Shown here one piece after another: positions 1-64,000 of a stretch of 64,000 nucleotides of DNA. Location: the IMG/VR virus record IMGVR_UViG_3300025010_000028, positions 1 through 64,000 of that record. One strand, written 5' to 3'. A program made the translations under genes and the position numbers. The first letter of the stretch is position 1. Every line of letters begins with the position of its first letter. The DNA comes from a virus. A model generated the notes under the pieces. That model was not told the DNA's origin. It did not search any database and saw nothing but the letters and a program-made list of their open reading frames with translations.

Positions 1-249
1 TTTTTATTTATAATAAAAAGATTGAGTAATCCGCAGCTAAGATTCCTAGTTATAGGAATAAAGTTCAACGACTATCCCTTTGGATCTGAAATGGTCATTA
101 GGAGTAGGGCCTAAGTAGGTGGGTGAGAATCCCTTAAATCGAAATAGGAAGCATCTCTATGAGATGATGATATAGTCTGGTATCCTAAGGAAAGCTTAGG
201 GAAGTTCATAAGAGAACTGCATAGACTAATGATCTATGTGAACTTAACG
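1..249 (+). ncRNA. Group I intron (3' part, cut by window edge) in DNA polymerase
   Basis: The 3' part of a group I intron ribozyme whose 5' part lies left of the window. The conserved core element AATCCGCAGCTAAG is at about 28-41, GTTCAACGACTATCCC starts near 63 and the GATATAGTCT element is near 169. The 3' end reads CTATGTGAACTTAACG, and the last G at 249 is the expected terminal guanosine. Much of it is nearly identical to the next intron at 475-803, so the two are recent copies of one element. No open reading frame is present in the visible part. Confidence 0.85.
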
Positions 250-474
250 TTTTTAAAAAATCGTGCATATATAGAATTTTATAAGCAAGGGTTAATAATA
301 GCTAATAACATTAATATTCAGTATGGTGTAGAAACAATCAAGAATAACGAAGATGATGAAGATGAAAAATTTGCAGGAGCTTTAGTTGCCAACCCATTAT
401 TAAATTCTCATGTTGGTATTGAAATTTTAGGTAAAAAAAGTCAATTTATATTTGACAATGTTATTGATATGGAT
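250..474 (+). CDS. B-family DNA polymerase, N-terminal fragment, internal exon
   Basis: A 75-codon exon between two group I introns, with no start or stop of its own. It encodes the stretch just upstream of polymerase motif A, including KFAGALVANP, which resembles the GG/A...P segment that precedes the catalytic aspartate in family B polymerases. It ends in IDMD at codon phase 0. Joining it to the exon at 804 gives MDFSSMYPSIII, an excellent motif A in which the last D of this exon is the catalytic metal-binding aspartate. The upstream exon(s), with the exonuclease domain expected from the family, lie left of the window. Confidence 0.8.
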
Positions 475-803
475 GAATTTGTTCCCTCATATAGTAATGT
501 ATGTTGAATAACTTCTTTAATTGTCGGGGAAGCTCTTAGAGCTTTTTATTTATAATAAAAAGATTGAGTAATCCGCAGCTAAGATTCCTAGTTATAGGAA
601 TAAAGTTCAACGACTATCCCTTTGGATCTGAAATGGTCATTAGGAGTAGGGCCTAAGTAGGTGGGTGAAAATCCCTTAAATCGAAATAGGAGGCTCCATT
701 ATACCGATTATATAATGGATGAAGATATAGTCTAGTATCTTAGTGAAAGCTAAGGAAGTTCATAAGAGAACTGCATAGAATAACGATCTATGTGAATATT
801 ACG
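475..803 (+). ncRNA. Group I intron in DNA polymerase motif A, no ORF
   Basis: A 329-nt group I intron. Core elements are AATTGTCGGGGAAGC at 519-533, AATCCGCAGCTAAG at 570-583, GTTCAACGACTATCCC from 605 and AAGATATAGTCT at 722-733. The 5' exon ends in UGGAU, and the internal guide GUUC a few bases into the intron can pair with it, with U.G at the splice site. The intron ends in ...ATATTACG. Splicing joins GAT to TTT and rebuilds DFSSMYPS. Nothing inside it could encode an endonuclease. Confidence 0.9.
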
Positions 804-1133
804 TTTTCCAGTATGTATCCAAGTATTATTATTTGTTTTAATATTGAACCTAATTCCATGATCGGTAAATTAATTATAGAAAATAATAAGGAATTGCCAA
901 ATTATATTGAAGATATTGATGATAAAGATAAAAAAGAAGATATAGGTAAAATCTTTATAGATAATATGTTAATAGGTGATTTAAATAGTTTAGGTCATGA
1001 TTTTTTTAATCTTCCCAAATTAGAAGAAATAGATTCTGTTATAAAAGAAAAGTTAAATATTAAAAAGAACAAGAAACTAATTATTGATATTAATGATGTT
1101 AATAATTATTATGTTAATAAAATTATAGTGTAA
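804..1133 (+). CDS. B-family DNA polymerase, N-terminal fragment, last exon (motif A)
   Basis: Starts at FSSMYPSIIICFNIEP, which is family B polymerase motif A (D-x-x-S-L/M-Y-P-S), and continues for 109 codons before a normal TAA. The protein ends soon after motif A and has no motif B (KxxxNSxYG) or motif C (DTDS). Those are encoded about 39 kb away at 40326-42272. The palm domain is therefore split between two polypeptides that must associate to form an active polymerase (inference). The GTG at 792 is the 3' end of the intron and not a start codon. A new gene with its own ribosome binding site begins 13 bases downstream. Confidence 0.85.
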   Translation, partial: FSSMYPSIIICFNIEPNSMIGKLIIENNKELPNYIEDIDDKDKKEDIGKIFIDNMLIGDLNSLGHDFFNLPKLEEIDSVIKEKLNIKKNKKLIIDINDVNNYYVNKIIV

Positions 1134-1145
1134 AGGATGAAATAT

Positions 1146-1784
1146 ATGTATAAATTTGAAGTAAAAAAATTAAATGATTTTAATCAATTGGCTAAAAAAT
1201 TATCTACAGAATATCTTTTATTTTCTGATGGTACTATAATATTCACTATCGATAACAAACATTTGAGTTATGGAGAACATTTTGGTAAAGTATTTACACC
1301 TATATTTAATATTGAAAATGATCAAATATTTTGTATAAGTTCCAATGATGTATTTAAAGTTATTAGTAAGAATAAAAAGAGTATAAAACATATAAATTAT
1401 TTAAATAATACTTTATTTTTAACAGATGATAAAGATGAAAATAGCTTTCAAATAGGTAGAATAATTAATATTAAGTCTATAACAAAAGAATTATATGATC
1501 TGTATAAATTAGCTATAAATAAAATAAATGATTTTGATAATATTGATAAAAAGATAATATCATATGATATAATAGAAAAGCTAAATGCTAAAAATATTGT
1601 TACTTTTTCAATGAATGATTATAAAGTAAGATTAGCAAATAAACTAATACCGTTATTGAAAAAAAGTAATAATATCAGTATTAGTTTTAAAGATATAAAT
1701 AATAGTAATTTATTTGAAAGTTTAATAATTTTTGAAACCGAATACTTTAATTTATTTCACAGATACATGTGTATTAAATACTAG
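1146..1784 (+). CDS. Hypothetical protein next to polymerase fragment
   Basis: A 212-residue protein read from the ATG at 1146. An AAAGGATGA ribosome binding site precedes it; the ATG at 1137 is inside that site and unlikely to be used. No catalytic motif, signal peptide or membrane segment is visible. The chain looks like alternating beta strands and short helices and ends in FHRYMCIKY. Its size and its place right after a polymerase gene would fit a sliding-clamp-like protein (T4 gp45 is of similar length), but I see no diagnostic motif, so this is only a suggestion. A rho-independent terminator follows directly. Confidence 0.6.
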   Translation: MYKFEVKKLNDFNQLAKKLSTEYLLFSDGTIIFTIDNKHLSYGEHFGKVFTPIFNIENDQIFCISSNDVFKVISKNKKSIKHINYLNNTLFLTDDKDENSFQIGRIINIKSITKELYDLYKLAINKINDFDNIDKKIISYDIIEKLNAKNIVTFSMNDYKVRLANKLIPLLKKSNNISISFKDINNSNLFESLIIFETEYFNLFHRYMCIKY

Positions 1785-1808
1785 AATATTATTATTCTAG
1801 TATTTTTT
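1777..1808 (+). terminator. Rho-independent terminator after 1146-1784
   Basis: An inverted repeat AATACTAGAAT ... ATTCTAGTATT followed by a T run. It overlaps the last codons of the upstream gene and separates it from the portal gene. Confidence 0.75.
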
Positions 1809-1842
1809 AAATAAAAAATACCGAAGGAAGTGAATAATATAA

Positions 1843-3636
1843 ATGAGTGCTGAGAAACAAACTAAAAGAGTAATTGTTAAAAAAATAGAAAGACCGTTGA
1901 TAAAATTAAATGCTTTATTTAATGATGTATTGGATAAAATTTCTTTTAATACTAATGCAAGTGATACTAAAAGAGAGAAAGAAATTAAAAAATTATCAGA
2001 TCAGGTTGATGATGTTATTTTTCAGGAGATAAAAAAATTAACTGATTTTGGTGGAGATGACATATCAACTTTTCTAGTAAAACTATTTAATGATTATGAG
2101 AGTCAACAATTTTCAAATATAAAAAAAATTGAAGATATATTTTCATCAGAAGACAATGCTGTATTTCAATTTTTTAATGAAAGATATAGAAATCAAAATC
2201 TTTTGTATGAAGACCTTGATTTAATTTGTAGTCATCTATTTGAGCTAGAAGAAGCTGTTAATGCAACTAGAGATGCGATAGTAACAGCTGATGATGTTAC
2301 TCAATCTATATCAAGAAATTTACAATTTAAAAGTTCTAATTGTAGTGAAGAAGATAAACAGAGTTATATATCATTAATAGAAAATTTAGAGACTAAATTT
2401 AAATTATCAAGTAAATTGAAAAATCATATTATACCGAAAACTCTTCAATACGGTAAATATTATGTTTACACTGTACCTTATTCAAAATTATTTGAAAATT
2501 TCTATGATAAAAAGGTAAGAGAATTAAAAACAATTTCTATAACTGAAAATATTGATGATAATTTTATAAGAGAATTAAAAGATGACGGGCAAATTAAATC
2601 GGTTTCCTCAATATTAAAAAAAGAAATAAAAGATTTAGTTAAAGATATTGAAGTCGAAAATGATATTGTACATATACCTATACTAGAAGGTGTTGATGTA
2701 TCGGAACTTATTACTGATGAAAAATTTAAAAAAGATGTTGAAGATGCTATTAAAAATAGTAATAAATCTAAAAATAAAACTAATTCATTTTCAACATTTT
2801 TTAATGATGCAACTATATCTACAGAAAAAGATAAGACTAATAATTTTGATAATATAACGGATTGTTTTATTAAATTAATTAGTCCTAAAAAGATCATACC
2901 TGTTAAAATAATGGATCATGTTATAGGATACTATTATATACATGAAGCTTCACCTATTAGTAAATCCCCATTTATTAATACAATACGAATTAATACTGTT
3001 AATCTTAATACACCCGAACTTGAAAATATGTTTTTAACTAAACTAACTGAAAAAATCGTTAAATCATTTAATAAAAAATACTTAGAAGAAAATATTAAAT
3101 TTAAAGAATTAATATTCAATTGCTTATCTTATAATGAACTATATAAAAAGAAAATAAAATTTCAATTTATACCAGTTGATTATATAACTGAATTCACTGT
3201 TAATGAAAATGAAGATGGTGAAGGAACTAGTATACTAATGAAGTCATTATTTTATGCTAAATTATATTTAGCTCTTTTAATATTTAAGATGGTTTCTATT
3301 ATTAGTAAATCTAACGATACTAGAATTAATTATATTAAAAATTCTGGTATAGATACAAATATTATTAATAAATTACAAGATGTAGCTAGAACTCTTAAAG
3401 AAAGAGATATAAATTTTATGGATTTATTAAATTATAATACAATGGTATCTAAAATTGGTCATGCTAAAGGTGTTTTTGTACCTGTAGGTAGAACTGGTGA
3501 AAAAGGAATAGAGTTTGATATATTGGCAGGTCAGGATATACAATTAAATACTGATTTAATGGAGATGTTAAAAACATCTTACATTAATGGTACTGGTGTC
3601 CCATCTGTAATAATGAATTATATCAATGAAGCTGAT
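1843..3636 (+). CDS. Portal vertex protein, exon 1
   Basis: The first 598 codons of a portal protein of the T4 gp20 type, with start ATG at 1843 after GAAGGAAGTGAATA. The portal forms the dodecameric DNA channel at the capsid vertex. Evidence is the long helical region, the central PVDYITEF and GTSILMKSLFYAKLYLALL segments, and the C-terminal GTGVPSVIMNYINEAD motif typical of phage portals. It ends exactly at GCT GAT. A group I intron interrupts the coding sequence and the spurious stop at 3643-3645 lies inside the intron. After splicing the product is about 742 aa, larger than T4 gp20 (524 aa), mainly through an extended N-terminal half. Confidence 0.85.
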
Positions 3637-4034
3637 AATTATTAGTCAGGTTATAGAGTGATCTATAATACCAATTCTCTTTTAATTGTCGGGGAAGTCT
3701 TTAAATCTTAAACTACCAAACTATATTAGCAATGATATAGTGGTCAGGAGTAATTAACCTGAGTAAGGTAATAATGTTTAAGATTAGGTGATCCGCAGCT
3801 AAGATTCCTTATATAATAAGGAATAAAGTTCAACGACTATCCCTTTGGATCTGAAATGATCAATAGGAGTAGGGCCTAAGTAGGTGGGTGAAAATCCCTT
3901 AAATCGAAATGGAGAGCTCTTTTATTAGGATTAATTAACTTAATAAAAGATGAAGATATAGTCTAGTATCCTAATGAAAGTTAGGGAAGTTCATAAGAGA
4001 ACTGCATAGATTAACGACCTATGTGAATATACCG
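3637..4034 (+). ncRNA. Group I intron in the portal gene, no ORF
   Basis: A 398-nt group I intron of the common family seen here. The P-like element TTAATTGTCGGGGAAG is near 3683, the AATCCGCAGC-type element near 3790, the R element GTTCAACGACTATCCC near 3830 and AAGATATAGTCT near 3953. The 5' exon end CUGAU pairs perfectly with the guide GUCAG just inside the intron (U.G at the splice site). The 3' end is CTATGTGAATATACCG. Splicing joins NEAD to YAKTLVMANAKF in frame, which reads as normal portal sequence. Confidence 0.9.
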
Positions 4035-4469
4035 TATGCAAAGACTCTTGTCATGGCTAATGCCAAATTTACAGGGAGAGTTGTAAGTGATCAACTTGAT
4101 TTTAACCCTAATATAACTGAATTCTATAAAAAAATAATGAAATTTTCTGGTACAGAAATACCTAAAGAAATAATTGAAACATTTGTATATAGTTTAAATT
4201 TACCTAAAGCACTAAATACTATGAATATGAGTGATTTAATTTCAAATGCAGATCAATTGCTAGCATTTATGCTTAAAATAGTATCGGGAGAAAATGCTTC
4301 TCCAACAGATAAGGATAATAAAATTAAAGATTTAATTATGAATAAGGCAACTAGAGAAATTTTACCAATGTTACCTTGGAGGATGTTTGATACAGCTGTA
4401 GAAGATGCTAAATTAGAATATCAGAAAATTTTAACAGAAAATCCTGATGATAGTTCAACTGAACAATAA
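4035..4469 (+). CDS. Portal vertex protein, exon 2
   Basis: The C-terminal 144 codons of the portal plus stop. It begins YAKTLVMANAKFTGRVV, which continues the NEAD end of exon 1. The remainder is helical with an acidic tail (ENPDDSSTEQ). The GTG at 4023 is the intron 3' end (CTATGTG) and is not a translation start. A bidirectional terminator follows, shared with the converging tail genes. Confidence 0.85.
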   Translation, partial: YAKTLVMANAKFTGRVVSDQLDFNPNITEFYKKIMKFSGTEIPKEIIETFVYSLNLPKALNTMNMSDLISNADQLLAFMLKIVSGENASPTDKDNKIKDLIMNKATREILPMLPWRMFDTAVEDAKLEYQKILTENPDDSSTEQ

Positions 4470-4474
4470 ATTTA

Positions 4475-4504
4475 TGTCTATACTGAAATTAATCAGTATA
4501 GACA
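4475..4504. terminator. Bidirectional terminator between portal and tail tube genes
   Basis: A perfect 12-bp inverted repeat TGTCTATACTGA / TCAGTATAGACA with a 6-nt loop. It lies between converging genes, with A/T tracts on both sides that give U runs in both transcripts. Confidence 0.85.
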
Positions 4505-4513
4505 TATTTATTT

Positions 4514-5335
4514 TTAAGTTGCAGAAGAACCCCAATCACTAATATTTGGTACTGTCATATTGTCAATATCAGTAGTGGTATACTGAGAATCAAATTTAAG
4601 GTAATCTCTAAGAATTTTATATTTAGCAATTAATGCTACCGCAATATCATTAATCTGTGGTGATTGATATTTAGTTGCAGTAAATTCAATATCTGTTTGA
4701 ACAATTGGATGATTACCGGCCTCGTAATTAAAATGATCAAGTTTTACAACTTTAGGAACCAAATTGGTTAAAAGGCAAGCATACTCAATACCAGTACTAC
4801 GACCAGTTGGATCAGTTTCAACATAAAATGCTTCCGCTGAATGGTTTACTTGAGAATATGATAGACCTGCATTAGCTATATCTAATGCTCCGTGATAATG
4901 ACCAAGGCCAGTATATGGATCTGAAATACCTGAAATCCACATATCAACATAATCTCGAACAGGTGAACCTGCCATTTCATAAACTTTAACAGTAAGACTG
5001 TTAGTTTCATCTTTAGCTACTGTTGGAATTTCGAATTGTCTACCGGCATATCCACCACCAACTTGTTCAAATTCTAAAGTAATGTTTTGCAGACCATCAA
5101 CCCCAACAAAACCATATTCGAGTAAATGTTTAAATTGTTTCGTTTTTTCAGGTACAATAGTTTTCATAAAAGGTGGCATTTTTGTAAAAAATATTCTAGC
5201 ATAACCAGTTTTTAATGGATCGTACTGCGCTAATGCTTTAGAAGTTACATTTAATCCACCTAAAAATAGGGAATATAGGGTCATATCTTTAGTATTGCTT
5301 TTAATATTGGATTGAAGAGTACTAACATCGGCCAT
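4514..5335 (-). CDS. Tail tube protein
   Basis: A 273-aa protein starting at ATG 5335 after AAGGGAGTGATTATAT. It contains GYARIFFTKMPPFM near residue 45 and a central LEFEQVGGGYAGRQFEIP segment followed by an LTVKVYEMAGSPVRDYVDMW stretch, then a C-terminal beta-rich part. This layout is typical of inner tube proteins of contractile tails (T4 gp19 role), which stack in hexameric rings inside the sheath. It lies directly downstream of the sheath gene, the usual sheath-tube order. It is longer than T4 gp19 (163 aa), as in many large phages. Confidence 0.75.
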   Translation of the reverse strand: MADVSTLQSNIKSNTKDMTLYSLFLGGLNVTSKALAQYDPLKTGYARIFFTKMPPFMKTIVPEKTKQFKHLLEYGFVGVDGLQNITLEFEQVGGGYAGRQFEIPTVAKDETNSLTVKVYEMAGSPVRDYVDMWISGISDPYTGLGHYHGALDIANAGLSYSQVNHSAEAFYVETDPTGRSTGIEYACLLTNLVPKVVKLDHFNYEAGNHPIVQTDIEFTATKYQSPQINDIAVALIAKYKILRDYLKFDSQYTTTDIDNMTVPNISDWGSSAT

Positions 5336-5369
5336 ATATAATCACTCCCTTGTTATTTTTTATTATTTT

Positions 5370-7211
5370 TTAAACACGTTTATTAATATCAATTTCAATA
5401 ATGCCCCGCTTAGCTATTGTCTTATATATAATCTCCATGTAACAATGTAAAATACTTCTTTCTTCTTCAAATGGACTCATATCAAAATACACTGAAATTT
5501 CTCTTACTTTTTTCCCACGATATGGTCCAAAAATACGTTCAGCTGTTTCTGTAAATTCAATCCTGTCTTCTTTTTCAGCAAAATTATATGATTTTGATGC
5601 GACTAACGCCTCAACTTTTCTTTTTAGTTCCAATAGCACATGCATGTTGTGTTCTTCTGATAAATCAGACCAAACATTTTGCGATGTGCCTTGAACCCCC
5701 CTTATAAATGTATTTTCTGCAATACACTCAAAATAATTTACTCTAAGATTATAAAGCGTTTCTTTAATATCATTATCGTCAGCATCAATAATTGGTTTCA
5801 AAGAATTCTTAACAAAGCCAGTAAGTTTAGCATATGTTTCACCTTGAAATGGAGTGTTGTTTCCATTAGTTTTAAAGTGAAGTGGTAACTGTCCGGCATA
5901 GAAATATGTTATCGTCATAGGTATAGATTTACCAGAAAATGGATCTTTTATATAGTAATGGTTACATTCTTTAGAAAATACTCTATCTGCTAAAGATGTC
6001 ATAGATTCAGCCCATGTGATAGCATCAGATGGTGTTTCAAGTATACCACCATCAATAAAACCATATGCATCATATCTATTAGTAATAAAACTGATAAGAG
6101 CACGTTTAACATCATCAGAATAACCTGCATCAAGAATTAAATCTGCCGGAGTTCTTCTCTTACTTAAAAGAACTTTATCTTCCGTGAATGCTTTGATGTA
6201 AGCAGTATCAATAGCCGTTTCTCTTACACCAGCATCACCACTAACTGAAAAGGAACCATCGTTTCCACCAGAAAATAAAATACCCTCAACTCTATCTAAA
6301 GAAACATCGCTGGCAGTATTTGAAATCACAATATCAGTTAAAGTAGTGGCTATCATACTACGAGCTGTAATAATATCAAATGTTTGTAATGTTAATTGAG
6401 CATCTTCATCTGCAACTTGTTCATTATAAATAGTAAGAATTTCATTAAGAGAATTTTCAGATACATAAAAACCAATTTTAGTACTACCGTCAGAGTCATT
6501 GATTAATTCCTCAATATAAAGAGTATTTGAACTAATAATAGCATCAGTATATAAACTACCAGTAAAAAGTTCTTTACGTGTTAATCCACCTTCACTATCA
6601 AGAACCTCAAAACGATAATTTTTATATCCATTTTCTAAATCAGCTTGTGGTGATGCACTCAGTCTTAGTCTTGTTGTGTCACCATAAATACCTCTACCCA
6701 ACACATATGCACCGAATAAAGGAAATGTTAACCATCCATCTTCATCCGGGTCAGTATCTTTTAATAACTCAACATTAACTGAAAATTCAGTCTTATCTGT
6801 AAAGTTTGTAAGAAATACAGATTGGTGTCTAATAAGTAATTTAGGACTACCAACCACAGTCGTATCAACTTTAATCTTAGCTATAATTATAGCATTAGAA
6901 TAAGATGCATCATCCGGCATCACTCTCATGCAATGACATTCAGCCTGAAACGTTTTTAATGCTGCATATGGCATATAACCGGGTTGAGCAAATAGTTTAT
7001 AATTTGGATTACCATATTCTTCAATAAAATCAGTGTGTTTTGTTTTTTTTAAAACAACACCATCTCGTCCTTTGGACGAGGTGAATACGTTAATAAAACG
7101 CACACCACTTTCTGGTTCGGAAACTATTTCCTCAAATATAGTATTATCATTTATATATGTTTCGGAATGAGGATGTGTATATTTAGGAATGATTTGTCCG
7201 ATTGCAGGCAA
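5370..7211 (-). CDS. Tail sheath protein
   Basis: About 613 aa, the outer contractile sheath subunit. The sequence shows an N-terminal region with GVRFINVFTSSKGRDG and YGNPNYKLFAQPGYMPYAALKTF. The C-terminal part has RILHCYMEIIYKTIAKRGIIEIDINKRV-like content, where sheath proteins carry their conserved domain and linking tail strand. The best start is TTG at 7211, nine bases after AAGGAGG; the upstream TTG at 7220 abuts that site. It sits immediately upstream of the tube gene and is probably co-transcribed with it. I infer assembly around the tube and contraction on infection. Confidence 0.75.
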   Translation of the reverse strand: MPAIGQIIPKYTHPHSETYINDNTIFEEIVSEPESGVRFINVFTSSKGRDGVVLKKTKHTDFIEEYGNPNYKLFAQPGYMPYAALKTFQAECHCMRVMPDDASYSNAIIIAKIKVDTTVVGSPKLLIRHQSVFLTNFTDKTEFSVNVELLKDTDPDEDGWLTFPLFGAYVLGRGIYGDTTRLRLSASPQADLENGYKNYRFEVLDSEGGLTRKELFTGSLYTDAIISSNTLYIEELINDSDGSTKIGFYVSENSLNEILTIYNEQVADEDAQLTLQTFDIITARSMIATTLTDIVISNTASDVSLDRVEGILFSGGNDGSFSVSGDAGVRETAIDTAYIKAFTEDKVLLSKRRTPADLILDAGYSDDVKRALISFITNRYDAYGFIDGGILETPSDAITWAESMTSLADRVFSKECNHYYIKDPFSGKSIPMTITYFYAGQLPLHFKTNGNNTPFQGETYAKLTGFVKNSLKPIIDADDNDIKETLYNLRVNYFECIAENTFIRGVQGTSQNVWSDLSEEHNMHVLLELKRKVEALVASKSYNFAEKEDRIEFTETAERIFGPYRGKKVREISVYFDMSPFEEERSILHCYMEIIYKTIAKRGIIEIDINKRV

Positions 7212-7261
7212 TGTATTCAACCTCCTTGTGAATTTTTTTATTTAATTGTTCTCATTGATTA

Positions 7262-7996
7262 TTACATCTTTATTATTTTTTCTATAGGAGATTCAGTTTC
7301 TTCCCTATTATAGTTCCTAATGTTAAGAGAAGATGTTATCATAGCATCCATATCCTCATATGTTAATGCAGCAAAAGTAGAATTTCTAGCACAAATTTCT
7401 CTAATATTCGCTCGTTTATATTCATATTGCGATATATTAGGATTTCTTCCCCATAATTTAGCAAATGTTTCTTCTGGTTTTTTTTTATTACGATAAATTT
7501 CGCTTACAATAACTTCTAATACAGTTGATGTTACGTTCAAATTAATATTATTCAGATTTAAATTCTTTTGCCATATTTGAATTATTTGGTTATAAGGAAT
7601 AGTTTCTGGTAATTTCCCACCACATATAAGATCTAAAAATAATTCCACATTAGTTGCATCTTGTGAAACACTATTAGGTGTAATCTTTCCACCTTTAAAG
7701 AAATTTAATACCATATAACATTCTTCTTCTTCCTGTTCATCTATTAATTTTAATTTCTTATATTCAATTGTTGAAGGGAACACCATAATCATTGATGGTA
7801 GAATAAAAGTCTCAAGTTTAGACGGTTTACCTTTATTAATCATTCTAATGTTGAATAAACCAAAAACTTTTAAAGATGAACCTAATTGCTCACCTAATTT
7901 ATTATTTTTAAAATAAAATTCTGGTATGTAAGCTTCTAATTGTTCCCCATTAAATATTATGTCTGTACCATTATCACTTAAAAAATTTTCAATCAA
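7262..7996 (-). CDS. Hypothetical protein upstream of tail sheath
   Basis: A 244-aa protein with a probable TTG start at 7996, eight bases after an AGGTG site. It has no recognisable domain. It contains a region of short beta strands (LETFILPSMIMVFPSTIEY) and a helical C-terminal half (VSEIYRNKKKPEETFAKLWGRNPN). Its position between two coiled-coil proteins and the sheath suggests a role in tail assembly. A length-control or chaperone function is possible but not shown. Confidence 0.6.
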   Translation of the reverse strand: MIENFLSDNGTDIIFNGEQLEAYIPEFYFKNNKLGEQLGSSLKVFGLFNIRMINKGKPSKLETFILPSMIMVFPSTIEYKKLKLIDEQEEEECYMVLNFFKGGKITPNSVSQDATNVELFLDLICGGKLPETIPYNQIIQIWQKNLNLNNINLNVTSTVLEVIVSEIYRNKKKPEETFAKLWGRNPNISQYEYKRANIREICARNSTFAALTYEDMDAMITSSLNIRNYNREETESPIEKIIKM

Positions 7997-8024
7997 TTTA
8001 TTTACACCTACCTTTAAAAAATAA

Positions 8025-8069
8025 AATTAGGATAAGGAAGTGAATTTAAAATTCACAACCTTATCCTAA
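8025..8069 (-). terminator. Terminator after 8075-9046
   Basis: A long hairpin with ATTAGGATAAGG / CCTTATCCTAAT outer arms and GTGAATTT / AATTCAC inner arms. On the minus strand it is followed by TTTTATTTTTT. It sits between two same-strand genes, so it probably attenuates rather than fully separates them. Confidence 0.7.
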
Positions 8070-8074
8070 TGTTT

Positions 8075-9046
8075 TTATGAATAAAATAAATCTAGTACTT
8101 TCATAATAGCTTCAATAAATATTTGTTTTTCTCCTTTATCTTTAAATTTGTCACAGAAAAGATTTTGTACATTTACTAGGAATTGAGATAAGAAAATACC
8201 TTCAATATGTTTATCACAATTGTTCTTCTTATAAGCAAAATACTTAATAATTGAAAATAAGAATAAATTGGGATAAGTATGATATTTTTCAGGTAAGAAT
8301 TTTTCTAAACCATCAAAAACAGTTATATCTGATTTAATACCTAGTTGTTTACAAGTTTTAACATAATTTTTATATATAGCTTCGGATCTCATTTTATAAT
8401 CATGCAAAGTATTTAAAATATTTTGGTTTCTATAGTGTTCAAAAATTATATTTAATGTCAATGCATCATTAAAATTTTTAAGAATTTCAGTGTTACGTTT
8501 TTTAATATTTTCATTAGCTGAATTATTAATATTATTAATAAGACGATTTTTAATAAGTGAGTTAATATCACCGCATTCTTCAATAATCTTATTAAGTTGC
8601 TTTTCATTTTCTTTTAACTCTTTTTCTAATTTTTCCATAGAATCATCTATTTGTTTTAATGCGACAGAACTTTCTTTTTTGAATATTAAAAAGTCCCTCA
8701 TGAAACTAATCTTTCTTTCTTCACTATCAGTTTCAATAAGCAATTCAACTTTTTCATTATTAATAGTATAAATTTCTTCTATTTGTTTATTTGTTAATCT
8801 TTTTATTCCAAAGACAGTTATATTTTTAGTACGCTCATCTAAAATATTTATCACATCTTCATTATCAATAAATTTATTTTGCTGCTCATTAATTTTATTT
8901 TTCATATTAGTAACTTCTTCTAATTTAGATTTTATTCTTAACATTTTTAAAATTTTACCGTCATTACCAAATTCATTATTCTTAGTAAACATAATATCAT
9001 CAACACCACATTCTAATTGATTAATTTTTTGTACTGGATTATTCAT
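8075..9046 (-). CDS. Hypothetical coiled-coil protein
   Basis: A 323-aa protein with ATG at 9046 after AGAGGATGAAAA. Its start overlaps the end of the preceding gene by eight bases, implying translational coupling. Residues about 30-60 and 125-165 are Lys/Glu-rich heptad-like helices (MEKLEKELKENEKQLNKIIEE). The C-terminal third is mixed helical with aromatic residues. No catalytic motif is visible. Its place between terminase and sheath suggests a structural or assembly protein; I cannot name it. Confidence 0.6.
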   Translation of the reverse strand: MNNPVQKINQLECGVDDIMFTKNNEFGNDGKILKMLRIKSKLEEVTNMKNKINEQQNKFIDNEDVINILDERTKNITVFGIKRLTNKQIEEIYTINNEKVELLIETDSEERKISFMRDFLIFKKESSVALKQIDDSMEKLEKELKENEKQLNKIIEECGDINSLIKNRLINNINNSANENIKKRNTEILKNFNDALTLNIIFEHYRNQNILNTLHDYKMRSEAIYKNYVKTCKQLGIKSDITVFDGLEKFLPEKYHTYPNLFLFSIIKYFAYKKNNCDKHIEGIFLSQFLVNVQNLFCDKFKDKGEKQIFIEAIMKVLDLFYS

Positions 9047-9821
9047 TTTTCATCCTCTTCCCTTCATTACTTTTTATTTTATTTATTAACTTTAATTTTA
9101 TATCTGTTTGAATCTCATCCATAACATGTTCATATTCGTCAATCATTAAATAAAAATATCTTGGTATAAAATTACCTATAATCTGTCCTGATAAAATAGC
9201 TTCCTTAATAATAGAAGCCTCATAGTGTTCACCTTTTGAAATAATATCTAAAAAATCTATTGGTTCTATATCAAGACCCATAATATGTTTTATAATTTTA
9301 GGTAATGATGTGATTAGAATTATATCATCTTTATTTTTAAATTGTTTCTTTAATGCCAATGATGTAATATCTTTTTTCTTAGTTGTATCAAATTTTTCAA
9401 TAAACTCTTTTTTATTTTTTAAAATGTATCTATATATAAATCGACTAACATTTTTTTTATATCTTAAAATTAAATATGTGTATAAGGCTTCACCCAATTT
9501 AATAATATCATCATCACTTTCATTTACACTTACACCCAATCTAAATTTTTCATTCATTTCTCTTAAAATAAGTTCGAATATTGAACGCAAATTTGTATCA
9601 ATTTCTTTAATAACTTCAGAGTTATCAACAAATTGATTTTTAACAATATCACATTTATCCAATAACGTAGTTATATAATTAACTTGAATTGAAATTGGGT
9701 CATTTATTTGTTCAATTATATTTTCTCTTGTTAAATTAAACGGTAATTCTGCTAATAGTAATTCTATATCTAAATCACTAGTTCTCATATATTCTTCATC
9801 ATCAAATAGCAACTTTTTCAC
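9039..9821 (-). CDS. Hypothetical protein, coupled to 8075-9046
   Basis: About 260 aa, mainly helical and charged, with no motif I recognise. The GTG at 9821 lies only two bases after AAAGGAGA. The TTG at 9809, ten bases downstream of that site, may be the true start and would give 256 aa. The stop overlaps the next gene. It is transcribed after the terminase gene, but a terminator-like hairpin lies in between. Confidence 0.6.
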   Translation of the reverse strand: MKKLLFDDEEYMRTSDLDIELLLAELPFNLTRENIIEQINDPISIQVNYITTLLDKCDIVKNQFVDNSEVIKEIDTNLRSIFELILREMNEKFRLGVSVNESDDDIIKLGEALYTYLILRYKKNVSRFIYRYILKNKKEFIEKFDTTKKKDITSLALKKQFKNKDDIILITSLPKIIKHIMGLDIEPIDFLDIISKGEHYEASIIKEAILSGQIIGNFIPRYFYLMIDEYEHVMDEIQTDIKLKLINKIKSNEGKRMKNE

Positions 9822-9869
9822 TCTCCTTTTTTATTCATAATTAAAACATTGTTAGTATAATAGTAAAAA

Positions 9870-9905
9870 AATAATATAATGTATATTAATATACATTATA
9901 TTATT
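9870..9905 (-). terminator. Terminator after terminase gene
   Basis: An AT-only inverted repeat of about 16-18 bp (AATAATATAATGTATATT and its complement) just beyond the terminase stop on the minus strand. Confidence 0.55.
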
Positions 9906-9911
9906 TTATAA

Positions 9912-11330
9912 CTAACTATTTAATTCATCAAAGAAGTCTAATGGTATTTCAATTTCATTATCTTCATATTGTTCAGCATAGGTTGTTGGTTTAAACATCC
10001 CACTTGCATTAGTCATATTAGTTTGTTCTCTTTGAACTCTTTTTAGTTCTTCTATTACATGATTTTGATAATCATCTATAGTCTTAGAACCAAAACTCTC
10101 ATCAAAAAATCGTTTTTCTTCATCAGGCATTTCTTCCATTATTTCATCATATGTCGATAATCCTTTATTTCGGGTTTTTTCATCAGGTAATTCACCTTTA
10201 ACAAAACCAAAATAATGTAGATTATTACCATGATAATAAACATATAATCCTATTAAATATGCCATAATAGAATCATCATGGAATCCACTTTCAGCTTCAA
10301 TCTTACCATTCTTTTTCATGACTAATTTAAATAAATCATTAATAATATTTGCACAAATAAAATTATCTTTATATTCTGCGATATGTGTTTCCAATAAACT
10401 AAACATTACTTGTCTTGATTTAGTTCCAGTCCATACACCATATAATTTACGTTTCAAAGCTTCTTGTTTTAAAAATCCTTGACTATCCATTCTATCATCT
10501 AATTGTGAAGCAATAGGGTCTTTATCTTTATCAAAATATAAATTATGCATTATATCAGTATATCTTAACCCATCTAATATAGATTCACCATTCTCATTTC
10601 TTTCAATACATAAAATACTTCTAGGTAAATATTTCTTAACAAGTGTATATAAAAAATTCTTTAATTGAGTTACACCTATATACGGTGATTCAAATTCTGC
10701 AACGGGCTTGAGTTCATATGGATCTAATATTACTACAGCTGAATTATCTTGACCATAACCTTTTGAAACGTCAACACATATAAAATAAATTCTATCTCTT
10801 ACTAAAGGTTTATATATGTCCAATCTAAATAATTTATTAATAAATATTTCTTCAATTATTTTACCTTGTTTTTCTCTAATAAGTTCTAAATCTTCTGGTT
10901 CAAATGGAGAATTAGAAGAACCTCTCATTCTTTGTAATAATAATTCTCTCTTAATTTTTAATGGATTATTACCTATTACTGCACAAGATTCATTAAACCA
11001 TTCTTCACCTTCTCCTAATTGTTTATAATCGTATTCAATATAAACTATTCTATTTTCTGAATTATTTATTATAATTTCTTTAACATCATCTATATTCATA
11101 TCATAAAATTTTTCAGTCCATCTATATGTCTTACTAATTATATCCATACATTCTTGTCCAGCTTTAGTATCGAGATCTCCAGGTGTGCTCAGGAACGAAC
11201 GGCAATAAGGGGCATTATTTCTTTTTGCATTTTTAGAAGCTGTTTTAAACGCCATTGCCGCTGCCTCAATGATAGTTTTAATATAGGATGTAAACTCAAC
11301 TTCGTCGTATAAATGCACAGGTTGTGTACT
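9912..11330 (-). CDS. terL: Terminase large subunit, exon 2
   Basis: The second exon of the DNA-packaging motor subunit, 472 codons plus stop. It begins STQPVHLYDEVEF, where DE is the Walker B aspartate plus catalytic glutamate of the ATPase. The nuclease domain starts near IYFICVDVSKGYGQDNSAVV, whose Asp is the first RNase H-like metal ligand. The later ESGFHDDSIMAYLIGLY supplies the last acidic residues (H-D-D). With exon 1 the protein is about 687 aa. The annotated-looking start near 11342 is the intron 3' end and not a real start. Confidence 0.9.
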   Translation of the reverse strand, partial: STQPVHLYDEVEFTSYIKTIIEAAAMAFKTASKNAKRNNAPYCRSFLSTPGDLDTKAGQECMDIISKTYRWTEKFYDMNIDDVKEIIINNSENRIVYIEYDYKQLGEGEEWFNESCAVIGNNPLKIKRELLLQRMRGSSNSPFEPEDLELIREKQGKIIEEIFINKLFRLDIYKPLVRDRIYFICVDVSKGYGQDNSAVVILDPYELKPVAEFESPYIGVTQLKNFLYTLVKKYLPRSILCIERNENGESILDGLRYTDIMHNLYFDKDKDPIASQLDDRMDSQGFLKQEALKRKLYGVWTGTKSRQVMFSLLETHIAEYKDNFICANIINDLFKLVMKKNGKIEAESGFHDDSIMAYLIGLYVYYHGNNLHYFGFVKGELPDEKTRNKGLSTYDEIMEEMPDEEKRFFDESFGSKTIDDYQNHVIEELKRVQREQTNMTNASGMFKPTTYAEQYEDNEIEIPLDFFDELNS

Positions 11331-12348
11331 CGATATATTCACATAGGTCGTTAATCTATGCAGTTCTCTTATGAACTTCCCTAACTTTCATTAGGATACT
11401 AGACTATATCTTCATCCATTATATAATCAGTATAATGGAGTTTCCTATTTCGATTTAAGGGAATTTCACCCACTCACTTGAGCCCTACTCCTATTGTACC
11501 ATTTCAGTACCAATGGGATAGTCGTTGAACTTTATTTTGTTAAATGGGTTTCAAAATCATAATTTCTAGAAATATGTCCCCATGTTCTTCTACATCGTAT
11601 ATCATGAATTAAAGAAATTATTTTTTTCCTATTTTCTATACATTCAAAATAATCTAGTATTTCTTTAACAGTATATCTTTTAGTTAATAAAAAACAAATT
11701 TCCTTTATAAATTCTGTAGAGTAAACGTTGTGAGGATTATTCTCACCCCTAAGTATTGGTGGTTTAGCACTACTTCCATTCCCATGCTCAAAACGATGTT
11801 TATTATTCTCAGAATAAGTAACCCATTCAAGATTTTCATAATAATTAAAACTTTTAAGACTATTTTTATCATTAACATTATAATTATCACAAAATTCATA
11901 AGCTACTAATCTATGAACAGCTATTGATTTAGTTTTATTATTATCCATTTTAATTTTTGCACTAATATAATTATTTTTTCTTATTAATATTTAATTTTTT
12001 TTCTAATCCTGTTTTTAAATCAATAATATCACCATAATTACTGATTATATATCTACCTTCTTGAACTTCTGGGAATGTCAATGGTTTAAATTTTTTCCTT
12101 TCAACTGGTATTACGACAAACATTTTATTATCAACACCTTTATACATTTTTTTATAAAATTGTTACCCATTTAATAAAATCTTAGCTGCGGATTACTCAA
12201 TCCTAAAACCTTATTACTATACCTTGGTTGATTAGTCCAAGCCATTATATTATTACTAATATAATTTAGTAGTCTTAGGCTCTAAGAGCTTCCCCGACAA
12301 TTAAAGAAGTTATTCAACATACATTACTGTATGAGGGAGCTAAAAATA
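11331..12348 (-). ncRNA. Group I intron in terminase gene, with degraded endonuclease ORF
   Basis: A 1018-nt group I intron between the Walker A and Walker B exons of terminase. The 5' exon end GGGGU pairs with the guide GCUCC inside the intron, and the 3' end is CTATGTGAATATATCG. The minus-strand core has TTAATTGTCGGGGAAGC near 12305-12290, AATCCGCAGCTAAG near 12200, GTTCAACGACTATCCC near 11530-11515 and AAGATATAGTCT near 11415. Splicing joins KIGRG to STQPVH. The insert between core elements is a broken HNH endonuclease gene. Confidence 0.9.
11532..12123 (-). pseudogene. Broken HNH homing endonuclease in terminase intron
   Basis: Starts with ATG at 12123 after AAAGGTGTTGATAATAA. The first 50 codons look like a NUMOD4 segment (RYIISNYGDIIDLKTG) and stop at 11971-11973 in a poly-A tract. 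The continuation is in another frame and reads NYISAKIK, then VHRLVAYEF and ENLEWVTYSENNKH, clearly the HNH_3 fold. A +1 shift is needed at the AAGAAAAAATAAT run. The usual VNHKDG catalytic block reads VNDKNS, so the key histidine is lost as well. The endonuclease is probably dead while the intron core remains intact. Confidence 0.7.
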
Positions 12349-12993
12349 ACCCCTACCGATCTTCTCGGCGGCTTCTATTGATTTAGCAGATGGTTTAGTT
12401 ATTATTTTATTACCATTAATAGCATTAGCTAAAGTTTTAACATTATCAGTTTCTTTAATAATTTTACCATCATCTGAAAAAATCATTTTAAATTGTAAAT
12501 AATGTGGTAATAAATCTTTTTGTTTTTTCAATCTATCAAGATTTTCATTAGCACCAGCTTGACTTAGACTTAAAAACATAAATTCTGAATTAGTTGTACC
12601 TAATAGAAATGACCAATTTATTATAGCTAATTCACTTTGAGTTTTACCTTTTTGTCTTGGTATTACTACATAATGATCTATACCATTTAAATAACAATAT
12701 GTGGAAGCTAGATTAGCCCTATGAAGTTGATATGGAAGACCCCTCCCGCCTTGATCTGCAATTCTTGCAACCTCTCTTAAAAAATACCAGGGATTAATCA
12801 TACATTCATTAATAATTTTTATAATTTGGTCATCTGTTAAAAATGGTGAATGAGGATCAACTTTCTTTAAAGATTTATCATACAATTTTAAAAAAAATAC
12901 ATTATTTTTAATACCAAGTACATGTAGATCTTTAGCTGTTTGTAAGAAAGATAAGTTCTTAGTTTCCAAATCATAAATATATGGTTTTTTCAT
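12349..12993 (-). CDS. terL: Terminase large subunit, exon 1
   Basis: The first 215 codons, with start ATG 12993 after GGGGGTTTTAT. It carries the Walker A-like ATP-binding loop in YVVIPRQKGKTQSELA and an adenine-binding-type YQLHRAN segment before it. It ends KIGRG at a GGT codon, where the group I intron begins. The intron separates Walker A from Walker B, so no partial ATPase can work without splicing. A tyrosine recombinase remnant lies immediately upstream. Confidence 0.9.
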
Positions 12994-13046
12994 ATAAAAC
13001 CCCCTGTTATAAATATTAATGATTTATTGAAATGTTAAAATATATT

Positions 13047-13080
13047 AAAACTTACCTTCTATTATAAAGGTAAGTTTTAA
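13047..13080 (-). terminator. Terminator after recombinase
   Basis: Inverted repeat AAAACTTACCTT / AAGGTAAGTTTT directly after the recombinase stop codon on the minus strand, followed by an A/T-rich run. Confidence 0.65.
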
Positions 13081-13083
13081 TAG

Positions 13084-13928
13084 TTATCTAAAATATTTAT
13101 TGTATTCTTGTCTGCGTTTCTCACCACTAAGTTGAGCATATATCATGGTTGTACTAGGTCTAGCATGGCCTAAATTACTCATGATAACTTCAATTGGTGC
13201 ACCGTTGTTAATTAAAACGGTTGCAGCACTGTGTCTCCAGCGATGAGGATAAATATTAGTTTCAACTTCAGAATTAGTACCAATCAATTTAATTATTTCC
13301 CTTATTCTAGCAATTGACATACGCCTAATTGGATTTCTAACAGTGACAAATAATGCTTCATGACTATCATTACGACTTTTTATATATTTTTCTAACCATA
13401 TCTTACATTTAACTGTGAAATAAACTTCCCTTTGTTTATTACCTTTTCCAATAACTAAAGCAGAACGTGTATCCCAATTTATATTAGATTTATTTAACTG
13501 AAAAACTTCTCCTATACGGCATCCAGTACTAAAGAAAAATTCAGTTAAAGCTTTTTCTAATAAAGTATTACAGCTATCATGTAATATAACTCAATTTCTT
13601 CATCATTAAAAGCTTTAGGTATTCTTATACCTTGTTTTAGTTCTTTTAATTTTGAACTAATATTCTTTTCAATAAAACCCTCTTCATGTAAATAACGAAA
13701 TAATGAGTGAATAAATCTTATTCTATGTCCAACACTAGCTGGTTTAAGATGTGTTAATGTAATTAAATATTCTTTTAAATTAATATATTCAATAAGACTA
13801 ATATCTATATCACCAAAATGTTTAATTAATAGATTAATTTGTATATTATATGCTTTTAAAGTATGAATTGAATAACCTAGGAGTTTTTTATCTGATTCAT
13901 AAAGTTTCCATGTCTGAGATAATAACAA
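13084..13928 (-). pseudogene. Tyrosine recombinase (XerC/D or integrase type) with a frameshift
   Basis: The N-terminal part (start TTG at 13928, eight bases after AGGAGG) is a SAM-like core-binding domain: YSIHTLKAYNIQINLLIKHF, SVGHRIRFIHSLFRYLHEEGF. The frame then closes at 13557. The catalytic domain continues in the -1 frame from about 13590: STGCRIGEV (Arg I), VIGKGNKQREV (beta-hairpin Lys), HRWRHSAAT (H-x-x-R), LGHARPST and MIYAQL (nucleophile Tyr). All catalytic residues are present, so this is a recent frameshift, a sequence error, or a recoding event without an obvious slippery site. Unusual between terminase and fibre genes. Confidence 0.75.
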
Positions 13929-14032
13929 AATCAACACCTCCTATATTTTTATTAATCATAACATAAAATTATGGTTAATGCAATAGGAAAATGTTGATTT
14001 TATATATTTTTTAATCAACTAACGCATTTTCG

Positions 14033-14143
14033 TTAGTATGATAATTTCTGTCCCGTACCTTCAAATGTTTCTTCACCATTATACCACCCACCACGAATAT
14101 ATATTGTTGCACCTTCGTTAGTTAGATAATCTCTAATTATTTT
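14033..14143 (-). pseudogene. C-terminal coding remnant without start
   Basis: An open stretch of 36 codons plus stop that overlaps the end of the SGNH gene in another frame. It reads TNEGATIYIRGGWYNGEE and TFEGTGQKLSY. It has no start codon or ribosome binding site and looks like the tail end of a larger virion protein truncated when neighbouring genes were rearranged. It could also be reached by frameshifting out of the SGNH gene. Confidence 0.35.
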
Positions 14144-15356
14144 TTAAAAACGGAACAAGAATATTAGCCATACGTTTATATAGAACATTTTTAGGATGTA
14201 AATAATACGGAGGGGTAGAAGTATCACCCAAATAATTTAGAATATTTAAGTCATTAACTCCACAACTATCATACCAGTCACATACTGGTATGCCATATAA
14301 TTTCCCAACAGCCTTAATTGCATCTGGAAAATCTCTACTAATTTCAGGCATTGCATTTGGATTAGGGACATTGCCGGTTCCTTCTTCATTAAAATATCCA
14401 CGAATTGGTGTAATAAGGTAAATTTTTGTTAAGGGACTTTGTGATATAATTCTCTCTATAGTCGCTTGCAAAGCACCGTAAAAAGTTGTTGTATTAAATG
14501 TCGCTCCCATTACATCTATTGCCCCTACAGAGATATTTTCCCTATGATCATTAGCACCACTTGTAATTGTAACAGCATCAATATTTGTAAAATCATAAGC
14601 ATTAATCTTTTCGTCCCACATCTCGGTGATATTTCTTGCACTCATACCTTCGTTTATCACAGTACATTTCAATTCTTCCCTCATATAACTCTGATACCCA
14701 ACCGCTGTCTGACCTGCTTCAATGTGTCCAGCACCAAAAAGGTTCCCATCATACCAAGTTATTGAATCTCCGAAAGTCACAATTTTTTTACCTATCCACG
14801 GGCTATTCCTTAACGATTCAAATACTTGATAATTCGTACTCTCTGTAGATGATATGTATTGGTTATAAAGAGATTGAGAAACAAGAGGTGCTTTCGAAGA
14901 ACCTATATAAAACTTTATATTTTTCAAAAAATATTTTGTTAATTGTGATACAGTGGTATTAACTCTTACGAGCAGATGTATATAACGATAAGTGGAAACA
15001 TAATAATCTCGCAAATCATCATATTTCTGCCAAATACCATATCGCATATTGATATTTGATATAGAATAATTTACACCACCTGTTATTGCTGTGGGACTAT
15101 TCGAAAGATACATTAATATCTTATAACTTACCGCATTTGGGTCGATAGTTAACAATTCAAAAACAGGCCTCATCTGGTCAATTCCAGATAATCCCAAACC
15201 ATTACCGTCAAATGTAAATCTGTAGTTAACATCTAAACTACTGGTAGATGATTTATTGGAAATAGATGTTACATATTCAAAAACATCAGATTTATTAGTT
15301 TTATTTAATATGTCAAAAGAATTTTTCTGTGCAAGTGCTAATAATTTTTTATCCAT
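14133..15356 (-). CDS. SGNH/GDSL hydrolase, probable tail-associated carbohydrate esterase
   Basis: A 407-aa protein with ATG at 15356 overlapping the stop of the preceding gene, hence coupled translation. The SGNH blocks are visible: block I KIVTFGDSIT near residue 198 (Ser nucleophile), block II NEGMSARN (Gly), block III TSGANDH (Asn) and block V YLHP near the C terminus (His). The N-terminal 190 residues have no catalytic motif and are probably a virion-anchoring or binding domain. I infer removal of acyl groups from host surface polysaccharide during adsorption. A lipase role cannot be excluded. Confidence 0.75.
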   Translation of the reverse strand: MDKKLLALAQKNSFDILNKTNKSDVFEYVTSISNKSSTSSLDVNYRFTFDGNGLGLSGIDQMRPVFELLTIDPNAVSYKILMYLSNSPTAITGGVNYSISNINMRYGIWQKYDDLRDYYVSTYRYIHLLVRVNTTVSQLTKYFLKNIKFYIGSSKAPLVSQSLYNQYISSTESTNYQVFESLRNSPWIGKKIVTFGDSITWYDGNLFGAGHIEAGQTAVGYQSYMREELKCTVINEGMSARNITEMWDEKINAYDFTNIDAVTITSGANDHRENISVGAIDVMGATFNTTTFYGALQATIERIISQSPLTKIYLITPIRGYFNEEGTGNVPNPNAMPEISRDFPDAIKAVGKLYGIPVCDWYDSCGVNDLNILNYLGDTSTPPYYLHPKNVLYKRMANILVPFLKNN

Positions 15357-15854
15357 TTACGCCACCAACCTTCCTTTAACGGTGACATTACCACCAGCTA
15401 CTGCGGTTACTTCACAGAAAAAGTCATCGTAACCGGATAATCCAGTAACTTCCCAAACTTCATTTTGATTGGTAGTGCTAACGGCAAGCGTGATACTTCC
15501 TGAGGATTCTACTTTTGCCCCAAGCATATAAGCAGTAACTCCTAATGAAGTAGCTTTAAATACTATATTTCTACTTGTTGACGTTCCAGTGGGAATACTT
15601 ACAATTACTTTATCCTGTCCAGAAAGAGTCAGGTGTTCACCTTCACCTGTGACGATTACAGCGTCTTGAAATGTGAATTCTTCACCAACATCACTACCAG
15701 TTAGTTTACTATTAGTTTCTAGTGTTCCATCACTACTATGTTTCTGAGGTATAATAATACCTGATGGTAATATTGAATAAGGAATTTGTTTTATAGCCAT
15801 ATTCATATTAGTATCCAAATGAAAAACCTTCTTTGGTAACCCAAACATTAACAA
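15357..15854 (-). CDS. Putative tail fibre / adhesin-associated protein
   Basis: 165 aa, read from TTG 15854 (five bases after AGGTGATACTAT) or ATG 15848. Beta-rich, with GEEFTFQDAVIVTGEGEHL and SGYDDFFCEVTAVAGGNVTVKG, the type of sequence found in fibre and collar domains. It is immediately upstream of, and coupled to, the SGNH hydrolase gene. No enzymatic motif is present. The link to tail fibres rests on location and composition. Confidence 0.55.
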   Translation of the reverse strand: MLMFGLPKKVFHLDTNMNMAIKQIPYSILPSGIIIPQKHSSDGTLETNSKLTGSDVGEEFTFQDAVIVTGEGEHLTLSGQDKVIVSIPTGTSTSRNIVFKATSLGVTAYMLGAKVESSGSITLAVSTTNQNEVWEVTGLSGYDDFFCEVTAVAGGNVTVKGRLVA

Positions 15855-16261
15855 ATAGTATCACCTTCCTTTTATATTTATTTAATTGTTGTTTCATTGA
15901 TTACTCACCACAAAAAAATGTAAGTAAATAGGTACCCCTTTTAATTAATTAGATTTAACCAATTCATTCACTTATATATTTTTACTCGGAATATTCCAGA
16001 TGAATTTTGTCTTATAAATATTCCGAGTTACATTACCTAATTTTATATCTACTCATCTCTAGTGAGTATTAATGTTTGACATTATATATTAGAAACCGTA
16101 GATTGAGCAGAAACATAATAAAGTTTTAACTCAATCTTAGTTATAGTAGAAATATCCACCAAAGGATAATAAAATTCTACAGATAAAATCAGTTATATCA
16201 CTAACTTCTAAAAATAAATTAATGTGATTTACTCATTATTTGAACAATTTAAATCCAAACA
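15855..16261 (-). other. 407-bp interval with coding remnant and long hairpin
   Basis: No complete gene is present. On the minus strand an open stretch near 16190-16080 reads VEFYYPLVDISTITKIEL, then YYVSAQSTVSNI and a stop, with no start codon; it looks like a decayed 3' end of a gene. A perfect 12-bp inverted repeat ACTCGGAATATT / AATATTCCGAGT with a 21-nt loop lies at 15984-16028. It is not followed by a U run and is probably not a simple terminator. Confidence 0.4.
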
Positions 16262-16759
16262 TTATGTTGTTACCTTCCCTGTTAAAGTTCCATACCAACG
16301 AATACCGCCATTAATAGTATTAAATTGTACGATATAAGTTTGATTAATTGTACTTAAATCAGGTGCTATATCACCTAACCAAACAACTGAAGCTGGCCAT
16401 GTTATCGTTTGTGCAACTACTCCTTGTTGAATAAATATTGTTAGTGAAGTATTTTTACCTGAAACAGCAGGATTACTAAATGTAAATGTTGTTGTGCCCG
16501 ATAAAATTATTTCAAAAATATTGGCAATAGACACATCCAAGTCTACTACACCACTAGCATTTGAATTACTTATAACTGTTTCAGGATTACTCAAATAAGT
16601 TAATTCATTCCATGTATTAATACCATTACCTATTTTAATTTTTATAATATTATTATCATAAAACTCGATACCTAATTCACCTTCAGCTAATATAGGGTTA
16701 TGTAATACCCAATTAGCTGTTGTATCTCTTCTATGTTGAATTTGACTAATTATATTCAT
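16262..16759 (-). CDS. Tail fibre protein with phage tail-tip N-terminal repeat
   Basis: 165 aa from ATG 16759, 10 bases after AAGGAGGTG. Residues 5-45 (QHRRDTTANWVLHNPILAEGELG, broken here only for description, and IKIGNGINTWNEL) match the short beta-structured segment at the N terminus of many fibre proteins and of the major tropism determinant family, with the typical R-R-x-T-x-x-W ... GE-G ... K-I-G-x-G pattern. The rest is a small beta domain with GTTTFTFSNPAVSG. Likely part of the host-recognition apparatus. Confidence 0.65.
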   Translation of the reverse strand: MNIISQIQHRRDTTANWVLHNPILAEGELGIEFYDNNIIKIKIGNGINTWNELTYLSNPETVISNSNASGVVDLDVSIANIFEIILSGTTTFTFSNPAVSGKNTSLTIFIQQGVVAQTITWPASVVWLGDIAPDLSTINQTYIVQFNTINGGIRWYGTLTGKVTT

Positions 16760-16823
16760 GAAACTATTGTACACCTCCTTGTAAAAATAAAAAACTTATA
16801 TAATTTATTTTAATATTTTGTTT

Positions 16824-18062
16824 TTATCCTTCATACCCTTTTGGATATTTAATAAATAACCCATATTGTTTTTCTTTAAGATGGATACTTAATGTTTGTA
16901 ATCTTAACTTTTCTAATTGGGCTTTAAAACCTTTAAGAGTTGATTCACTTTGTTGAACTCTATCTTTTTCATTGTTAACAATACATTCTAAAGCCGCATT
17001 AATATTATCTAATTTATCATGAATTAATTCAATGAGATAAATTTTGTCATTATTATTTTCCATCTTATCAAATTCAATAAAGAGAATATCAATATCACTT
17101 TGTTGAATCTTTTTAATTTTACCAAATCTATCAAAAAATTCTTTAATAATCTTTGTTTTACTTAAATTACACATTTCAACAAAATATTGTTCGGATAGAA
17201 TCTGTTTATAACTATCAGCACCTTCTTCTCCAAAGAAAATACTAACTATTTTCTTAAGATGTGATTTAATATACATACTCGGAGTATCTAACATTTGAGA
17301 TTGAATCGCTATTTTTAATTTACTCTTTCTAAATTCTAATTCACTTATATTATCTATTGTCCACTTAATAATAATTTTAACATCTATATCCTTTTCTTTT
17401 TCTGTTCTTTCAACTAAATTATTACCTTGAGATGCAATTAATTTATCAATAAAATTATTTAAAGAATCAGCATAACCAAATTTTATAACATGTCTATCAG
17501 CAATAACTTCTGTATTAGCTTGTATCATATTAAAGTTTTTAGTTGTACATGATTCAATTAATGCTAATGAAAATAATTTTCTTATTGTATCATTTTTACA
17601 TAATTCTCTAATATGAAAATTAATATTAAATAAAGAGTATTTTATTAATCTAACAAATCTTTGAGGGGCTTCATTAGAATGAATAACATGACCAACCTCA
17701 TGTAATAATACAGCTGTAATTTCAGACGGATTAGCATTTAAATTTTTATCGTATAATAATATACTATCTATTTCTAAAAACCAATTTTTTTCAAATGACC
17801 ACATTTTAATAATACCATCGAGTTGTGTTCTAACATCTCTTTTAAAAGTTGCAATAATAATATCATCGATAAGATTTGATGATGGATAAATACTCATACC
17901 AAAAAATTCATTTGTATCATTTTCTACAATACTAACTTTAAAATTTAAATTAAATAGTCTATTGATATTACGTTCAATTATATTTAGATTAGACAAAATA
18001 TTTCTTTTTTCTTTTATTTCTTTAAAAGAGTTTTCAATTATTGTTAATATAGTATCCGCCAT
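16824..18062 (-). CDS. HExxH zinc metallopeptidase-like protein
   Basis: 412 aa, ATG at 18062 after GAGGTGAATATTTAA. VLLHEVGHVIHSNE near residue 140 is a gluzincin/M78-like HExxH zinc site. A further acidic residue occurs around ANTEVIADRHVIKFGYADS near 190, consistent with a third ligand Glu. The C-terminal half is coiled coil (ESTLKGFKAQLEKLRLQTLS). It sits between major capsid and fibre genes in the virion block. A role in virion protein processing or in host entry is inference. Confidence 0.65.
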   Translation of the reverse strand: MADTILTIIENSFKEIKEKRNILSNLNIIERNINRLFNLNFKVSIVENDTNEFFGMSIYPSSNLIDDIIIATFKRDVRTQLDGIIKMWSFEKNWFLEIDSILLYDKNLNANPSEITAVLLHEVGHVIHSNEAPQRFVRLIKYSLFNINFHIRELCKNDTIRKLFSLALIESCTTKNFNMIQANTEVIADRHVIKFGYADSLNNFIDKLIASQGNNLVERTEKEKDIDVKIIIKWTIDNISELEFRKSKLKIAIQSQMLDTPSMYIKSHLKKIVSIFFGEEGADSYKQILSEQYFVEMCNLSKTKIIKEFFDRFGKIKKIQQSDIDILFIEFDKMENNNDKIYLIELIHDKLDNINAALECIVNNEKDRVQQSESTLKGFKAQLEKLRLQTLSIHLKEKQYGLFIKYPKGYEG

Positions 18063-18119
18063 TTAAATATTCACCTCTCAATTGTTTATATTACTAAAGT
18101 GTTCTTTGAAATAAATAAT

Positions 18120-18150
18120 AAAGATTATAGGTTATTAACCTATAATCTTT
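18120..18150 (-). terminator. Terminator after major capsid gene
   Basis: Inverted repeat AAAGATTATAGGTTA / TAACCTATAATCTTT just downstream of the capsid stop codon on the minus strand, followed by an A/T-rich tract. Confidence 0.7.
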
Positions 18151-18166
18151 ATGTATTTTTATTTTA

Positions 18167-19894
18167 TTAAGAAGTGTATTTAGTAATACCAAAGTCATTA
18201 TTTTTCAAAGTCAATCCACCTTGAACTGGTAAAACTTCAGTGGTTAAATATCTGGATGTTCCCATAATGTTGGGGATTAAAGGAGTATTTGGATTTCTGT
18301 AAACGTTTTCAATGTTCAAACTGTATTTGTAATGTTTGAATGTAATAGTTTCTTGAGTCAAAGGATAAGCAACAATACGTAAACCTTTTTCTCTAGGAAC
18401 TTTCAATGAACTTACAACATGGACTCTACTCTTATTTCCAGTAAGTACACCAAACTTATACTCCAATTGAATACCACCAATTTTCGTATCTTCATCAATA
18501 ACCCATTTAACCTCATCCTGGATTAAAGTGATATTACTTGGATTACCATAAATAACAAACATCATATCGGTAATTTTTAATTTTGTTTTTAGTTCGTCAA
18601 TAAGACGAGTTATATAGAACTTTAATTCACTGTTAATCCATTGTGAAATTGGAATATGAACACTGGAAGTGGGAAGACAATTAAAGCTAGAAGTTTCAAC
18701 AAAACCGCCAGTATAACCAAAAGGCAGGTCCTTTTTATCTTTCCATGTGGTGAAACTTGTATCCAGGAATTGCAAAATACCACTATCTTCAAAATGGGTT
18801 AATACTGTGCTCATGTCGGTAATGATATCAGCTGTAATGTTTGTATTAAATAAAGCCCTGTTATCTTTAATTTTTTCAATTGTTAATCCAGTGTTGATTC
18901 TTTTCCCATCAGGAATTTTCCACTCTTTGGTGACTCTTTCTTTATCCAGTTCGACAGTTTCAGTGTTGTTTTCATTACTTAAATGTCCACCGAATCTAAC
19001 CTTTGTAATTTTACCACTAGTACAAGCAACAGATACCGTACCATAATACGGATCAACTTGACCTGTAATAATATCTTCTACTGCTGTACCGGCGGCATTT
19101 TCAGTTTTAATACGATATGAAAAAGTATTATTGGACCCAAAATCCGCTTGAATATTCAAACCTGAAATAATTTTATCCGCACCATCGACTGTCATTTTGA
19201 CCGCCTCAATGCAAAAATCATATGCTAAACTATCTCTTGTTTCCATGGTACCACCAGATAAACGCATAATAGGTAGATCTTGGAAAGGTAAAACTACCCC
19301 TTCATCTGCTGGAAACCAAGTATTAACAATAGGCAGACCTTGTGTTTTTGCCTCTACAGCTGCATATGAACCATCATAAAAAATTTCTGGAATATAGTAT
19401 TTAGTACCAGCTTTATCTTTTAAAAATTTTCTTTCAAAAGCAATTTTGATAATTGGTTTTGTCGGAATTTCTGTCATAACAATATCTTTAGAATGACACT
19501 CCAAATAATTCTTTTTAAGAACCGGTAATGAAATACCAACAATCGGAGACAGGCTTCCGATATCCATAGATTCCTTGATGAGTTCTAAGGAGGAGTTTTC
19601 AAACAATTGACTTAACTTTTGAGGATGCGTTGAATAATACGGATCATCAATGTGCCCCATATCAACATCACCAAGCAGCTGTTCTTTATAATCTTCTCTT
19701 AAGGTATCCACTTTTAGAATTTGTAATAAATTATCAACTGGGTCAATGTTATAATGGCCTTTAAAATTTTCTACAAGAGATTTAAAACTCTCTTTGAAAT
19801 CACTATTTCTATCGACAGTAAACGAGCCAATTACCCTCGTCGGGTTTTGATTTTCATCTAAGTAATCATACATGTCTTTGGCACTTCCTCTCAT
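18167..19894 (-). CDS. Major capsid protein
   Basis: Up to 575 aa. The ATG at 19894 overlaps the upstream stop (ATGA). The ATG at 19873, eight bases after GAGGAAGTG, is an alternative. Segments such as SLSPIVGISLPVLKKNYLEC, KDIVMTEIPTKPIIKIAFE and the C-terminal YKFGVLTGNKSRVHVVSS resemble capsid proteins of large myoviruses. Length, strong codon conservation and position next to the acidic and membrane-type proteins and the prohead protease all fit. The N terminus (about 100 residues) may be removed by the protease at 22314-23144; that is inference. Confidence 0.75.
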   Translation of the reverse strand: MRGSAKDMYDYLDENQNPTRVIGSFTVDRNSDFKESFKSLVENFKGHYNIDPVDNLLQILKVDTLREDYKEQLLGDVDMGHIDDPYYSTHPQKLSQLFENSSLELIKESMDIGSLSPIVGISLPVLKKNYLECHSKDIVMTEIPTKPIIKIAFERKFLKDKAGTKYYIPEIFYDGSYAAVEAKTQGLPIVNTWFPADEGVVLPFQDLPIMRLSGGTMETRDSLAYDFCIEAVKMTVDGADKIISGLNIQADFGSNNTFSYRIKTENAAGTAVEDIITGQVDPYYGTVSVACTSGKITKVRFGGHLSNENNTETVELDKERVTKEWKIPDGKRINTGLTIEKIKDNRALFNTNITADIITDMSTVLTHFEDSGILQFLDTSFTTWKDKKDLPFGYTGGFVETSSFNCLPTSSVHIPISQWINSELKFYITRLIDELKTKLKITDMMFVIYGNPSNITLIQDEVKWVIDEDTKIGGIQLEYKFGVLTGNKSRVHVVSSLKVPREKGLRIVAYPLTQETITFKHYKYSLNIENVYRNPNTPLIPNIMGTSRYLTTEVLPVQGGLTLKNNDFGITKYTS

Positions 19895-20604
19895 TGATTT
19901 TTTATATATTTGTTTTGTTTATTGGTCACAAAAAAGCTTATTTTTTTTATCATTTCAATATTAATTCTAAAAGCTTCAATAAAATAATTGTATTGATATA
20001 GATTATTTATATAATTATTTTTTGAAAACTTATATATGATGAAATTAAATAATTGTTTTTGAATTATATTTAAATTGGAAATAACTTGTGTTGAAACTTT
20101 ATTTAATATTATATCACTCTTATCTAAATTTGATAACTTAACTACAGTATTTTTTGTTAAATAATAAAGGTCCAAATAATCTTTTAATAGACTCTTATTT
20201 TTTTCTTTATCAGTAATATTAACATCTGAATTTTCATCAGTTAAATCAGAGTTATCTTCAGTACCATCTTCATCTGAATTTGTGTTTTCATCTGTATAAT
20301 CAGTGGTGTCATCTGAAGTATCATCTGGGTTGTCATCATCAGGTGTATCAATAGGTTCTTTTTGTACATCTTCTGACGTATAATCAGTGTCTTCACTATC
20401 GTCATCTGTTAGTGTATAATCTGTCGTTTCATCATTTTTATTTATATTATCATTTGTAGAAGTATCTTTTTTATTATTATCAACATCACTGGAATAATCA
20501 GTAGTTTTATCTAAAGAGTCATCCTCAATTTTAATATTCTTTTTATTTGATGGTTTTGCAGATTTAGGATTCTTGGCTTCTTTTAATATATCAAAAAAAT
20601 CCAT
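19891..20604 (-). CDS. Acidic Asp/Thr-rich protein, probable prohead scaffold or core protein
   Basis: 237 aa from ATG 20604, which follows AGGAGGTTTATCTAT. Residues about 20-125 are a low-complexity run of D, T, S, E and Y (DDTTDYTDEN-type units repeated irregularly). The C-terminal 100 residues are a helical domain. Extreme acidity and coupling to the capsid gene by an ATGA overlap suggest a scaffold, prohead core or decoration role. No homologous motif was recognised. Confidence 0.6.
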   Translation of the reverse strand: MDFFDILKEAKNPKSAKPSNKKNIKIEDDSLDKTTDYSSDVDNNKKDTSTNDNINKNDETTDYTLTDDDSEDTDYTSEDVQKEPIDTPDDDNPDDTSDDTTDYTDENTNSDEDGTEDNSDLTDENSDVNITDKEKNKSLLKDYLDLYYLTKNTVVKLSNLDKSDIILNKVSTQVISNLNIIQKQLFNFIIYKFSKNNYINNLYQYNYFIEAFRINIEMIKKISFFVTNKQNKYIKNQ

Positions 20605-20617
20605 ATAGATAAACCTC

Positions 20618-22168
20618 CTAATCATCTAATCTATATTTAATTCTAGCAATATCTTTTTCTAGTTTACTTTTTATTCTCATTAATTGGTATTTCTTTTCTT
20701 TTTGGTCATCATTTCTAGAATCTTCTATTTTAGCATCAACTATTTTTAATTCATCTTCTAAATCATTAAGAATTTTTTTTCTTTCTTTAATATCAGCATG
20801 AACATTAAGAGCAACTGATGTTAATAAACCTATAGCAGCCAAAGCAGGTGAAACCGCCCAAACTAAACCTACAGCAATACCATATTTAATTATTTTCATT
20901 AAAGTAAATGAAGAACCACCTTCAATAATTCTATTACGTCTTTCATTTACTTCCATCTTTTTATACTTATCAATAGTATCATTAAAAGCATCTACAACAT
21001 GATTAACAGATTTTTTAATACTGGAACTACCTGAACCTATATTATTAGCAGTAGATCGTACAGCATGAACAACTTTTCTGCCAACATTATCTATAGTGCC
21101 TTCTTGTAAACAATTCATTTCTTTTATATTTTGTAATTTTCTTATATTTCTAATTAATATATTAAAATTTTCTAATGTGAATTGCATATCTTCAGTTTCA
21201 TTATCTTCTTCTTCATCAAATATTAAAGTGTTGATAAATTGAGTTAATATAGTTGTCGTTAAATCATTTTCATCCTCAGTTATAGTTGTTATTGAATTTT
21301 CTTTAACGGCTGTATTGTTATCTTTAGATTCATCTAATTTATTATATGCTAATTCTAATTGTTCAATATACTTATCAATAGTTTTTTTTCTATTTTCATC
21401 TTCTTCTTTAACTATTTTTAATCTTGATATTTCTTTTCGTATACAATATTTATATGATTCAATAAATGTGTTATCTATTTTTTTTTCTATAATTGAATTC
21501 ACTAATAATAGGGGTACTGATAAAACTAAGATAAGAAGTGTTCCTGCTATAATTCCACCCATAGCTAGAATAAGAGCAGTATTTTTAGCTAAAATTAAAG
21601 GAAAATTTTTTCCAATTACTAAAACGGATTCTTTTTCTATATGATGAATAAGTACCTGATATTCATTTATAAGAGTAGGATTGTGATTTATATTTAATAT
21701 AATTTCATCCATAATATTACTAATATTATCTTCTAATACTGGTTGAAGATAATTAAAATGAATATCATAAATCATTGATTCTTTTAAATACTTAAAACTA
21801 TTTTTATATTTAATTTCTGATTCTATAAATTTCACACATTCATTCAATAAGTAAATATGACTTTTATTATCATATTCATTATTTTTACACCTACTAATAT
21901 ATTCTTTTAATTTATTTTGTTGAACTTGTAATTGCTCTAATGATAAATCAAAAGATTTTAAAATTCTATTATATAATTTATATCCTTCTCTTAATTCTGA
22001 AAATACATATTGAGAATTTTCAAATATAATATCAATTGGTTGGGAACGTACAAATTGTAAGTAATTAATAGAATTAATAGTCGAGTAATTTTCTTTTAAA
22101 TAATCAAATTCTTTTTTAATAACATTAACTTTCACATTAGATAAAACTCTATTTATGTTTATATTCAT
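20618..22168 (-). CDS. Putative virion protein with hydrophobic segments and coiled coils
   Basis: 516 aa from ATG 22168 after GAGGGGTGAAGCTC. Two strongly hydrophobic stretches are visible, about residues 195-225 (ALILAMGGIIAGTLLILVL) and about 425-455 (YGIAVGLVWAVSPALAAIGL), separated and flanked by charged helical regions. The C terminus is a coiled coil rich in Lys/Glu. Transmembrane segments are rare in capsid-block genes; membrane-interacting internal or ejected proteins could look like this (inference). It precedes the acidic protein and capsid gene. Confidence 0.6.
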   Translation of the reverse strand: MNININRVLSNVKVNVIKKEFDYLKENYSTINSINYLQFVRSQPIDIIFENSQYVFSELREGYKLYNRILKSFDLSLEQLQVQQNKLKEYISRCKNNEYDNKSHIYLLNECVKFIESEIKYKNSFKYLKESMIYDIHFNYLQPVLEDNISNIMDEIILNINHNPTLINEYQVLIHHIEKESVLVIGKNFPLILAKNTALILAMGGIIAGTLLILVLSVPLLLVNSIIEKKIDNTFIESYKYCIRKEISRLKIVKEEDENRKKTIDKYIEQLELAYNKLDESKDNNTAVKENSITTITEDENDLTTTILTQFINTLIFDEEEDNETEDMQFTLENFNILIRNIRKLQNIKEMNCLQEGTIDNVGRKVVHAVRSTANNIGSGSSSIKKSVNHVVDAFNDTIDKYKKMEVNERRNRIIEGGSSFTLMKIIKYGIAVGLVWAVSPALAAIGLLTSVALNVHADIKERKKILNDLEDELKIVDAKIEDSRNDDQKEKKYQLMRIKSKLEKDIARIKYRLDD

Positions 22169-22313
22169 GAGCTTCACCCCTCTTAAAATTTACAATTTTC
22201 ATTTAACTATTTGTTTGTGTTACAAATAAAGACTTTATTTGTAAGAATTATCTGAACAACCAAAACAATAATTTAAAAATACTTATAAAAATTAGAAGGA
22301 GTTGATATAAAAA

Positions 22314-23144
22314 ATGCAAAAACAAGAAGTTGTTGCTTATCTCATAAGAGAGTGTGTTTCGGACCCAAGTAAGCCAACTAATATTCAAAGAATTAATAGA
22401 GATAATTTATTTTATTTACAATTTGATACAATATTACAAGAATTTAATATAAGAAATAGAAATGGTAGAACATATATTGATAAACCAATGATGGAATCAT
22501 TAGGTGCACCTCATATAAATGAATTAAGATTAAAAAATTCTTGGTGTGGAGAAGCTGGACATCCAACATCAGATGATCCTAAACGTATATTAGTCATTGA
22601 TCCTAAATTAATATCCCATAAAATATTAACATATAATTTAACTGGTAATTTATTAAGAGGGACTATTCAAACATTAGATAATGATCATTTTGGTAAAGAT
22701 ATGACTAAATCTATATTACAAGGAATGGAACCTGCTTTTAGTTTAAGAGCATTAGCTAAAGTTGTTAAAACTGCTACCGGTGGTTTAATCAATAGTAGAG
22801 GGCATGTTGTTACATATGATTGGGTTATTTTACCCAGTCATGATAAAGCATATAGGGATGATTCCATACCAATTAAAAAGATTAATAGAAATATTGAACT
22901 TAGTGGAAACAGTCTTCAAGAAAATGTATTAACAGTAGTTCAAGAATCTCAAATTGCTGATTTTATTAAAACTGAATCGAAGAATATTAAATTAGTTTCT
23001 AATATCTATGAAATTGTAACTGAAAGTATGGAAGTTACATCTGATTTTAAAAATGCTATTTTAAAAGAAAATGGTTCAACTTTTATTGTTAGAATTGAGG
23101 ATAAAATAAAAAGAGATATTACCCATTATATGTCAAGGATATAA
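22314..23144 (+). CDS. Prohead maturation protease
   Basis: 276 aa with ATG after AGAAGGAGTTGATATAAAAA, divergent from the capsid block. RNGRTYIDKPMMESLG and WCGEAGHPTSDDPKRIL near residues 70-100 supply the catalytic His in GHP. MEPAFSLRALAKV near 145 supplies the Ser, as in the T4 gp21 / herpes assemblin-type fold. The C-terminal 80 residues are helical and could be the scaffold-anchoring part. It is expected to cleave scaffold and capsid N termini during maturation. Confidence 0.8.
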   Translation: MQKQEVVAYLIRECVSDPSKPTNIQRINRDNLFYLQFDTILQEFNIRNRNGRTYIDKPMMESLGAPHINELRLKNSWCGEAGHPTSDDPKRILVIDPKLISHKILTYNLTGNLLRGTIQTLDNDHFGKDMTKSILQGMEPAFSLRALAKVVKTATGGLINSRGHVVTYDWVILPSHDKAYRDDSIPIKKINRNIELSGNSLQENVLTVVQESQIADFIKTESKNIKLVSNIYEIVTESMEVTSDFKNAILKENGSTFIVRIEDKIKRDITHYMSRI

Positions 23145-23172
23145 AAAATAAAAAAATAAGTGGTGATAAAAA

Positions 23173-23898
23173 ATGATGAATGTTAGTGATTTATTAACTT
23201 CTATTAAAATGGATTTAGGTATATATGGATTATCACTTCCATTTGAAAAACCTGATGACACTTTATTTAATGTTATTAAATTAAAGACTTTAACAACATA
23301 TAGTGTGTTCTTTCCTTATACATTAAAAATGAATTTAGATATACGAACTTTAACATGTTTAAATTCAAACTATAGTGAATCGTCATATGTAATACCAGAT
23401 TTATTTGGTGATAAGAAAATTATAATGATAAAAAATGTTAATCCTAAAAATAAATCTTTTTCTAATGGATACACATCTCCAATATTTGATGGTGAAATAT
23501 CAACATATGAATCACTGATGATGGGTCAAGCTAGTGCTGATTTGATGTCACTTGCAGCTCCACCTATGACATTTAAATTTCAAGAACCTAATATATTAGT
23601 ATTATATAATTATGCAACAATGTATGGAGAAATTGATGTTGAGGTTGGATTAGCTCATGCACCAAATTTAGCCACAATACCATCAACACAATGGGAAAGT
23701 TTTTATGAATTAGCATTAATTGATGTTAAAAGATTTTTATATAATACATTAAAGCATTATAATGAAATTCAAACAGCTTATGGAACAATTCAACTAAAAA
23801 TAGATGATTGGTCTAACAGTGAATCTGATAGAAAAGAAATGATTGAGAAATATAGGGATGTAAGTCATTTAGAACAGAGTCCAATATTTATTATTTAA
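23173..23898 (+). CDS. Putative virion structural protein
   Basis: 241 aa; ATG at 23173 or 23176 after GTGGTGAT. Mixed alpha/beta with no enzyme motif (LKMNLDIRTLTCLNSNY, PPMTFKFQEPNILVLYNYAT). It lies 28 bases after the prohead protease gene and before a terminator, so it is co-transcribed with it. A neck or head-completion protein is possible; I do not recognise the family. Confidence 0.55.
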   Translation: MMNVSDLLTSIKMDLGIYGLSLPFEKPDDTLFNVIKLKTLTTYSVFFPYTLKMNLDIRTLTCLNSNYSESSYVIPDLFGDKKIIMIKNVNPKNKSFSNGYTSPIFDGEISTYESLMMGQASADLMSLAAPPMTFKFQEPNILVLYNYATMYGEIDVEVGLAHAPNLATIPSTQWESFYELALIDVKRFLYNTLKHYNEIQTAYGTIQLKIDDWSNSESDRKEMIEKYRDVSHLEQSPIFII

Positions 23899-23904
23899 CA
23901 AAAA

Positions 23905-23940
23905 AAATAAGTACAGTGATTTTTTCACTGTACTTATTTT
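23905..23940. terminator. Bidirectional terminator between converging genes
   Basis: Inverted repeat AAATAAGTACAGTGA / TCACTGTACTTATTT with a short T loop, between a plus-strand and a minus-strand gene. Confidence 0.85.
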
Positions 23941-23944
23941 ATTA

Positions 23945-24211
23945 TCAAACAAACTTATATCCATGGAGTTGTAATAAATTTCTAACAAGATTTATCCTAT
24001 TTACACATCCTCTGAATATTATTTTAAATAGTACTTCTTTTGGTTCCTTTACAGTAACCATCATTTCTTTCCCCTCAATTACTGTAATAGTAAGTAATCT
24101 ATTACTATTAGTTAGAGCTGACCAATCTTCTGAATTATTTTTAGTTAATGATGAAAAATGGATATATTCATTTTCATTTAAGTCTTTCTTTGTTTCTATT
24201 ATTGCTCTCAT
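23945..24211 (-). CDS. Small hypothetical protein
   Basis: 88 aa, ATG at 24211 after GGGGTGGAATA. Beta-rich (LLTITVIEGKEMMVTVKEPKEV) with no recognised family. It is the first gene of the accessory minus-strand region and ends at a shared terminator. Confidence 0.5.
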   Translation of the reverse strand: MRAIIETKKDLNENEYIHFSSLTKNNSEDWSALTNSNRLLTITVIEGKEMMVTVKEPKEVLFKIIFRGCVNRINLVRNLLQLHGYKFV

Positions 24212-24292
24212 TATTCCACCCCACTATTATTAAATTTTTTCTATATATGTAATTATAATATATAAAATAATATGTTAAGAATACTAAAAAAA

Positions 24293-24336
24293 TAATAATA
24301 AATGTAGAGATAAAACTATCTACATTTATTATTAAA
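24293..24336 (-). terminator. Terminator after 24344-24919
   Basis: Inverted repeat around ATAAATGTAGA / TCTACATTTAT in an A/T context, just past the stop codon on the minus strand. Confidence 0.65.
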
Positions 24337-24343
24337 AATAAAG

Positions 24344-24919
24344 TTATACTAATATACCATTATATTTAAGTTTTATAAATAAAATTAAATAACTTTCATA
24401 ATATAATTTTTTAATATTATAACAAAGTAAAGAGTGCATATTTTTATTTCTTAATACCCTTATTTCATCATCTTCTGTATTTAAGTAATATAAATCCTGG
24501 TTTATTACTACAGACTTATATATACCGGAAGATAATTTTATTTTATCTAAAAGACCTTTTTCTGAAAATTCAATAATATTAAATACTTCAATAGCATTTT
24601 CAATATTATTAAAATACATAATACCACTATCTTCATTTTCAATATTTATAATAGGTATTAAACCTTTATCAATATATTTTTTTCCCCATAAGTAAAAATA
24701 TTTACCATTTTCAGCTTTACCAACAAAACGATGTTCAATATTATATTCATCGTCATTATAAGTAATATGACTAACATGATGTTTAATAATCTCAACAATT
24801 TTTTGTTTATCTGATAAATTGTGTACAAATGCAGGACACATTTTAGGTGAACATTTTTCTCCAAATTTACATTCACCTGTTTGTGGTATTATTCCGCAAG
24901 TTACAATAAATTGTTTCAT
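24344..24919 (-). CDS. Cysteine-rich hypothetical protein
   Basis: 191 aa from ATG 24919 after AAGGGGGTTTTATTT. The first 32 residues hold four cysteines (TCGIIPQTGECKFGEKCSPKMC) that could bind a metal. The remainder is mixed alpha/beta without a known motif. A conserved AT-rich promoter-like 17-mer lies 36 bases upstream of the start. Function unknown. Confidence 0.55.
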   Translation of the reverse strand: MKQFIVTCGIIPQTGECKFGEKCSPKMCPAFVHNLSDKQKIVEIIKHHVSHITYNDDEYNIEHRFVGKAENGKYFYLWGKKYIDKGLIPIINIENEDSGIMYFNNIENAIEVFNIIEFSEKGLLDKIKLSSGIYKSVVINQDLYYLNTEDDEIRVLRNKNMHSLLCYNIKKLYYESYLILFIKLKYNGILV

Positions 24920-24954
24920 AAATAAAACCCCCTTATTATTTTTTATTTCTAATA

Positions 24955-24971
24955 AATAATATATATCTATT
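24955..24971 (-). promoter_or_regulatory. Promoter-like 17-mer AATAGATATATATTATT
   Basis: Minus-strand AATAGATATATATTATT upstream of the Cys-rich gene. The identical 17-mer occurs at 54403-54419, also upstream of a GGGGGAT ribosome binding site. Identity over 17 bases at matching positions suggests a phage promoter, though the low complexity weakens the case. Confidence 0.4.
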
Positions 24972-24978
24972 ATTAATT

Positions 24979-26418
24979 TTATTCAGTGTATTTTAATTGA
25001 ACCAATTTAACACACTTTTGTTTAAATATTTTCATTCTAGATTTATACATGTTATAAACTTTATTAAAACCAGTATCAATTAACTCAATATAAAAACAAT
25101 ATAAATCTGAAGATAATTCTCTTAATCTTCCAGATGTTTGATTAGCTGTTATGGATGAACTATATGGTTCTGTCATAATAATAAATCTTAAATTAGGTAT
25201 ATCTAAACCAGTTCCTAAACTCTTAGGAGTTGAACTTATTATATCACATTCTAATGCTTTAACTTTATCAATTTCACTTATAGTGGAATTAAAAACACCT
25301 ATAGTTTTTTCAGGAAACTCTTTTTTTAAATAATCTGATATTATTTCAGTAGATTCTATTTTAGAAGACAATATTATCATCTTACCTTCTTTATCATGAA
25401 AATAATTTATTATATATGTTAATACATCAAATATCTTTCCCTTTTTTATTTGATAATCAATATAAGTATTTTTATCAAATCCATGTCGTTTTTTTATAGA
25501 TGCTTGATTAACTATATCGGGTTTACTATTGAATAATAAACCTAAATATACAATATGTTTTCTTCTTTCATGTCTTGTTTCAGTTCCATATTTAGCAATA
25601 TTTTTAAAACATAAATTGAATAATTTATTTTCTTTAAAATTTGATCTTTCAAAATTAGCTGTTAAATAAATAGTCTTTTTAGTGTTAGTGTGTAAATCAG
25701 TTTTTATTATATTATCAAATTCAAAATGTGCTTCATCATAAACCTTAACACCAACTTTAATCTTTTGAAATAATTCAGTTATTTTCTCCCAACCATGTTT
25801 CTCACCAAAATTATTAATAGTTCTATGATTAACAAGATAAATCTTATAAGGTAATTTATCAGTTTTTAATATATTTTTTATAACATTACCGCTAATTATA
25901 TTACATATAAACGAATCTGTTACATCAGTAAACTTTTTAATTTCTTTTATCCATTGTTTTTTTAATGCGTTAACATGTGTAAATATAATGGCTTTAGTTC
26001 TCATAAATGAAAGTGATGCTATAATACAAAAACTCTTACCTTCACCTGTCTGTAAATTTAAAGCTAACTGAGAATATTTTTTAGTATATGAAAAATCATC
26101 TTCTCCGATTAAATAACAAATAGATTTTCTCTGGATATCATTTCTAGGTTCTACTTTTAATCTATACGAAACTAATTCATATGGATCAGGTTTAAAATCA
26201 ATATCTATATTTAAATTAAAAGTTTTTTCTAAATAACTTAAATCCAAACCTCTTGGTAATAATAATTCTTTAGTTTCTTTATTATAAAAAAAACCTTTAT
26301 TATCATATCTATAATAACTATCATTCCAAACTGATAGTGAATGTTCCAATTGTATATTATCACCTAAATTATAATTAGGTATAATAATTGAAGTATGTTT
26401 AGCTTTAATAACATTCAT
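24979..26418 (-). CDS. SF2 helicase, UvsW-like
   Basis: 479 aa, ATG at 26418 after TAGGAGGTTTATTTT. Walker A is degenerate, LNLQTGEGKSF near residue 128. Motif II reads VYDEAHFEF (DEAH), motif III IYLTANFER (S/TAx), motif V TPKSLGTGLDIPNL and motif VI QTSGRLREL. This order and the short length match UvsW-type ATP-dependent helicases, which in T4 remodel recombination and replication intermediates and unwind R-loops. No additional domain is obvious. Confidence 0.8.
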   Translation of the reverse strand: MNVIKAKHTSIIIPNYNLGDNIQLEHSLSVWNDSYYRYDNKGFFYNKETKELLLPRGLDLSYLEKTFNLNIDIDFKPDPYELVSYRLKVEPRNDIQRKSICYLIGEDDFSYTKKYSQLALNLQTGEGKSFCIIASLSFMRTKAIIFTHVNALKKQWIKEIKKFTDVTDSFICNIISGNVIKNILKTDKLPYKIYLVNHRTINNFGEKHGWEKITELFQKIKVGVKVYDEAHFEFDNIIKTDLHTNTKKTIYLTANFERSNFKENKLFNLCFKNIAKYGTETRHERRKHIVYLGLLFNSKPDIVNQASIKKRHGFDKNTYIDYQIKKGKIFDVLTYIINYFHDKEGKMIILSSKIESTEIISDYLKKEFPEKTIGVFNSTISEIDKVKALECDIISSTPKSLGTGLDIPNLRFIIMTEPYSSSITANQTSGRLRELSSDLYCFYIELIDTGFNKVYNMYKSRMKIFKQKCVKLVQLKYTE

Positions 26419-26442
26419 AAAATAAACCTCCTAATATAAAAA

Positions 26443-26474
26443 AATAAAAGAACTTTATTTAAAAGTTCTTTTAT
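26443..26474 (-). terminator. Terminator after 26527-27063
   Basis: Inverted repeat AATAAAAGAACTT / AAGTTCTTTTATT. A nearly identical hairpin sits at 27891-27922, so this terminator has been copied or convergently kept. Confidence 0.7.
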
Positions 26475-26526
26475 TAGTATAAATCTAATTTATTATTTTA
26501 ATTTAGAAATAGACATCTCCATACAA

Positions 26527-27063
26527 TCAACTGAAACAAATATTGAAATTATCAAAAATATACTGTATTTCTTCTGACACAACAAAAGGTTTGTCAGAAG
26601 GTATATAAATATATATAAAATTATCAGTATTGTCATAGTATTCATTATTATAATCACTAAAAGAATGAATACTGACACTAACAGCATGAATTTCTTTTAC
26701 ATTGAAATCTGGTAAAGAGTTCCATTTATCTTCACTAGTTAAAGTTCCATTATCGAGATATTTATAATGTTTATTTCTACCAAATTTTATACCAGACACT
26801 AATAAAATATTAGTTTCAGCAGTACATTTCGTTCCCCCTGCCCATGAATGTTTCATTTCATAATCAGGTAAAGTTATCACTTTACCAAATTCTTTAGCAT
26901 CACTAAACACTTTAATGGAATACTGTACATCTATTGGAATATCTCGAACAATATGTTTCAATTGTTCATTGTTTAACTTACCATTAGTTCTTTTAGCAAT
27001 AACTCCAAGAAGTATTGCTTTTTTTTCTTGCTCAGTTAAATATTTAAAACTATTATTATTCAT
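26527..27063 (-). CDS. Hypothetical protein
   Basis: 178 aa, ATG at 27063 after GGAGGAAAT. Contains IKVFSDAKEFGKVITLPDYEMKH and a C-terminal YIPSDKPFVVSEEIQYIFDN. No family recognised. The first 40 residues are helical and could bind nucleic acid (inference from Lys/Asn content only). A large perfect inverted repeat lies 80 bases upstream of its start. Confidence 0.5.
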   Translation of the reverse strand: MNNNSFKYLTEQEKKAILLGVIAKRTNGKLNNEQLKHIVRDIPIDVQYSIKVFSDAKEFGKVITLPDYEMKHSWAGGTKCTAETNILLVSGIKFGRNKHYKYLDNGTLTSEDKWNSLPDFNVKEIHAVSVSIHSFSDYNNEYYDNTDNFIYIYIPSDKPFVVSEEIQYIFDNFNICFS

Positions 27064-27142
27064 ATTTCCTCCTTTTTACGTCAAAGTAATATTTTTTAAT
27101 TACAATGACGGTGCAAGTATTTTCACCCTTGCAAGCGTTATA

Positions 27143-27197
27143 GTTCTTTCCATGTATCCAACATCTCATTTATTGATGTTGGATACATGGAAAGAAC
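27143..27197. repeat. Perfect 23-bp inverted repeat with 9-nt loop
   Basis: Left arm 27143-27165 and right arm 27175-27197 are exact complements; the arms begin GTTCTTTCCATG and end CATGGAAAGAAC. It is intergenic between two minus-strand genes. Neither side carries a clear U run, so it is not an ordinary rho-independent terminator. Confidence 0.85.
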
Positions 27198-27235
27198 ATA
27201 TTATAATACAATAAGATTTTTTAAAAACGTTAGAT

Positions 27236-27676
27236 TTAATGTTTTTTTTCATTAATTATTTTAAACAACTTTGTTACTAAACCTGTTATATTATTATGGA
27301 GGAAGATAGAACCAAACACATGAACTGAGAATCCTTGAATAAGGTTCAGTTCATACAGTTTAACTATATTCTCACATGGTAGATTTGTTTCAATAGCTAC
27401 GGCTAATTTCACTTTTTCTTTTTTAGAAATTAACCATTCCCCTTCATAATTCGAATCAATGAGCTCAAACGAATTGCTACCATCGCAATAATATTCTGGA
27501 CATTTATTATAAGTACTGTGAAAGTCTACAGGAAATTTAGCCGGAGTTATAAAATACTTTTGGCAAAATTGATAAACATAATTCTTTAATGATGATGCAG
27601 CTATTTCTCTATCTGCATCATATATAGAACTGGGTAAAGTTATAATTACATATTGATGAGTAGACATAGAACTCAT
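27236..27676 (-). CDS. Hypothetical protein
   Basis: 146 aa, ATG at 27676 after AAGGGGGACTAAAA. Begins with a polar stretch, then QYVIITLPSSIYDADREIAASS. Cys residues are scattered (KCPEYYCDG). No family recognised. A conserved TTTCTATGTTCCA box lies about 40 bases upstream of the start. Confidence 0.5.
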   Translation of the reverse strand: MSSMSTHQYVIITLPSSIYDADREIAASSLKNYVYQFCQKYFITPAKFPVDFHSTYNKCPEYYCDGSNSFELIDSNYEGEWLISKKEKVKLAVAIETNLPCENIVKLYELNLIQGFSVHVFGSIFLHNNITGLVTKLFKIINEKKH

Positions 27677-27715
27677 TTTTAGTCCCCCTTAAAATATAAT
27701 TTTAAAAAACATATA

Positions 27716-27728
27716 TGGAACATAGAAA
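27716..27728 (-). promoter_or_regulatory. Conserved box TTTCTATGTTCCA
   Basis: Minus-strand TTTCTATGTTCCA 40 bases upstream of the start at 27676, followed by an AT-rich stretch. The same 13-mer occurs at 39694-39706 (minus) and 51753-51765 (plus), each upstream of a gene, so it is a candidate phage promoter element. Confidence 0.5.
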
Positions 27729-27890
27729 CAAATTAACGAGATTAAAAATGAAGAAATAAAATTCATTTACCTCCTATAAATATATCTTCTTAGATATATA
27801 CAATAAGTATATTTATTTCCCCTTATTGTGGGAATAATATTTTATTCAATGAAATAATATATATTTAAAATACATAATAATACCTAAAAA

Positions 27891-27922
27891 AATAAAAGAA
27901 CTTAATTAAAAGTTCTTTTATT
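27891..27922 (-). terminator. Terminator after 27932-28693
   Basis: Inverted repeat AATAAAAGAACTT / AAGTTCTTTTATT followed on the minus strand by TTTTTTA, directly after the stop codon. Confidence 0.75.
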
Positions 27923-27931
27923 ATTAAAAAT

Positions 27932-28693
27932 TTATCTTTCGATTAATAATTTATCCGAATCTATCCAATTACTAGATTTATACCTAACTCCTGCAAGCAT
28001 TGACCAAAAATCAACATCCTCATCCTTAACAAATATTGATTTACTATCCCAGTAAACCAATACTCTATTTCCTTTTATTTCTTGAACTTTTCCATAAAAA
28101 GCACCAGATGATACCAAGTCACCAATTTGAATTTCATTACCATTCTTATCTAATGGTAAATTACTATTTGAATTATTGGAATGCATATTTGTTGATATAT
28201 TTACAGATGGTTCTAATTTTTGTTTACTTAAATAATAATTCATGTCAGCAGAATCAGTATATATCATTACAGTATTTTTAGAACTATCCCATAAAACTCT
28301 ACCATCAAGAGATTCAACAAAGTCTCTCACAGGAACATACAAATTTTCATTTATTACTTTTCCTTCAATTGGTCTATCATTCTTTTTTACATATTCACCT
28401 TCTTGTAAATAATATTCTCCTATGTTAGTAGGATTTAAGACAACACATTTGTTACCATGGTTTATATAAACATAACAAGTATTAACAGTCCCCTTAACAG
28501 TTCCTCTAAATGCACTAGCGACGGGTTTAACAGGAACTAATACAGTTCCGTTTTCCATTACAAGTGGTGTTGTGGTAAAATCTCTAGTGATAAGATCGAT
28601 TTTAATACCTATTTGTTGATTTGCAAAAACACTACCACAAATAGATAACATCCAAACAATAACAATGATATTTACTAATAATTTCTTTTTCAT
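27932..28693 (-). CDS. Secreted protein with copper-amine-oxidase-like stalk domain
   Basis: 253 aa, ATG at 28693 after GGGGGGTTTTTAAGT. Signal peptide: KKK, hydrophobic LLVNIIVIVWMLSICGSVFA, with cleavage after VFA. Residues about 35-155 form a PF07833-like stalk domain (two halves with VPVKPVASAF and YVPVRDFVESLDGRVLWDSSKNTVMIY split for clarity). Residues about 185-235 resemble a small SH3/KOW-like fold (IQIGDLVSSGAFYGKVQEI). Such domains are common in Firmicutes cell-surface proteins and unusual in a phage, suggesting capture from a host. It may act at the cell envelope. Confidence 0.7.
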   Translation of the reverse strand: MKKKLLVNIIVIVWMLSICGSVFANQQIGIKIDLITRDFTTTPLVMENGTVLVPVKPVASAFRGTVKGTVNTCYVYINHGNKCVVLNPTNIGEYYLQEGEYVKKNDRPIEGKVINENLYVPVRDFVESLDGRVLWDSSKNTVMIYTDSADMNYYLSKQKLEPSVNISTNMHSNNSNSNLPLDKNGNEIQIGDLVSSGAFYGKVQEIKGNRVLVYWDSKSIFVKDEDVDFWSMLAGVRYKSSNWIDSDKLLIER

Positions 28694-28811
28694 ACTTAAA
28701 AACCCCCCTTTTTATTTTTTAATAAGATATAATAATTGTATATTTTGGTTGCACTATACCTTATTATAATTTTATAATATATAATTGAATAATATAATCA
28801 TACGAATTAAA

Positions 28812-28840
28812 GGAACAACTCCTTTTTAATATTTTATATA
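28812..28840 (-). repeat. Duplicated leader/ribosome binding site segment
   Basis: This 28-29 bp segment (minus strand TATATAAAATATTAAAAAGG then AGTTGTTC) repeats 29282-29309, the leader of the Nudix gene. Here the ribosome binding site has no gene behind it, so it looks like the remnant of a duplication or a deleted gene. Confidence 0.6.
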
Positions 28841-28842
28841 CA

Positions 28843-29277
28843 TTAAATAAAGTATCTATTACAAATTATTTGTAAGTGTCTTCTAACATTTTCAAAAGTA
28901 TTAATTGAATTAATACTTTCTTTATTAAACCATCTCATCTCTGTATCTTCTTTAGGGATATCATTTGAAACAAACAACCCAACATAAATAAAATCTTCGT
29001 GATAATGATCTCCTAAATCTTTTAGTTGAATAAATGAAGGTAAAGGTAATGGTCCCAATATTTTATCCATATTACCTTTTCCTCCACTTATAAATTTAAA
29101 GTGGATACCCGTCTCTTCCAGCACTTCTCTAATTGCAGCATGATGAATTAATTCATTTTTTTCATGCTCTACATGACCACCTGGAGGAAGCCAAGCATTA
29201 AGTTTCTTATGATTAATTAATAAAATTTCATTTTTGTCGTTGATAATAAAAACTGATACAACCTGATGAGATAACAT
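28843..29277 (-). CDS. Nudix hydrolase
   Basis: 144 aa, ATG at 29277 after AAAGGAGTTGTTCTATA. The Nudix box is complete: GGHVEHEKNELIHHAAIREV followed by LEETGI, with G-x5-E-x7-R-E-x-x-E-E-x-G spacing. It is expected to hydrolyse a nucleoside diphosphate linked to another moiety. Substrates in phages include dinucleoside polyphosphates, ADP-ribose, and RNA caps. Specificity cannot be read from the sequence. Confidence 0.85.
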   Translation of the reverse strand: MLSHQVVSVFIINDKNEILLINHKKLNAWLPPGGHVEHEKNELIHHAAIREVLEETGIHFKFISGGKGNMDKILGPLPLPSFIQLKDLGDHYHEDFIYVGLFVSNDIPKEDTEMRWFNKESINSINTFENVRRHLQIICNRYFI

Positions 29278-29339
29278 TATAGAACAACTCCTTTTTAATA
29301 TTTTATATATTTTAAATTATTTATATGAATAACTTTATA

Positions 29340-29392
29340 TTTAGATGGATATATAACTATATACATTGATTAAATTAATATCCATCTAAAAG
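29340..29392 (-). terminator. Hairpin after 29399-30412
   Basis: Inverted repeat TTTAGATGGATAT / ATATCCATCTAAA with a long AT-rich loop, positioned just after the stop codon on the minus strand. Confidence 0.55.
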
Positions 29393-29398
29393 ATAAAG

Positions 29399-30412
29399 TT
29401 ACTTTTTGTAACATTTATTTGCATTAAAAGAGTCTCTCAATAATTCTACAGAAGATTTTAAATCCTCTATTTTATTACCATTTACACCAAATTCAATCTC
29501 ATTTTTAATAGAGATAGAAATTTGTTTAATTTCATTAATTTTATATATTACATTATTAATAGATAAATTTTTATTATAGTCATTAGTACATATAATTGTA
29601 TTATACTTATCTTGTAATTGTTCACCCAATTCGGTTAACACCCAGTTTGTAAAGAACACTCCTCCATTATCTTTATACCAAGGTTCTTCTTTAGGAATCA
29701 TAAAGCTTTTTTCAATATATTTGTATAATATTTGTTCAATAACCTCTTGAATTTCTTCTGTTAGTTTTTGTTCATTATTTGTAATAAATAATGTCCAACC
29801 ATTATGTTCATGTTTCAATGATAGAAAACCAACAATTGATTCACCATTTTCATCACGTGTAATTTCAACTTTAGTTGAAACTTTTGGTATCCATTCTAGA
29901 ACTGTACTTAAATTAGATGTCCATTTTTCATGCATACTAGAAACTTGTGACCAACGTCTTTGTATTCTTTCGTCCTCAAGTTTTTTTACTAAATCTATAA
30001 AATTATTAGATGATAAACCATTGCAACATATTTCAACAATACGTCCTCCAGGAAGTTTTATATTTTCTAAAGAAGTTTTTCGTGCAAATTCTTCATCAAC
30101 ATTAGTTAGAACATAGAACCTATCACATGTTTTACTATACTCTATATTTAAAACTTGATCATCAATGGTAATAGTATTAGGATTATATTCTGAGATGATT
30201 TTTATCATCTCAGAATCTAGTTGTGGAATCTTAAGTATATTTAAGTCTTTAATTTCTGATACATTCCTAGCACCATTTAATATATTTTTTAAATGACTTT
30301 TCCATTCAGAATTAGTCATTATATGAAATACTTCTTCCCCAGCTTGAATATTAAATATATTGGCTTCTTTCTGTATTTTACGATTTGATTCTATTATAGA
30401 AAGTATATCCAT
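29399..30412 (-). CDS. Hypothetical protein downstream of DEAH helicase
   Basis: About 337 aa, ATG 30412 (AAAGGATGTGTAATATC before it). No recognised domain. It has an N-terminal helical part, a central region KTCDRFYVLTNVDEEFARK and a C-terminal coiled helix. It begins 20 bases after the HrpA-like helicase stop and is likely co-transcribed, so it could be a helicase partner or a detached C-terminal part of the helicase. This is inference from location. Confidence 0.5.
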   Translation of the reverse strand: MDILSIIESNRKIQKEANIFNIQAGEEVFHIMTNSEWKSHLKNILNGARNVSEIKDLNILKIPQLDSEMIKIISEYNPNTITIDDQVLNIEYSKTCDRFYVLTNVDEEFARKTSLENIKLPGGRIVEICCNGLSSNNFIDLVKKLEDERIQRRWSQVSSMHEKWTSNLSTVLEWIPKVSTKVEITRDENGESIVGFLSLKHEHNGWTLFITNNEQKLTEEIQEVIEQILYKYIEKSFMIPKEEPWYKDNGGVFFTNWVLTELGEQLQDKYNTIICTNDYNKNLSINNVIYKINEIKQISISIKNEIEFGVNGNKIEDLKSSVELLRDSFNANKCYKK

Positions 30413-30433
30413 GATATTACACATCCTTTAGTT

Positions 30434-32395
30434 TTATATAATAATATTGTTAACAGTAGCAAGCCAATCAATAAATAATTCATTTGCTTTTTCATGTTCT
30501 GGGCTTGCAACATCCTCTTCTTTAATTAATTGATCTTTAAACAAAATTTTTTTTGTTGAATAACATGAATCTTGTTCAAAATTATAATAAGGTTTAATAC
30601 CTTCTTCAACTTGAACAAGTTGTGGTGCGGCTTTGAATAATTGCTCTGTATTAACTTTTGTAATCATTGAAACTAAATTTATAGTACGTCTATATCCCCA
30701 CCTATCAGTAAATTGAATATCTTTAGGTAATCCTACAATTAATTTACTACTATCTTTAACAACACTGTCTTTTGACAATAATCTTGGAACAATACTATTA
30801 CTATTTATATATAAACCAAGATTATTAATGTATAAATGGTCTATCATACCTGCAATACATGATTGTTTGATAGATTCTCTTTCTCCATTAGAACCAAATG
30901 TTACTAAACCATTTAATGATTTATACAACTTATTACGAATTTCTCTTGCATTATAAAAAGACTTTTTGAATATACCAAATTCAGGTAGTTCTTTTGCTAA
31001 TTTACCTTGTGCTAAATTCCATAAATCAAGTTCTACAAGCAAATCACTTTCACGTTCTGATGTATAAAATATCCATTTATTATTTCTATCCCGAATAGTA
31101 CCTCTATTTGTTTCTAATATTGATGCAATAGTTATCACATCGTCAACAACCCCAAGTTTATTTGCTTCAACAATCATTCTTGCAGTATAAACTGATACTG
31201 GTAGTTTTGCCATAAGTTTACCAATATCAGTTACTTTATCATCCGATGACATAGCACCTAAAACATGAAGACTTCTTTTAGCTTCAAGAAGAACTTCTAT
31301 ATCTGGCTGATGAAAGAATTCTAATTTTGTTACATCAATACCAACAACAGCAAGACGTAATACTAATTGATCTAATCTTGTTCTATTTATTTCAGATGTT
31401 GAAAAAACTGGGCGTTCTTCAAATGATGTATCTGAGCAAAGTATATAAATACCTTCTTTAACTCTCCCAGCTCTACCTTTACGTTGTAAACAATCAGCCT
31501 GACTAATATCTTTTAAATATAACCCCTCTATATTGTCAACTAACTCAACTCTTCTTTCTATACCAGAATCAACAACTGCATCAATATCTGGAATGGTTAT
31601 AGAAGTTTGAGCAACATTTGTAGCAACCACAACCTTAGGTTGTTCATAAGATAAAAAACATTTTTCTTGTTCAATTAAATCAAGTTCAGCATGAAGAGGT
31701 AAAATAACAGCATCGAAATGTTTTAATTCATCACAAGTTTCATCAATTTCTTTTTTACCTGGTAAAAACACAAGAACATTACGACCTTCTTTAATAAGAT
31801 TTTCAATATTATAAATTAATCTGTAGTGTGAATCTTCCCGAGTTACAACATTAAAAAGTCTTCCTGGTACTTTTATAATAGGAGTATTATTACCATAAAA
31901 TGTTGCTAGTTCATCTGATTCAAGAGTTGCACTCATTAGTACAACTTTTATCGACCAACCCTCTTCTATTTGTTTATGAGTCCATGCAACTAGAGTTTCA
32001 ATATTTATATTCCATTCATGAACTTCATCTATTATAAGTACGTCTGTTTTAACACTGTTGTTTATTTCACGAACAAGTTGAAGTCCGTCTGTACAAAATA
32101 ATATTTCAGTATCATTATTACATTTTCTCTCGTATGCTGTACGATACCCAACTCTTGTACCAATTTGACAACCAATTTCTTCACTCACCCTTAACGCTAA
32201 GGTTGTACAACTAATTTTTCGAGGCTGAGTTATAACTACTCTATATCCCTCTTCCATAAGGAACTTAGGAACTTGAGTTGATTTACCTGCACCTGTTTCA
32301 GCAGTAATAATTACAACAGGGTTTTCTTTAATTGCTGATAAAATTTCATCTTTATAATTATGAATCGGTAAATTTAATTCTTTAAATTTATACAT
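30434..32395 (-). CDS. DEAH-box RNA helicase, HrpA/HrpB-like
   Basis: 653 aa, ATG 32395 after GGGGGAGATGGGATA. Motif I ITAETGAGKSTQVPKFL, Ia TQPRKISC, II IIDEVHEW, III LMSATLES, V ATNVAQTSITIPDIDAVVDS and VI QRKGRAGR are all present in DEAH-family form, followed by a winged-helix/ratchet-type C-terminal region (RLDQLVLRLAVVGIDV). DEAH helicases act on RNA-protein complexes. A phage copy in a genome full of group I introns could help RNA folding or splicing, but this is speculation. Confidence 0.85.
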   Translation of the reverse strand: MYKFKELNLPIHNYKDEILSAIKENPVVIITAETGAGKSTQVPKFLMEEGYRVVITQPRKISCTTLALRVSEEIGCQIGTRVGYRTAYERKCNNDTEILFCTDGLQLVREINNSVKTDVLIIDEVHEWNINIETLVAWTHKQIEEGWSIKVVLMSATLESDELATFYGNNTPIIKVPGRLFNVVTREDSHYRLIYNIENLIKEGRNVLVFLPGKKEIDETCDELKHFDAVILPLHAELDLIEQEKCFLSYEQPKVVVATNVAQTSITIPDIDAVVDSGIERRVELVDNIEGLYLKDISQADCLQRKGRAGRVKEGIYILCSDTSFEERPVFSTSEINRTRLDQLVLRLAVVGIDVTKLEFFHQPDIEVLLEAKRSLHVLGAMSSDDKVTDIGKLMAKLPVSVYTARMIVEANKLGVVDDVITIASILETNRGTIRDRNNKWIFYTSERESDLLVELDLWNLAQGKLAKELPEFGIFKKSFYNAREIRNKLYKSLNGLVTFGSNGERESIKQSCIAGMIDHLYINNLGLYINSNSIVPRLLSKDSVVKDSSKLIVGLPKDIQFTDRWGYRRTINLVSMITKVNTEQLFKAAPQLVQVEEGIKPYYNFEQDSCYSTKKILFKDQLIKEEDVASPEHEKANELFIDWLATVNNIII

Positions 32396-32418
32396 TATCC
32401 CATCTCCCCCAATAAAAT

Positions 32419-32679
32419 TTAACAAATTATATCTAAAATATCTCTTCTATCAACGATTACTAAATGGCTATCATTTAATAGACAAAGACAATCACCAGAA
32501 TGACTTTTTTCAAATAAATATAATACCCCATTTTTTAAATCATCCAAAGAACCGCCTCTAATATTTCGAGTAAATTTAATTCTTTCTTTTAATTTAACAA
32601 CCCTATACTTTTCTTCATGAACTTCACAAAAATCACTTACTAAATTCATTAAAGCCCTTACTGTTCCTCTACCTGCCAT
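32419..32679 (-). CDS. Small hypothetical protein
   Basis: 86 aa starting at the ATG at 32679, which follows GAGGGGGAATATAAA; the longer upstream open frame has no start signal. Begins MAGRGTVRALMNLV and is basic in its first half, then LYLFEKSHSGDCLCLL. No family recognised. It sits just upstream of the DEAH helicase gene and is probably in its operon. Confidence 0.5.
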   Translation of the reverse strand: MAGRGTVRALMNLVSDFCEVHEEKYRVVKLKERIKFTRNIRGGSLDDLKNGVLYLFEKSHSGDCLCLLNDSHLVIVDRRDILDIIC

Positions 32680-32762
32680 TTTATATTCCCCCTCAGAATT
32701 TAAATAATTTATTATAAAATTAAATCTACTATTATAATATATATTTAAATTCTTTATAAAAA

Positions 32763-32813
32763 AATAAGTCATAGTTTATATTATAACTTACATACTATAA
32801 ACTATGACTTATT
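32763..32813 (-). terminator. Terminator after 32828-33814
   Basis: Perfect 18-bp inverted repeat AATAAGTCATAGTTTATA and complement with a 15-nt loop, directly past the stop codon on the minus strand. Confidence 0.7.
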
Positions 32814-32827
32814 AATACATAATTATT

Positions 32828-33814
32828 TTAATAAAATCTACTTTTTTTCATTATTTCTATAACGTCATTAAAATTACTGTATTGATTTGAATAAAAACCA
32901 AAAATCATAATATCTTTAAAAAAGATATTATTCAATTCATCATCATAGCAAAGGGTAATATATTCTAATTCTCTTAGATAAACTTTTTCACCCATAATTC
33001 TAATATGATGTATCAAACCTTTTTCATCTCTTTTTAAATAATCAAAACATTTATTTTTAAATCCATTATTGAATACTTCATTCATACAACTAAGTAAACA
33101 ATTTTTAGGTATTTTATCAACTTTATATAGATTAGATAACAGTAATTCTTCAATATGTTTTGAATACTGAGGTTCACTGTAACAAAAACTAATTATTTTT
33201 TCGTTAAAATTTATTTTATTCTTTAATTCATCATTAAAAGAAGTTAATATAAATTCTATCATATCATAAACTCTAGTAGTATGATTTACTATATATTTAG
33301 TATTATTATTAGATTTAATAGAAGAACTATCTTCCTTATAACTATAACAAATAGAAATAAGTTTTTTATTTAATTTAATAGCATCATCAATAAGATTAAG
33401 TAGTCTCTGTTTTGGAGTTATTTTTCTAGTTAATATTTCTTCTTTAATTTCTTTTCTTTTTTCAAGTAAAAGATTTAGAATTGTTTTACTTATATTATTT
33501 TGAACTAGATAATTTTCATCTGTTTTTGTTAATAATTGTAATAATGTATTTACTAATTCTAATGATAATTGATATTTTTCACAAGAAAGAGGACTTTTTT
33601 GAAGTTCTTCAAATCTTATCATTAATACAGATAATAAACTCTCTTCAGTAACACCATTAATTCCAAATTCCTCAACAGAACCTTCCTGAAATTTAATAGT
33701 ATTAATAACTTTTACATCATCATAATTACCAACTTTTGATATAATATCAAATTTATTTGGTAAAACACAACCTAAATCTTTTTTATATTGTACAGAAAGA
33801 TGTGGTTTTTTCAT
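32828..33814 (-). CDS. Hypothetical protein, paralogue of 34271-34879
   Basis: About 328 aa, ATG 33814 after GAGGAGATGTATAAT. Shares an arrangement with the gene at 34271: KQRLLNLIDDAIKLNKKLISI here versus QRLIECYEDAVRNKIKYIGY there, and ISFCYS...HIEEL versus TTFCSG...SEIEEK at the C-terminal side. It carries an additional C-terminal 100 residues. No known domain. Confidence 0.55.
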   Translation of the reverse strand: MKKPHLSVQYKKDLGCVLPNKFDIISKVGNYDDVKVINTIKFQEGSVEEFGINGVTEESLLSVLMIRFEELQKSPLSCEKYQLSLELVNTLLQLLTKTDENYLVQNNISKTILNLLLEKRKEIKEEILTRKITPKQRLLNLIDDAIKLNKKLISICYSYKEDSSSIKSNNNTKYIVNHTTRVYDMIEFILTSFNDELKNKINFNEKIISFCYSEPQYSKHIEELLLSNLYKVDKIPKNCLLSCMNEVFNNGFKNKCFDYLKRDEKGLIHHIRIMGEKVYLRELEYITLCYDDELNNIFFKDIMIFGFYSNQYSNFNDVIEIMKKSRFY

Positions 33815-33815
33815 A

Positions 33816-34256
33816 TTATACATCTCCTCTTATTTTTTGGCTTGGACCACCATTCATATAATCTATATAAAAAGTTCCTAATTTAAGTTCAGTTACAACT
33901 TTTAAATTACTTTTTTCTTCATATTTAAAATAAGTGTTAAAATTTAACCTCAAATTATCAATTCCAATAGTTTCAATTAAATTCTTAATACTATTAGAAT
34001 TTTTAATTAATTCAATAACAGCATATTTATCATTTATTTCTTTTATTCTAGCAACAGCTTTTAACAAATCAACATGAAATGGTTCTTCTTTACCTAAAGT
34101 AATGAAAAAACTATTTTTTTCTATTAATTCTTTAATATATCCGTTTAAAGAATTAATCCAAATTTCTTCACTAATAAGTACATTATTTTTATCAGGTTTT
34201 CCAATTTCTCTTGCTAATTTTAAAGTAAAAGTTTCTTTTTTAATAGAACCATTCAT
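33816..34256 (-). CDS. Hypothetical protein between two paralogues
   Basis: About 146 aa, ATG 34256 after AAGGATGAATATATTA. Polar, mixed alpha/beta; contains FFITLGKEEPFHVDLLKAVARI and ends YIDYMNGGPSQKIRGDV. The stop lies two bases from the next start (33814), so the three genes form one operon. Function unknown. Confidence 0.5.
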   Translation of the reverse strand: MNGSIKKETFTLKLAREIGKPDKNNVLISEEIWINSLNGYIKELIEKNSFFITLGKEEPFHVDLLKAVARIKEINDKYAVIELIKNSNSIKNLIETIGIDNLRLNFNTYFKYEEKSNLKVVTELKLGTFYIDYMNGGPSQKIRGDV

Positions 34257-34270
34257 TAATATATTCATCC

Positions 34271-34879
34271 TTATTTAAATTTATTTATTTTTTCTTCTAT
34301 TTCACTAAATGAATTTCCGGAACAAAATGTTGTTATTTTAAGATGTTTATTACCCATTTTAACTAAATCCTTATTAAAACTATTTAAATATTGTATATTA
34401 GTCTGAAACTTTTCTACTGTAGAAATCTTACACTCTATATCCATATTATTAGTAGTTAAAGTAATAACATACCCAATATATTTTATTTTATTTCTAACAG
34501 CATCCTCATAGCATTCTATTAAACGCTGTTTCATTGAGTTTTTAGGGGGATATTCTGTAACTTTTTTTACATCATGTATAATATTTATTGCTGTTTCAAT
34601 ACATATAGTAATAATTTTATCTTCAATATTATAATTAATTGATTTTTTTTGAATTTCTTTTAAACGTATTTCAACTATTTTCAATAAAGCTAATTCATTG
34701 ATATTAGCTCTAACTTCCCCCGTATCAATTATATCCTGGAAATTAATAGTAGTAATAACTGTGTCTGAAGATAAGACATTGAAACAATCAGGTATAATTT
34801 CATTACCATTTAAATCGGTATTTTTATACTCAATATCTAAGTACTCATCAACTTTTACTTTTATAAAATCCCCTTTCAT
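34271..34879 (-). CDS. Hypothetical protein, paralogue of 32828-33814
   Basis: About 202 aa, ATG 34879 after AAGGAGTTGTTTTTTA. Starts MKGDFIKVKVDEYLDIEY. The central QRLIECYEDAVRNKIKYIG and C-terminal TTFCSGNSFSEIEEK segments match the larger paralogue two genes downstream. No recognised catalytic motif. Confidence 0.5.
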   Translation of the reverse strand: MKGDFIKVKVDEYLDIEYKNTDLNGNEIIPDCFNVLSSDTVITTINFQDIIDTGEVRANINELALLKIVEIRLKEIQKKSINYNIEDKIITICIETAINIIHDVKKVTEYPPKNSMKQRLIECYEDAVRNKIKYIGYVITLTTNNMDIECKISTVEKFQTNIQYLNSFNKDLVKMGNKHLKITTFCSGNSFSEIEEKINKFK

Positions 34880-34979
34880 TAAAAAACAACTCCTTCTCAT
34901 AAATAAAATTTTATTTTATTATATACATTCTCAAAGGTTCCCCTGTATGAAATAATAATATTTGGGTTTTAGATGAAGG

Positions 34980-35036
34980 TTATACATTAAAAAGCTCTGA
35001 TATTTGTTCAGTTTGTATTAATTCTTTTTTATTCAT
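34980..35036 (-). CDS. Possible 18-aa microprotein
   Basis: ATG 35036 follows GGTGATAAT and the short frame reads MNKKELIQTEQISELFNV. It is preceded by the end of the beta-prime gene. It has a plausible ribosome binding site but nothing else in support; it may be noise. Confidence 0.25.
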   Translation of the reverse strand: MNKKELIQTEQISELFNV

Positions 35037-35065
35037 ATTATCACCACATTTTTAATATAATAATT

Positions 35066-36220
35066 CTATGGTCTTTCTTTAAAGAAAGGATCAATAAATG
35101 AGCTTTCTTTCTTTCTAAATGTTAATGGATTTGTTAATTGTCTATCAAGTGCTTGGAATGATAAACCGACTAATACTGAAGGATGTTTTTCTAAAGCAGC
35201 TTTAACTGTTAGAATTTGGTATCTATCATCATTAAAATATCTATTAAATTTAGGTCTTTCTAATATATTTTCTTTATCCCTTAACAATGGTGTTAAAATT
35301 AATTCACCATGAACAGAATCAGAATTAATCTCTGATTCTATTAATAGATCCAACATCTTTTGACACATTTGGTCAATTGTTACACAGTCCCAATGTATAA
35401 TTCTATAATCAACTCTATCGATTAAACGAATAATATCATATAATGGTCTAGTTAACTCATTATTAATTACTTCAATAACAAATATTCTATTGTCATCATC
35501 AAGTGTTTTAAAATCAATTTCATAAACTTCTTTCTTACTTTTCTTCTTAAATAATTTTCTTAATTCAGGTGATATATATAAATCTTTTTCCCCAGTTTCT
35601 TTTATTTCAATCATTTCACCAGTTTTCTTATTATATACATGAAATAGATTTATATATTCATTAAATTCCATATCATTATCATCATAATCAGCAATTGTTT
35701 TAATATTAGATTTAATTATAAGTAAACTAAAATCATCTAAATCATCATTTTCTTCACTTGCATTGATAATTATTTCATTACCACTTATATTAAAAAACTT
35801 ATAAAATTCTTCATTGAATTCTATTTTTTGTGATTTAGTTGTTAATAAGTGTTTAGATGATAAAATATTTTGCGATACTGGTTCTGTAATTTTTGTACCA
35901 GCAAATGCACCTATTGTAATATCTTTATTTATATATGATAAGTCACCATAACACATTTTACATATACCATCTTTACATGCACATGTAGCAGGTGATTTAA
36001 TAAAAATAGTTTTATTTATTAAATTATATTCATCTCCTTTTAACAATTGATAATTTCTAGAATACATAGTTCTATAATATCGACCTCTCATTCTTATCAA
36101 ATGTTCTTTAGAAGATAATTCAATTTTTATTGGATGTACACTATTACATGATTCAACAGTTTTTGATAAATTAATACTTGAAACTAGCAGCATGACCATA
36201 CGCGAAAAATGACCCGAGTT
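35066..36220 (-). CDS. RNA polymerase beta-prime, C-terminal half, exon 4
   Basis: 384 codons plus stop. Begins NSGHFSRMVMLLV, which continues LEMG of exon 3 to form the beta-prime TANSGYLTRRLVDV-type segment. ATCACKDGICKMCYG holds cysteines of the second beta-prime zinc site. TIGAFAGTKITEPVSQNILS matches the [20 protein letters not shown] region at the trigger loop. The C-terminal part ends with FRKKESSFIDPFFKERP. It is part of the catalytic subunit of a phage-encoded multisubunit RNA polymerase. The spliced product is about 671 aa. Confidence 0.85.
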   Translation of the reverse strand, partial: NSGHFSRMVMLLVSSINLSKTVESCNSVHPIKIELSSKEHLIRMRGRYYRTMYSRNYQLLKGDEYNLINKTIFIKSPATCACKDGICKMCYGDLSYINKDITIGAFAGTKITEPVSQNILSSKHLLTTKSQKIEFNEEFYKFFNISGNEIIINASEENDDLDDFSLLIIKSNIKTIADYDDNDMEFNEYINLFHVYNKKTGEMIEIKETGEKDLYISPELRKLFKKKSKKEVYEIDFKTLDDDNRIFVIEVINNELTRPLYDIIRLIDRVDYRIIHWDCVTIDQMCQKMLDLLIESEINSDSVHGELILTPLLRDKENILERPKFNRYFNDDRYQILTVKAALEKHPSVLVGLSFQALDRQLTNPLTFRKKESSFIDPFFKERP

Positions 36221-37413
36221 CCTGGTGTTCACGTAAATCGTTACTCTACGCAGTTCTTTTTATGAACTTCCCTAGTTTTCACTAGGGTACCAGACTATAT
36301 CTTCACCCTCTTGGGTGGCTTCCTATTTCGATTTAAGGGAATTTCACCCACCTACTTAGGCCCTACTCTACTCACTTTATTCACCAATATTTATTTTAAT
36401 GGTGAATAAGTTTTTGATAGTCGTTGAACTTTTTATTTTGTTGTGTATGATATGATGTGGGACATAAATTATTACATATTGGGAAGAAATGTGTTTCCAT
36501 GTTGTACCTTCTTGGATATTTATTATTATCCTCGTATTAAGTAAATTAAGCTTATTTTTAATATATTTCCTACTTTTACCTTTCTGTAATAGATAACAAA
36601 TTTCACGAATAGTTTCTTCAGAATATTTACTATAATATGATTTAGAACCAGTTAATATTTTGGTTTTAGTCTTTTCACGATCTATTATATATAGTGAAGA
36701 AACATGTTTCCATGATCCACCACCTATAATATGTTTTATTAGAGATTTTGGTACATTTAATTTTTCAGATACTTGCTTACGGTCATATCCATCTTCTAAT
36801 AATTTGCATATTTTATGAATTGTAGTCTCTGGATATTTATTATAATGAGATTGTTCTCCAACTTTTGGTTTCATTAAACCCATTTTAAATGCATGAATGT
36901 TTTGTTCAGAATAAGTAGCCCATTCTAAATTATAAACATAATTATTAGTTTTAATACCATCTTTATGATTAACTGTAGGTTTATTTAAAGGATTAGGTAT
37001 AAAAGCTTTAGCCACTAAAATATTAATTCTTCTAAGATATTTTTTACCTTTATGGTATAATGTAATAACAAGATAGTCATCATGATTTTTAAATGGTTTT
37101 AAAATTAATCCTGTAATATCATTTCTTATATTTCCATAAGAACTAATACTATATTTAGTATTTTCATCATCAATAATAATTTTATTCCATATTTCTTTTC
37201 CCATATTATATCACCTCCTTTTTTAGATTTTTTTAATTATATAAAAATATCACACATAACAAAATAACTTAGCTGCGGATTACTCAATCCTAAAACCTTG
37301 TTACCATACCTTAGTTGATTAGACTAAGCCACCATAATATCACTACTATGATTTGGTAGTTTTAGGCTCTAAGAGATTTCCCGACAATTAAAGAAGCATG
37401 GGCAACTCAATTT
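36221..37413 (-). ncRNA. Group I intron in beta-prime (MG|NSG), with HNH ORF
   Basis: 1193 nt. The 5' exon end AUGGGU pairs with the guide GCCCAU (6 bp, U.G at the splice). The terminal G is at 36221. Core elements on the minus strand: AATTGTCGGGAAATC near 37388-37373, AATCCGCAGCTAAG near 37275, GTTCAACGACTATC near 36430 and AAGATATAGTCT near 36303. Splicing restores the reading frame in phase 0. Confidence 0.9.
36377..37204 (-). CDS. HNH homing endonuclease (NUMOD4-HNH-helix repeats)
   Basis: 275 aa, ATG 37204 after AAAGGAGGTGATATAAT. NUMOD4-like KYSISSYGNIRND, then HNH_3 block VAKAFIPNPLNKPTVNHKDG / NYVYNLEWATYSEQNIHAF with intact His and Asn, then two repeats (YPETTIHKICKLLEDG and YSEETIREICYLLQKG) of a DNA-binding helical motif. 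The C-terminal STTIKNLFTIKINIGE is encoded by the intron catalytic core itself. It is expected to cleave intronless alleles and drive intron spread. Confidence 0.85.
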   Translation of the reverse strand: MGKEIWNKIIIDDENTKYSISSYGNIRNDITGLILKPFKNHDDYLVITLYHKGKKYLRRINILVAKAFIPNPLNKPTVNHKDGIKTNNYVYNLEWATYSEQNIHAFKMGLMKPKVGEQSHYNKYPETTIHKICKLLEDGYDRKQVSEKLNVPKSLIKHIIGGGSWKHVSSLYIIDREKTKTKILTGSKSYYSKYSEETIREICYLLQKGKSRKYIKNKLNLLNTRIIINIQEGTTWKHISSQYVIIYVPHHIIHNKIKSSTTIKNLFTIKINIGE

Positions 37414-37456
37414 ACCCATTTCAAGTTTGCTCATAATTAAAGACTTTCTTCCACCT
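37414..37456 (-). CDS. RNA polymerase beta-prime, C-terminal half, exon 3 (43-nt microexon)
   Basis: Only 43 nt between two group I introns. It encodes GGRKSLIMSKLEMG, the counterpart of the bacterial GARKGLADTALKT segment. Its first base completes a split CTA codon with exon 2 and it ends at GGT in phase 0. It is too short for gene callers and would be lost without the homology. Confidence 0.85.
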
Positions 37457-37781
37457 CGTAAGTTCACATAGGTCGTTAATCTATGCAGTTCTCTTATGAA
37501 CTTCCCTAACTTTCATTAGGATACCAGACTATATCTTCATCTCATAGAGATGCTTCCTATTTCGATTTAAGGGATTCTCACCCACTCACTTGAGCCCTAC
37601 TCCTATTGCTTATTTCAAAGCCAATGGGGGATAGTCGTTGAACTTTATTCCTATAACTAATAGGAATCTTAGCTGCGGATTACTCAATCTTTTTATTATA
37701 TAATAAAAAGCTCTAAGAGCTTCCCCGACAATTAAAGAAGTTATTCAACATACATCACTGTATGAAGCCCCAATATAGTTT
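37457..37781 (-). ncRNA. Group I intron in beta-prime between exons 2 and 3, no ORF
   Basis: 325 nt. The 5' exon end CCCU pairs with the guide GGGG, with U.G at the splice. The 3' end is CTATGTGAACTTACG. Core elements as in the other introns (AATTGTCGGGGAAGC near 37735, GTTCAACGACTATCCC near 37642, AAGATATAGTCT near 37540). Its core resembles the polymerase introns closely. Joining gives YYIDSLGGRKSL, which aligns without gaps to YFISTHGARKGL of E. coli. Confidence 0.9.
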
Positions 37782-37881
37782 AGGGAATCAATATAATAAT
37801 TAGATATATTTCTCAGTCCACCAACTATATAATTTGTATTAATTGGTATAGGTATAGTGTTACCACTAAGAGTCGGTTTTA
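37782..37881 (-). CDS. RNA polymerase beta-prime, C-terminal half, exon 2 (100 nt)
   Basis: Encodes KPTLSGNTIPIPINTNY and IVGGLRNISNYYIDS, the segment after the bridge helix (compare [20 protein letters not shown] in E. coli). The first two bases complete a TTA codon with exon 1. Phase is consistent at both ends. Confidence 0.85.
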
Positions 37882-38901
37882 CTTTTAATTCATATAGGAC
37901 GCAACGCCTATACAGTTCTCTTATGAACTTCCCTAAATTACTCTAGGATAATAGACTATATCATCATCTCATAGAGATGCCTCCCGTTTCGAACTAGCAT
38001 TAGCTTCTAGCCCTACTCTACTCGCTTATGTTTATTATATTTTTATATTAATAATAAACATGCTTTTGATAGTCGTTGAACGTTCCTGAAATTCAGGCTT
38101 CGCTGCTGATTTTCTCTCATAATATTCTTCTACCATTTCATCACGCCATTGTTTTGCTAATTCAATGGCTTTCTCTCTACCATTATGCTTTATTTTAAAG
38201 TGTTTTCTAATTTTTTTACCATTTAAATCCCTTACTTCTGCAATATATGTTTTTCTATGCTTACTAAAATAAACTCCTTGTATACCACTTTTATTATCAA
38301 CACGTAATCTTGAATTTCTATTATTAATACTAGGTGTACAAATACGTAGATTTAATCTCCTATTGTCTAAAGAATCATGAAAAATATGATCTACTGGATC
38401 ATTATTATATTTTCCTAAACCCATAATAAGACGATGTACATGAATATTTCTACCATTCATTTTTATTATTGCATAAAAAATATCTTGACCCGTTTTATTT
38501 TTTACTATATTAATTTTATGATTTCTTACAATATCTATAAATTCATTGTCTATTAGCATACGTTTAATACCATAAGTTTTATTATATATAAAAACTGAGG
38601 TATATATACCATCGGTAACAAACCAGTGGTATAATCTCTTACCTGTTTTTGCTGTATACATAGCAAGAAATTTAGTAAAAGGACCATGGGTATTTTCAGA
38701 ATAAGTGAATCTTTTAGTTCTTGTTTTATATCCATTTTTATTCTTAAAAAAGGTAATAGTATATTGCCTTTCTTTTTTATAGTAATCAACACTAACTAAT
38801 TTCAATATTAACACCATCTTTTATTAATATTTTTTTGGTAGAATAGTAGAGTTTGAGAGATTTTCCAGCAATTAAAGAGGTTTACGCACATAGTCGCCTA
38901 T
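37882..38901 (-). ncRNA. Group I intron next to bridge-helix codons, with HNH-AP2 ORF
   Basis: 1020 nt. The 5' exon end CGUAU pairs with the guide GUGCG (5 bp, U.G at splice). The last base is a G in ...GAATTAAAAG. The P element is the variant AATTGCTGGAAAATC. The R element GTTCAACGACTATC near 38080 and S element GATATAGTCT near 37955 are conserved. It is the most diverged member of the main family; the intact endonuclease gene inside has a different domain layout too. Confidence 0.85.
38035..38805 (-). CDS. HNH homing endonuclease with C-terminal AP2 domain
   Basis: About 256 aa; TTG 38805 after GGTGTTAATA is the most likely start (ATG 38817 abuts the purine run). HNH_3-type core VHRLIMGLGKYNNDPVDHIF / DNRRLNLRICTPSINNRN carries His, Asp and Asn, followed by GIQGVYFSKHRKTYIAEV and HFKIKHNGREKAIELAKQW, an AP2/ERF-like DNA-binding domain. 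The C terminus ERSTTIKSMFIINIKI is encoded by intron core sequence. Confidence 0.8.
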   Translation of the reverse strand: MKLVSVDYYKKERQYTITFFKNKNGYKTRTKRFTYSENTHGPFTKFLAMYTAKTGKRLYHWFVTDGIYTSVFIYNKTYGIKRMLIDNEFIDIVRNHKINIVKNKTGQDIFYAIIKMNGRNIHVHRLIMGLGKYNNDPVDHIFHDSLDNRRLNLRICTPSINNRNSRLRVDNKSGIQGVYFSKHRKTYIAEVRDLNGKKIRKHFKIKHNGREKAIELAKQWRDEMVEEYYERKSAAKPEFQERSTTIKSMFIINIKI

Positions 38902-39619
38902 ATACGGGGCTAATATTTAACCCTGAAGAAATTGAAAACTCCGCCAATTGTTTACTTTTTATACCAGCACCTGATTTAAGTATTGGTTTTAATAAATTTC
39001 CCTCCTCGTCATTTTTTAAAATATCCATTTGTTCATACATTAATTTATCTAAATATGCTTCAATTTCAGTTGGTTGCATATCTTCATCCAATTGGGTTCT
39101 AATAATTTCATTAAATCTTGGGTTCCTTTTGGCAACATCAATAAATGTTTCAAGATTCATGGATAAACCTAATATGATATTAAAATCTCTTGAAATTCTA
39201 GATAGATTATAAATCATATCATGAATAACTTTGTTCATTTTCTTATTAGGAATTATTCTTTTATAAGGTATAACTATCTTATTATCAATATAATTCTTAA
39301 TTAGTTTACTTGACATTTTAGTACAATCAACAATATATGTCTCATCTATCTTATCAGAATAATCAAATCTCATTAATGGTTCCCAAAACATTAAATTGGT
39401 AAGAAAATGTCTTAATTGTAATACATGGATTTCACCCTCTTCTTTAAACTTAAAATAGGTTGGACATGTTCTCAATTCTTTGATTTCGAAACCTTGTTTT
39501 AAATAGTCATAAACAGTTTCTAATATGTCATTAAAGGTTTCTTTACTTTCCATTATATCAGAAATAACAAAAACCTTATTACTTAATAGATCGATAATTT
39601 CTTTTATGTTATTCTCCAA
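38902..39619 (-). CDS. RNA polymerase beta-prime, C-terminal half, exon 1 (bridge helix)
   Basis: Starts at TTG 39619, about ten bases after AGAGGA. 239 codons plus one base. The end ILKSGAGIKSKQLAEFSISS corresponds to the bacterial [21 protein letters not shown] bridge helix. The upstream 200 residues correspond to the region before it and start as a new polypeptide, so the beta-prime chain is naturally divided here, as known for phiKZ-type non-virion RNA polymerases. A conserved TTTCTATGTTCCA box lies 75 bases upstream. Confidence 0.85.
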
Positions 39620-39693
39620 TTAACATCATTCCTCTCCTTTATTATAAGTTATTCATTTGTTTTTTACTTATTAATAATATATATTTTAACCGA

Positions 39694-39706
39694 TGGAACA
39701 TAGAAA
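39694..39706 (-). promoter_or_regulatory. Conserved box TTTCTATGTTCCA upstream of beta-prime C
   Basis: Minus-strand copy of the 13-mer, followed by CGGTTAAAATATATATTATT. It lies between a terminator hairpin and the start of the RNA polymerase gene, a natural promoter position. Confidence 0.5.
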
Positions 39707-39707
39707 A

Positions 39708-39739
39708 ATAATACTAGATGTATATACATCTAGTATTAT
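39708..39739 (-). terminator. Terminator after 39745-40200
   Basis: Perfect palindrome-like hairpin ATAATACTAGATGTAT / ATACATCTAGTATTAT just past the stop on the minus strand. Confidence 0.7.
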
Positions 39740-39744
39740 TTAAA

Positions 39745-40200
39745 TTATTTAATTCCACTGTTAAACTGACTATGAACCTTATTAGCAACAGTTTTAACGA
39801 TCTTAGAAGTTGAGGTTCGTGCTTTATTGTAACTAGCTTTAGCACGACGCATACCTTCATTACCGTATTGTTTCATAAGTTCATTTTCTAGGAATCTTTC
39901 AATTCTCCAAATAGTTAATAATTTTTTAAATTTAGGGTTTTTCTTTTCTTTAGCAATAGTAAATACTGCTATTTTTTGAGCCCTATTCAATTTTGCATAT
40001 TTATCCATTCTGACAATAGTTCTTTCAAGTAATATGTCATCACCCATAGCCGAATTAACTTCAGATGAGTTTTCTAAGAAAGCTTCCAATTCTTCTTTAC
40101 TTAACTCATCTTTCATCATAGACTCAATAATTAAAGATAATGATTCTGGACTTAAATCTTCAGTAGAAGTATCTGTTTTTCCACTTTTATTAAATATCAC
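39745..40200 (-). CDS. Hypothetical basic helical protein
   Basis: About 151 aa; GTG 40200 is about ten bases after AAAGG (TTG 40218 is upstream of that site). The first 50 residues are acidic and serine-rich and the C-terminal 100 are basic and helical (KYAKLNRAQKIAVFTIAKE, ENELMKQYGNEGMRRAK). It resembles small internal or head-associated virion proteins in style, but no family was recognised. Divergent from the polymerase gene. Confidence 0.5.
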   Translation of the reverse strand: MIFNKSGKTDTSTEDLSPESLSLIIESMMKDELSKEELEAFLENSSEVNSAMGDDILLERTIVRMDKYAKLNRAQKIAVFTIAKEKKNPKFKKLLTIWRIERFLENELMKQYGNEGMRRAKASYNKARTSTSKIVKTVANKVHSQFNSGIK

Positions 40201-40325
40201 AATAACACAACCTTTCAATGCATTTTTTTAATTAATTGTTCTATAGGCATTTTTCAATTAAAATAAAAAATAAGAAACTCAATAACAAAATATTAATTCT
40301 TTATCAAAAACTTATATTAAAGGAG

Positions 40326-42272
40326 ATGATAATAATTTCTAAAATAAATAAGAGTTTATTTATAAAAGATTGGAAAGAAAATAATATAGAAATATTTAAA
40401 AGAATGTATCCAGAATTAACAGATACACAGATATCAAATGTTTTAGATGATATAATAGATAAAAATATAATTAATCCTAAAGCTATTATTCATAATAATT
40501 ATATTCATAAATCTATTAATGTAGATTTAATATCAGTATATGATTGGATAAAAAAAACTAAACCTATAATTGCTGGATTTGGAGTATTTTTTAAAAATCA
40601 AGATGAATCATTAAACCCCGCCGCAGTTATGTTAGAAAATTTTATGTCATTAAGAAAAGAGTATAAGGGTCAATTAAAAAAATATTCTAAAGATGATTAT
40701 GAATATGGTACATTTGATAGATTACAAGGTTCTGAAAAAGTAAACGCAAATAGCTTTTACGGAGCAAGTGGAGCACCAACATCTAATTTTTTTAATATAT
40801 ATATAGCATCAGCTGTGACAAATGTTGGACAGTCATTGATTAGTACTGCTGAAATGTCTTTTGAAACCTTCTTAGGAAATAATGCACCTTTTAATAATTT
40901 GGAGGAGTGTATATTTTTTATATCCAATGTAATTAAAGAAAAAAGAATTTTTAATGATAATTTTTTAGAAAATATTAGTCTAAAACAATTAATGAAATAT
41001 TTAAAGAAAAGATTTTTTAAATATAAAGAAGAATATAATTCTGTTATTTTAAATTATTTAATGACCTTAAGTCAAAAAGATATTAATAGAATTTATTATA
41101 AAAATAATATACTTGAGTTTTCAAAATTAAGAAAAATAAGAAATATGTTATCATATATTATAGAAAATACTGATACTTTTAAAAATCCTAGCAATATACC
41201 CAAAAATATAAAAGAAGATTTAGAACTCTTATGGGAATACTATAAAGAGTTTGTTTTCTTTAACTTTTCACCATATAATAGAATTCGTAGACTTAAATAT
41301 GACAAAAGAAAAATTGTAGTCGGTTCAGATACTGATTCTACTATATTAACAGTTGATGATTGGGTTAAGTTTATTAGATTTGATATTATTAATGTTAATG
41401 ATAAATTAATAAATAAAGATAAAACTGAATTAAAATTTATTTCTATTAATATATTAGCATATATAATAACTAATATGGTTACAGATACATTAAAAAAATA
41501 TACTAAAAATGTAAATATACCTAAAAGATATAGACCAAAAATAAATATGAAAAATGAATTTTTATTTACAAGACTAATATTAACACAAAAAAAGAAAAGA
41601 TATATTGCTAGTATTAGACTAAGGGAGGGTGAAGAGTTATATCCTGAGAAAATTGATATAAAGGGCTTAGACTTTGTTAAATCATCGACAAGAGAGGCAA
41701 CAGAAAAATTCTTTAAAAATCTTATTAAAGAGCATTTATTATCAACTGAAGAAATCAATATATCTAATATTTTAAAAGAATTAGAAAAATTAGAAAATAT
41801 GATTAGATTATCATTACAATCTGGAGAGAAGGAATTCTTAATTCCTAAATCAGTAAAGGAATTAGAAGCGTATAAAGATCCATTAAGAGAAATGGGTGTT
41901 CGTGCTGTTTTAGCATGGAATTTTGCTTATCCAGATAATACAATAGAATTACCTGAACATATTGATATTATTAAGGTTAATATGGATGAAGAATCTATTG
42001 AAAAAATAAAGCAATCCGAACCCGAAATATATGAGAGAATTATTGAAAATATATATCATGCTAGTGATAAGAAAATAAGAGAGAAAGGAGTTAAAGTTAT
42101 AGGTTTACCTAGAAATATACCTAAGATACCAGATTGGATTATTCCTTTTATTGATTATAATACTATTATAAATAATAATCTATCTACATTCCATGGAGTA
42201 TTAGATAGTTTGGGTATTGCTACTATTAAGACAACTGAAGATGAATATCATAGTAATATACTACGTATATAA
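40326..42272 (+). CDS. B-family DNA polymerase, C-terminal fragment (motifs B and C)
   Basis: Up to 648 aa. EKVNANSFYGASGAPTS near residue 140 is motif B (K-x3-N-S-x-Y-G) and VVGSDTDSTI near 335 is motif C with the catalytic aspartates. The C-terminal 250 residues are the thumb region (KKKRYIASIRL, DIKGLDFVKSS, the KKRY and KGxxxxK-type signatures). Motif A is on a separate gene at 804-1133. The ribosome binding site AAAGGAG ends right at ATG 40326; an in-frame ATT at 40335, nine bases after GGAG, has better spacing. A two-chain polymerase follows (inference). Confidence 0.85.
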   Translation: MIIISKINKSLFIKDWKENNIEIFKRMYPELTDTQISNVLDDIIDKNIINPKAIIHNNYIHKSINVDLISVYDWIKKTKPIIAGFGVFFKNQDESLNPAAVMLENFMSLRKEYKGQLKKYSKDDYEYGTFDRLQGSEKVNANSFYGASGAPTSNFFNIYIASAVTNVGQSLISTAEMSFETFLGNNAPFNNLEECIFFISNVIKEKRIFNDNFLENISLKQLMKYLKKRFFKYKEEYNSVILNYLMTLSQKDINRIYYKNNILEFSKLRKIRNMLSYIIENTDTFKNPSNIPKNIKEDLELLWEYYKEFVFFNFSPYNRIRRLKYDKRKIVVGSDTDSTILTVDDWVKFIRFDIINVNDKLINKDKTELKFISINILAYIITNMVTDTLKKYTKNVNIPKRYRPKINMKNEFLFTRLILTQKKKRYIASIRLREGEELYPEKIDIKGLDFVKSSTREATEKFFKNLIKEHLLSTEEINISNILKELEKLENMIRLSLQSGEKEFLIPKSVKELEAYKDPLREMGVRAVLAWNFAYPDNTIELPEHIDIIKVNMDEESIEKIKQSEPEIYERIIENIYHASDKKIREKGVKVIGLPRNIPKIPDWIIPFIDYNTIINNNLSTFHGVLDSLGIATIKTTEDEYHSNILRI

Positions 42273-42305
42273 TTTATATATTAAAATTATAAAGGGGGTT
42301 AATTT

Positions 42306-42722
42306 ATGAAATTAGGTATTGATTTAGAACTATTAAATAAAATTACAAGTAATCTTAAAGATGTATTAATAAAATTTTCAAATGGTTTAGTAGAAGTATT
42401 TAATAAATTAAAAGAAAGAACTTTTTACTTTATTTATAAAATAGCTAAGTGTATTGTTTCACAGAACAATAGAAAAAAGAGTGTGCTAGGTTCTAGTTGT
42501 TCACGTAAAGAATTCTTATTATTAAAGAAAAGGTCAAAAAGATTTTTAAAAGAGGTACATCTGATTTTTGGAGAAAATCCTGATTTTTCTAATAAAGATA
42601 TCTTTACTTTTAAAAGAATAAATAGAAAGGGAAGGAAATATTCTATATGTTCATTTATTATTAATATATTTAGAAATCCTAAGAATTATAAACTTAAATA
42701 TTTTATTTTAGGTTGTATTTAA
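42306..42722 (+). CDS. Hypothetical lysine-rich protein
   Basis: 138 aa, ATG after AAGGGGGTTAATTT. Strongly basic in its second half (KKRSKRFLKEV, RINRKGRKY) with several cysteines. It lies between polymerase and the probable SSB in one operon. DNA binding is plausible from charge alone. Confidence 0.5.
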   Translation: MKLGIDLELLNKITSNLKDVLIKFSNGLVEVFNKLKERTFYFIYKIAKCIVSQNNRKKSVLGSSCSRKEFLLLKKRSKRFLKEVHLIFGENPDFSNKDIFTFKRINRKGRKYSICSFIINIFRNPKNYKLKYFILGCI

Positions 42723-42772
42723 AAATACAATAAACTTTATTATAAATAAAAAATATTGGAGGTAGTTAAAAT

Positions 42773-43558
42773 ATGTTTATTAATAACTCACAAAATAATT
42801 CAAAAAATGTTGTTAATGTTAATACTAAGGGTACTCAATTTAGAAATAAGGATGGATTTGACCCATCTTCTTTAACATTTGGGTTCTGGAATGATTTTGT
42901 TTCTATTAAAATGAATCCAGCTTTAGATAAAAATAAACAAACTGAGTCTAAAGTATTTGATTATGAGACAACTGTATCAACAGCACTCACAGTCGAAAAA
43001 CTAACAATTCTTATTAATGATTTTGTAGAAATACTTCTTCCAGCTCTTAAAGAAAATAAAATTAAATCTATCGGAGTTCCTGTTGGTGCAAACTCTTTAT
43101 TTGTTATTGCAACTGGTAATAAAATTATTGGTAGTAACAGACCTTATGCTGCTATATATAAAAATCTAAATGAAGAAACTAAAAAACCTGAAATGAGTAT
43201 ATGCTATGAATTTAACAGGTCTTACAGGATTGATGATTATAATGAAGAAGAAGGTACATTTGAAATTACTTCTAATCTTCATTCTGAGCTACTTACTTTT
43301 ATGAAATTATTAAAAAGTGGTAGGGATTGTTTATCAAATGGGGTTGCACATTCCGTCAGATATGCTGATAAAGGATATAGGGATGCTTCTATAAAATATC
43401 TTGAAGGTATTGCAAAGAAAAATGGAATTGAAGGTCGTACCTATGGAAGACAAAATAATGTTTTCTCTAATGGTAGTAATACCAATACGCCTTCAAATAG
43501 TGAAACAACCGAAATTAGTAATATAGATAATATAAACAGTATCGACGAATTTATGTAA
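42773..43558 (+). CDS. Possible single-stranded DNA-binding protein
   Basis: 261 aa, ATG after TGGAGGTAGTTAAAAT. A beta-rich domain (SLTFGFWNDFVSIKMNPAL, VFDYETTVSTALTVEK, IGVPVGANSLFVIATG) is followed by a flexible Asn/Ser region and an acidic tip (NIDNINSIDEFM), the arrangement of SSB proteins that recruit partners through the C terminus. It sits in the replication operon after DNA polymerase and ends at a strong terminator, consistent with high expression. Family assignment is tentative. Confidence 0.5.
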   Translation: MFINNSQNNSKNVVNVNTKGTQFRNKDGFDPSSLTFGFWNDFVSIKMNPALDKNKQTESKVFDYETTVSTALTVEKLTILINDFVEILLPALKENKIKSIGVPVGANSLFVIATGNKIIGSNRPYAAIYKNLNEETKKPEMSICYEFNRSYRIDDYNEEEGTFEITSNLHSELLTFMKLLKSGRDCLSNGVAHSVRYADKGYRDASIKYLEGIAKKNGIEGRTYGRQNNVFSNGSNTNTPSNSETTEISNIDNINSIDEFM

Positions 43559-43565
43559 GAATATT

Positions 43566-43600
43566 AAAAGACTATAATGATTTTTTCATTATAGTCTTTT
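43566..43600 (+). terminator. Terminator after possible SSB gene
   Basis: Inverted repeat AAAAGACTATAATGA / TCATTATAGTCTTTT with a T6 loop and AT-rich tail, eight bases after the stop. Confidence 0.85.
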
Positions 43601-43628
43601 AATAATTTAAAAATAAAGGATGATTTAA

Positions 43629-44315
43629 ATGAGTACTGAATTTGTTAAAAGACCTGAAATATTTTTTATTTGTTATGATGAAATTATTAAGAACCCGTAT
43701 CCTTTTATTTTACATCAGATGAGAACTACATATAGGAATGTATATGATGAATTTATTAATTTTTCTTTAATAGATAAATTAAATATGATTGAATTACTTA
43801 AATTCTGTATTCAACGTAGGACTATTAATATAGTTGAATACTTAGCTAAAAAAGAATTTGATTATAATAAAGCATTGAATGATATATTTTATAAATTCAG
43901 TGATATGTATATTATGTCAACTCCTCTTATAATAAGTTCTAGTATACAAGTAATGTTAAAACAAAAATTTACTGAAAAAATTTATATCCATACTGATAAG
44001 TATGATAAGAGAGTCCATATAGATATACAAACTCAATTTAAAGATATGACTAAAGTTAACTATATTACTGGTAATTTATTTAATGCTATTAAGAAATTAT
44101 CAGGTGTTACAACATATATTCTTAGAAATATTATAGATATTGGTATTATTATGGAACTAAATAAAACTGAATATACTAATATAATTGTAGCTAATTATGC
44201 TTATAATTTTACTTTAAATAAAGAAAATATACTTGTACCAAGATTTAGTGTAGAAGATTTATTAGTAGAAAGAATATTTAAATTTGCAACATTCTCACCT
44301 TATAATTTTAGATAA
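43629..44315 (+). CDS. Hypothetical protein
   Basis: 228 aa, ATG after AAAGGATGATTTAA. Begins KRPEIFFICYDEIIKNPYPF; contains a helical segment IDKLNMIELLKFCIQRRT and a C-terminal beta region ending FATFSPYNFR. No recognised motif. It is the gene preceding the chaperonin. Confidence 0.5.
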   Translation: MSTEFVKRPEIFFICYDEIIKNPYPFILHQMRTTYRNVYDEFINFSLIDKLNMIELLKFCIQRRTINIVEYLAKKEFDYNKALNDIFYKFSDMYIMSTPLIISSSIQVMLKQKFTEKIYIHTDKYDKRVHIDIQTQFKDMTKVNYITGNLFNAIKKLSGVTTYILRNIIDIGIIMELNKTEYTNIIVANYAYNFTLNKENILVPRFSVEDLLVERIFKFATFSPYNFR

Positions 44316-44397
44316 CGTAACCCTAAATATTAAAAAATAATTATGATAATAACATATTTCTAAAGACTAAAAGAAAAAATAATTGGAGGTAAAAAAA

Positions 44398-46074
44398 ATG
44401 CTTACTTTTGAAAACAAAAATGACTGGAATATTATTGGGGAAGATGAATTTAAACAACGAATTCGTATGATTTTTGAGAAGGTTTCTTCTGCTATACAAA
44501 AAAGTCTAGGCCCGTATGGTTCAAATACTATTATTGAAAAATTTGGAGAAATGCATATTACCAAAGATGGTTGGCAGATATTAAAAAATATCAATTCCAA
44601 TAATAGTATTGATAATAATATCAAGCAATTATTAATTAATATAGCGGCACAGGTTGTAATTAAAGTTGGAGATGGTAGTTCTTCTTCATTAGTTGCAGCA
44701 AACTCACTACTAAAACTTTTAGATTCTGACGAAGAATTAAAAAAGATAAGACCGAGGGATTTTACTGATATTTTATCAATTTGTGTTAGAATGATTACTG
44801 ATAAAATATTACAAAATTCTATCAAAATAACTAAAGAAAATAATTATCAAGAGATTTATCAATTGGCAATGATTTCAACTAATGGGGATAACATCCTATC
44901 TGATATGATTCATAAAATATATAAAGAAACTGATAATCCGAGTATTGAATTTTCTCCTTCAAAAACCGATATCACATCATGTGAAATAATTGAGGGGTAT
45001 AAGGCTAATATCACTTATCTTGACAGTATATATGCAGAAAATGATAATGGTATATGTGAGATTGAAAATCCTTTAATCATCATGTTTGATCATAAAATTG
45101 AAAAAATTCATTTTGATAAAGTTATATCTAAAGTAATTCAATTAGGTATTTCAACTAATAGACGTGTTGTTGTTGTAGCCCCCCATTATGATAGTTTATT
45201 ATTAAATTATATAAAACAAACATCAAATATAGAATTTAGATCAACTGGAACAAGTAAAACTGTTTATACAAGAGTTTCATTATTTAATAATCTACAAAAC
45301 TTATTCTATAATGATTTCTGTATGTTAACTGGTGCAATGCTTGTTAGTGAAAATACTATGTATGATTTGGAAAAAGAAGATGACGGGTATATTAACTATT
45401 ATATCGGCCAAGTTGATAAAATTTTAATTGGAAGTAAGACAACTATTATTAAAGGTTTTAACTCTATTAAACAAAATACTTATGATGTATATATGAATGA
45501 TGCTGTTGCTAAATTTAAAGAGGTTGAAGAAACAAATCAGAATTTAAACATTGTTAATACTCAAATTTATGATTTAAAACAGAGAGTATCCAAATTGACT
45601 TGTAAAATGGGTATAATAAATATTGGTGGTAATTCGTCTTTAGTGAAAACCACTAATTATGACTTAGTTGAGGATGCTGTTAAAGCCTGTGAATCAGCAT
45701 TTAAATATGGATATAATATTGGTGGAAATTTAATTATTCCAATTGTTATAGATGAATTGTTAAATGATGGAATTAAATTTAATGATGTCGAGAAGAAATT
45801 CTTTAAATTATTAAGAAAAACTTTCATTGAAGTGTTTTCTAAAGTATTAGATAATAAATCTAAAGGAACTAATCCTTCAATTGATTTATTAATTGAAGAA
45901 TGTATTAAAAGAAAAGAATGTTGGAATTTAGTTTATGATGATTTTTCTAAAGACATTATTAATTCTTGTCAAACAGATATTGAAATATTAAAAGCTGTAA
46001 CATCAATAATATCTTTATTATTATCTAGTAATCAATATATTTCTATTATGATAAATAACAGAGAACAACAATAA
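44398..46074 (+). CDS. GroEL-like chaperonin
   Basis: 558 aa (GroEL is about 548), ATG 44398 after TTGGAGGTAAAAAAA. SLGPYGSNTIIEKFGE near residue 36 matches LGPKGRNVVLDKSFG. ITKDGWQILKNI follows. VGDGSSSSLVAANSLL near 85 is the phosphate loop, GDGTTT in GroEL, keeping the catalytic Asp but with Ser for Thr. Near 425, YDLVEDAVKACESAF and YNIGGNLIIPIV match VEDALHATRAA and VAGGGVALI, including the second catalytic Asp. Apical domain is diverged. No GroES is visible in the window. Folding of capsid or polymerase subunits is inference. Confidence 0.85.
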   Translation: MLTFENKNDWNIIGEDEFKQRIRMIFEKVSSAIQKSLGPYGSNTIIEKFGEMHITKDGWQILKNINSNNSIDNNIKQLLINIAAQVVIKVGDGSSSSLVAANSLLKLLDSDEELKKIRPRDFTDILSICVRMITDKILQNSIKITKENNYQEIYQLAMISTNGDNILSDMIHKIYKETDNPSIEFSPSKTDITSCEIIEGYKANITYLDSIYAENDNGICEIENPLIIMFDHKIEKIHFDKVISKVIQLGISTNRRVVVVAPHYDSLLLNYIKQTSNIEFRSTGTSKTVYTRVSLFNNLQNLFYNDFCMLTGAMLVSENTMYDLEKEDDGYINYYIGQVDKILIGSKTTIIKGFNSIKQNTYDVYMNDAVAKFKEVEETNQNLNIVNTQIYDLKQRVSKLTCKMGIINIGGNSSLVKTTNYDLVEDAVKACESAFKYGYNIGGNLIIPIVIDELLNDGIKFNDVEKKFFKLLRKTFIEVFSKVLDNKSKGTNPSIDLLIEECIKRKECWNLVYDDFSKDIINSCQTDIEILKAVTSIISLLLSSNQYISIMINNREQQ

Positions 46075-46090
46075 AATTTATAATTATTAT

Positions 46091-46117
46091 GGAATGGTTG
46101 TTATTAACAACCATTCC
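46091..46117 (+). terminator. Hairpin after chaperonin gene
   Basis: Inverted repeat GGAATGGTTGTTA / TAACAACCATTCC with almost no loop; the U tail is weak, so it may act as a stability or attenuation hairpin. Confidence 0.5.
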
Positions 46118-46162
46118 TAGATATGATTTTTAGAAATTATTACTAATAAGGGGGTATCGCCT

Positions 46163-46939
46163 TTGTTTATACTTCAAACATTAAAAGATTTTATTGATAA
46201 TCCTATGGGTAAAGGTAGTACAGCAATTACAAATAGACAACTTATTAGAGATGATCTTAATAAACGTTACTATACTTTAATAAAAAAGAAGAAAATATCT
46301 GAACCTAATATTTATAGAGATGGTGATGACTATATTCTTCACTTTATTTTACCAAGTGAAACAGAAAGAGATAATACATATGATGTTGTTATATTATTTA
46401 CTATGGATGAAGAAGATTTTAGTAGAGATGTTACTTTAGAACATTACTATGTTAAATTCTTTTCAAATTCTCCTAATTTTACTTTTACCTATGCATATGC
46501 TTTTAATCAATATGGTTTATTAATAGATTTTCTTAATAAGAAATTCAGTGATGAAATTATTGAAGGGAATCCTATAGTTAGAAATCCGGGAGAGATTATA
46601 AGTTTCGAAAAATCAATATATTTTATTGGTTTTCATATATTATTAAATAGAAGTAAATATTTATCAAAATCATTTCTTAATTCTCATTCTAAGAAAATAA
46701 ATAAAACTGATTTTTTTAAATCTGTTAGAAGTATGGAACAAATAAAAATTGATATCAAAAATTCTAATAATGAAATTAGACGTAAGAAGAATATATTAGA
46801 AAAGAAGAAAAATGAAAGTAGAATTAAGAATAAAGTAGTTGAAAAAATTTCAGGTGTAAAAAAATCTATTATTAATAAAGTACAACCTAAATCTAAAATT
46901 AAAGCTAAAAAGTCAAATATTCAAAAACCGAAAATATAG
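46163..46939 (+). CDS. Hypothetical protein with basic C terminus
   Basis: 258 aa, probable TTG start eight bases after AGGGGGTAT. The first 190 residues are mixed alpha/beta (DDYILHFILPSETERDNTYD, LEHYYVKFFSNSPNF). The last 65 are Lys/Arg-rich and probably disordered (KKNILEKKKNESRIKNK), suited to nucleic acid binding. Location after the chaperonin gives no clear clue. Confidence 0.5.
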   Translation: MFILQTLKDFIDNPMGKGSTAITNRQLIRDDLNKRYYTLIKKKKISEPNIYRDGDDYILHFILPSETERDNTYDVVILFTMDEEDFSRDVTLEHYYVKFFSNSPNFTFTYAYAFNQYGLLIDFLNKKFSDEIIEGNPIVRNPGEIISFEKSIYFIGFHILLNRSKYLSKSFLNSHSKKINKTDFFKSVRSMEQIKIDIKNSNNEIRRKKNILEKKKNESRIKNKVVEKISGVKKSIINKVQPKSKIKAKKSNIQKPKI

Positions 46940-47050
46940 TATCTCATCCAACTAAGTTAGAAATAAAATGAAGTATATATTATAACTATATAGATAAAAA
47001 TTTTACATACCATGGTGGAGTAGATTGTCATAGGGGGTGGGATATTAATA

Positions 47051-48598
47051 ATGGTGGATTGTGTTACCGATACAAATTTCATAAGAGTGGATGAATGGGA
47101 GCCCGAAGAAGAAGATAAAATTATTAAATGTGATGGGAAATTAATAATAATCCCATTTGATAAAATTTTTAAAAAGGAAAGTACAAGTACATTAAATGTT
47201 TTTATTATTAAAAAAGAGTCATATGTGAATCAACTTAATAATACCAATAAAAAAAATGAAAATGGTATAATTATAAATGAAAAAGGTATAATTCATTATC
47301 TGAATTATTTTATTAAATTTTATGACATTAATAATGAATTATTAATGTCATATTTTAAACTTAAGTATTTCATTGATAATAAAAGTAGCCCTATTAAGAA
47401 ACCTAAAACCTTTATTAAGTTTTTATATGGTGTATTATTCACAGAAACAATGAAAGAAAAAATTACTAAAATGGTTGAAGATAATTACTATATAGATTTA
47501 ACAAGTAGTGATAAGAAGAAATATAGTGAATCATTAGAGATAACGAATGAACATGCTAAAATAATGATGATGATTTCAATGTCTATTAAGATAATGATTC
47601 CAGTAGTATTTCAATATATTAATGTAAATAATGTTAAGAAAGAAGTTGACTATATTTATAACTTTTATAAAGGTTTATTTGATTTATATGGTAAAGGTAT
47701 TAATATTTATAATAAGCTAATGGTAACTGTATCCGCTAAAATAAACAAAAATTTATCTAGTAATAAACCAATGTGGGAACAACAAGAAATATTTGGTGTT
47801 GATCCATTAATATATCTCAATAGTTTATTGAAGAAGAATATTATAACCGAAACTATGTTTAAATATGTCTTTAATAAAAATATTGTTAATTTCAATTCTT
47901 TTATACTAGAAAAACAATTATATTTTGTTATTAAAAAAAATTATAAGGTTAATTTAGTTGAATTAAGTGCAGATAAAAGTGGTGAGGATGGATTAAGTGG
48001 TTTAGATAAGTTTGAAATGAATTCTAATAAAATAGATGAATCATTGATAATATTATCTGAGGTAAATATTAAACGTACAATTAAAAACATCAAGAAAAAT
48101 ATTGGTGTTGATGTAACTAAAGATGAAATTACTTTTTATAAAAAATTTCATAAAGTAAATAAGTTTCAAGTACAATTAGTTCATTATTTTTATGCCAAAC
48201 ATTTTGGTGGTTACAGAGATTTAAATTTATTAACAAGAAAGCAATATATAACTCTTGTTATATTATTAAAAAGAAGGTTACAAATTCAGGGTGGTTTGTA
48301 TCTTCCTCAGATTATAAGTGGAAATATTGAGGGACGACTAAATACTCGTACTATTCAAAACACAAAATTTTTAAATAAATTAGAAGAAACCCCATTATAC
48401 CAATCATTAATACAAGATAAATATTCCACACTTCAAGAAGTTAAGAGATCAAATTTAATTCTAAATTTATTATCAACTATTTTAAATTCAACATTTACAA
48501 TTGTCGATTATGATCATCTTGATAAACTTGGAGAAAAACTTGAAATCAATCAAGATATTGTATCTGATGAATTCTTAAGTTTCTTAAATCAATTATAA
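47051..48598 (+). CDS. Hypothetical protein upstream of primase
   Basis: 515 aa, ATG after GGGGGTGGGATATTAATA. Helix-rich, with a polar N terminus (VDEWEPEEEDKIIKCDGK) and a C-terminal QIQGGLYLPQIISGNIEGRL segment. No helicase or nuclease motif. It lies 14 bases before the primase start, so a role in replication (for example primase partner or helicase loader) is likely but unproven. Confidence 0.55.
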   Translation: MVDCVTDTNFIRVDEWEPEEEDKIIKCDGKLIIIPFDKIFKKESTSTLNVFIIKKESYVNQLNNTNKKNENGIIINEKGIIHYLNYFIKFYDINNELLMSYFKLKYFIDNKSSPIKKPKTFIKFLYGVLFTETMKEKITKMVEDNYYIDLTSSDKKKYSESLEITNEHAKIMMMISMSIKIMIPVVFQYINVNNVKKEVDYIYNFYKGLFDLYGKGINIYNKLMVTVSAKINKNLSSNKPMWEQQEIFGVDPLIYLNSLLKKNIITETMFKYVFNKNIVNFNSFILEKQLYFVIKKNYKVNLVELSADKSGEDGLSGLDKFEMNSNKIDESLIILSEVNIKRTIKNIKKNIGVDVTKDEITFYKKFHKVNKFQVQLVHYFYAKHFGGYRDLNLLTRKQYITLVILLKRRLQIQGGLYLPQIISGNIEGRLNTRTIQNTKFLNKLEETPLYQSLIQDKYSTLQEVKRSNLILNLLSTILNSTFTIVDYDHLDKLGEKLEINQDIVSDEFLSFLNQL

Positions 48599-48612
48599 GA
48601 GGTTTTGATATT

Positions 48613-49665
48613 ATGGATAACTATTCTTTTAAACTAAGAATAAGAAATAAATTACTTAGTGTGCATTCATCTAAAAGTGTCAACGAATCACAGATAGTGA
48701 TTCGTTGTCCTTTTTGTGGTGATAGTGTAAAGAATAGCACAAGTGCTCACTTCTTTATAAAAATTGAATTGAAATTAAATACACCAATTATTTTTCATTG
48801 TTTTTTATGTGATATATCAGGAGTTATGACTCCATCCATACTAAGAACATTTAGAATTAATGATTTACAAATTAATAGTAAGTTATTATCTTATAATAAA
48901 GAAACCATAGGAAAAATTAATAAAAAATTGGGTATAAAAAATAATATCTTTGATTTTAAAATACCAATGTCATTACTAAAAGAATTAATAAAAGAAAAGA
49001 AATACTATATTGAAAATAGACTTGGTATTAATATAACTGAAGAAGAATTAATTGAATTAAAAGTAGTATTTAATTTTGGAGAGTTTCTTAGACATAATAA
49101 TATAAAAACTTTAACAACTAATAAGGAACAAGCTAGTATTCTACATAATAATTATGTAGGATTTTTATCAGCTAAAAACGAACATATTGTATTTAGAGAT
49201 ATAAGTGGAAAGTATAAAAGATATTTTAAGTATAGTATATATAAAAATTTAGATAATACTAGAAAATTTTATTCAATTCCTAATAGTATTGATTTATTAT
49301 TACCTAAAACTATTACTATCAATATAGCGGAAGGGGTATTTGATATTTTAGGTCTGTACTATAATATATTTGATAAAGAAAAAGAAAATACAATTTATAC
49401 AGCAGTATGCGGGTGTGGATTTACTAATGTATTAAAATTCTATATTCAATCGGGTATAATAGGGAATGTTGATATTAATATATTTTCAGATAAAGATAAA
49501 AAACCATGGTTTTATAAAAATCTATTTGAAGAATTAAATCCTTTTGTTAATAAGATAAAGCTATATTATAATAGTTTGGGAAAGGATTATGGTGTTAAAA
49601 AGAATGAAATTAATTTGATTAAAAGGACTAAGGATGTTTTAAAGTATATAAAAGGGGGAGTTTAA
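48613..49665 (+). CDS. DNA primase (zinc-binding and Toprim)
   Basis: 350 aa, ATG after AAGAGGTTTTGATATT. Zinc-binding ribbon RCPFCGDSVKNSTSAHF ... FHCFLCDISG near residues 30-75 (C-x2-C ... C-x2-C). Toprim motifs INIAEGVFDILGLYYN (Glu) and INIFSDKDKKPWFY (D-x-D) near 235 and 290. This is the T4 gp61/DnaG-type arrangement; it makes RNA primers at the fork. Length matches T4 gp61 (342 aa). Confidence 0.85.
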   Translation: MDNYSFKLRIRNKLLSVHSSKSVNESQIVIRCPFCGDSVKNSTSAHFFIKIELKLNTPIIFHCFLCDISGVMTPSILRTFRINDLQINSKLLSYNKETIGKINKKLGIKNNIFDFKIPMSLLKELIKEKKYYIENRLGINITEEELIELKVVFNFGEFLRHNNIKTLTTNKEQASILHNNYVGFLSAKNEHIVFRDISGKYKRYFKYSIYKNLDNTRKFYSIPNSIDLLLPKTITINIAEGVFDILGLYYNIFDKEKENTIYTAVCGCGFTNVLKFYIQSGIIGNVDINIFSDKDKKPWFYKNLFEELNPFVNKIKLYYNSLGKDYGVKKNEINLIKRTKDVLKYIKGGV

Positions 49666-49666
49666 G

Positions 49667-49936
49667 ATAAATACAACAAAAAAATATATTCCATTAATTG
49701 GATTTATGGATTTAGTTGAAGCCGTATTGTGTCGTAAAGAAATATTTTATAATGAAAATTTTAGTAAAAAAGATGAGTATATATCTGTAAATATACTAAG
49801 TTGTAGTAATCATGGTGTTAAATATACAATTAATAACAACTCTACAGAACAAGTAAATGAAATATATTATGCTGAATATTCCACAGGACGGGTGCTATTT
49901 TTTATACTAAAAGATACTACAAAGGTGGTTGAATAG
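49667..49936 (+). CDS. Small hypothetical protein, possible AUA start
   Basis: The only AUG (49706) has no ribosome binding site. The frame is open upstream to an ATA at 49667, six bases after AAAGGGGGAG, giving about 89 aa (INTTKKYIPLIGFMDLVEAV). Either a rare AUA/AUU-type start is used or the real start is 49706. Beta-rich with a polar tail; function unknown. Confidence 0.5.
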   Translation: MNTTKKYIPLIGFMDLVEAVLCRKEIFYNENFSKKDEYISVNILSCSNHGVKYTINNNSTEQVNEIYYAEYSTGRVLFFILKDTTKVVE

Positions 49937-49939
49937 TAT

Positions 49940-50516
49940 ATGTCGTTCTATAAAAATTGTATTCAAGTTTGTAAAAAAGAATTTAAATTCAAATACGGTA
50001 GAGTTAAGATTCAATTAATTAAATCTGAATATAATTCCGTACCAGAAGACCTTTTAGACCAATTTGCTTTTGTTGAATTAAACGAAAATTATTCAGACAA
50101 AAACAAAAAAAGATTTATTGCTGAAATAAATATTAGACATGAAGAATGTGAAAGCTTTTATAAAGAATATCCTGAATTCTATAAATCAACTAATGAAAGA
50201 TTTGGTAATTTTTTAAAATATACTGCTGGATTAGAATTAAATTCAGAAACGAATTTTCTCATGTTGCTATTACATGAATATAGGCATATTGCTCAATTAA
50301 ATGAATTATATAAATATAATCAAGATATTAACTAGTTTTTATTTTGATAATATAATTAAGAATACTGTATGTATTATGTTTAAATTATCAGAACTTGATA
50401 AATATGAACCTATACGTATAGCACATAATTTCGATGTTAGTGAATTATATGCTGATAAATTCGCTTTAGAACATTTTGTATTTATTTGGAATAAAATTAA
50501 GAAATATAATCTATAA
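49940..50516 (+). pseudogene. Metallopeptidase-like gene with frameshift
   Basis: The first frame (ATG 49940) ends at 50335 after LLLHEYRHIAQLNELYKYNQ, a HExxH zinc site at residue 115. A second frame, +1, then reads KILTSFYF and later SELYADKFALEHFVF, where the downstream Glu in an E-x-x-A-D-x-F-A context is the expected third ligand. The shift lies at about 50310-50335. A single-base error, a recent mutation or recoding could explain it. Joined length would be about 185 aa. Confidence 0.6.
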
Positions 50517-50541
50517 AAAAATAATGGGGGGTCTTTTATAC

Positions 50542-50847
50542 ATGCTTTTTAATTCTTTTTATAATGATAAGGCAATATTATTAATGGACTGGTATTTTGA
50601 ATTATGTCAAAAGAATATTGATATAACTAAACTAATTAGAATTTATAGAGCTGCTTGTAAAATGGAATATAACTACCGTATTTATAAATACGGTAGCGTA
50701 GATGTTAATTTTTTAAATTTTAAACCTTTAGATATAGAACTTATTCAGTTGAATTATTTGAATAAACTAGTTAATGAGGGGGTGTTTGATTATACAAATA
50801 TTTATCTAGGAATGGAACTTTTTCTATTTCTAGTAAAAATGAAATAA
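50542..50847 (+). CDS. Small hypothetical protein
   Basis: 101 aa from ATG 50542 after GGGGGGTCTTTTATAC. Helical N terminus (DKAILLMDWYFELCQKN), then Tyr-rich. Its 3' end overlaps the next frame by about 20 bases. No family recognised. Confidence 0.5.
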   Translation: MLFNSFYNDKAILLMDWYFELCQKNIDITKLIRIYRAACKMEYNYRIYKYGSVDVNFLNFKPLDIELIQLNYLNKLVNEGVFDYTNIYLGMELFLFLVKMK

Positions 50848-51098
50848 TTAATTATCTTAAAACATTGGAATCTTTAATTAATAAAGCTAGGAATGAAAAG
50901 TTATTACTTTATGATGAATTTTTTAAAATTTGGTTCACACCCAATGGAATAATAGATTATTATAACAATATTGAATATATTATGTGTAAAACAAAATGGG
51001 AGTTACGTGGTCATAACGATATTCTTAACTCTTTATATGAAAAAAAAGAAATAATACAATTAAAGATAAATGAAATTGAAAATTATGTAAAAAATTAA
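50826..51098 (+). CDS. Small protein, paralogue of 51145-51429, possible AUU start
   Basis: 90 aa if read from ATT 50826; the first canonical start, TTG 50865, lacks a ribosome binding site. Aligned with the next gene, the ATT falls exactly at its Met1, and NYLKTLESLINKA matches AILESLEPMFKEA. Shared core: W/F-F-T-P-x-G/E, then W-x-L-R-x-x-x-D, then a helix to the C terminus. Function unknown. Confidence 0.5.
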   Translation: MSSKNEIINYLKTLESLINKARNEKLLLYDEFFKIWFTPNGIIDYYNNIEYIMCKTKWELRGHNDILNSLYEKKEIIQLKINEIENYVKN

Positions 51099-51144
51099 AT
51101 ATATATTATTAAAGTAATGGATAATAAATTTTAGGGGTGATAAA

Positions 51145-51429
51145 ATGTTTAATTCAACAAATACTAATGCTATTTTAGAATCATTAGAGCCTATGTTTAA
51201 AGAGGCTGATGAAAAAAGGTTATGGTTTTATTTGGAACGTGAGGGTTCATGGTTCACTCCTGATGAATTAAGAAAGTGTCATATAGAAGAAAGATTTATT
51301 TGGGGTCCACCTAATTGGATACTGAGGGACCCTATGGACGAAGTTAAGTTGTTAGAGTGCAGGAAAAGGAATATTGAAAATCAGCTTGAAACATTTAAAA
51401 TAAGAATTCAAAAATCCTATAAAAAATAA
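51145..51429 (+). CDS. Small protein, paralogue of 50826-51098
   Basis: 94 aa, ATG after TAGGGGTGATAAA. Contains GSWFTPDELRKCHIEERFIW and PPNWILRDPMDEVKLLECRK, followed by a C-terminal helix. Tandem paralogue of the preceding gene. No known domain. Confidence 0.6.
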   Translation: MFNSTNTNAILESLEPMFKEADEKRLWFYLEREGSWFTPDELRKCHIEERFIWGPPNWILRDPMDEVKLLECRKRNIENQLETFKIRIQKSYKK

Positions 51430-51442
51430 TTTGGAGTGATTT

Positions 51443-51709
51443 ATTTATGACTCAGGTATTTGTATTTCAGACTATGGTAGTCCTGTTGAATCAGGATTCT
51501 TTAGGAAATGCATTGAAGATGAGGTAGGATCACGTAAATTCCTTGGACCATATCCTTTACATGAAGTTGAAACACTTCTTATGAGTAAAGGTATTAAACC
51601 AGATACTAATAGAATTAAATTTTCTGGTCTTAAAAATATGCGAGTTCATCACCCTGTTGATGATGCCTTTGTGTCAGCCCATTGTTGGCTAAAAGCTATG
51701 AATATGTAA
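51443..51709 (+). CDS. 3'-5' exonuclease (DexA/DnaQ-like), C-terminal half only
   Basis: The open frame begins at ATT 51443, six bases after GGAG, and reads YDSGICISDYGSPVESGFF, PLHEVETLLMSKGIKPDTNR and VHHPVDDAFVSAHCWLKAM. The last is an ExoIII motif (H-x-x-x-D) of DEDDh exonucleases, and SDYGS matches the conserved motif II Asp region. The N-terminal ExoI motif (DxE) is absent here and in the preceding gene. ATG 51447 is in the wrong frame. Either the gene is truncated, or it is a split enzyme whose partner is elsewhere. Confidence 0.6.
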   Translation: MYDSGICISDYGSPVESGFFRKCIEDEVGSRKFLGPYPLHEVETLLMSKGIKPDTNRIKFSGLKNMRVHHPVDDAFVSAHCWLKAMNM

Positions 51710-51715
51710 AAAATA

Positions 51716-51752
51716 AAAATAAACCCATAAATCTTTATATGGGTTTATTTTT
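51716..51752 (+). terminator. Terminator after exonuclease fragment
   Basis: Inverted repeat AATAAACCCATA / TATGGGTTTATT followed by a T run; the TTTCTATGTTCCA box starts within this run. Confidence 0.85.
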
Positions 51753-51765
51753 TTTCTATGTTCCA
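51753..51765 (+). promoter_or_regulatory. Conserved box TTTCTATGTTCCA before 51795-53004
   Basis: Plus-strand copy of the 13-mer, right behind a terminator and 30 bases before the ATG at 51795; AT-rich ACATTATAATAATTAG follows. Placement between terminator and gene start supports a promoter. Confidence 0.55.
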
Positions 51766-51794
51766 AGACATTTTAACATTATAATAATTAGAAT

Positions 51795-53004
51795 GAATGG
51801 AGATGATTTAATTTTGGGTTATTTAATAGATGATAAAACTTTTATTAATGAGAATATTTTTAAATACGAAGAAAGAATGAATTCACAATATTCTAGATTT
51901 TTAGATAAAAATCCAACATTTGTTACATATTATAATATTGATAATATTAATAGTATTACAGATAGTGGATTTGAAAATATTGAAGATTTATTAGGAGAAA
52001 ATTCTCCGTTAAAGTTTAAAAAGATAAATGATTTTCCTGTATATGGTTTAGAATCTATAATGTTAGAATTAAGTGAAGAAGAAGAGGGTTTAACAACTAA
52101 TTTTGATAGTGAACTTATTATCTTACCTAATACACTTAAACCTTTACCGAATGATTTCTTTACTATATCATATCTAGATAAGAACTATTTATTCATGGTA
52201 ACAGATGTTAAATATGATACAATAAAAAGTAATAATTATTATAAAATTTCTTTTACATTAAAAGCCGCATATGGTGAATTGATTAATGATTTAGAAAATC
52301 AGATAAATGAAATATATAATTGTATATTAAGAAATATTGGTACACAAGAAAAATGTTTAATTCGAGAAGATGATTACTATAAGATACTTAAATTAAATGA
52401 AATCTATAGATATATAGCTGATAAATATAAAATATTTTTTTTTAATAAAAAATATAATTGTTTTATGTATAATAATGAACTTGGTAGTAAATTTTATGAT
52501 AAGTATTTAAATTATTTTATTAATAACAATATTTTATTTAATGAAAAATATAATTATAATACAATTTGTTTAGTTAATGAGGATGATAGTCCAACTTTTA
52601 TAGTAGAATATGAGAAATCGGTTTATAGATTTTTAGAGAAAAATAAAAAGAATTTACCTACAAGTATTAAATATAGTAATACAATTATTCAAAATTATGA
52701 TTCTATATTTTTTTATTATTTAGATAATGTTAATTCTATAGCATTTAGTAATGAGGGTATCGAATATATAGAGGATATTGTGTTATCTGCTATATTAACA
52801 GATATTAAATTAAATGATGAATTTATTATTGAAAATTTAATGGTGGATTATTTTAATAAACATATTAATTCTGTATATAATATAAATTTAGAACAATTAG
52901 AAGAATATGAATTTATAGAATATACATTTAATTCATATATTAAAATTCCTATATTATTATTTATTCTTCGATATTATTATAATAAATTTGTTTCTAATAA
53001 CTAA
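51795..53004 (+). CDS. Putative virion structural protein
   Basis: 402 aa from ATG 51795, which lacks a good ribosome binding site; an in-frame ATT 51813 after GGAG is an alternative. Central part ELIILPNTLKPLPNDFFTIS and YLFMVTDVKYDTIKSNNYY, then KISFTLKAAYGEL, resembles adaptor-type domains of myovirus tail/baseplate proteins. The C-terminal half is Tyr/Asn-rich helices. Assignment is by style only. Confidence 0.55.
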
Positions 53005-53050
53005 TTTTCATCTAAACAATTTAATAAAAAGATTGGAGGTTTGATATATT

Positions 53051-53302
53051 ATGTTATCTGGTCTAAAAAAGACTATTCGTAAAAGTGAACAAGAAACATT
53101 TGTATTTGAAGCCATGAGTACAAATGGGGATAACGATGATATTCGTGATGCAATTTTAGATGATACTGGTATATTAATTGATGACGAGGATATTGAAATT
53201 AAGAAACTTGCCGAGGATATTCCAGAGTTTGATGAAGAAAAAGACATGGAAGAGAAATTAAAACATATTAAAGAAAGTTTTATTCCGGAAACTAATTATT
53301 AA
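53051..53302 (+). CDS. Small acidic protein
   Basis: 83 aa, ATG after TTGGAGGTTTGATATATT. First 15 residues basic (SGLKKTIRKSEQ), then acidic (DDIRDAILDDTGILIDDED). Possibly a small scaffold or head protein; no family recognised. Confidence 0.5.
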   Translation: MLSGLKKTIRKSEQETFVFEAMSTNGDNDDIRDAILDDTGILIDDEDIEIKKLAEDIPEFDEEKDMEEKLKHIKESFIPETNY

Positions 53303-53316
53303 GGGGGGTTATTAAA

Positions 53317-53685
53317 ATGGTGCAAACTAAAATTATTAAAATTCTCAGTATAACACCTATTGCAGCAAAAGGTGGTGTGTATGGTCCAATTTTAACACCA
53401 TATACCGAAAAGACTAATATTATTTTTTCTATGATTACACAGGGGCTTAAAGTTGTTGAGGTACTTAAAGATGGTACTGAATTAAAGTTAACGGCTATTA
53501 ATTTTGATAAAGAAAATAATAAAGAAGAGATTATTCTTTATCAAGAACCCGTAAATACTATACCCGAACCTATTCCTGTTGAAATTCCTAAACAAGAACC
53601 AATTGTAGTTGACAGTGTGGTTGAAGAATTTACAACTATGTCTGTAAAGAAGAAAATCATACCGGATGTTATTGAAAAAAAATAA
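53317..53685 (+). CDS. Small hypothetical protein with Pro/Glu linker
   Basis: 122 aa, ATG after AAGGGGGGTTATTAAA. The N-terminal 75 residues form a beta domain (TPIAAKGGVYGPILTPYTEK) related in style to phage virion accessory proteins. Then a PEPIPVEIPKQEP linker and basic C terminus. Ends at a strong terminator. Confidence 0.5.
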   Translation: MVQTKIIKILSITPIAAKGGVYGPILTPYTEKTNIIFSMITQGLKVVEVLKDGTELKLTAINFDKENNKEEIILYQEPVNTIPEPIPVEIPKQEPIVVDSVVEEFTTMSVKKKIIPDVIEKK

Positions 53686-53688
53686 AAA

Positions 53689-53726
53689 AATAAAGCTCTG
53701 TGGATTATTACACAGAGCTTTATTTT
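53689..53726 (+). terminator. Terminator closing the replication-side operon
   Basis: Inverted repeat AATAAAGCTCTGTG / CACAGAGCTTTATT followed by TTTATTTTAT, four bases after the stop. Confidence 0.85.
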
Positions 53727-53840
53727 TATTTTATGAAAGTAAATTCACCATTTTATCACTATTTAAACAGTAACATATTTAATTATAAAATAGTAGATAT
53801 TTTCACACTATCTAAATATATTGTAACAAATAGGCAGCAA

Positions 53841-53942
53841 CTAGTCTTCATCGTATTCTAAACCGATAGTGTCCCCATCCATCATAGATTGCCTACATAC
53901 ACATGTGTCTATGGGGAATTTATGGGCGAATTTTAAATAAAG
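53841..53942 (-). pseudogene. Orphan C-terminal coding fragment
   Basis: Reads LYLKFAHKFPIDTCVCRQS then MMDGDTIGLEYDED and stop. The frame is closed upstream and there is no start. Composition is unlike intergenic AT-rich noise (G/C-richer, no biased codons). Either the last exon of a spliced gene or a remnant; no group I 3' end consensus (CTATGTG) is seen directly upstream. Confidence 0.4.
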
Positions 53943-54213
53943 CTATATAAAAATAATATTTTTTAAACTCGCAAATAATTAGAGGTTATCCCATATACAT
54001 CTTTATGTGTATATAGGCATCCCTCCCTTCTATATGTTATTTTACTGATAGAAGATATAAATTATTTGGTTTAAAAAATATTATCGGTATCGTTGATAAA
54101 TATGATTTATGTTTGTAAATCTTATAATATCAATTTTCTGATCACCCCATTTCTTTTTATTATTAGGAAACGGGTCTTTAAAAGGTATAATAGCGATTAA
54201 GGTTCATACAAAA

Positions 54214-54245
54214 AATAAAGGCGAATTATTACACCTTTATTTTTT
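54214..54245. terminator. Bidirectional terminator-like hairpin
   Basis: Inverted repeat AAATAAAGG / CCTTTATTT with flanking A and T tracts, giving U runs on either strand. Confidence 0.6.
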
Positions 54246-54402
54246 TAATAAACTTTATTAATATAACAGTTAGTAAAAGATTCTTAGATTTTATCTTCAC
54301 TAGATAATACTTCGGTAGTCTTATTAATTTTACCCAATACCATAACAATATATCATTATAAATCCCCCTTAAAAATATATTTTTTTTATTTATTATTACT
54401 AA

Positions 54403-54419
54403 AATAATATATATCTATT
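54403..54419 (-). promoter_or_regulatory. Promoter-like 17-mer AATAGATATATATTATT
   Basis: Identical to the 17-mer at 24955-24971, 40-50 bases upstream of a GGGGGATTTATA ribosome binding site (54367-54356, minus strand) that now leads only into an 8-codon frame. Confidence 0.4.
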
Positions 54420-54476
54420 ATTGTTAATTATACGAAAAAAAATATGTGAATAAATCACATAAATTTTAATATTTAT

Positions 54477-54690
54477 CTAAAACATTTTAACTCTTCCATT
54501 ACGTCTATATGAGAAATGTTTGCCGGTGTAAATACAGTGATTTATTATTTTCATATATGCTGGTATATATGGTTTATTATTAAATTTAATAATAAAATCA
54601 TTTAAAACAGTTATTTCATCCAATCTTCATCAATATTCTTTATTTTTTTTATTAATTATGTGTTCAATTTTTTCTTTAGTTATTTTTTAC
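54477..54690 (-). pseudogene. Decayed small gene
   Basis: The 3' part (54477-54623) is open and reads DEITVLNDFIIKFNNKPYIP, then AYMKIINHCIYTGKHF and SYRRNGRVKMF. An upstream part in another frame reads ITKEKIEHIINKKNKEY and stops. The two were probably one small gene; a frameshift near the KNKEY end separates them. Confidence 0.4.
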
Positions 54691-54722
54691 TCTTATTATC
54701 TACCCCATAGGTATAATATATA

Positions 54723-54763
54723 AATAAGATATAGATAGAATATTAGTTTCTATCTATATCTTA
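54723..54763 (-). terminator. Terminator after beta-prime N
   Basis: Inverted repeat ATAAGATATAGATAGAA / TTCTATCTATATCTTAT immediately past the beta-prime exon 3 stop on the minus strand. Confidence 0.75.
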
Positions 54764-54766
54764 TAT

Positions 54767-54928
54767 TTATTTATTAAACTTTGTTAACATAAATAAAGTA
54801 TGAGCACCTTCATTTGTTGTCTTTCTCATATTTTGTCCATAGATATTAAGAATATGACCCTTTGATTTCATAATTCTTTCTGCCTCAAGATTAGCTTCTT
54901 GTGAAAATAATACCTTTAATGATACTTG
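54767..54928 (-). CDS. RNA polymerase beta-prime, N-terminal half, exon 3
   Basis: 53 codons plus stop: QVSLKVLFSQEANLEAERIM and KSKGHILNIYGQNMRK. It matches bacterial beta-prime right after NADFDGD ([20 protein letters not shown]). The spliced N-terminal half is 524 aa and ends with TLFMLTKFNK. The later part of beta-prime is in the gene at 35066-39619. Confidence 0.85.
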   Translation of the reverse strand, partial: QVSLKVLFSQEANLEAERIMKSKGHILNIYGQNMRKTTNEGAHTLFMLTKFNK

Positions 54929-56043
54929 CATGATAATCCATATTTTCATATGGCACGGATCATCTCTTCATCCTTTATAAAGAATAAGAAATATAAAGGA
55001 GTTCTGCGCTTCCCAACCAGCCCTCAAACTGGCTAGTACTTCTACTATTTTAATATTTAATATAAATATTAAAATTTCGAATGATCTCTACATTCCTATG
55101 AATTAAATCTTTCCCCAATTCAATGTATTTAACTTTTTCTTTTAAAATCTTTTTTCTATTATATAAATTTCTTTCAATTTCAGTAATAGTGTTGTAACAG
55201 AGATCTTTCTCATAATAAAAAATAAGATACTTTTTAACTTTAATTCCTTTTTTATTGCTCTTGTTATATGTGTTCTGTCAACTCCTATAATTGAAGCAAA
55301 GAGTTTAGAACCCTCATAATATTTAAATTGCCCATCTTCATATACAACTATTGGTATTGATTTTTTTAATCTTTCTTCCCATGTTAATTTAATCCCTCTT
55401 TTATTTTCATACGCTTCTCCACCAATACCCATATTATATCCTTTTTCTACATTTTTTGAGTCAAGTTTTTCTATCCATTTAATCTCTTTCATATTTAAAT
55501 CAACCAATGAATTACATTTCTCCAATATAACACATTCAAAATTCTTTTCTCCTTTTTCATAAAGAGCAATACCAATATCCCTATTAATATTACGTTTAGT
55601 TAATTTTTTACTTTCATATCTATATTGGCGTAGACGGTTTAAAATGTCTCTTGTTTGTCCAACATATATTTTATTATTTGTTTTATCAATAATCATATAA
55701 ATAACACCAAAATATTTCTTACATTCTTTAGATTCCTCTTCTGAAATTTTAAACAAATTACTCACCTCATTGAATTGTTGAGCATTTAATACTTTTTTAT
55801 TTTTTGGGAAAAGTTAATTCATAAAAACACGGTATTACCAAGCTAACCATATTTCAGGTCCTTAGGTTCTCTTACGAAGCATATTCGTCGGCTGTCAAAT
55901 ACCACTTATTTCCGCTTCTACCGTTAGCATAGGTTATCTTTCCAACTTTATTCTTAATAACCCACACACCGCTCGTTAAGCGTTCACAGAATGCTATCAG
56001 CAATATTACTACTGCTGAGCGACCAAAGTTCTTCGAACGTAAA
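54929..56043 (-). ncRNA. Group I intron of a second lineage inside the beta-prime DxDGD motif
   Basis: 1115 nt between GGDYDGD and QVSLKV. The 5' exon end GCGAU pairs with a downstream guide GUCGC (5 bp, U.G at the splice); the last intron base is G. It lacks the AATTGTCGGGG, GTTCAACGACTATC and GATATAGTCT elements of the other eight. A GC-richer segment at 55860-56040 is probably part of its folded core. It carries a GIY-YIG gene. Group I is supported by the U...G boundaries and P1; a full core fold was not built. Confidence 0.75.
55142..55756 (-). CDS. GIY-YIG homing endonuclease
   Basis: About 204 aa; TTG 55756 after GAGGTGAGTAA or GTG 55765. GVIYMIIDKTNNKIYVGQTR is the GIY-YIG pair (GVIYM ... 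YVGQT), with catalytic Arg in RLRQYRYESKKL and the Glu in FECVILEKCNS (E in ...IKWIEKL). The C-terminal part resembles NUMOD-type DNA-binding repeats (GVDRTHITRAIKKELK). Expected to promote homing of the host intron. Confidence 0.85.
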   Translation of the reverse strand: MFKISEEESKECKKYFGVIYMIIDKTNNKIYVGQTRDILNRLRQYRYESKKLTKRNINRDIGIALYEKGEKNFECVILEKCNSLVDLNMKEIKWIEKLDSKNVEKGYNMGIGGEAYENKRGIKLTWEERLKKSIPIVVYEDGQFKYYEGSKLFASIIGVDRTHITRAIKKELKLKSILFFIMRKISVTTLLLKLKEIYIIEKRF

Positions 56044-56740
56044 ATCGCCGTCGTAATCCCCACCGAGACCTGTTAAATACAGGTTTGACATTGTTACTGT
56101 ATCAGCAAAGGCAACAGAAACTTTATCTTTAGGCATTTTAATATCTATTTTAGGGTAGTGCTCATATACCCTAAAACCAACAAACATTGGAATAGTTTCA
56201 TGTGTTGATAACACATGAATTTTATTAGGAAAAGTACCAAAATAATCTAAAACAGGATACCGTGTTACATATACATGTTTGTCAGAGGTAATTTCAACTG
56301 CTGCTTGATATAAAATATCACACCATGTAGCAGGCCTTTGTATTAAGGGTGATTCTGTTTCTGGAACTCCTTTAATATATTCTCTGCCGATGAAACTTAA
56401 ATAAATATTTTTATCATATTTTGGATCATCTACAGGTAATTTAATTTTTTCAAATCTATCACCATAACTAGAAATAAATTTATTAATTTGCTTTTCAATA
56501 TATTCATCATTAAAATATAATTCCGGAGATTTTAATTTAACATAAATAATTTCTTCTGTTTTTAATCTAACTGGATATTTATTATATAATCTTTCTAATT
56601 CTCTTTGAAAAAATCTTTTTACCCATGTTATCATAAACGGTGTACATAATGAACAGCATTGTGACAATGGAATACCACAATTATAAAAGTCAACCTTCAT
56701 TTCTTCTGGTCTATTTGCTTTAAATACAGGTGCAGAAATT
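56044..56740 (-). CDS. RNA polymerase beta-prime, N-terminal half, exon 2 (active-site aspartates)
   Basis: Begins ISAPVFKANRPEEMKVDFYN and CGIPLSQCCSLCTPFM, then continues to LYLTGLGGDYDGD, the counterpart of NADFDGD whose three aspartates hold the catalytic magnesium. It includes IQRPATWCDILYQAAV (compare RQPTLHRLGIQAFEP region) and YPVLDYFGTFPNKIHVLS. One split GTA codon with exon 1; ends in phase 0 at GAT. Confidence 0.9.
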
Positions 56741-57964
56741 CGTTGTATTCACATAGTTCGTCAGACTATGCAGTTCTCTAATGAACGTCCCTAGTTTTCA
56801 CTAGGATACTAGACTATATCTTCATCTTTTTGATGGTTTCCCATTTCAACCCACCATTAATTGACTTGTGAGTTTACCTACTTACCCTATGTTTACCAAT
56901 TTTTATATTAATGATAAACATATTGTTTTCGATAGTCGTTGAACTTTTCTCTTTATTTGTTGTTGTATTATGTCTATATTTTTTAAAATTATCCACGTTA
57001 TATTGAGATGATATTTGTTTCCAAGTATTATTGTATAAAATATGTTTTATTATATATTTAGAAATATTTAATTTTTTAGATATTTCCTTAATTGATAATT
57101 TTCCTTCTTCTAATAATTTACAAACTGAATGTATCATCTCTTCATTACAAGATGCATGATAGTGTTCTTGTCCTTTTGAATATGGAGTTTTACTTTTTTT
57201 AGGATCTATATTATATAATGATGATATATATGTCCAACTTCTTCCTAATACAATTCTTTGTATTAAATCTTTTGGTACTTCTAATTTTTTAGATATTTTT
57301 GAACGATTATATCCATTTTCTAATAATTCACATATATTATGAATTATTTTTTCTGAATATTTACACATGGAATTTTTTTCACCTTTTCCACCTTCAACTA
57401 AACCTAATTCAAATGCATGAACCATTTGTTCAGAATAAGTAGCCCATTCTAAATTATAAACATAATTATTAGATTTAACACCATCTTTATGATTAACTGT
57501 AGGTTTATTTTCAGGATTAGGTATAAAAGCTATTCCCACTAATCTATGCATTTTCCTAATATACCGCTTTGAATTAAGATATAGTGAAACTATCAAATAC
57601 CCATCTGAATCCTTAGCAGGATGTAATATATAATTAGTTTCTTCATTTTTAATATTACCATATGAACTAATACTATATTTTGTTATTTTATTTTTAATAT
57701 AAATTTTTTTCCATTGTTCCTTTTCTGTTATTATATTTATAAAAAACAATCTTATCACCTCCTTTAATAAAAAGTTTATTTATTATTAAAAACTTATTTT
57801 AACACAACAAATAAAGAGACTTAGCTGCGGATTACCTAATTTCTTACCTTGTTACCATACCTAAGGCATTACCCTTCGCCACTATATTATTACTAATATA
57901 GTTTGGTAGTAAGATATTTAAAAGGCTTCCCCGACAATTAAAGAATCACGTGCATTGTAAATTT
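56741..57964 (-). ncRNA. Group I intron in beta-prime (RSV|IS), with HNH ORF
   Basis: 1224 nt. Exon end GUGU pairs with guide GCAC; 3' end is CTATGTGAATACAACG. Core elements on the minus strand: AATTGTCGGGGAAGCC near 57940-57925, AATCCGCAGCTAAG near 57830, GTTCAACGACTATC near 56943 and AAGATATAGTCT near 56824. Joining gives GVRSVISAPVF, matching SGRSVITVGP of bacterial beta-prime. Confidence 0.9.
56874..57746 (-). CDS. HNH homing endonuclease (NUMOD4-HNH-helix repeats)
   Basis: About 290 aa; TTG 57746 lies eight bases after AAAGGAGG (GTG 57758 overlaps that site). KYSISSYGNIKNEETNYILH (NUMOD4), VGIAFIPNPENKPTVNHKDG / NYVYNLEWATYSEQMVHAF (HNH, His and Asn intact), two helical repeats (SEKIIHNICELLENG, NEEMIHSVCKLLEEG). 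The C terminus SSTTIENNMFIINIKIG is encoded by the intron core. Clear sibling of the gene at 36377-37204. Confidence 0.85.
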   Translation of the reverse strand, partial: FFINIITEKEQWKKIYIKNKITKYSISSYGNIKNEETNYILHPAKDSDGYLIVSLYLNSKRYIRKMHRLVGIAFIPNPENKPTVNHKDGVKSNNYVYNLEWATYSEQMVHAFELGLVEGGKGEKNSMCKYSEKIIHNICELLENGYNRSKISKKLEVPKDLIQRIVLGRSWTYISSLYNIDPKKSKTPYSKGQEHYHASCNEEMIHSVCKLLEEGKLSIKEISKKLNISKYIIKHILYNNTWKQISSQYNVDNFKKYRHNTTTNKEKSSTTIENNMFIINIKIGKHRVSR

Positions 57965-58680
57965 ACACTCCTAACGCCAAAATCAATAGATTTACCTAAT
58001 AGAGACTTACGGATCAGCCCTTGTTTTTTCTCTATTTTACCTTTAAGTAAATCATATATTTCAACAAGCATTTCTTGAATTTTTGCTTTAGTTGTATTTA
58101 AAACAAAGTCAAAATTATTATTATTAATTATAGAAGCGAACCTAATTAATTTAGAATATTTATCATTGATCTCATGATGTGACACTCTTCCTTCAGCTGC
58201 AAATTGTAAATTTACATCTCTAAAGAAAGCTGGCATAACAATCCAATATTTAGTAAATAGAACATCTTTTTTATATGATTCTAAAACAGAAATTCTTTCA
58301 TTTCTCATCATACTATTATTTCTTTTAAAATCAAATTTCTCCCAGTTTTTATATAAAAATTCTATCCCACTTTCTCCATTTTCATCTTCAATTAATTCAC
58401 CATCTTTAATTATAAAATTTACATTACCATATATAGCAGATTCAAATTTCTTATTCATTCGTTTTAATGTTTTAAATATAAATGGGTGTAAGAAATGCCC
58501 GTGTAAATCGATATAAGCATATGTTTCTTTTCTTTCTCTAGCCGAAACTCCAAAAATATCTGTTGATAATAAACCATCAACAGTTGGAATATTCCCTTTC
58601 TCAAATAAAATTAAGTTTGTTATTTCTCTTAAATTATTAACCTCAATAAATTTCTTAGTGTCATATAATTCTATTTGCAT
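57965..58680 (-). CDS. RNA polymerase beta-prime, N-terminal half, exon 1
   Basis: ATG 58680 after GGAAGAGGTGATTTATGG. Residues near 15-45 match the beta-prime N terminus; KQGLIRKSLLGKSIDFGVRS near 225 is the [20 protein letters not shown] motif at the active-centre cleft. The start overlaps the upstream gene end (58671-59051). No zinc-binding N-terminal cysteines are seen, as expected for reduced phage subunits. Confidence 0.85.
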
Positions 58681-59051
58681 CCATAAATCACCTCTTCCAT
58701 TATAATATCATTATTTTCTATTGTTATATTAATACATTTAGTATCTCTCATAACATTGAAAATAAAATAATCTTTATATTTAAAACTACATCTATTATTA
58801 ATTTTATTAATAAATATATTAAAAAATGTATCTCTTTCTTTTTTTGTTTTAAATGAAATATAAATATTTAACTTTGTTGATTCTTCTTGACAGTCAATAT
58901 CTATTATACTCTTTAAATTGATATTATCTATAATAGAATAAAAATATTTAAATTTTTCATAGTGTCTATTAATAATATTTTCAAATAATGAACAATCAGC
59001 CAACTCACTACGAGTAAGCTGATTGAATACAGAAATAATATCATTTAGCAT
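58671..59051 (-). CDS. Hypothetical protein, coupled to beta-prime N
   Basis: 126 aa, ATG 59051 after AAGGGGTTTAACAAACCT. Helical start (NDIISVFNQLTRSELADCS), then alternating strands. The stop overlaps the beta-prime start by ten bases, so the two are translationally coupled. Could be a small RNA polymerase-associated or tail protein; unknown. Confidence 0.5.
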   Translation of the reverse strand: MLNDIISVFNQLTRSELADCSLFENIINRHYEKFKYFYSIIDNINLKSIIDIDCQEESTKLNIYISFKTKKERDTFFNIFINKINNRCSFKYKDYFIFNVMRDTKCINITIENNDIIMEEVIYGCK

Positions 59052-59097
59052 AGGTTTGTTAAACCCCTTTCACACAAACTGTATCAACAGGATGGGG

Positions 59098-59307
59098 TTA
59101 TTTTTTTAAGAAAGATTTTTGAAATTGTTGTTGTTTTATTTTAGCCGATTCTATTTCTCTATCCTTCTCAATTTCTTCTCTTTCTTTTTTTAATCTTTCA
59201 ACTCTTGTGTCTCTTAATAAAAGAGCCTCTTTATATGACATACCATATTTAATATAATCAATATCAAGTTGCCCTTTAAATAATTCTAACATCTCATCAA
59301 GAAACAC
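59098..59307 (-). CDS. Small charged helical protein
   Basis: 69 aa; start GTG 59307 or ATG 59292 (no clear ribosome binding site). Highly charged coiled helix (RVERLKKEREEIEKDREIES) with a short N-terminal helix FLDEMLELFKGQLD. It follows the two-zinc baseplate protein by 11 bases and is probably translated with it. Confidence 0.45.
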   Translation of the reverse strand: MFLDEMLELFKGQLDIDYIKYGMSYKEALLLRDTRVERLKKEREEIEKDREIESAKIKQQQFQKSFLKK

Positions 59308-59318
59308 ATAGAATTGTT

Positions 59319-60818
59319 CTATTCGATTTTGGTAGTCATTGCCTGCTGATACTTGAGAAAAAGGATTTCCTCCAATTCCATATTAACTGTATTGTTATGA
59401 TGTTTACAATTTGGACAAGTAATATTCATTAAACCGAATTCAAATCCATCCATAAGTATATCGGCTTGTTTACTTAATATTAAAATATCTGTATCACTTA
59501 AAGAATAAATTATTTTAGTTATATCCGTAACAGAATCGAATTCAAAGTATTCATCTAGTTCTTTTTCATCAGGAATATAAACTTTATTAACAACTGATGA
59601 TAATACAGATGCTTGATTGTACTTGCTATCTTTATTATCAGATAATTCTTTAATAGATTTATTAATATAATCGTATACTGATTGAATATACATTTCAACA
59701 ATAAATCCACTATCCGGTAATCTAATAGCTTTGACTTGAGAAAAAGAACTATTTTTATGCTTAAATTTAGCTGTTTCTAAACTAACCGAAGCATCTATAA
59801 TAGAACCAACTTCTTGCTTAAGTTTATCACTCATCTTTTCAGCTCTAATTAGAGATTTAATTGAATATTTATGTTCAAAATCTTTACCACATTTTTCACA
59901 TTTTAATGGAATTGTATCATCATTAGGATATGTTGCACAAAGAATACCATAAATATACATATTGTAATCTAGTGCAGCTGATTTAATTAGAAAATCCTCA
60001 TATGTTAATATACCAATACTGGTTGACTCAATTTTACTATGAATTAATGACCATTTTGTTTGGGCATCTATAAGTGGATTCTTAGTATCTGCCATTATAG
60101 ACATTAATTCATATGCAGAACACCCTTTCATCATAGCAGTATAACCAGAATTTACTGCAACAATAGGTGTCGTATGAATATTAACAAACTTTTTAAGAAT
60201 AGTGTCAACTTTACCTTTTTTCTTTTTAGTTTTAAGGACTTGCAGATTGATAGTTTCTACTTCCTCTAATTTAATTTTTTTCACTTTTTCTAATTTTTCT
60301 CTTTCTTCATTGGTAAAATTAATAATAGTACCCATACCAGTTTTATCAATAACAACAACAGCTTCAGAATAAACTCTATCAAATTCATCTTTAGTCATTT
60401 TTTCATCAGCTGCATCTTTTTCATCATCATCATCATCTTGTTTAGATTTAATTTCTTCAACTTTTTCTTTAACAACACTAATAGTTTCATCAAAATCTTT
60501 CATATATTCATCTAAACTATTCATAGTTTCTTTTGATAAACCAGGTTGTTCTCTCATTGTGGTTGGTTTCTCTTGTTCTGATTTTTCTATTATAATACCT
60601 AAACCCTCATATTTACTTTCTGTTTGAACATCAGATAAATTAATAGAATCTTTGGGTAAAGTAGGTCCCAATTCTTCAGAGCATATCTTATTCATCCAAT
60701 TGTTTCCAATAACTGGAGTTAATTCATTATCATTAATTTCTTCTTTTAAAGTATTTAACTCACTTTCTTTAATAATTGCCTGTAAATCAATGCCTTGATC
60801 AAATTTAATATCACTCAT
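59319..60818 (-). CDS. Baseplate hub / tail assembly protein with two CxxC pairs
   Basis: 499 aa, ATG 60818 after AAGGATGGTGTTCTAGTA. The first 140 residues are acidic and probably disordered (EEIKSKQDDDDDEKDAADEK). The C-terminal half carries CEKCGKDFEHKY and CPNCKHHNNTV, two zinc-ribbon CxxC pairs about 160 residues apart, typical of T4 gp26-like baseplate hub assembly proteins in large myoviruses. Neighbour of the gp25-like gene supports this. Confidence 0.6.
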   Translation of the reverse strand: MSDIKFDQGIDLQAIIKESELNTLKEEINDNELTPVIGNNWMNKICSEELGPTLPKDSINLSDVQTESKYEGLGIIIEKSEQEKPTTMREQPGLSKETMNSLDEYMKDFDETISVVKEKVEEIKSKQDDDDDEKDAADEKMTKDEFDRVYSEAVVVIDKTGMGTIINFTNEEREKLEKVKKIKLEEVETINLQVLKTKKKKGKVDTILKKFVNIHTTPIVAVNSGYTAMMKGCSAYELMSIMADTKNPLIDAQTKWSLIHSKIESTSIGILTYEDFLIKSAALDYNMYIYGILCATYPNDDTIPLKCEKCGKDFEHKYSIKSLIRAEKMSDKLKQEVGSIIDASVSLETAKFKHKNSSFSQVKAIRLPDSGFIVEMYIQSVYDYINKSIKELSDNKDSKYNQASVLSSVVNKVYIPDEKELDEYFEFDSVTDITKIIYSLSDTDILILSKQADILMDGFEFGLMNITCPNCKHHNNTVNMELEEILFLKYQQAMTTKIE

Positions 60819-60836
60819 TACTAGAACACCATCCTT

Positions 60837-61256
60837 TTAAATATTAGTTATACTTTCTTCAATAGAATAATTGAAGAGTATATCCCCAGAATTGTTTTTA
60901 GTAAAACCAAGTAAAATTGTAGTGTTATCTGTTAATACTGGGATAGCAACCATTAAAATTCCTTGTCCTTTATATTCAGCGACAAATACTTTTACTTCAC
61001 CCATATTCAGATATGGTATTAAAGCTGGGCATTGTCTATATATATTTTCTTTAAGACCATCAATATTAACTTGATCATCAATACTATATAAATATTGGTG
61101 TATATTGATTCCTATATGTGGTAAACTAGGTATATTACCAGGTCTCATAAAAAATAAATTAACTATAATTTGAGCAATAGATTGATTACTATTAAGAACT
61201 TTTTGTTTTTGAAAATTATCAACTCCAAAATCGATTTCTTTTTTAAAGTTTTCCAT
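60837..61256 (-). CDS. Baseplate wedge protein, gp25/W-like
   Basis: 139 aa, ATG 61256 after GGTGGTGTTGTATAATATATT. NLFFMRPGNIPSLPHIGINI and HQYLY near residues 30-57 match the gp25-type signature (T-x-R-G-x-x-P-x-x-P-x-x-G-x-x-x-x-x-L). The C-terminal part is a beta domain with ILMVAIPVL. gp25 family proteins form the baseplate inner wedge and nucleate the sheath. Confidence 0.75.
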   Translation of the reverse strand: MENFKKEIDFGVDNFQKQKVLNSNQSIAQIIVNLFFMRPGNIPSLPHIGINIHQYLYSIDDQVNIDGLKENIYRQCPALIPYLNMGEVKVFVAEYKGQGILMVAIPVLTDNTTILLGFTKNNSGDILFNYSIEESITNI

Positions 61257-61375
61257 AATATATTATACAACACCACCTTAAAATAATAAACAAATATTAC
61301 TAAAATGTATTATAAGTAAATTAATAATATACATAAAACAATAATTTAGAATATATTTAAGGGGGTTAAATTAAT

Positions 61376-61783
61376 ATGAATATTGATTTAATAAAATTAT
61401 TAGGTGTAATATCTATTACTTATTTTACTATTTTCTGTTTTTTAATTAGTATAATTAATCATATAAAAAATAAGAAAAATACTCCTACTACAAATAATAT
61501 TCAAGACTTAGATATTTTAATGGGTATTATAGAAGATACTATAAAAAGAGTATTTTTAGAAAAATACAAATTGGAATATGAATTAAAAGATATAAGAATG
61601 ATCTATGATTTTGAAAAAGATTTAAGTGAATTAGTTCATAAGGTTGTAATGTCATTTAATAAGCCCTTCATGAAAAGTTTAGAATACTATTATACTGAAA
61701 CATATATAATAGGTTATATAACTAAAACAATTGAGATGATGTTAATGGAATTCATAAAGGAAAAAAAATTAAAAATCAGGTAG
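61376..61783 (+). CDS. Small membrane protein
   Basis: 135 aa, ATG after AAGGGGGTTAAATTAAT. One hydrophobic helix near residues 5-27 (LIKLLGVISITYFTIFCFLI) followed by basic KNKK, so the C-terminal part is probably cytoplasmic. The remainder is helical and charged. Divergent from the baseplate cluster. Function unknown. Confidence 0.55.
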   Translation: MNIDLIKLLGVISITYFTIFCFLISIINHIKNKKNTPTTNNIQDLDILMGIIEDTIKRVFLEKYKLEYELKDIRMIYDFEKDLSELVHKVVMSFNKPFMKSLEYYYTETYIIGYITKTIEMMLMEFIKEKKLKIR

Positions 61784-61804
61784 ATAAAATATCTACCTGA
61801 TTTT
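61772..61804 (+). terminator. Terminator after 61376-61783
   Basis: Inverted repeat AAAATCAGGTAGATA / TATCTACCTGATTTT followed by a T run, overlapping the stop codon. Confidence 0.85.
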
Positions 61805-61876
61805 TTTTATTTATTTATATTTTGCACATATAAAAAACATTTACATAATAGCTTAAAAGAAAGGATGTGTTTTAAT

Positions 61877-64000
61877 TTGATTAAGTGTAATATATGTGAA
61901 GATAAATTTAATCATATTGAAGATTTATACGAACACCTTGAACAAGAACATGAGGGTATGATTCCTAAAACTTTTACTCCAGCACAATATTTTTATTTTG
62001 TAAAAACGGGTAAAGATAAAGGAAGATGTATTATATGTAAAAGACCCACTAAATGGAATGAAACTACTAATAAATATTTAAGATTTTGTGAAAGACCTGA
62101 ATGTAAAGATAGATATAGAGAAATATTTAAACAAAGGATGATTGGTAAATATGGTAAGATACATTTATTAAGTAGTCCTGAACAACAAAAGAAAATGTTA
62201 GCTAATAGAAAAATATCAGGTGAGTATGAATGGTCTGATGGTAATAAAAAAACATATACTGGTTCATATGAATTAGATTTATTAAAATTTTTAGATATAT
62301 TTTTACAATTTGATTCAGATGATGTAATGACACCATCACCTCATGTTTATTATTATGTATATGAAGGTGAAGAAAAGTTTTATATTCCTGATGTATTTAT
62401 AGTTTCTTTAGCATTAGAGATAGAAGTCAAACAAGGTGGGGAAAATCCTAATAACCATCATAAAATCATAGCAGTTGATAAAGTAAAAGAAAAATTAAAA
62501 GACAGAGTATTAATGAGTCAAACAACTTTTAGTTATATCAAAGTTATTGATAAAAAATATGATTCTATATTTGAATTTTTAAAACAAGCTAAAGATAGAT
62601 ATATTGAATCTAATGGTGAAGATAACAGACCTATATTTGTTTTAATGGAATCTTATAATGAAATTATTAATACTGATATTATAATGGAAGCTGAATATCA
62701 ACGTGCATTAAGAATATTAGGAGATAATAAAGATAAAGAAAAATTAGGACCAAGGGAGTTTTATAATAAAGTATCTTTTAGATACATTTATAAAGTTGGT
62801 AATAGAAATGCTGGATTTATTGAAGTAAAGGTTAAAAGAGAATATGCTTTCTTTAATATATTTATTAAAGAAGAGTTTCGTGGAAAAGGTATTTCTCATG
62901 TTTTAATGAATGAGGGTATTCAATTCTGTCATCGTTCTAAAAGAGATATAACATCAATTGTTTTAAATATAAAAAAAACTAATAATATATCTATCAAATT
63001 AGCTAAAAAATATGGGTTTAAAGAACAAAAAAGCGACATGGTTAATAAAACACATATAAGGTTTATTAGATCTCTTGATGAATTTATTAAAGAATCTTTT
63101 ATAGAAGAGAATAAAGATGAAAAAGCTATTGACCTTAGTTATGATATACGACCAGATTCTAATTATGATTCTGAACAATTAAAAATAGGGATAAAAATTG
63201 AACAGGAACACACTAAAAATTTAGATAAAGCTAGAATGATAGCTAAAGATCATTTAGATGAAATACCCGATTATTATACTAGATTAGTTAAAATGGAGGA
63301 AGAAGCTAAAAAGAAATGGGATATACCTTGTAACGAAGGTTTTTTTAATGCCAATGAATTAAAAAATACTAAAATTAAAATACCAGTTATAACTTTTCCA
63401 AAGAACGAATGGGTTAGTATAAAAAAAAGACTTAATTCTGGTAAAATTGTTTATACTATACGTGTATATGCCGAAAGACATAAATATTTAGAGAATAATA
63501 TTTATCAAACTGAATGGGGGGCTCCTGTACAAATTATCAGTGTTATTGAAATAAAGAGTATTAATGATTATCAATTTAAAGAATATTTAAATGATAAAAT
63601 GAAAAATGATATTGGTGGTGCTAGAAAATTAGAAGTTATAACTTTAAAGAAGATAGATGATTCATATATTTCTGAAACATACTATAATGTTAAGGATTCA
63701 AAAATATCTGGTAAAGGTATATTTGCAAATAAAGGTATTGATTATAATACTAAATTATTAGCTATAAAGAAAGTTAATGAAACTGGTAATCCAGATAAAG
63801 ATTATGAACGAACTAAAGCTGGTCAATTTGTTAATCATTCAAATAATCCTAATTTAGTATTAGTTCAAGCTAATAGAAATGGGAAAAAAGTTTACTTTTA
63901 TAAATCTAAAAATAAAATTAAAAAAGGTGAGGAATTAACTATAGATTATAGGCAATTTGATTTTGAGGGTGAAAGAGATTTTGTTAAAGAATCTTATAAA
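61877..64000 (+). CDS. Multidomain polyvalent-type protein (zinc finger, PD-(D/E)XK-like, GNAT, ASCH-like, SET-like), runs off window
   Basis: Open from TTG 61877 (after AAAGGATGTGTTTTAAT) to the window end, at least 708 codons. C4/C7/H20/H25 form a C2H2-like finger. C51/C54 with C71/C76 look like a second zinc site. Residues 127-186: E132, D172 and E183-V-K185 fit a PD-(D/E)XK nuclease. About 300-375: GNAT fold, FFNIFIKEEFRGKGISHVLM then KKYGFKEQ. About 440-480: helical DUF5661-like DKARMIAKDHLDEIPDYYTR. About 500-570: ASCH-like VITFPKNEWVSIKKRL. From about 604: SET-like, SKISGKGIFANKGI, NHSNNPN (653) and KKGEELTIDYR. Order is typical of delivered polyvalent proteins; function is inference. 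Confidence 0.7.
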   Translation, partial: MIKCNICEDKFNHIEDLYEHLEQEHEGMIPKTFTPAQYFYFVKTGKDKGRCIICKRPTKWNETTNKYLRFCERPECKDRYREIFKQRMIGKYGKIHLLSSPEQQKKMLANRKISGEYEWSDGNKKTYTGSYELDLLKFLDIFLQFDSDDVMTPSPHVYYYVYEGEEKFYIPDVFIVSLALEIEVKQGGENPNNHHKIIAVDKVKEKLKDRVLMSQTTFSYIKVIDKKYDSIFEFLKQAKDRYIESNGEDNRPIFVLMESYNEIINTDIIMEAEYQRALRILGDNKDKEKLGPREFYNKVSFRYIYKVGNRNAGFIEVKVKREYAFFNIFIKEEFRGKGISHVLMNEGIQFCHRSKRDITSIVLNIKKTNNISIKLAKKYGFKEQKSDMVNKTHIRFIRSLDEFIKESFIEENKDEKAIDLSYDIRPDSNYDSEQLKIGIKIEQEHTKNLDKARMIAKDHLDEIPDYYTRLVKMEEEAKKKWDIPCNEGFFNANELKNTKIKIPVITFPKNEWVSIKKRLNSGKIVYTIRVYAERHKYLENNIYQTEWGAPVQIISVIEIKSINDYQFKEYLNDKMKNDIGGARKLEVITLKKIDDSYISETYYNVKDSKISGKGIFANKGIDYNTKLLAIKKVNETGNPDKDYERTKAGQFVNHSNNPNLVLVQANRNGKKVYFYKSKNKIKKGEELTIDYRQFDFEGERDFVKESYK

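What the first reader, a model, noticed from the sequence alone, without database searches (positions are those of the whole stretch)
61877..64000. Large phage protein fusing zinc fingers, nuclease-like, GNAT, ASCH-like and SET-like domains
The C-terminal segment has SET hallmarks: GKGIFANKGI start, NHSNNPN (Asn-His-S-x-x-P-N) and GEELTIDYR. SET lysine methyltransferases are a eukaryotic/chromatin-linked family and rare in phages. Combined with a GNAT acetyltransferase-like part and a PD-(D/E)XK-like part in a single chain, this suggests an injected or early effector that modifies host proteins or nucleic acid. The frame has no stop in the window.
Basis: partly seen in the sequence, partly recalled or inferred. 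Interest (0 to 1): 0.85.

Follow-up and report, generated by a model that had tools for sequence, protein, structure and literature searches.

The report
Jumbo-phage effector polyprotein with SET domain
A giant bacterial virus encodes one long protein chain that strings together six or more different enzymes, including a SET methyltransferase, and protease-cut-like signals between the enzymes suggest that the virus's own capsid-maturation protease cuts the chain into separate effectors that are packed in the head for injection.

Summary
The frame starts at 61865 and is 1075 codons long, ending at base 65092 of the 187-kb virus record. It encodes a zinc-finger/PD-(D/E)XK nuclease, GNAT, DUF5661, a weakly supported ASCH-like stretch, SET (fold confirmed by AlphaFold and Foldseek), then a permuted-papain (C92) domain and a degenerate transglutaminase-like domain. 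All modules compared are under purifying selection. The nuclease is the ortholog of AR9 g233, a stand-alone gene in most AR9/PBS1-like jumbo phages; in about ten lineages it carries swappable enzyme modules (SET, GNAT, C92, M23, HAD, phosphoesterase, ART-like). Modules are separated by the motif [ILV]-x-E|S. The same motif sits at the conserved maturation site of this clade's major capsid protein and near the C-terminus of its prohead protease. Only this motif is enriched in the polyproteins (3.5-fold, P about 1e-8; P about 5e-6 in lineages not used to spot it); altered versions are not. Best reading: a head-packaged effector polyprotein that the prohead protease cuts into separate enzymes before injection. 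It resembles 'polyvalent proteins' and T4 internal head proteins, but processing in trans at every module boundary appears undescribed. Cleavage and packaging are inferred, not shown.

The parts
61865..64000 (+). Polyprotein reading frame, window part (residues 1-712 of 1075; continues to base 65092 of the record)
61877..62590 (+). Residues 5-242: zinc-finger plus PD-(D/E)XK endonuclease, ortholog of AR9 g233 and phiR1-37 g237
   Evidence: PHROG 15137 E 3e-65; tblastn to AR9/PBS1/Staphylococcus/Listeria/Yersinia/Fusobacterium jumbo phages; alignment A1 with invariant PD176 and K189
62642..62653 (+). Putative prohead-protease site 1, L-M-E|S (cut after E262), nuclease/GNAT boundary
   Evidence: same place holds an insertion boundary in L025
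62768..63067 (+). GNAT acetyltransferase domain, residues 302-401 (RGKG acetyl-CoA motif)
   Evidence: Pfam PF13673/PF00583 over cut-off
63086..63097 (+). Putative prohead-protease site 2, I-K-E|S (cut after E410), GNAT/DUF5661 boundary
63167..63304 (+). DUF5661 domain, residues 435-480
   Evidence: Pfam PF18905 E 2e-13, over cut-off
63425..63601 (+). ASCH-like stretch, residues 521-579 (weak)
   Evidence: Pfam PF04266 E 0.07 and 0.02, below cut-off; replaced by a transglutaminase-like module in L025
63668..63679 (+). Putative prohead-protease site 3, I-S-E|T (cut after E604), ASCH/SET boundary
63677..63991 (+). SET methyltransferase module, residues 605-709
   Evidence: Pfam PF00856 over cut-off; AlphaFold pLDDT 84; Foldseek MLL1 E 9e-6, vSET 3kma E 6e-5
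63983..63994 (+). Putative prohead-protease site 4, V-K-E|S (cut after E709), SET/C92 boundary
   Evidence: insertion point of an extra module in L026 and of a second SET in L025
63992..64000 (+). Start of the permuted papain-like (C92) module; the module (about residues 710-905) and a transglutaminase-like module (about 920-1075) lie beyond the window, to record base 65092
18167..19894 (-). Major capsid protein (ortholog of AR9 g117)
   Evidence: blastp E 6e-46
19568..19579 (-). Inferred MCP maturation site I-K-E|S (E108), Glu invariant in all relatives that cover it
22314..23144 (+). Prohead protease (ortholog of AR9 g114), the proposed processing enzyme
   Evidence: blastp E 2e-25
22938..22949 (+). 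Conserved V-Q-E|S (E211) about 65 residues from the protease C-terminus, where SPN3US gp245 removes its own 64-residue C-terminal propeptide
   Evidence: PMC10052503
59319..61256 (-). Neighbours matching AR9 g231 (59319-60818) and, by position, baseplate-wedge g232 (60837-61256): same order as in AR9, BpSp, Staphylococcus and Fusobacterium phages

Best explanation
This is a modular effector polyprotein of an AR9/PBS1-like jumbo phage. Proposed course: it is made late, enters the prohead (perhaps through its N-terminal nuclease domain), and is cut there by the phage's prohead protease after Glu at [ILV]-x-E|S/T sites between modules. That would yield separate enzymes: nuclease, GNAT, DUF5661/ASCH-like, SET, C92 papain-like and transglutaminase-like. 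These would stay in the head and be ejected with the DNA to modify host proteins and nucleic acid at the start of infection. Shown here by computation: domain content, SET and C92 folds, purifying selection, synteny, module exchange between phages, and specific enrichment of the protease-type motif. Inferred: timing, cleavage, packaging, injection, and all enzyme targets.
For: (1) The MCP of this clade has an invariant-Glu [ILVMA]xE|[SAG] site just before the conserved mature region, AR9 included. The protease has VxE|[SA] at its expected autocleavage point in nearly all orthologs. T4, phiKZ, 201phi2-1 and SPN3US proteases all cut after Glu, and SPN3US prefers Ser at P1' (PMC10052503, PMC5694885). 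(2) In P0001 all four [ILVFM]xE[ST][YF] sites (E262, E410, E604, E709) lie between, never inside, the domain envelopes. (3) In ten distinct polyproteins, past the nuclease, [ILV].ES occurs 29 times against 8.2 expected (P 1.4e-8; 0 of 2000 shuffles). In the nine not used to notice the motif it is 21 against 6.5 (P 5e-6). The altered control motifs (DS, KS, QS, NS, ET, EN, EK, SE, polar P3) show 0.4-0.87 of background. (4) Homology breakpoints fall within 20 aa of a site in 33 of 87 cases against 18.5 expected (P 2e-4). Insertions in L025 and L026 start and end at sites. (5) Stand-alone nuclease orthologs have 0 of the extended motif in 8,551 aa. (6) The gene lies beside baseplate genes as in AR9, and phiR1-37 g237 is annotated 'phage structural protein'. 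(7) A stand-alone C92 gene carries a short leader ending in xE|S right before the domain (L203; Fusobacterium JDFnp1_82 similar). (8) AR9 g078 is annotated as proteolysed, with only its RNAP domain in virions.
Against: No cleavage or packaging data exist for this phage. P0001 alone is not enriched for [ILV].ES (3 against 1.1, P 0.10); only the extended motif is (P 2.5e-4), and that motif was partly read from it. L049, L050 and L200 have few or no sites at their boundaries. The AR9 ortholog is annotated as endonuclease, not virion protein, and BpSp gp288 is not mentioned in its virion-proteome paper. No site precedes the N-terminal nuclease, so there is no T4-like leader. Enrichment and junction tests use related sequences and a background that includes other head proteins.
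Confidence: 0.62

Rival explanations
1. Classical polyvalent protein: one multidomain chain delivered whole, with any processing done by its own peptidase domains (C92, transglutaminase-like, zincin or M23) after or before injection.
For: Iyer et al. 2017 define such proteins and propose embedded peptidases (PMC5512222). C92 is present here with conserved His and Cys, and L025 carries an HEVAH insert.
Against: Lineages with [ILV]xES sites but no recognised peptidase module exist (L038). The motif matches the MCP and prohead-protease sites rather than anything tied to C92. The transglutaminase-like domain of P0001 seems to lack its Cys.
Confidence: 0.17
2. A conventional intracellular fusion enzyme expressed in the infected cell and not packaged, where domains act in cis and the ES linkers are only flexible spacers spread by recombination.
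For: No direct virion evidence for this phage; AR9 g233 is not annotated as a virion protein; modules clearly recombine.
Against: Only E-S with an aliphatic P3 is enriched; equally flexible altered motifs are not. Spread of one linker would not explain the match to the MCP site or the variety of site sequences. phiR1-37 g237 is annotated as structural.
Confidence: 0.18
3. The nuclease is a mobile or head-associated carrier and the C-terminal modules are transient, non-functional passengers or an assembly chimera.
For: Module content is highly variable and most orthologs have none.
Against: dN/dS 0.15-0.26 in all compared modules; identical frame in an independent contig; long intact frames in several lineages; catalytic residues kept.
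Confidence: 0.03

Closest known systems
Polyvalent proteins (Iyer, Burroughs, Anand, de Souza, Aravind 2017, PMC5512222)
   Same: Many unrelated enzyme domains (GNAT, peptidase, ART-like) in one phage chain, predicted to be delivered with DNA; mosaic architectures.
   Different: There, release is attributed to embedded peptidases. Here module boundaries carry the motif of the separate prohead protease. Carrier is the AR9-type nuclease; no ArdC-N or typical zincin hub found in P0001; SET was not among the domains seen in the passages read.
Head proteins and propeptides cut by the prohead protease (SPN3US gp53/gp54, phiKZ, 201phi2-1, T4)
   Same: Protease cuts after Glu in a hydrophobic/small-x-E|S context; substrates packaged and partly ejected (PMC10052503, PMC5694885).
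   Different: Known substrates mostly lose an N-terminal propeptide; here the sites would separate several enzymes.
AR9 g233 'endonuclease fused to N-terminal Zn finger domain' / phiR1-37 g237
   Same: Orthologous nuclease (46% and 38% identity), same gene neighbourhood.
   Different: Those are 236-238 aa with no C-terminal modules.
vSET of chlorella virus PBCV-1 and phage SET proteins (PHROG 28741)
   Same: Small SET fold with the same catalytic motifs.
   Different: vSET and most phage SETs are stand-alone small proteins; here SET is a module inside a polyprotein, and doubled in L025.
AR9 g078 (virion RNAP subunit with extra domain)
   Same: Annotated as proteolysed, with only one domain kept in virions.
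   Different: An RNA polymerase subunit, not a chain of effectors; its cut site was not examined here.

Membership tests
Polyvalent proteins | Two to 15 biochemically unrelated domains in one polypeptide of a phage or conjugative element | tested here: met
Polyvalent proteins | Delivered into the host with the DNA | not testable with these tools
   only indirect: phiR1-37 ortholog annotated structural
Polyvalent proteins | Release by embedded peptidase domain | tested here: inconclusive
   C92 fold present; its substrate is unknown
Polyvalent proteins | Typical hub domains (ArdC-N, polyvalent zincin, MuF) | tested here: not met
   no such Pfam match in P0001; a HEVAH-type insert occurs in L025 only
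Prohead-protease substrates of T4/phiKZ-type phages | Cognate prohead protease encoded in the genome | tested here: met
   22314-23144, E 2e-25 to AR9 g114
Prohead-protease substrates of T4/phiKZ-type phages | Cut motif like that of the phage's own MCP and protease | tested here: met
Prohead-protease substrates of T4/phiKZ-type phages | N-terminal leader removed by the protease | tested here: not met
   no site before the nuclease domain in P0001
Prohead-protease substrates of T4/phiKZ-type phages | Cleavage observed in virions or in vitro | not testable with these tools
   needs mass spectrometry
SET-domain methyltransferases | SET fold and motifs GxG, NHxxxPN, ELTxDY | tested here: met
SET-domain methyltransferases | Methyltransferase activity on lysine | not testable with these tools
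   needs an enzyme assay
GNAT acetyltransferases | Curated profile over cut-off with acetyl-CoA (R-x-x-G-x-G) motif | tested here: met
   RGKG in the sequence
ASCH domain | Curated profile over cut-off | tested here: inconclusive
   16.0 bits against a cut-off of 21.2
Peptidase C92 (YaeF/YiiX permuted papain) | Permuted papain-like fold with conserved His and Cys | tested here: met
   Foldseek 3kw0 prob 1.00; H35 and C133 invariant in A5
AR9 g233 endonuclease family | Sequence orthology and gene order | tested here: met

The most novel reading that the evidence does not exclude
Jumbo phages of the AR9 group use their capsid-maturation protease as a polyprotein-processing enzyme, in a way that recalls RNA-virus polyproteins: a single gene carries exchangeable effector cassettes bounded by protease sites, so any enzyme landing between two sites (here even a SET methyltransferase) is automatically packaged, released inside the head and injected.
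Probability: 0.55. Interest if true: 0.86.

Novelty: new variant of a known kind. Interest (0 to 1): 0.72.

Why it matters
If true, it gives a simple rule for finding injected phage effectors: look for [ILV]xE|S-bounded modules behind the AR9-type nuclease. It explains how a phage can deliver many unrelated enzymes through one gene, and it shows a head protease doing polyprotein processing. It also puts SET, GNAT, ART-like and cysteine-peptidase enzymes among candidate first-minute host-takeover factors, each testable as a separate small protein.

Tried and rejected
Assembly chimera: rejected (identical independent contig L009; intact relatives; dN/dS 0.15-0.26). SET as a chance motif: rejected (Pfam over cut-off, AlphaFold and Foldseek). 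PHROG 1128's name 'enoyl-CoA hydratase' for the C92 region: rejected, the fold is permuted papain. Chromatin-directed SET: no reason found. Transglutaminase-like fold by AlphaFold: failed (pLDDT below 50 for lack of relatives); only the sister module in L025 has a weak Pfam hit (DUF553), and it has no match in the phage collection. Exact-motif enrichment in P0001 alone: not significant for [ILV].ES.

Full report
WHAT WAS CHECKED. The window is bases 1-64000 of a 187,268-base IMG/VR virus record. The frame in question begins at ATG 61865 and is open at the window end. In the record it continues to 65092 and encodes 1075 aa, P0001. A separate contig, L009, is identical over its 953 aa, and relatives L025 (1515 aa) and L026 (1473 aa) are uninterrupted. 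Pairwise dN/dS for P0001 against them is 0.15-0.26 in every module compared, SET included, so each module is maintained by selection.

DOMAINS. Residues 5-242 match PHROG 15137 endonuclease (E 3e-65). Pfam gives GNAT at 302-401 (E 7e-9), DUF5661 at 435-480 (E 2e-13) and SET (E 1.5e-7), all over cut-off, while ASCH at 521-579 stays below cut-off. By sequence, SET is closest in the PDB to human KMT2D/KMT2C. An AlphaFold model of residues 605-709 with 50 phage sequences has mean pLDDT 84, and Foldseek returns SET methyltransferases in the top 50 rows shown, MLL1 first (E 9e-6), PBCV-1 vSET 3kma at E 6e-5 with TM 0.56. Beyond the window, residues about 710-905 form a permuted papain-like domain: the L025 copy models at pLDDT about 80-93 for most of residues 10-190, and the only strong PDB match is the B. 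cereus cysteine peptidase 3kw0 (prob 1.00), with His35 and Cys133 invariant. The last about 155 residues look transglutaminase-like by motif only; the Cys position reads Ser in P0001 (NGSSHEQA).

WHERE IT SITS. Blastp places the phage with AR9: orthologs of its MCP, prohead protease, portal, sheath, virion RNA polymerase subunits, GroEL and others. The gene lies next to the g231 ortholog and a gene in the baseplate-wedge (g232) position, as AR9 g233 does in AR9, BpSp, Staphylococcus Madawaska and (less completely) Fusobacterium JD-Fnp1. AR9 g233 and phiR1-37 g237 are nuclease only (238 and 236 aa). phiR1-37 g237 is annotated 'phage structural protein'.

A FAMILY OF EXCHANGEABLE MODULES. A scan with the nuclease alignment gave 52 loci. 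Most orthologs are stand-alone, 236-276 aa, but several lineages carry modules: GNAT (L050), C92 (L029, L049, L200, L204), HAD phosphatase and a transglutaminase-like end (L037), metallophosphoesterase (L051), M23 peptidase (L026), tandem SET and an HEVAH peptidase-like insert (L025), GNAT, P-loop and C92 with ART-like stretches (L206). The ART calls rest on short motifs only (LYHG, LFHASP) and one sub-threshold Pfam hit.

THE LINKERS. At module boundaries the sequence reads [ILV]-x-E-S/T: VLME|SY, FIKE|SF, YISE|TY, FVKE|SY in P0001, and LISE|SY, VLKE|SY, IIKE|SY, NLTE|SY, NILE|SA, ALKE|SY, KLNE|SY, SIEE|SF, YLTE|ST, AVSE|AK and others in relatives. In L025 and L026 the inserted or replaced modules begin and end at these sites. 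In P0001 all four sites lie outside domain envelopes; from residues 243-876, envelopes cover about 73%, so four of four outside has a chance of about 0.006 (hand calculation).

WHAT CUTS THERE. Two independent places define the likely specificity of this clade's prohead protease. In the MCP, a Glu invariant in all relatives that cover it, in [ILVMA]xE|[SAG], stands just before the conserved mature region (query E108). In the protease itself VxE|[SA] is kept in nearly all orthologs about 65 residues from the C-terminus, where SPN3US gp245 removes its own 64-residue tail (PMC10052503). T4, phiKZ, 201phi2-1 and SPN3US proteases all cut after Glu, with Ser preferred at P1' in SPN3US. These are inferences from alignment; no cut was observed.

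STATISTICS. Past residue 240, ten distinct polyproteins contain 29 [ILV].ES against 8.2 expected from this genome's other proteins (P 1.4e-8; no shuffle of 2000 reaches it). Without the trio in which I noticed the motif: 21 against 6.5 (P 5e-6). The altered controls give 0.40-0.87 of background (SE.[ILV], [ILV].SE.DS.KS.QS.NS.ET.EN.EK, polar P3); [ILV].EG 1.55 and .EA 1.14 follow the MCP's tolerated P1'. Note that .ET as such is not enriched, so site 3 (ISE|T) is the least certain of the four. P0001 alone is not significant for [ILV].ES (3 against 1.1). Homology breakpoints lie within 20 aa of a site in 33 of 87 cases against 18.5 expected (P 2e-4; within 12 aa P 0.012). The sequences are related, so these P values are guides.

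MECHANISM. Most likely the chain is incorporated in the prohead and cut by the protease during maturation; the freed enzymes remain with the DNA and are ejected with it. Then: nuclease on host DNA, GNAT acetylating a host protein (its nearest NCBIfam profile is RimI-like), SET methylating lysines of a host protein, C92 and transglutaminase-like cleaving or modifying proteins. Targets are unknown. The weak points are the lack of virion data, the AR9 ortholog not being annotated as a virion protein, and boundaries without a site in L049, L050 and L200.

COMPARISON. Polyvalent proteins (PMC5512222) are the nearest class; their authors compare them to RNA-virus polyproteins and propose release by embedded peptidases. 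A 2021 jumbo-phage survey discusses GNATs and polyvalent proteins but has no hit for 'SET domain'. My literature searches (full-text open-access library only) found no report of prohead-protease sites separating effector modules, but subscription papers were not searched. SET itself is not new in phages.

Noticed in passing
55984-58680 (-): The virion RNA polymerase beta' N-terminal gene is interrupted by an HNH homing-endonuclease frame (56874-57758); in relative L011 the same gap is only about 375 bases and has no listed HNH frame, so this looks like a mobile intron or insertion.
   Followed up: partly
record bases 69675-71594 (L002:14676-16595): A 639-aa protein whose C-terminal ~130 aa recur at the C-terminus of the L051 polyprotein and of L208/L209, and at the end of similar 640-aa proteins in other phages; possibly a head-targeting domain.
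   Followed up: partly
L122, L123, L125, L127, L134: Other viral contigs carry SET after a DHH-phosphoesterase-like region in a 650-720 aa protein; [IV]xE|S lies just before SET and the protein begins M..IKE|SG or similar, hinting that SET may be head-packaged in unrelated phages too.
   Followed up: partly
L025:9869-10450: Two SET domains in tandem, the second lacking the clear GxG motif but keeping NHS and ELTINY, separated by FVKE|SF.
   Followed up: no
L018:3956-5128 and PHROG 1128: Misleading names: the Fusobacterium phage nuclease ortholog is annotated 'DNA gyrase subunit A', and the C92 domain family is called 'enoyl-CoA hydratase-like'.
   Followed up: no
P0001 residues 950-962: The terminal transglutaminase-like domain has Ser where a catalytic Cys is expected, in P0001, L025 and L026 alike, whereas the internal copy in L025 keeps VGVCWDY.
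   Followed up: no
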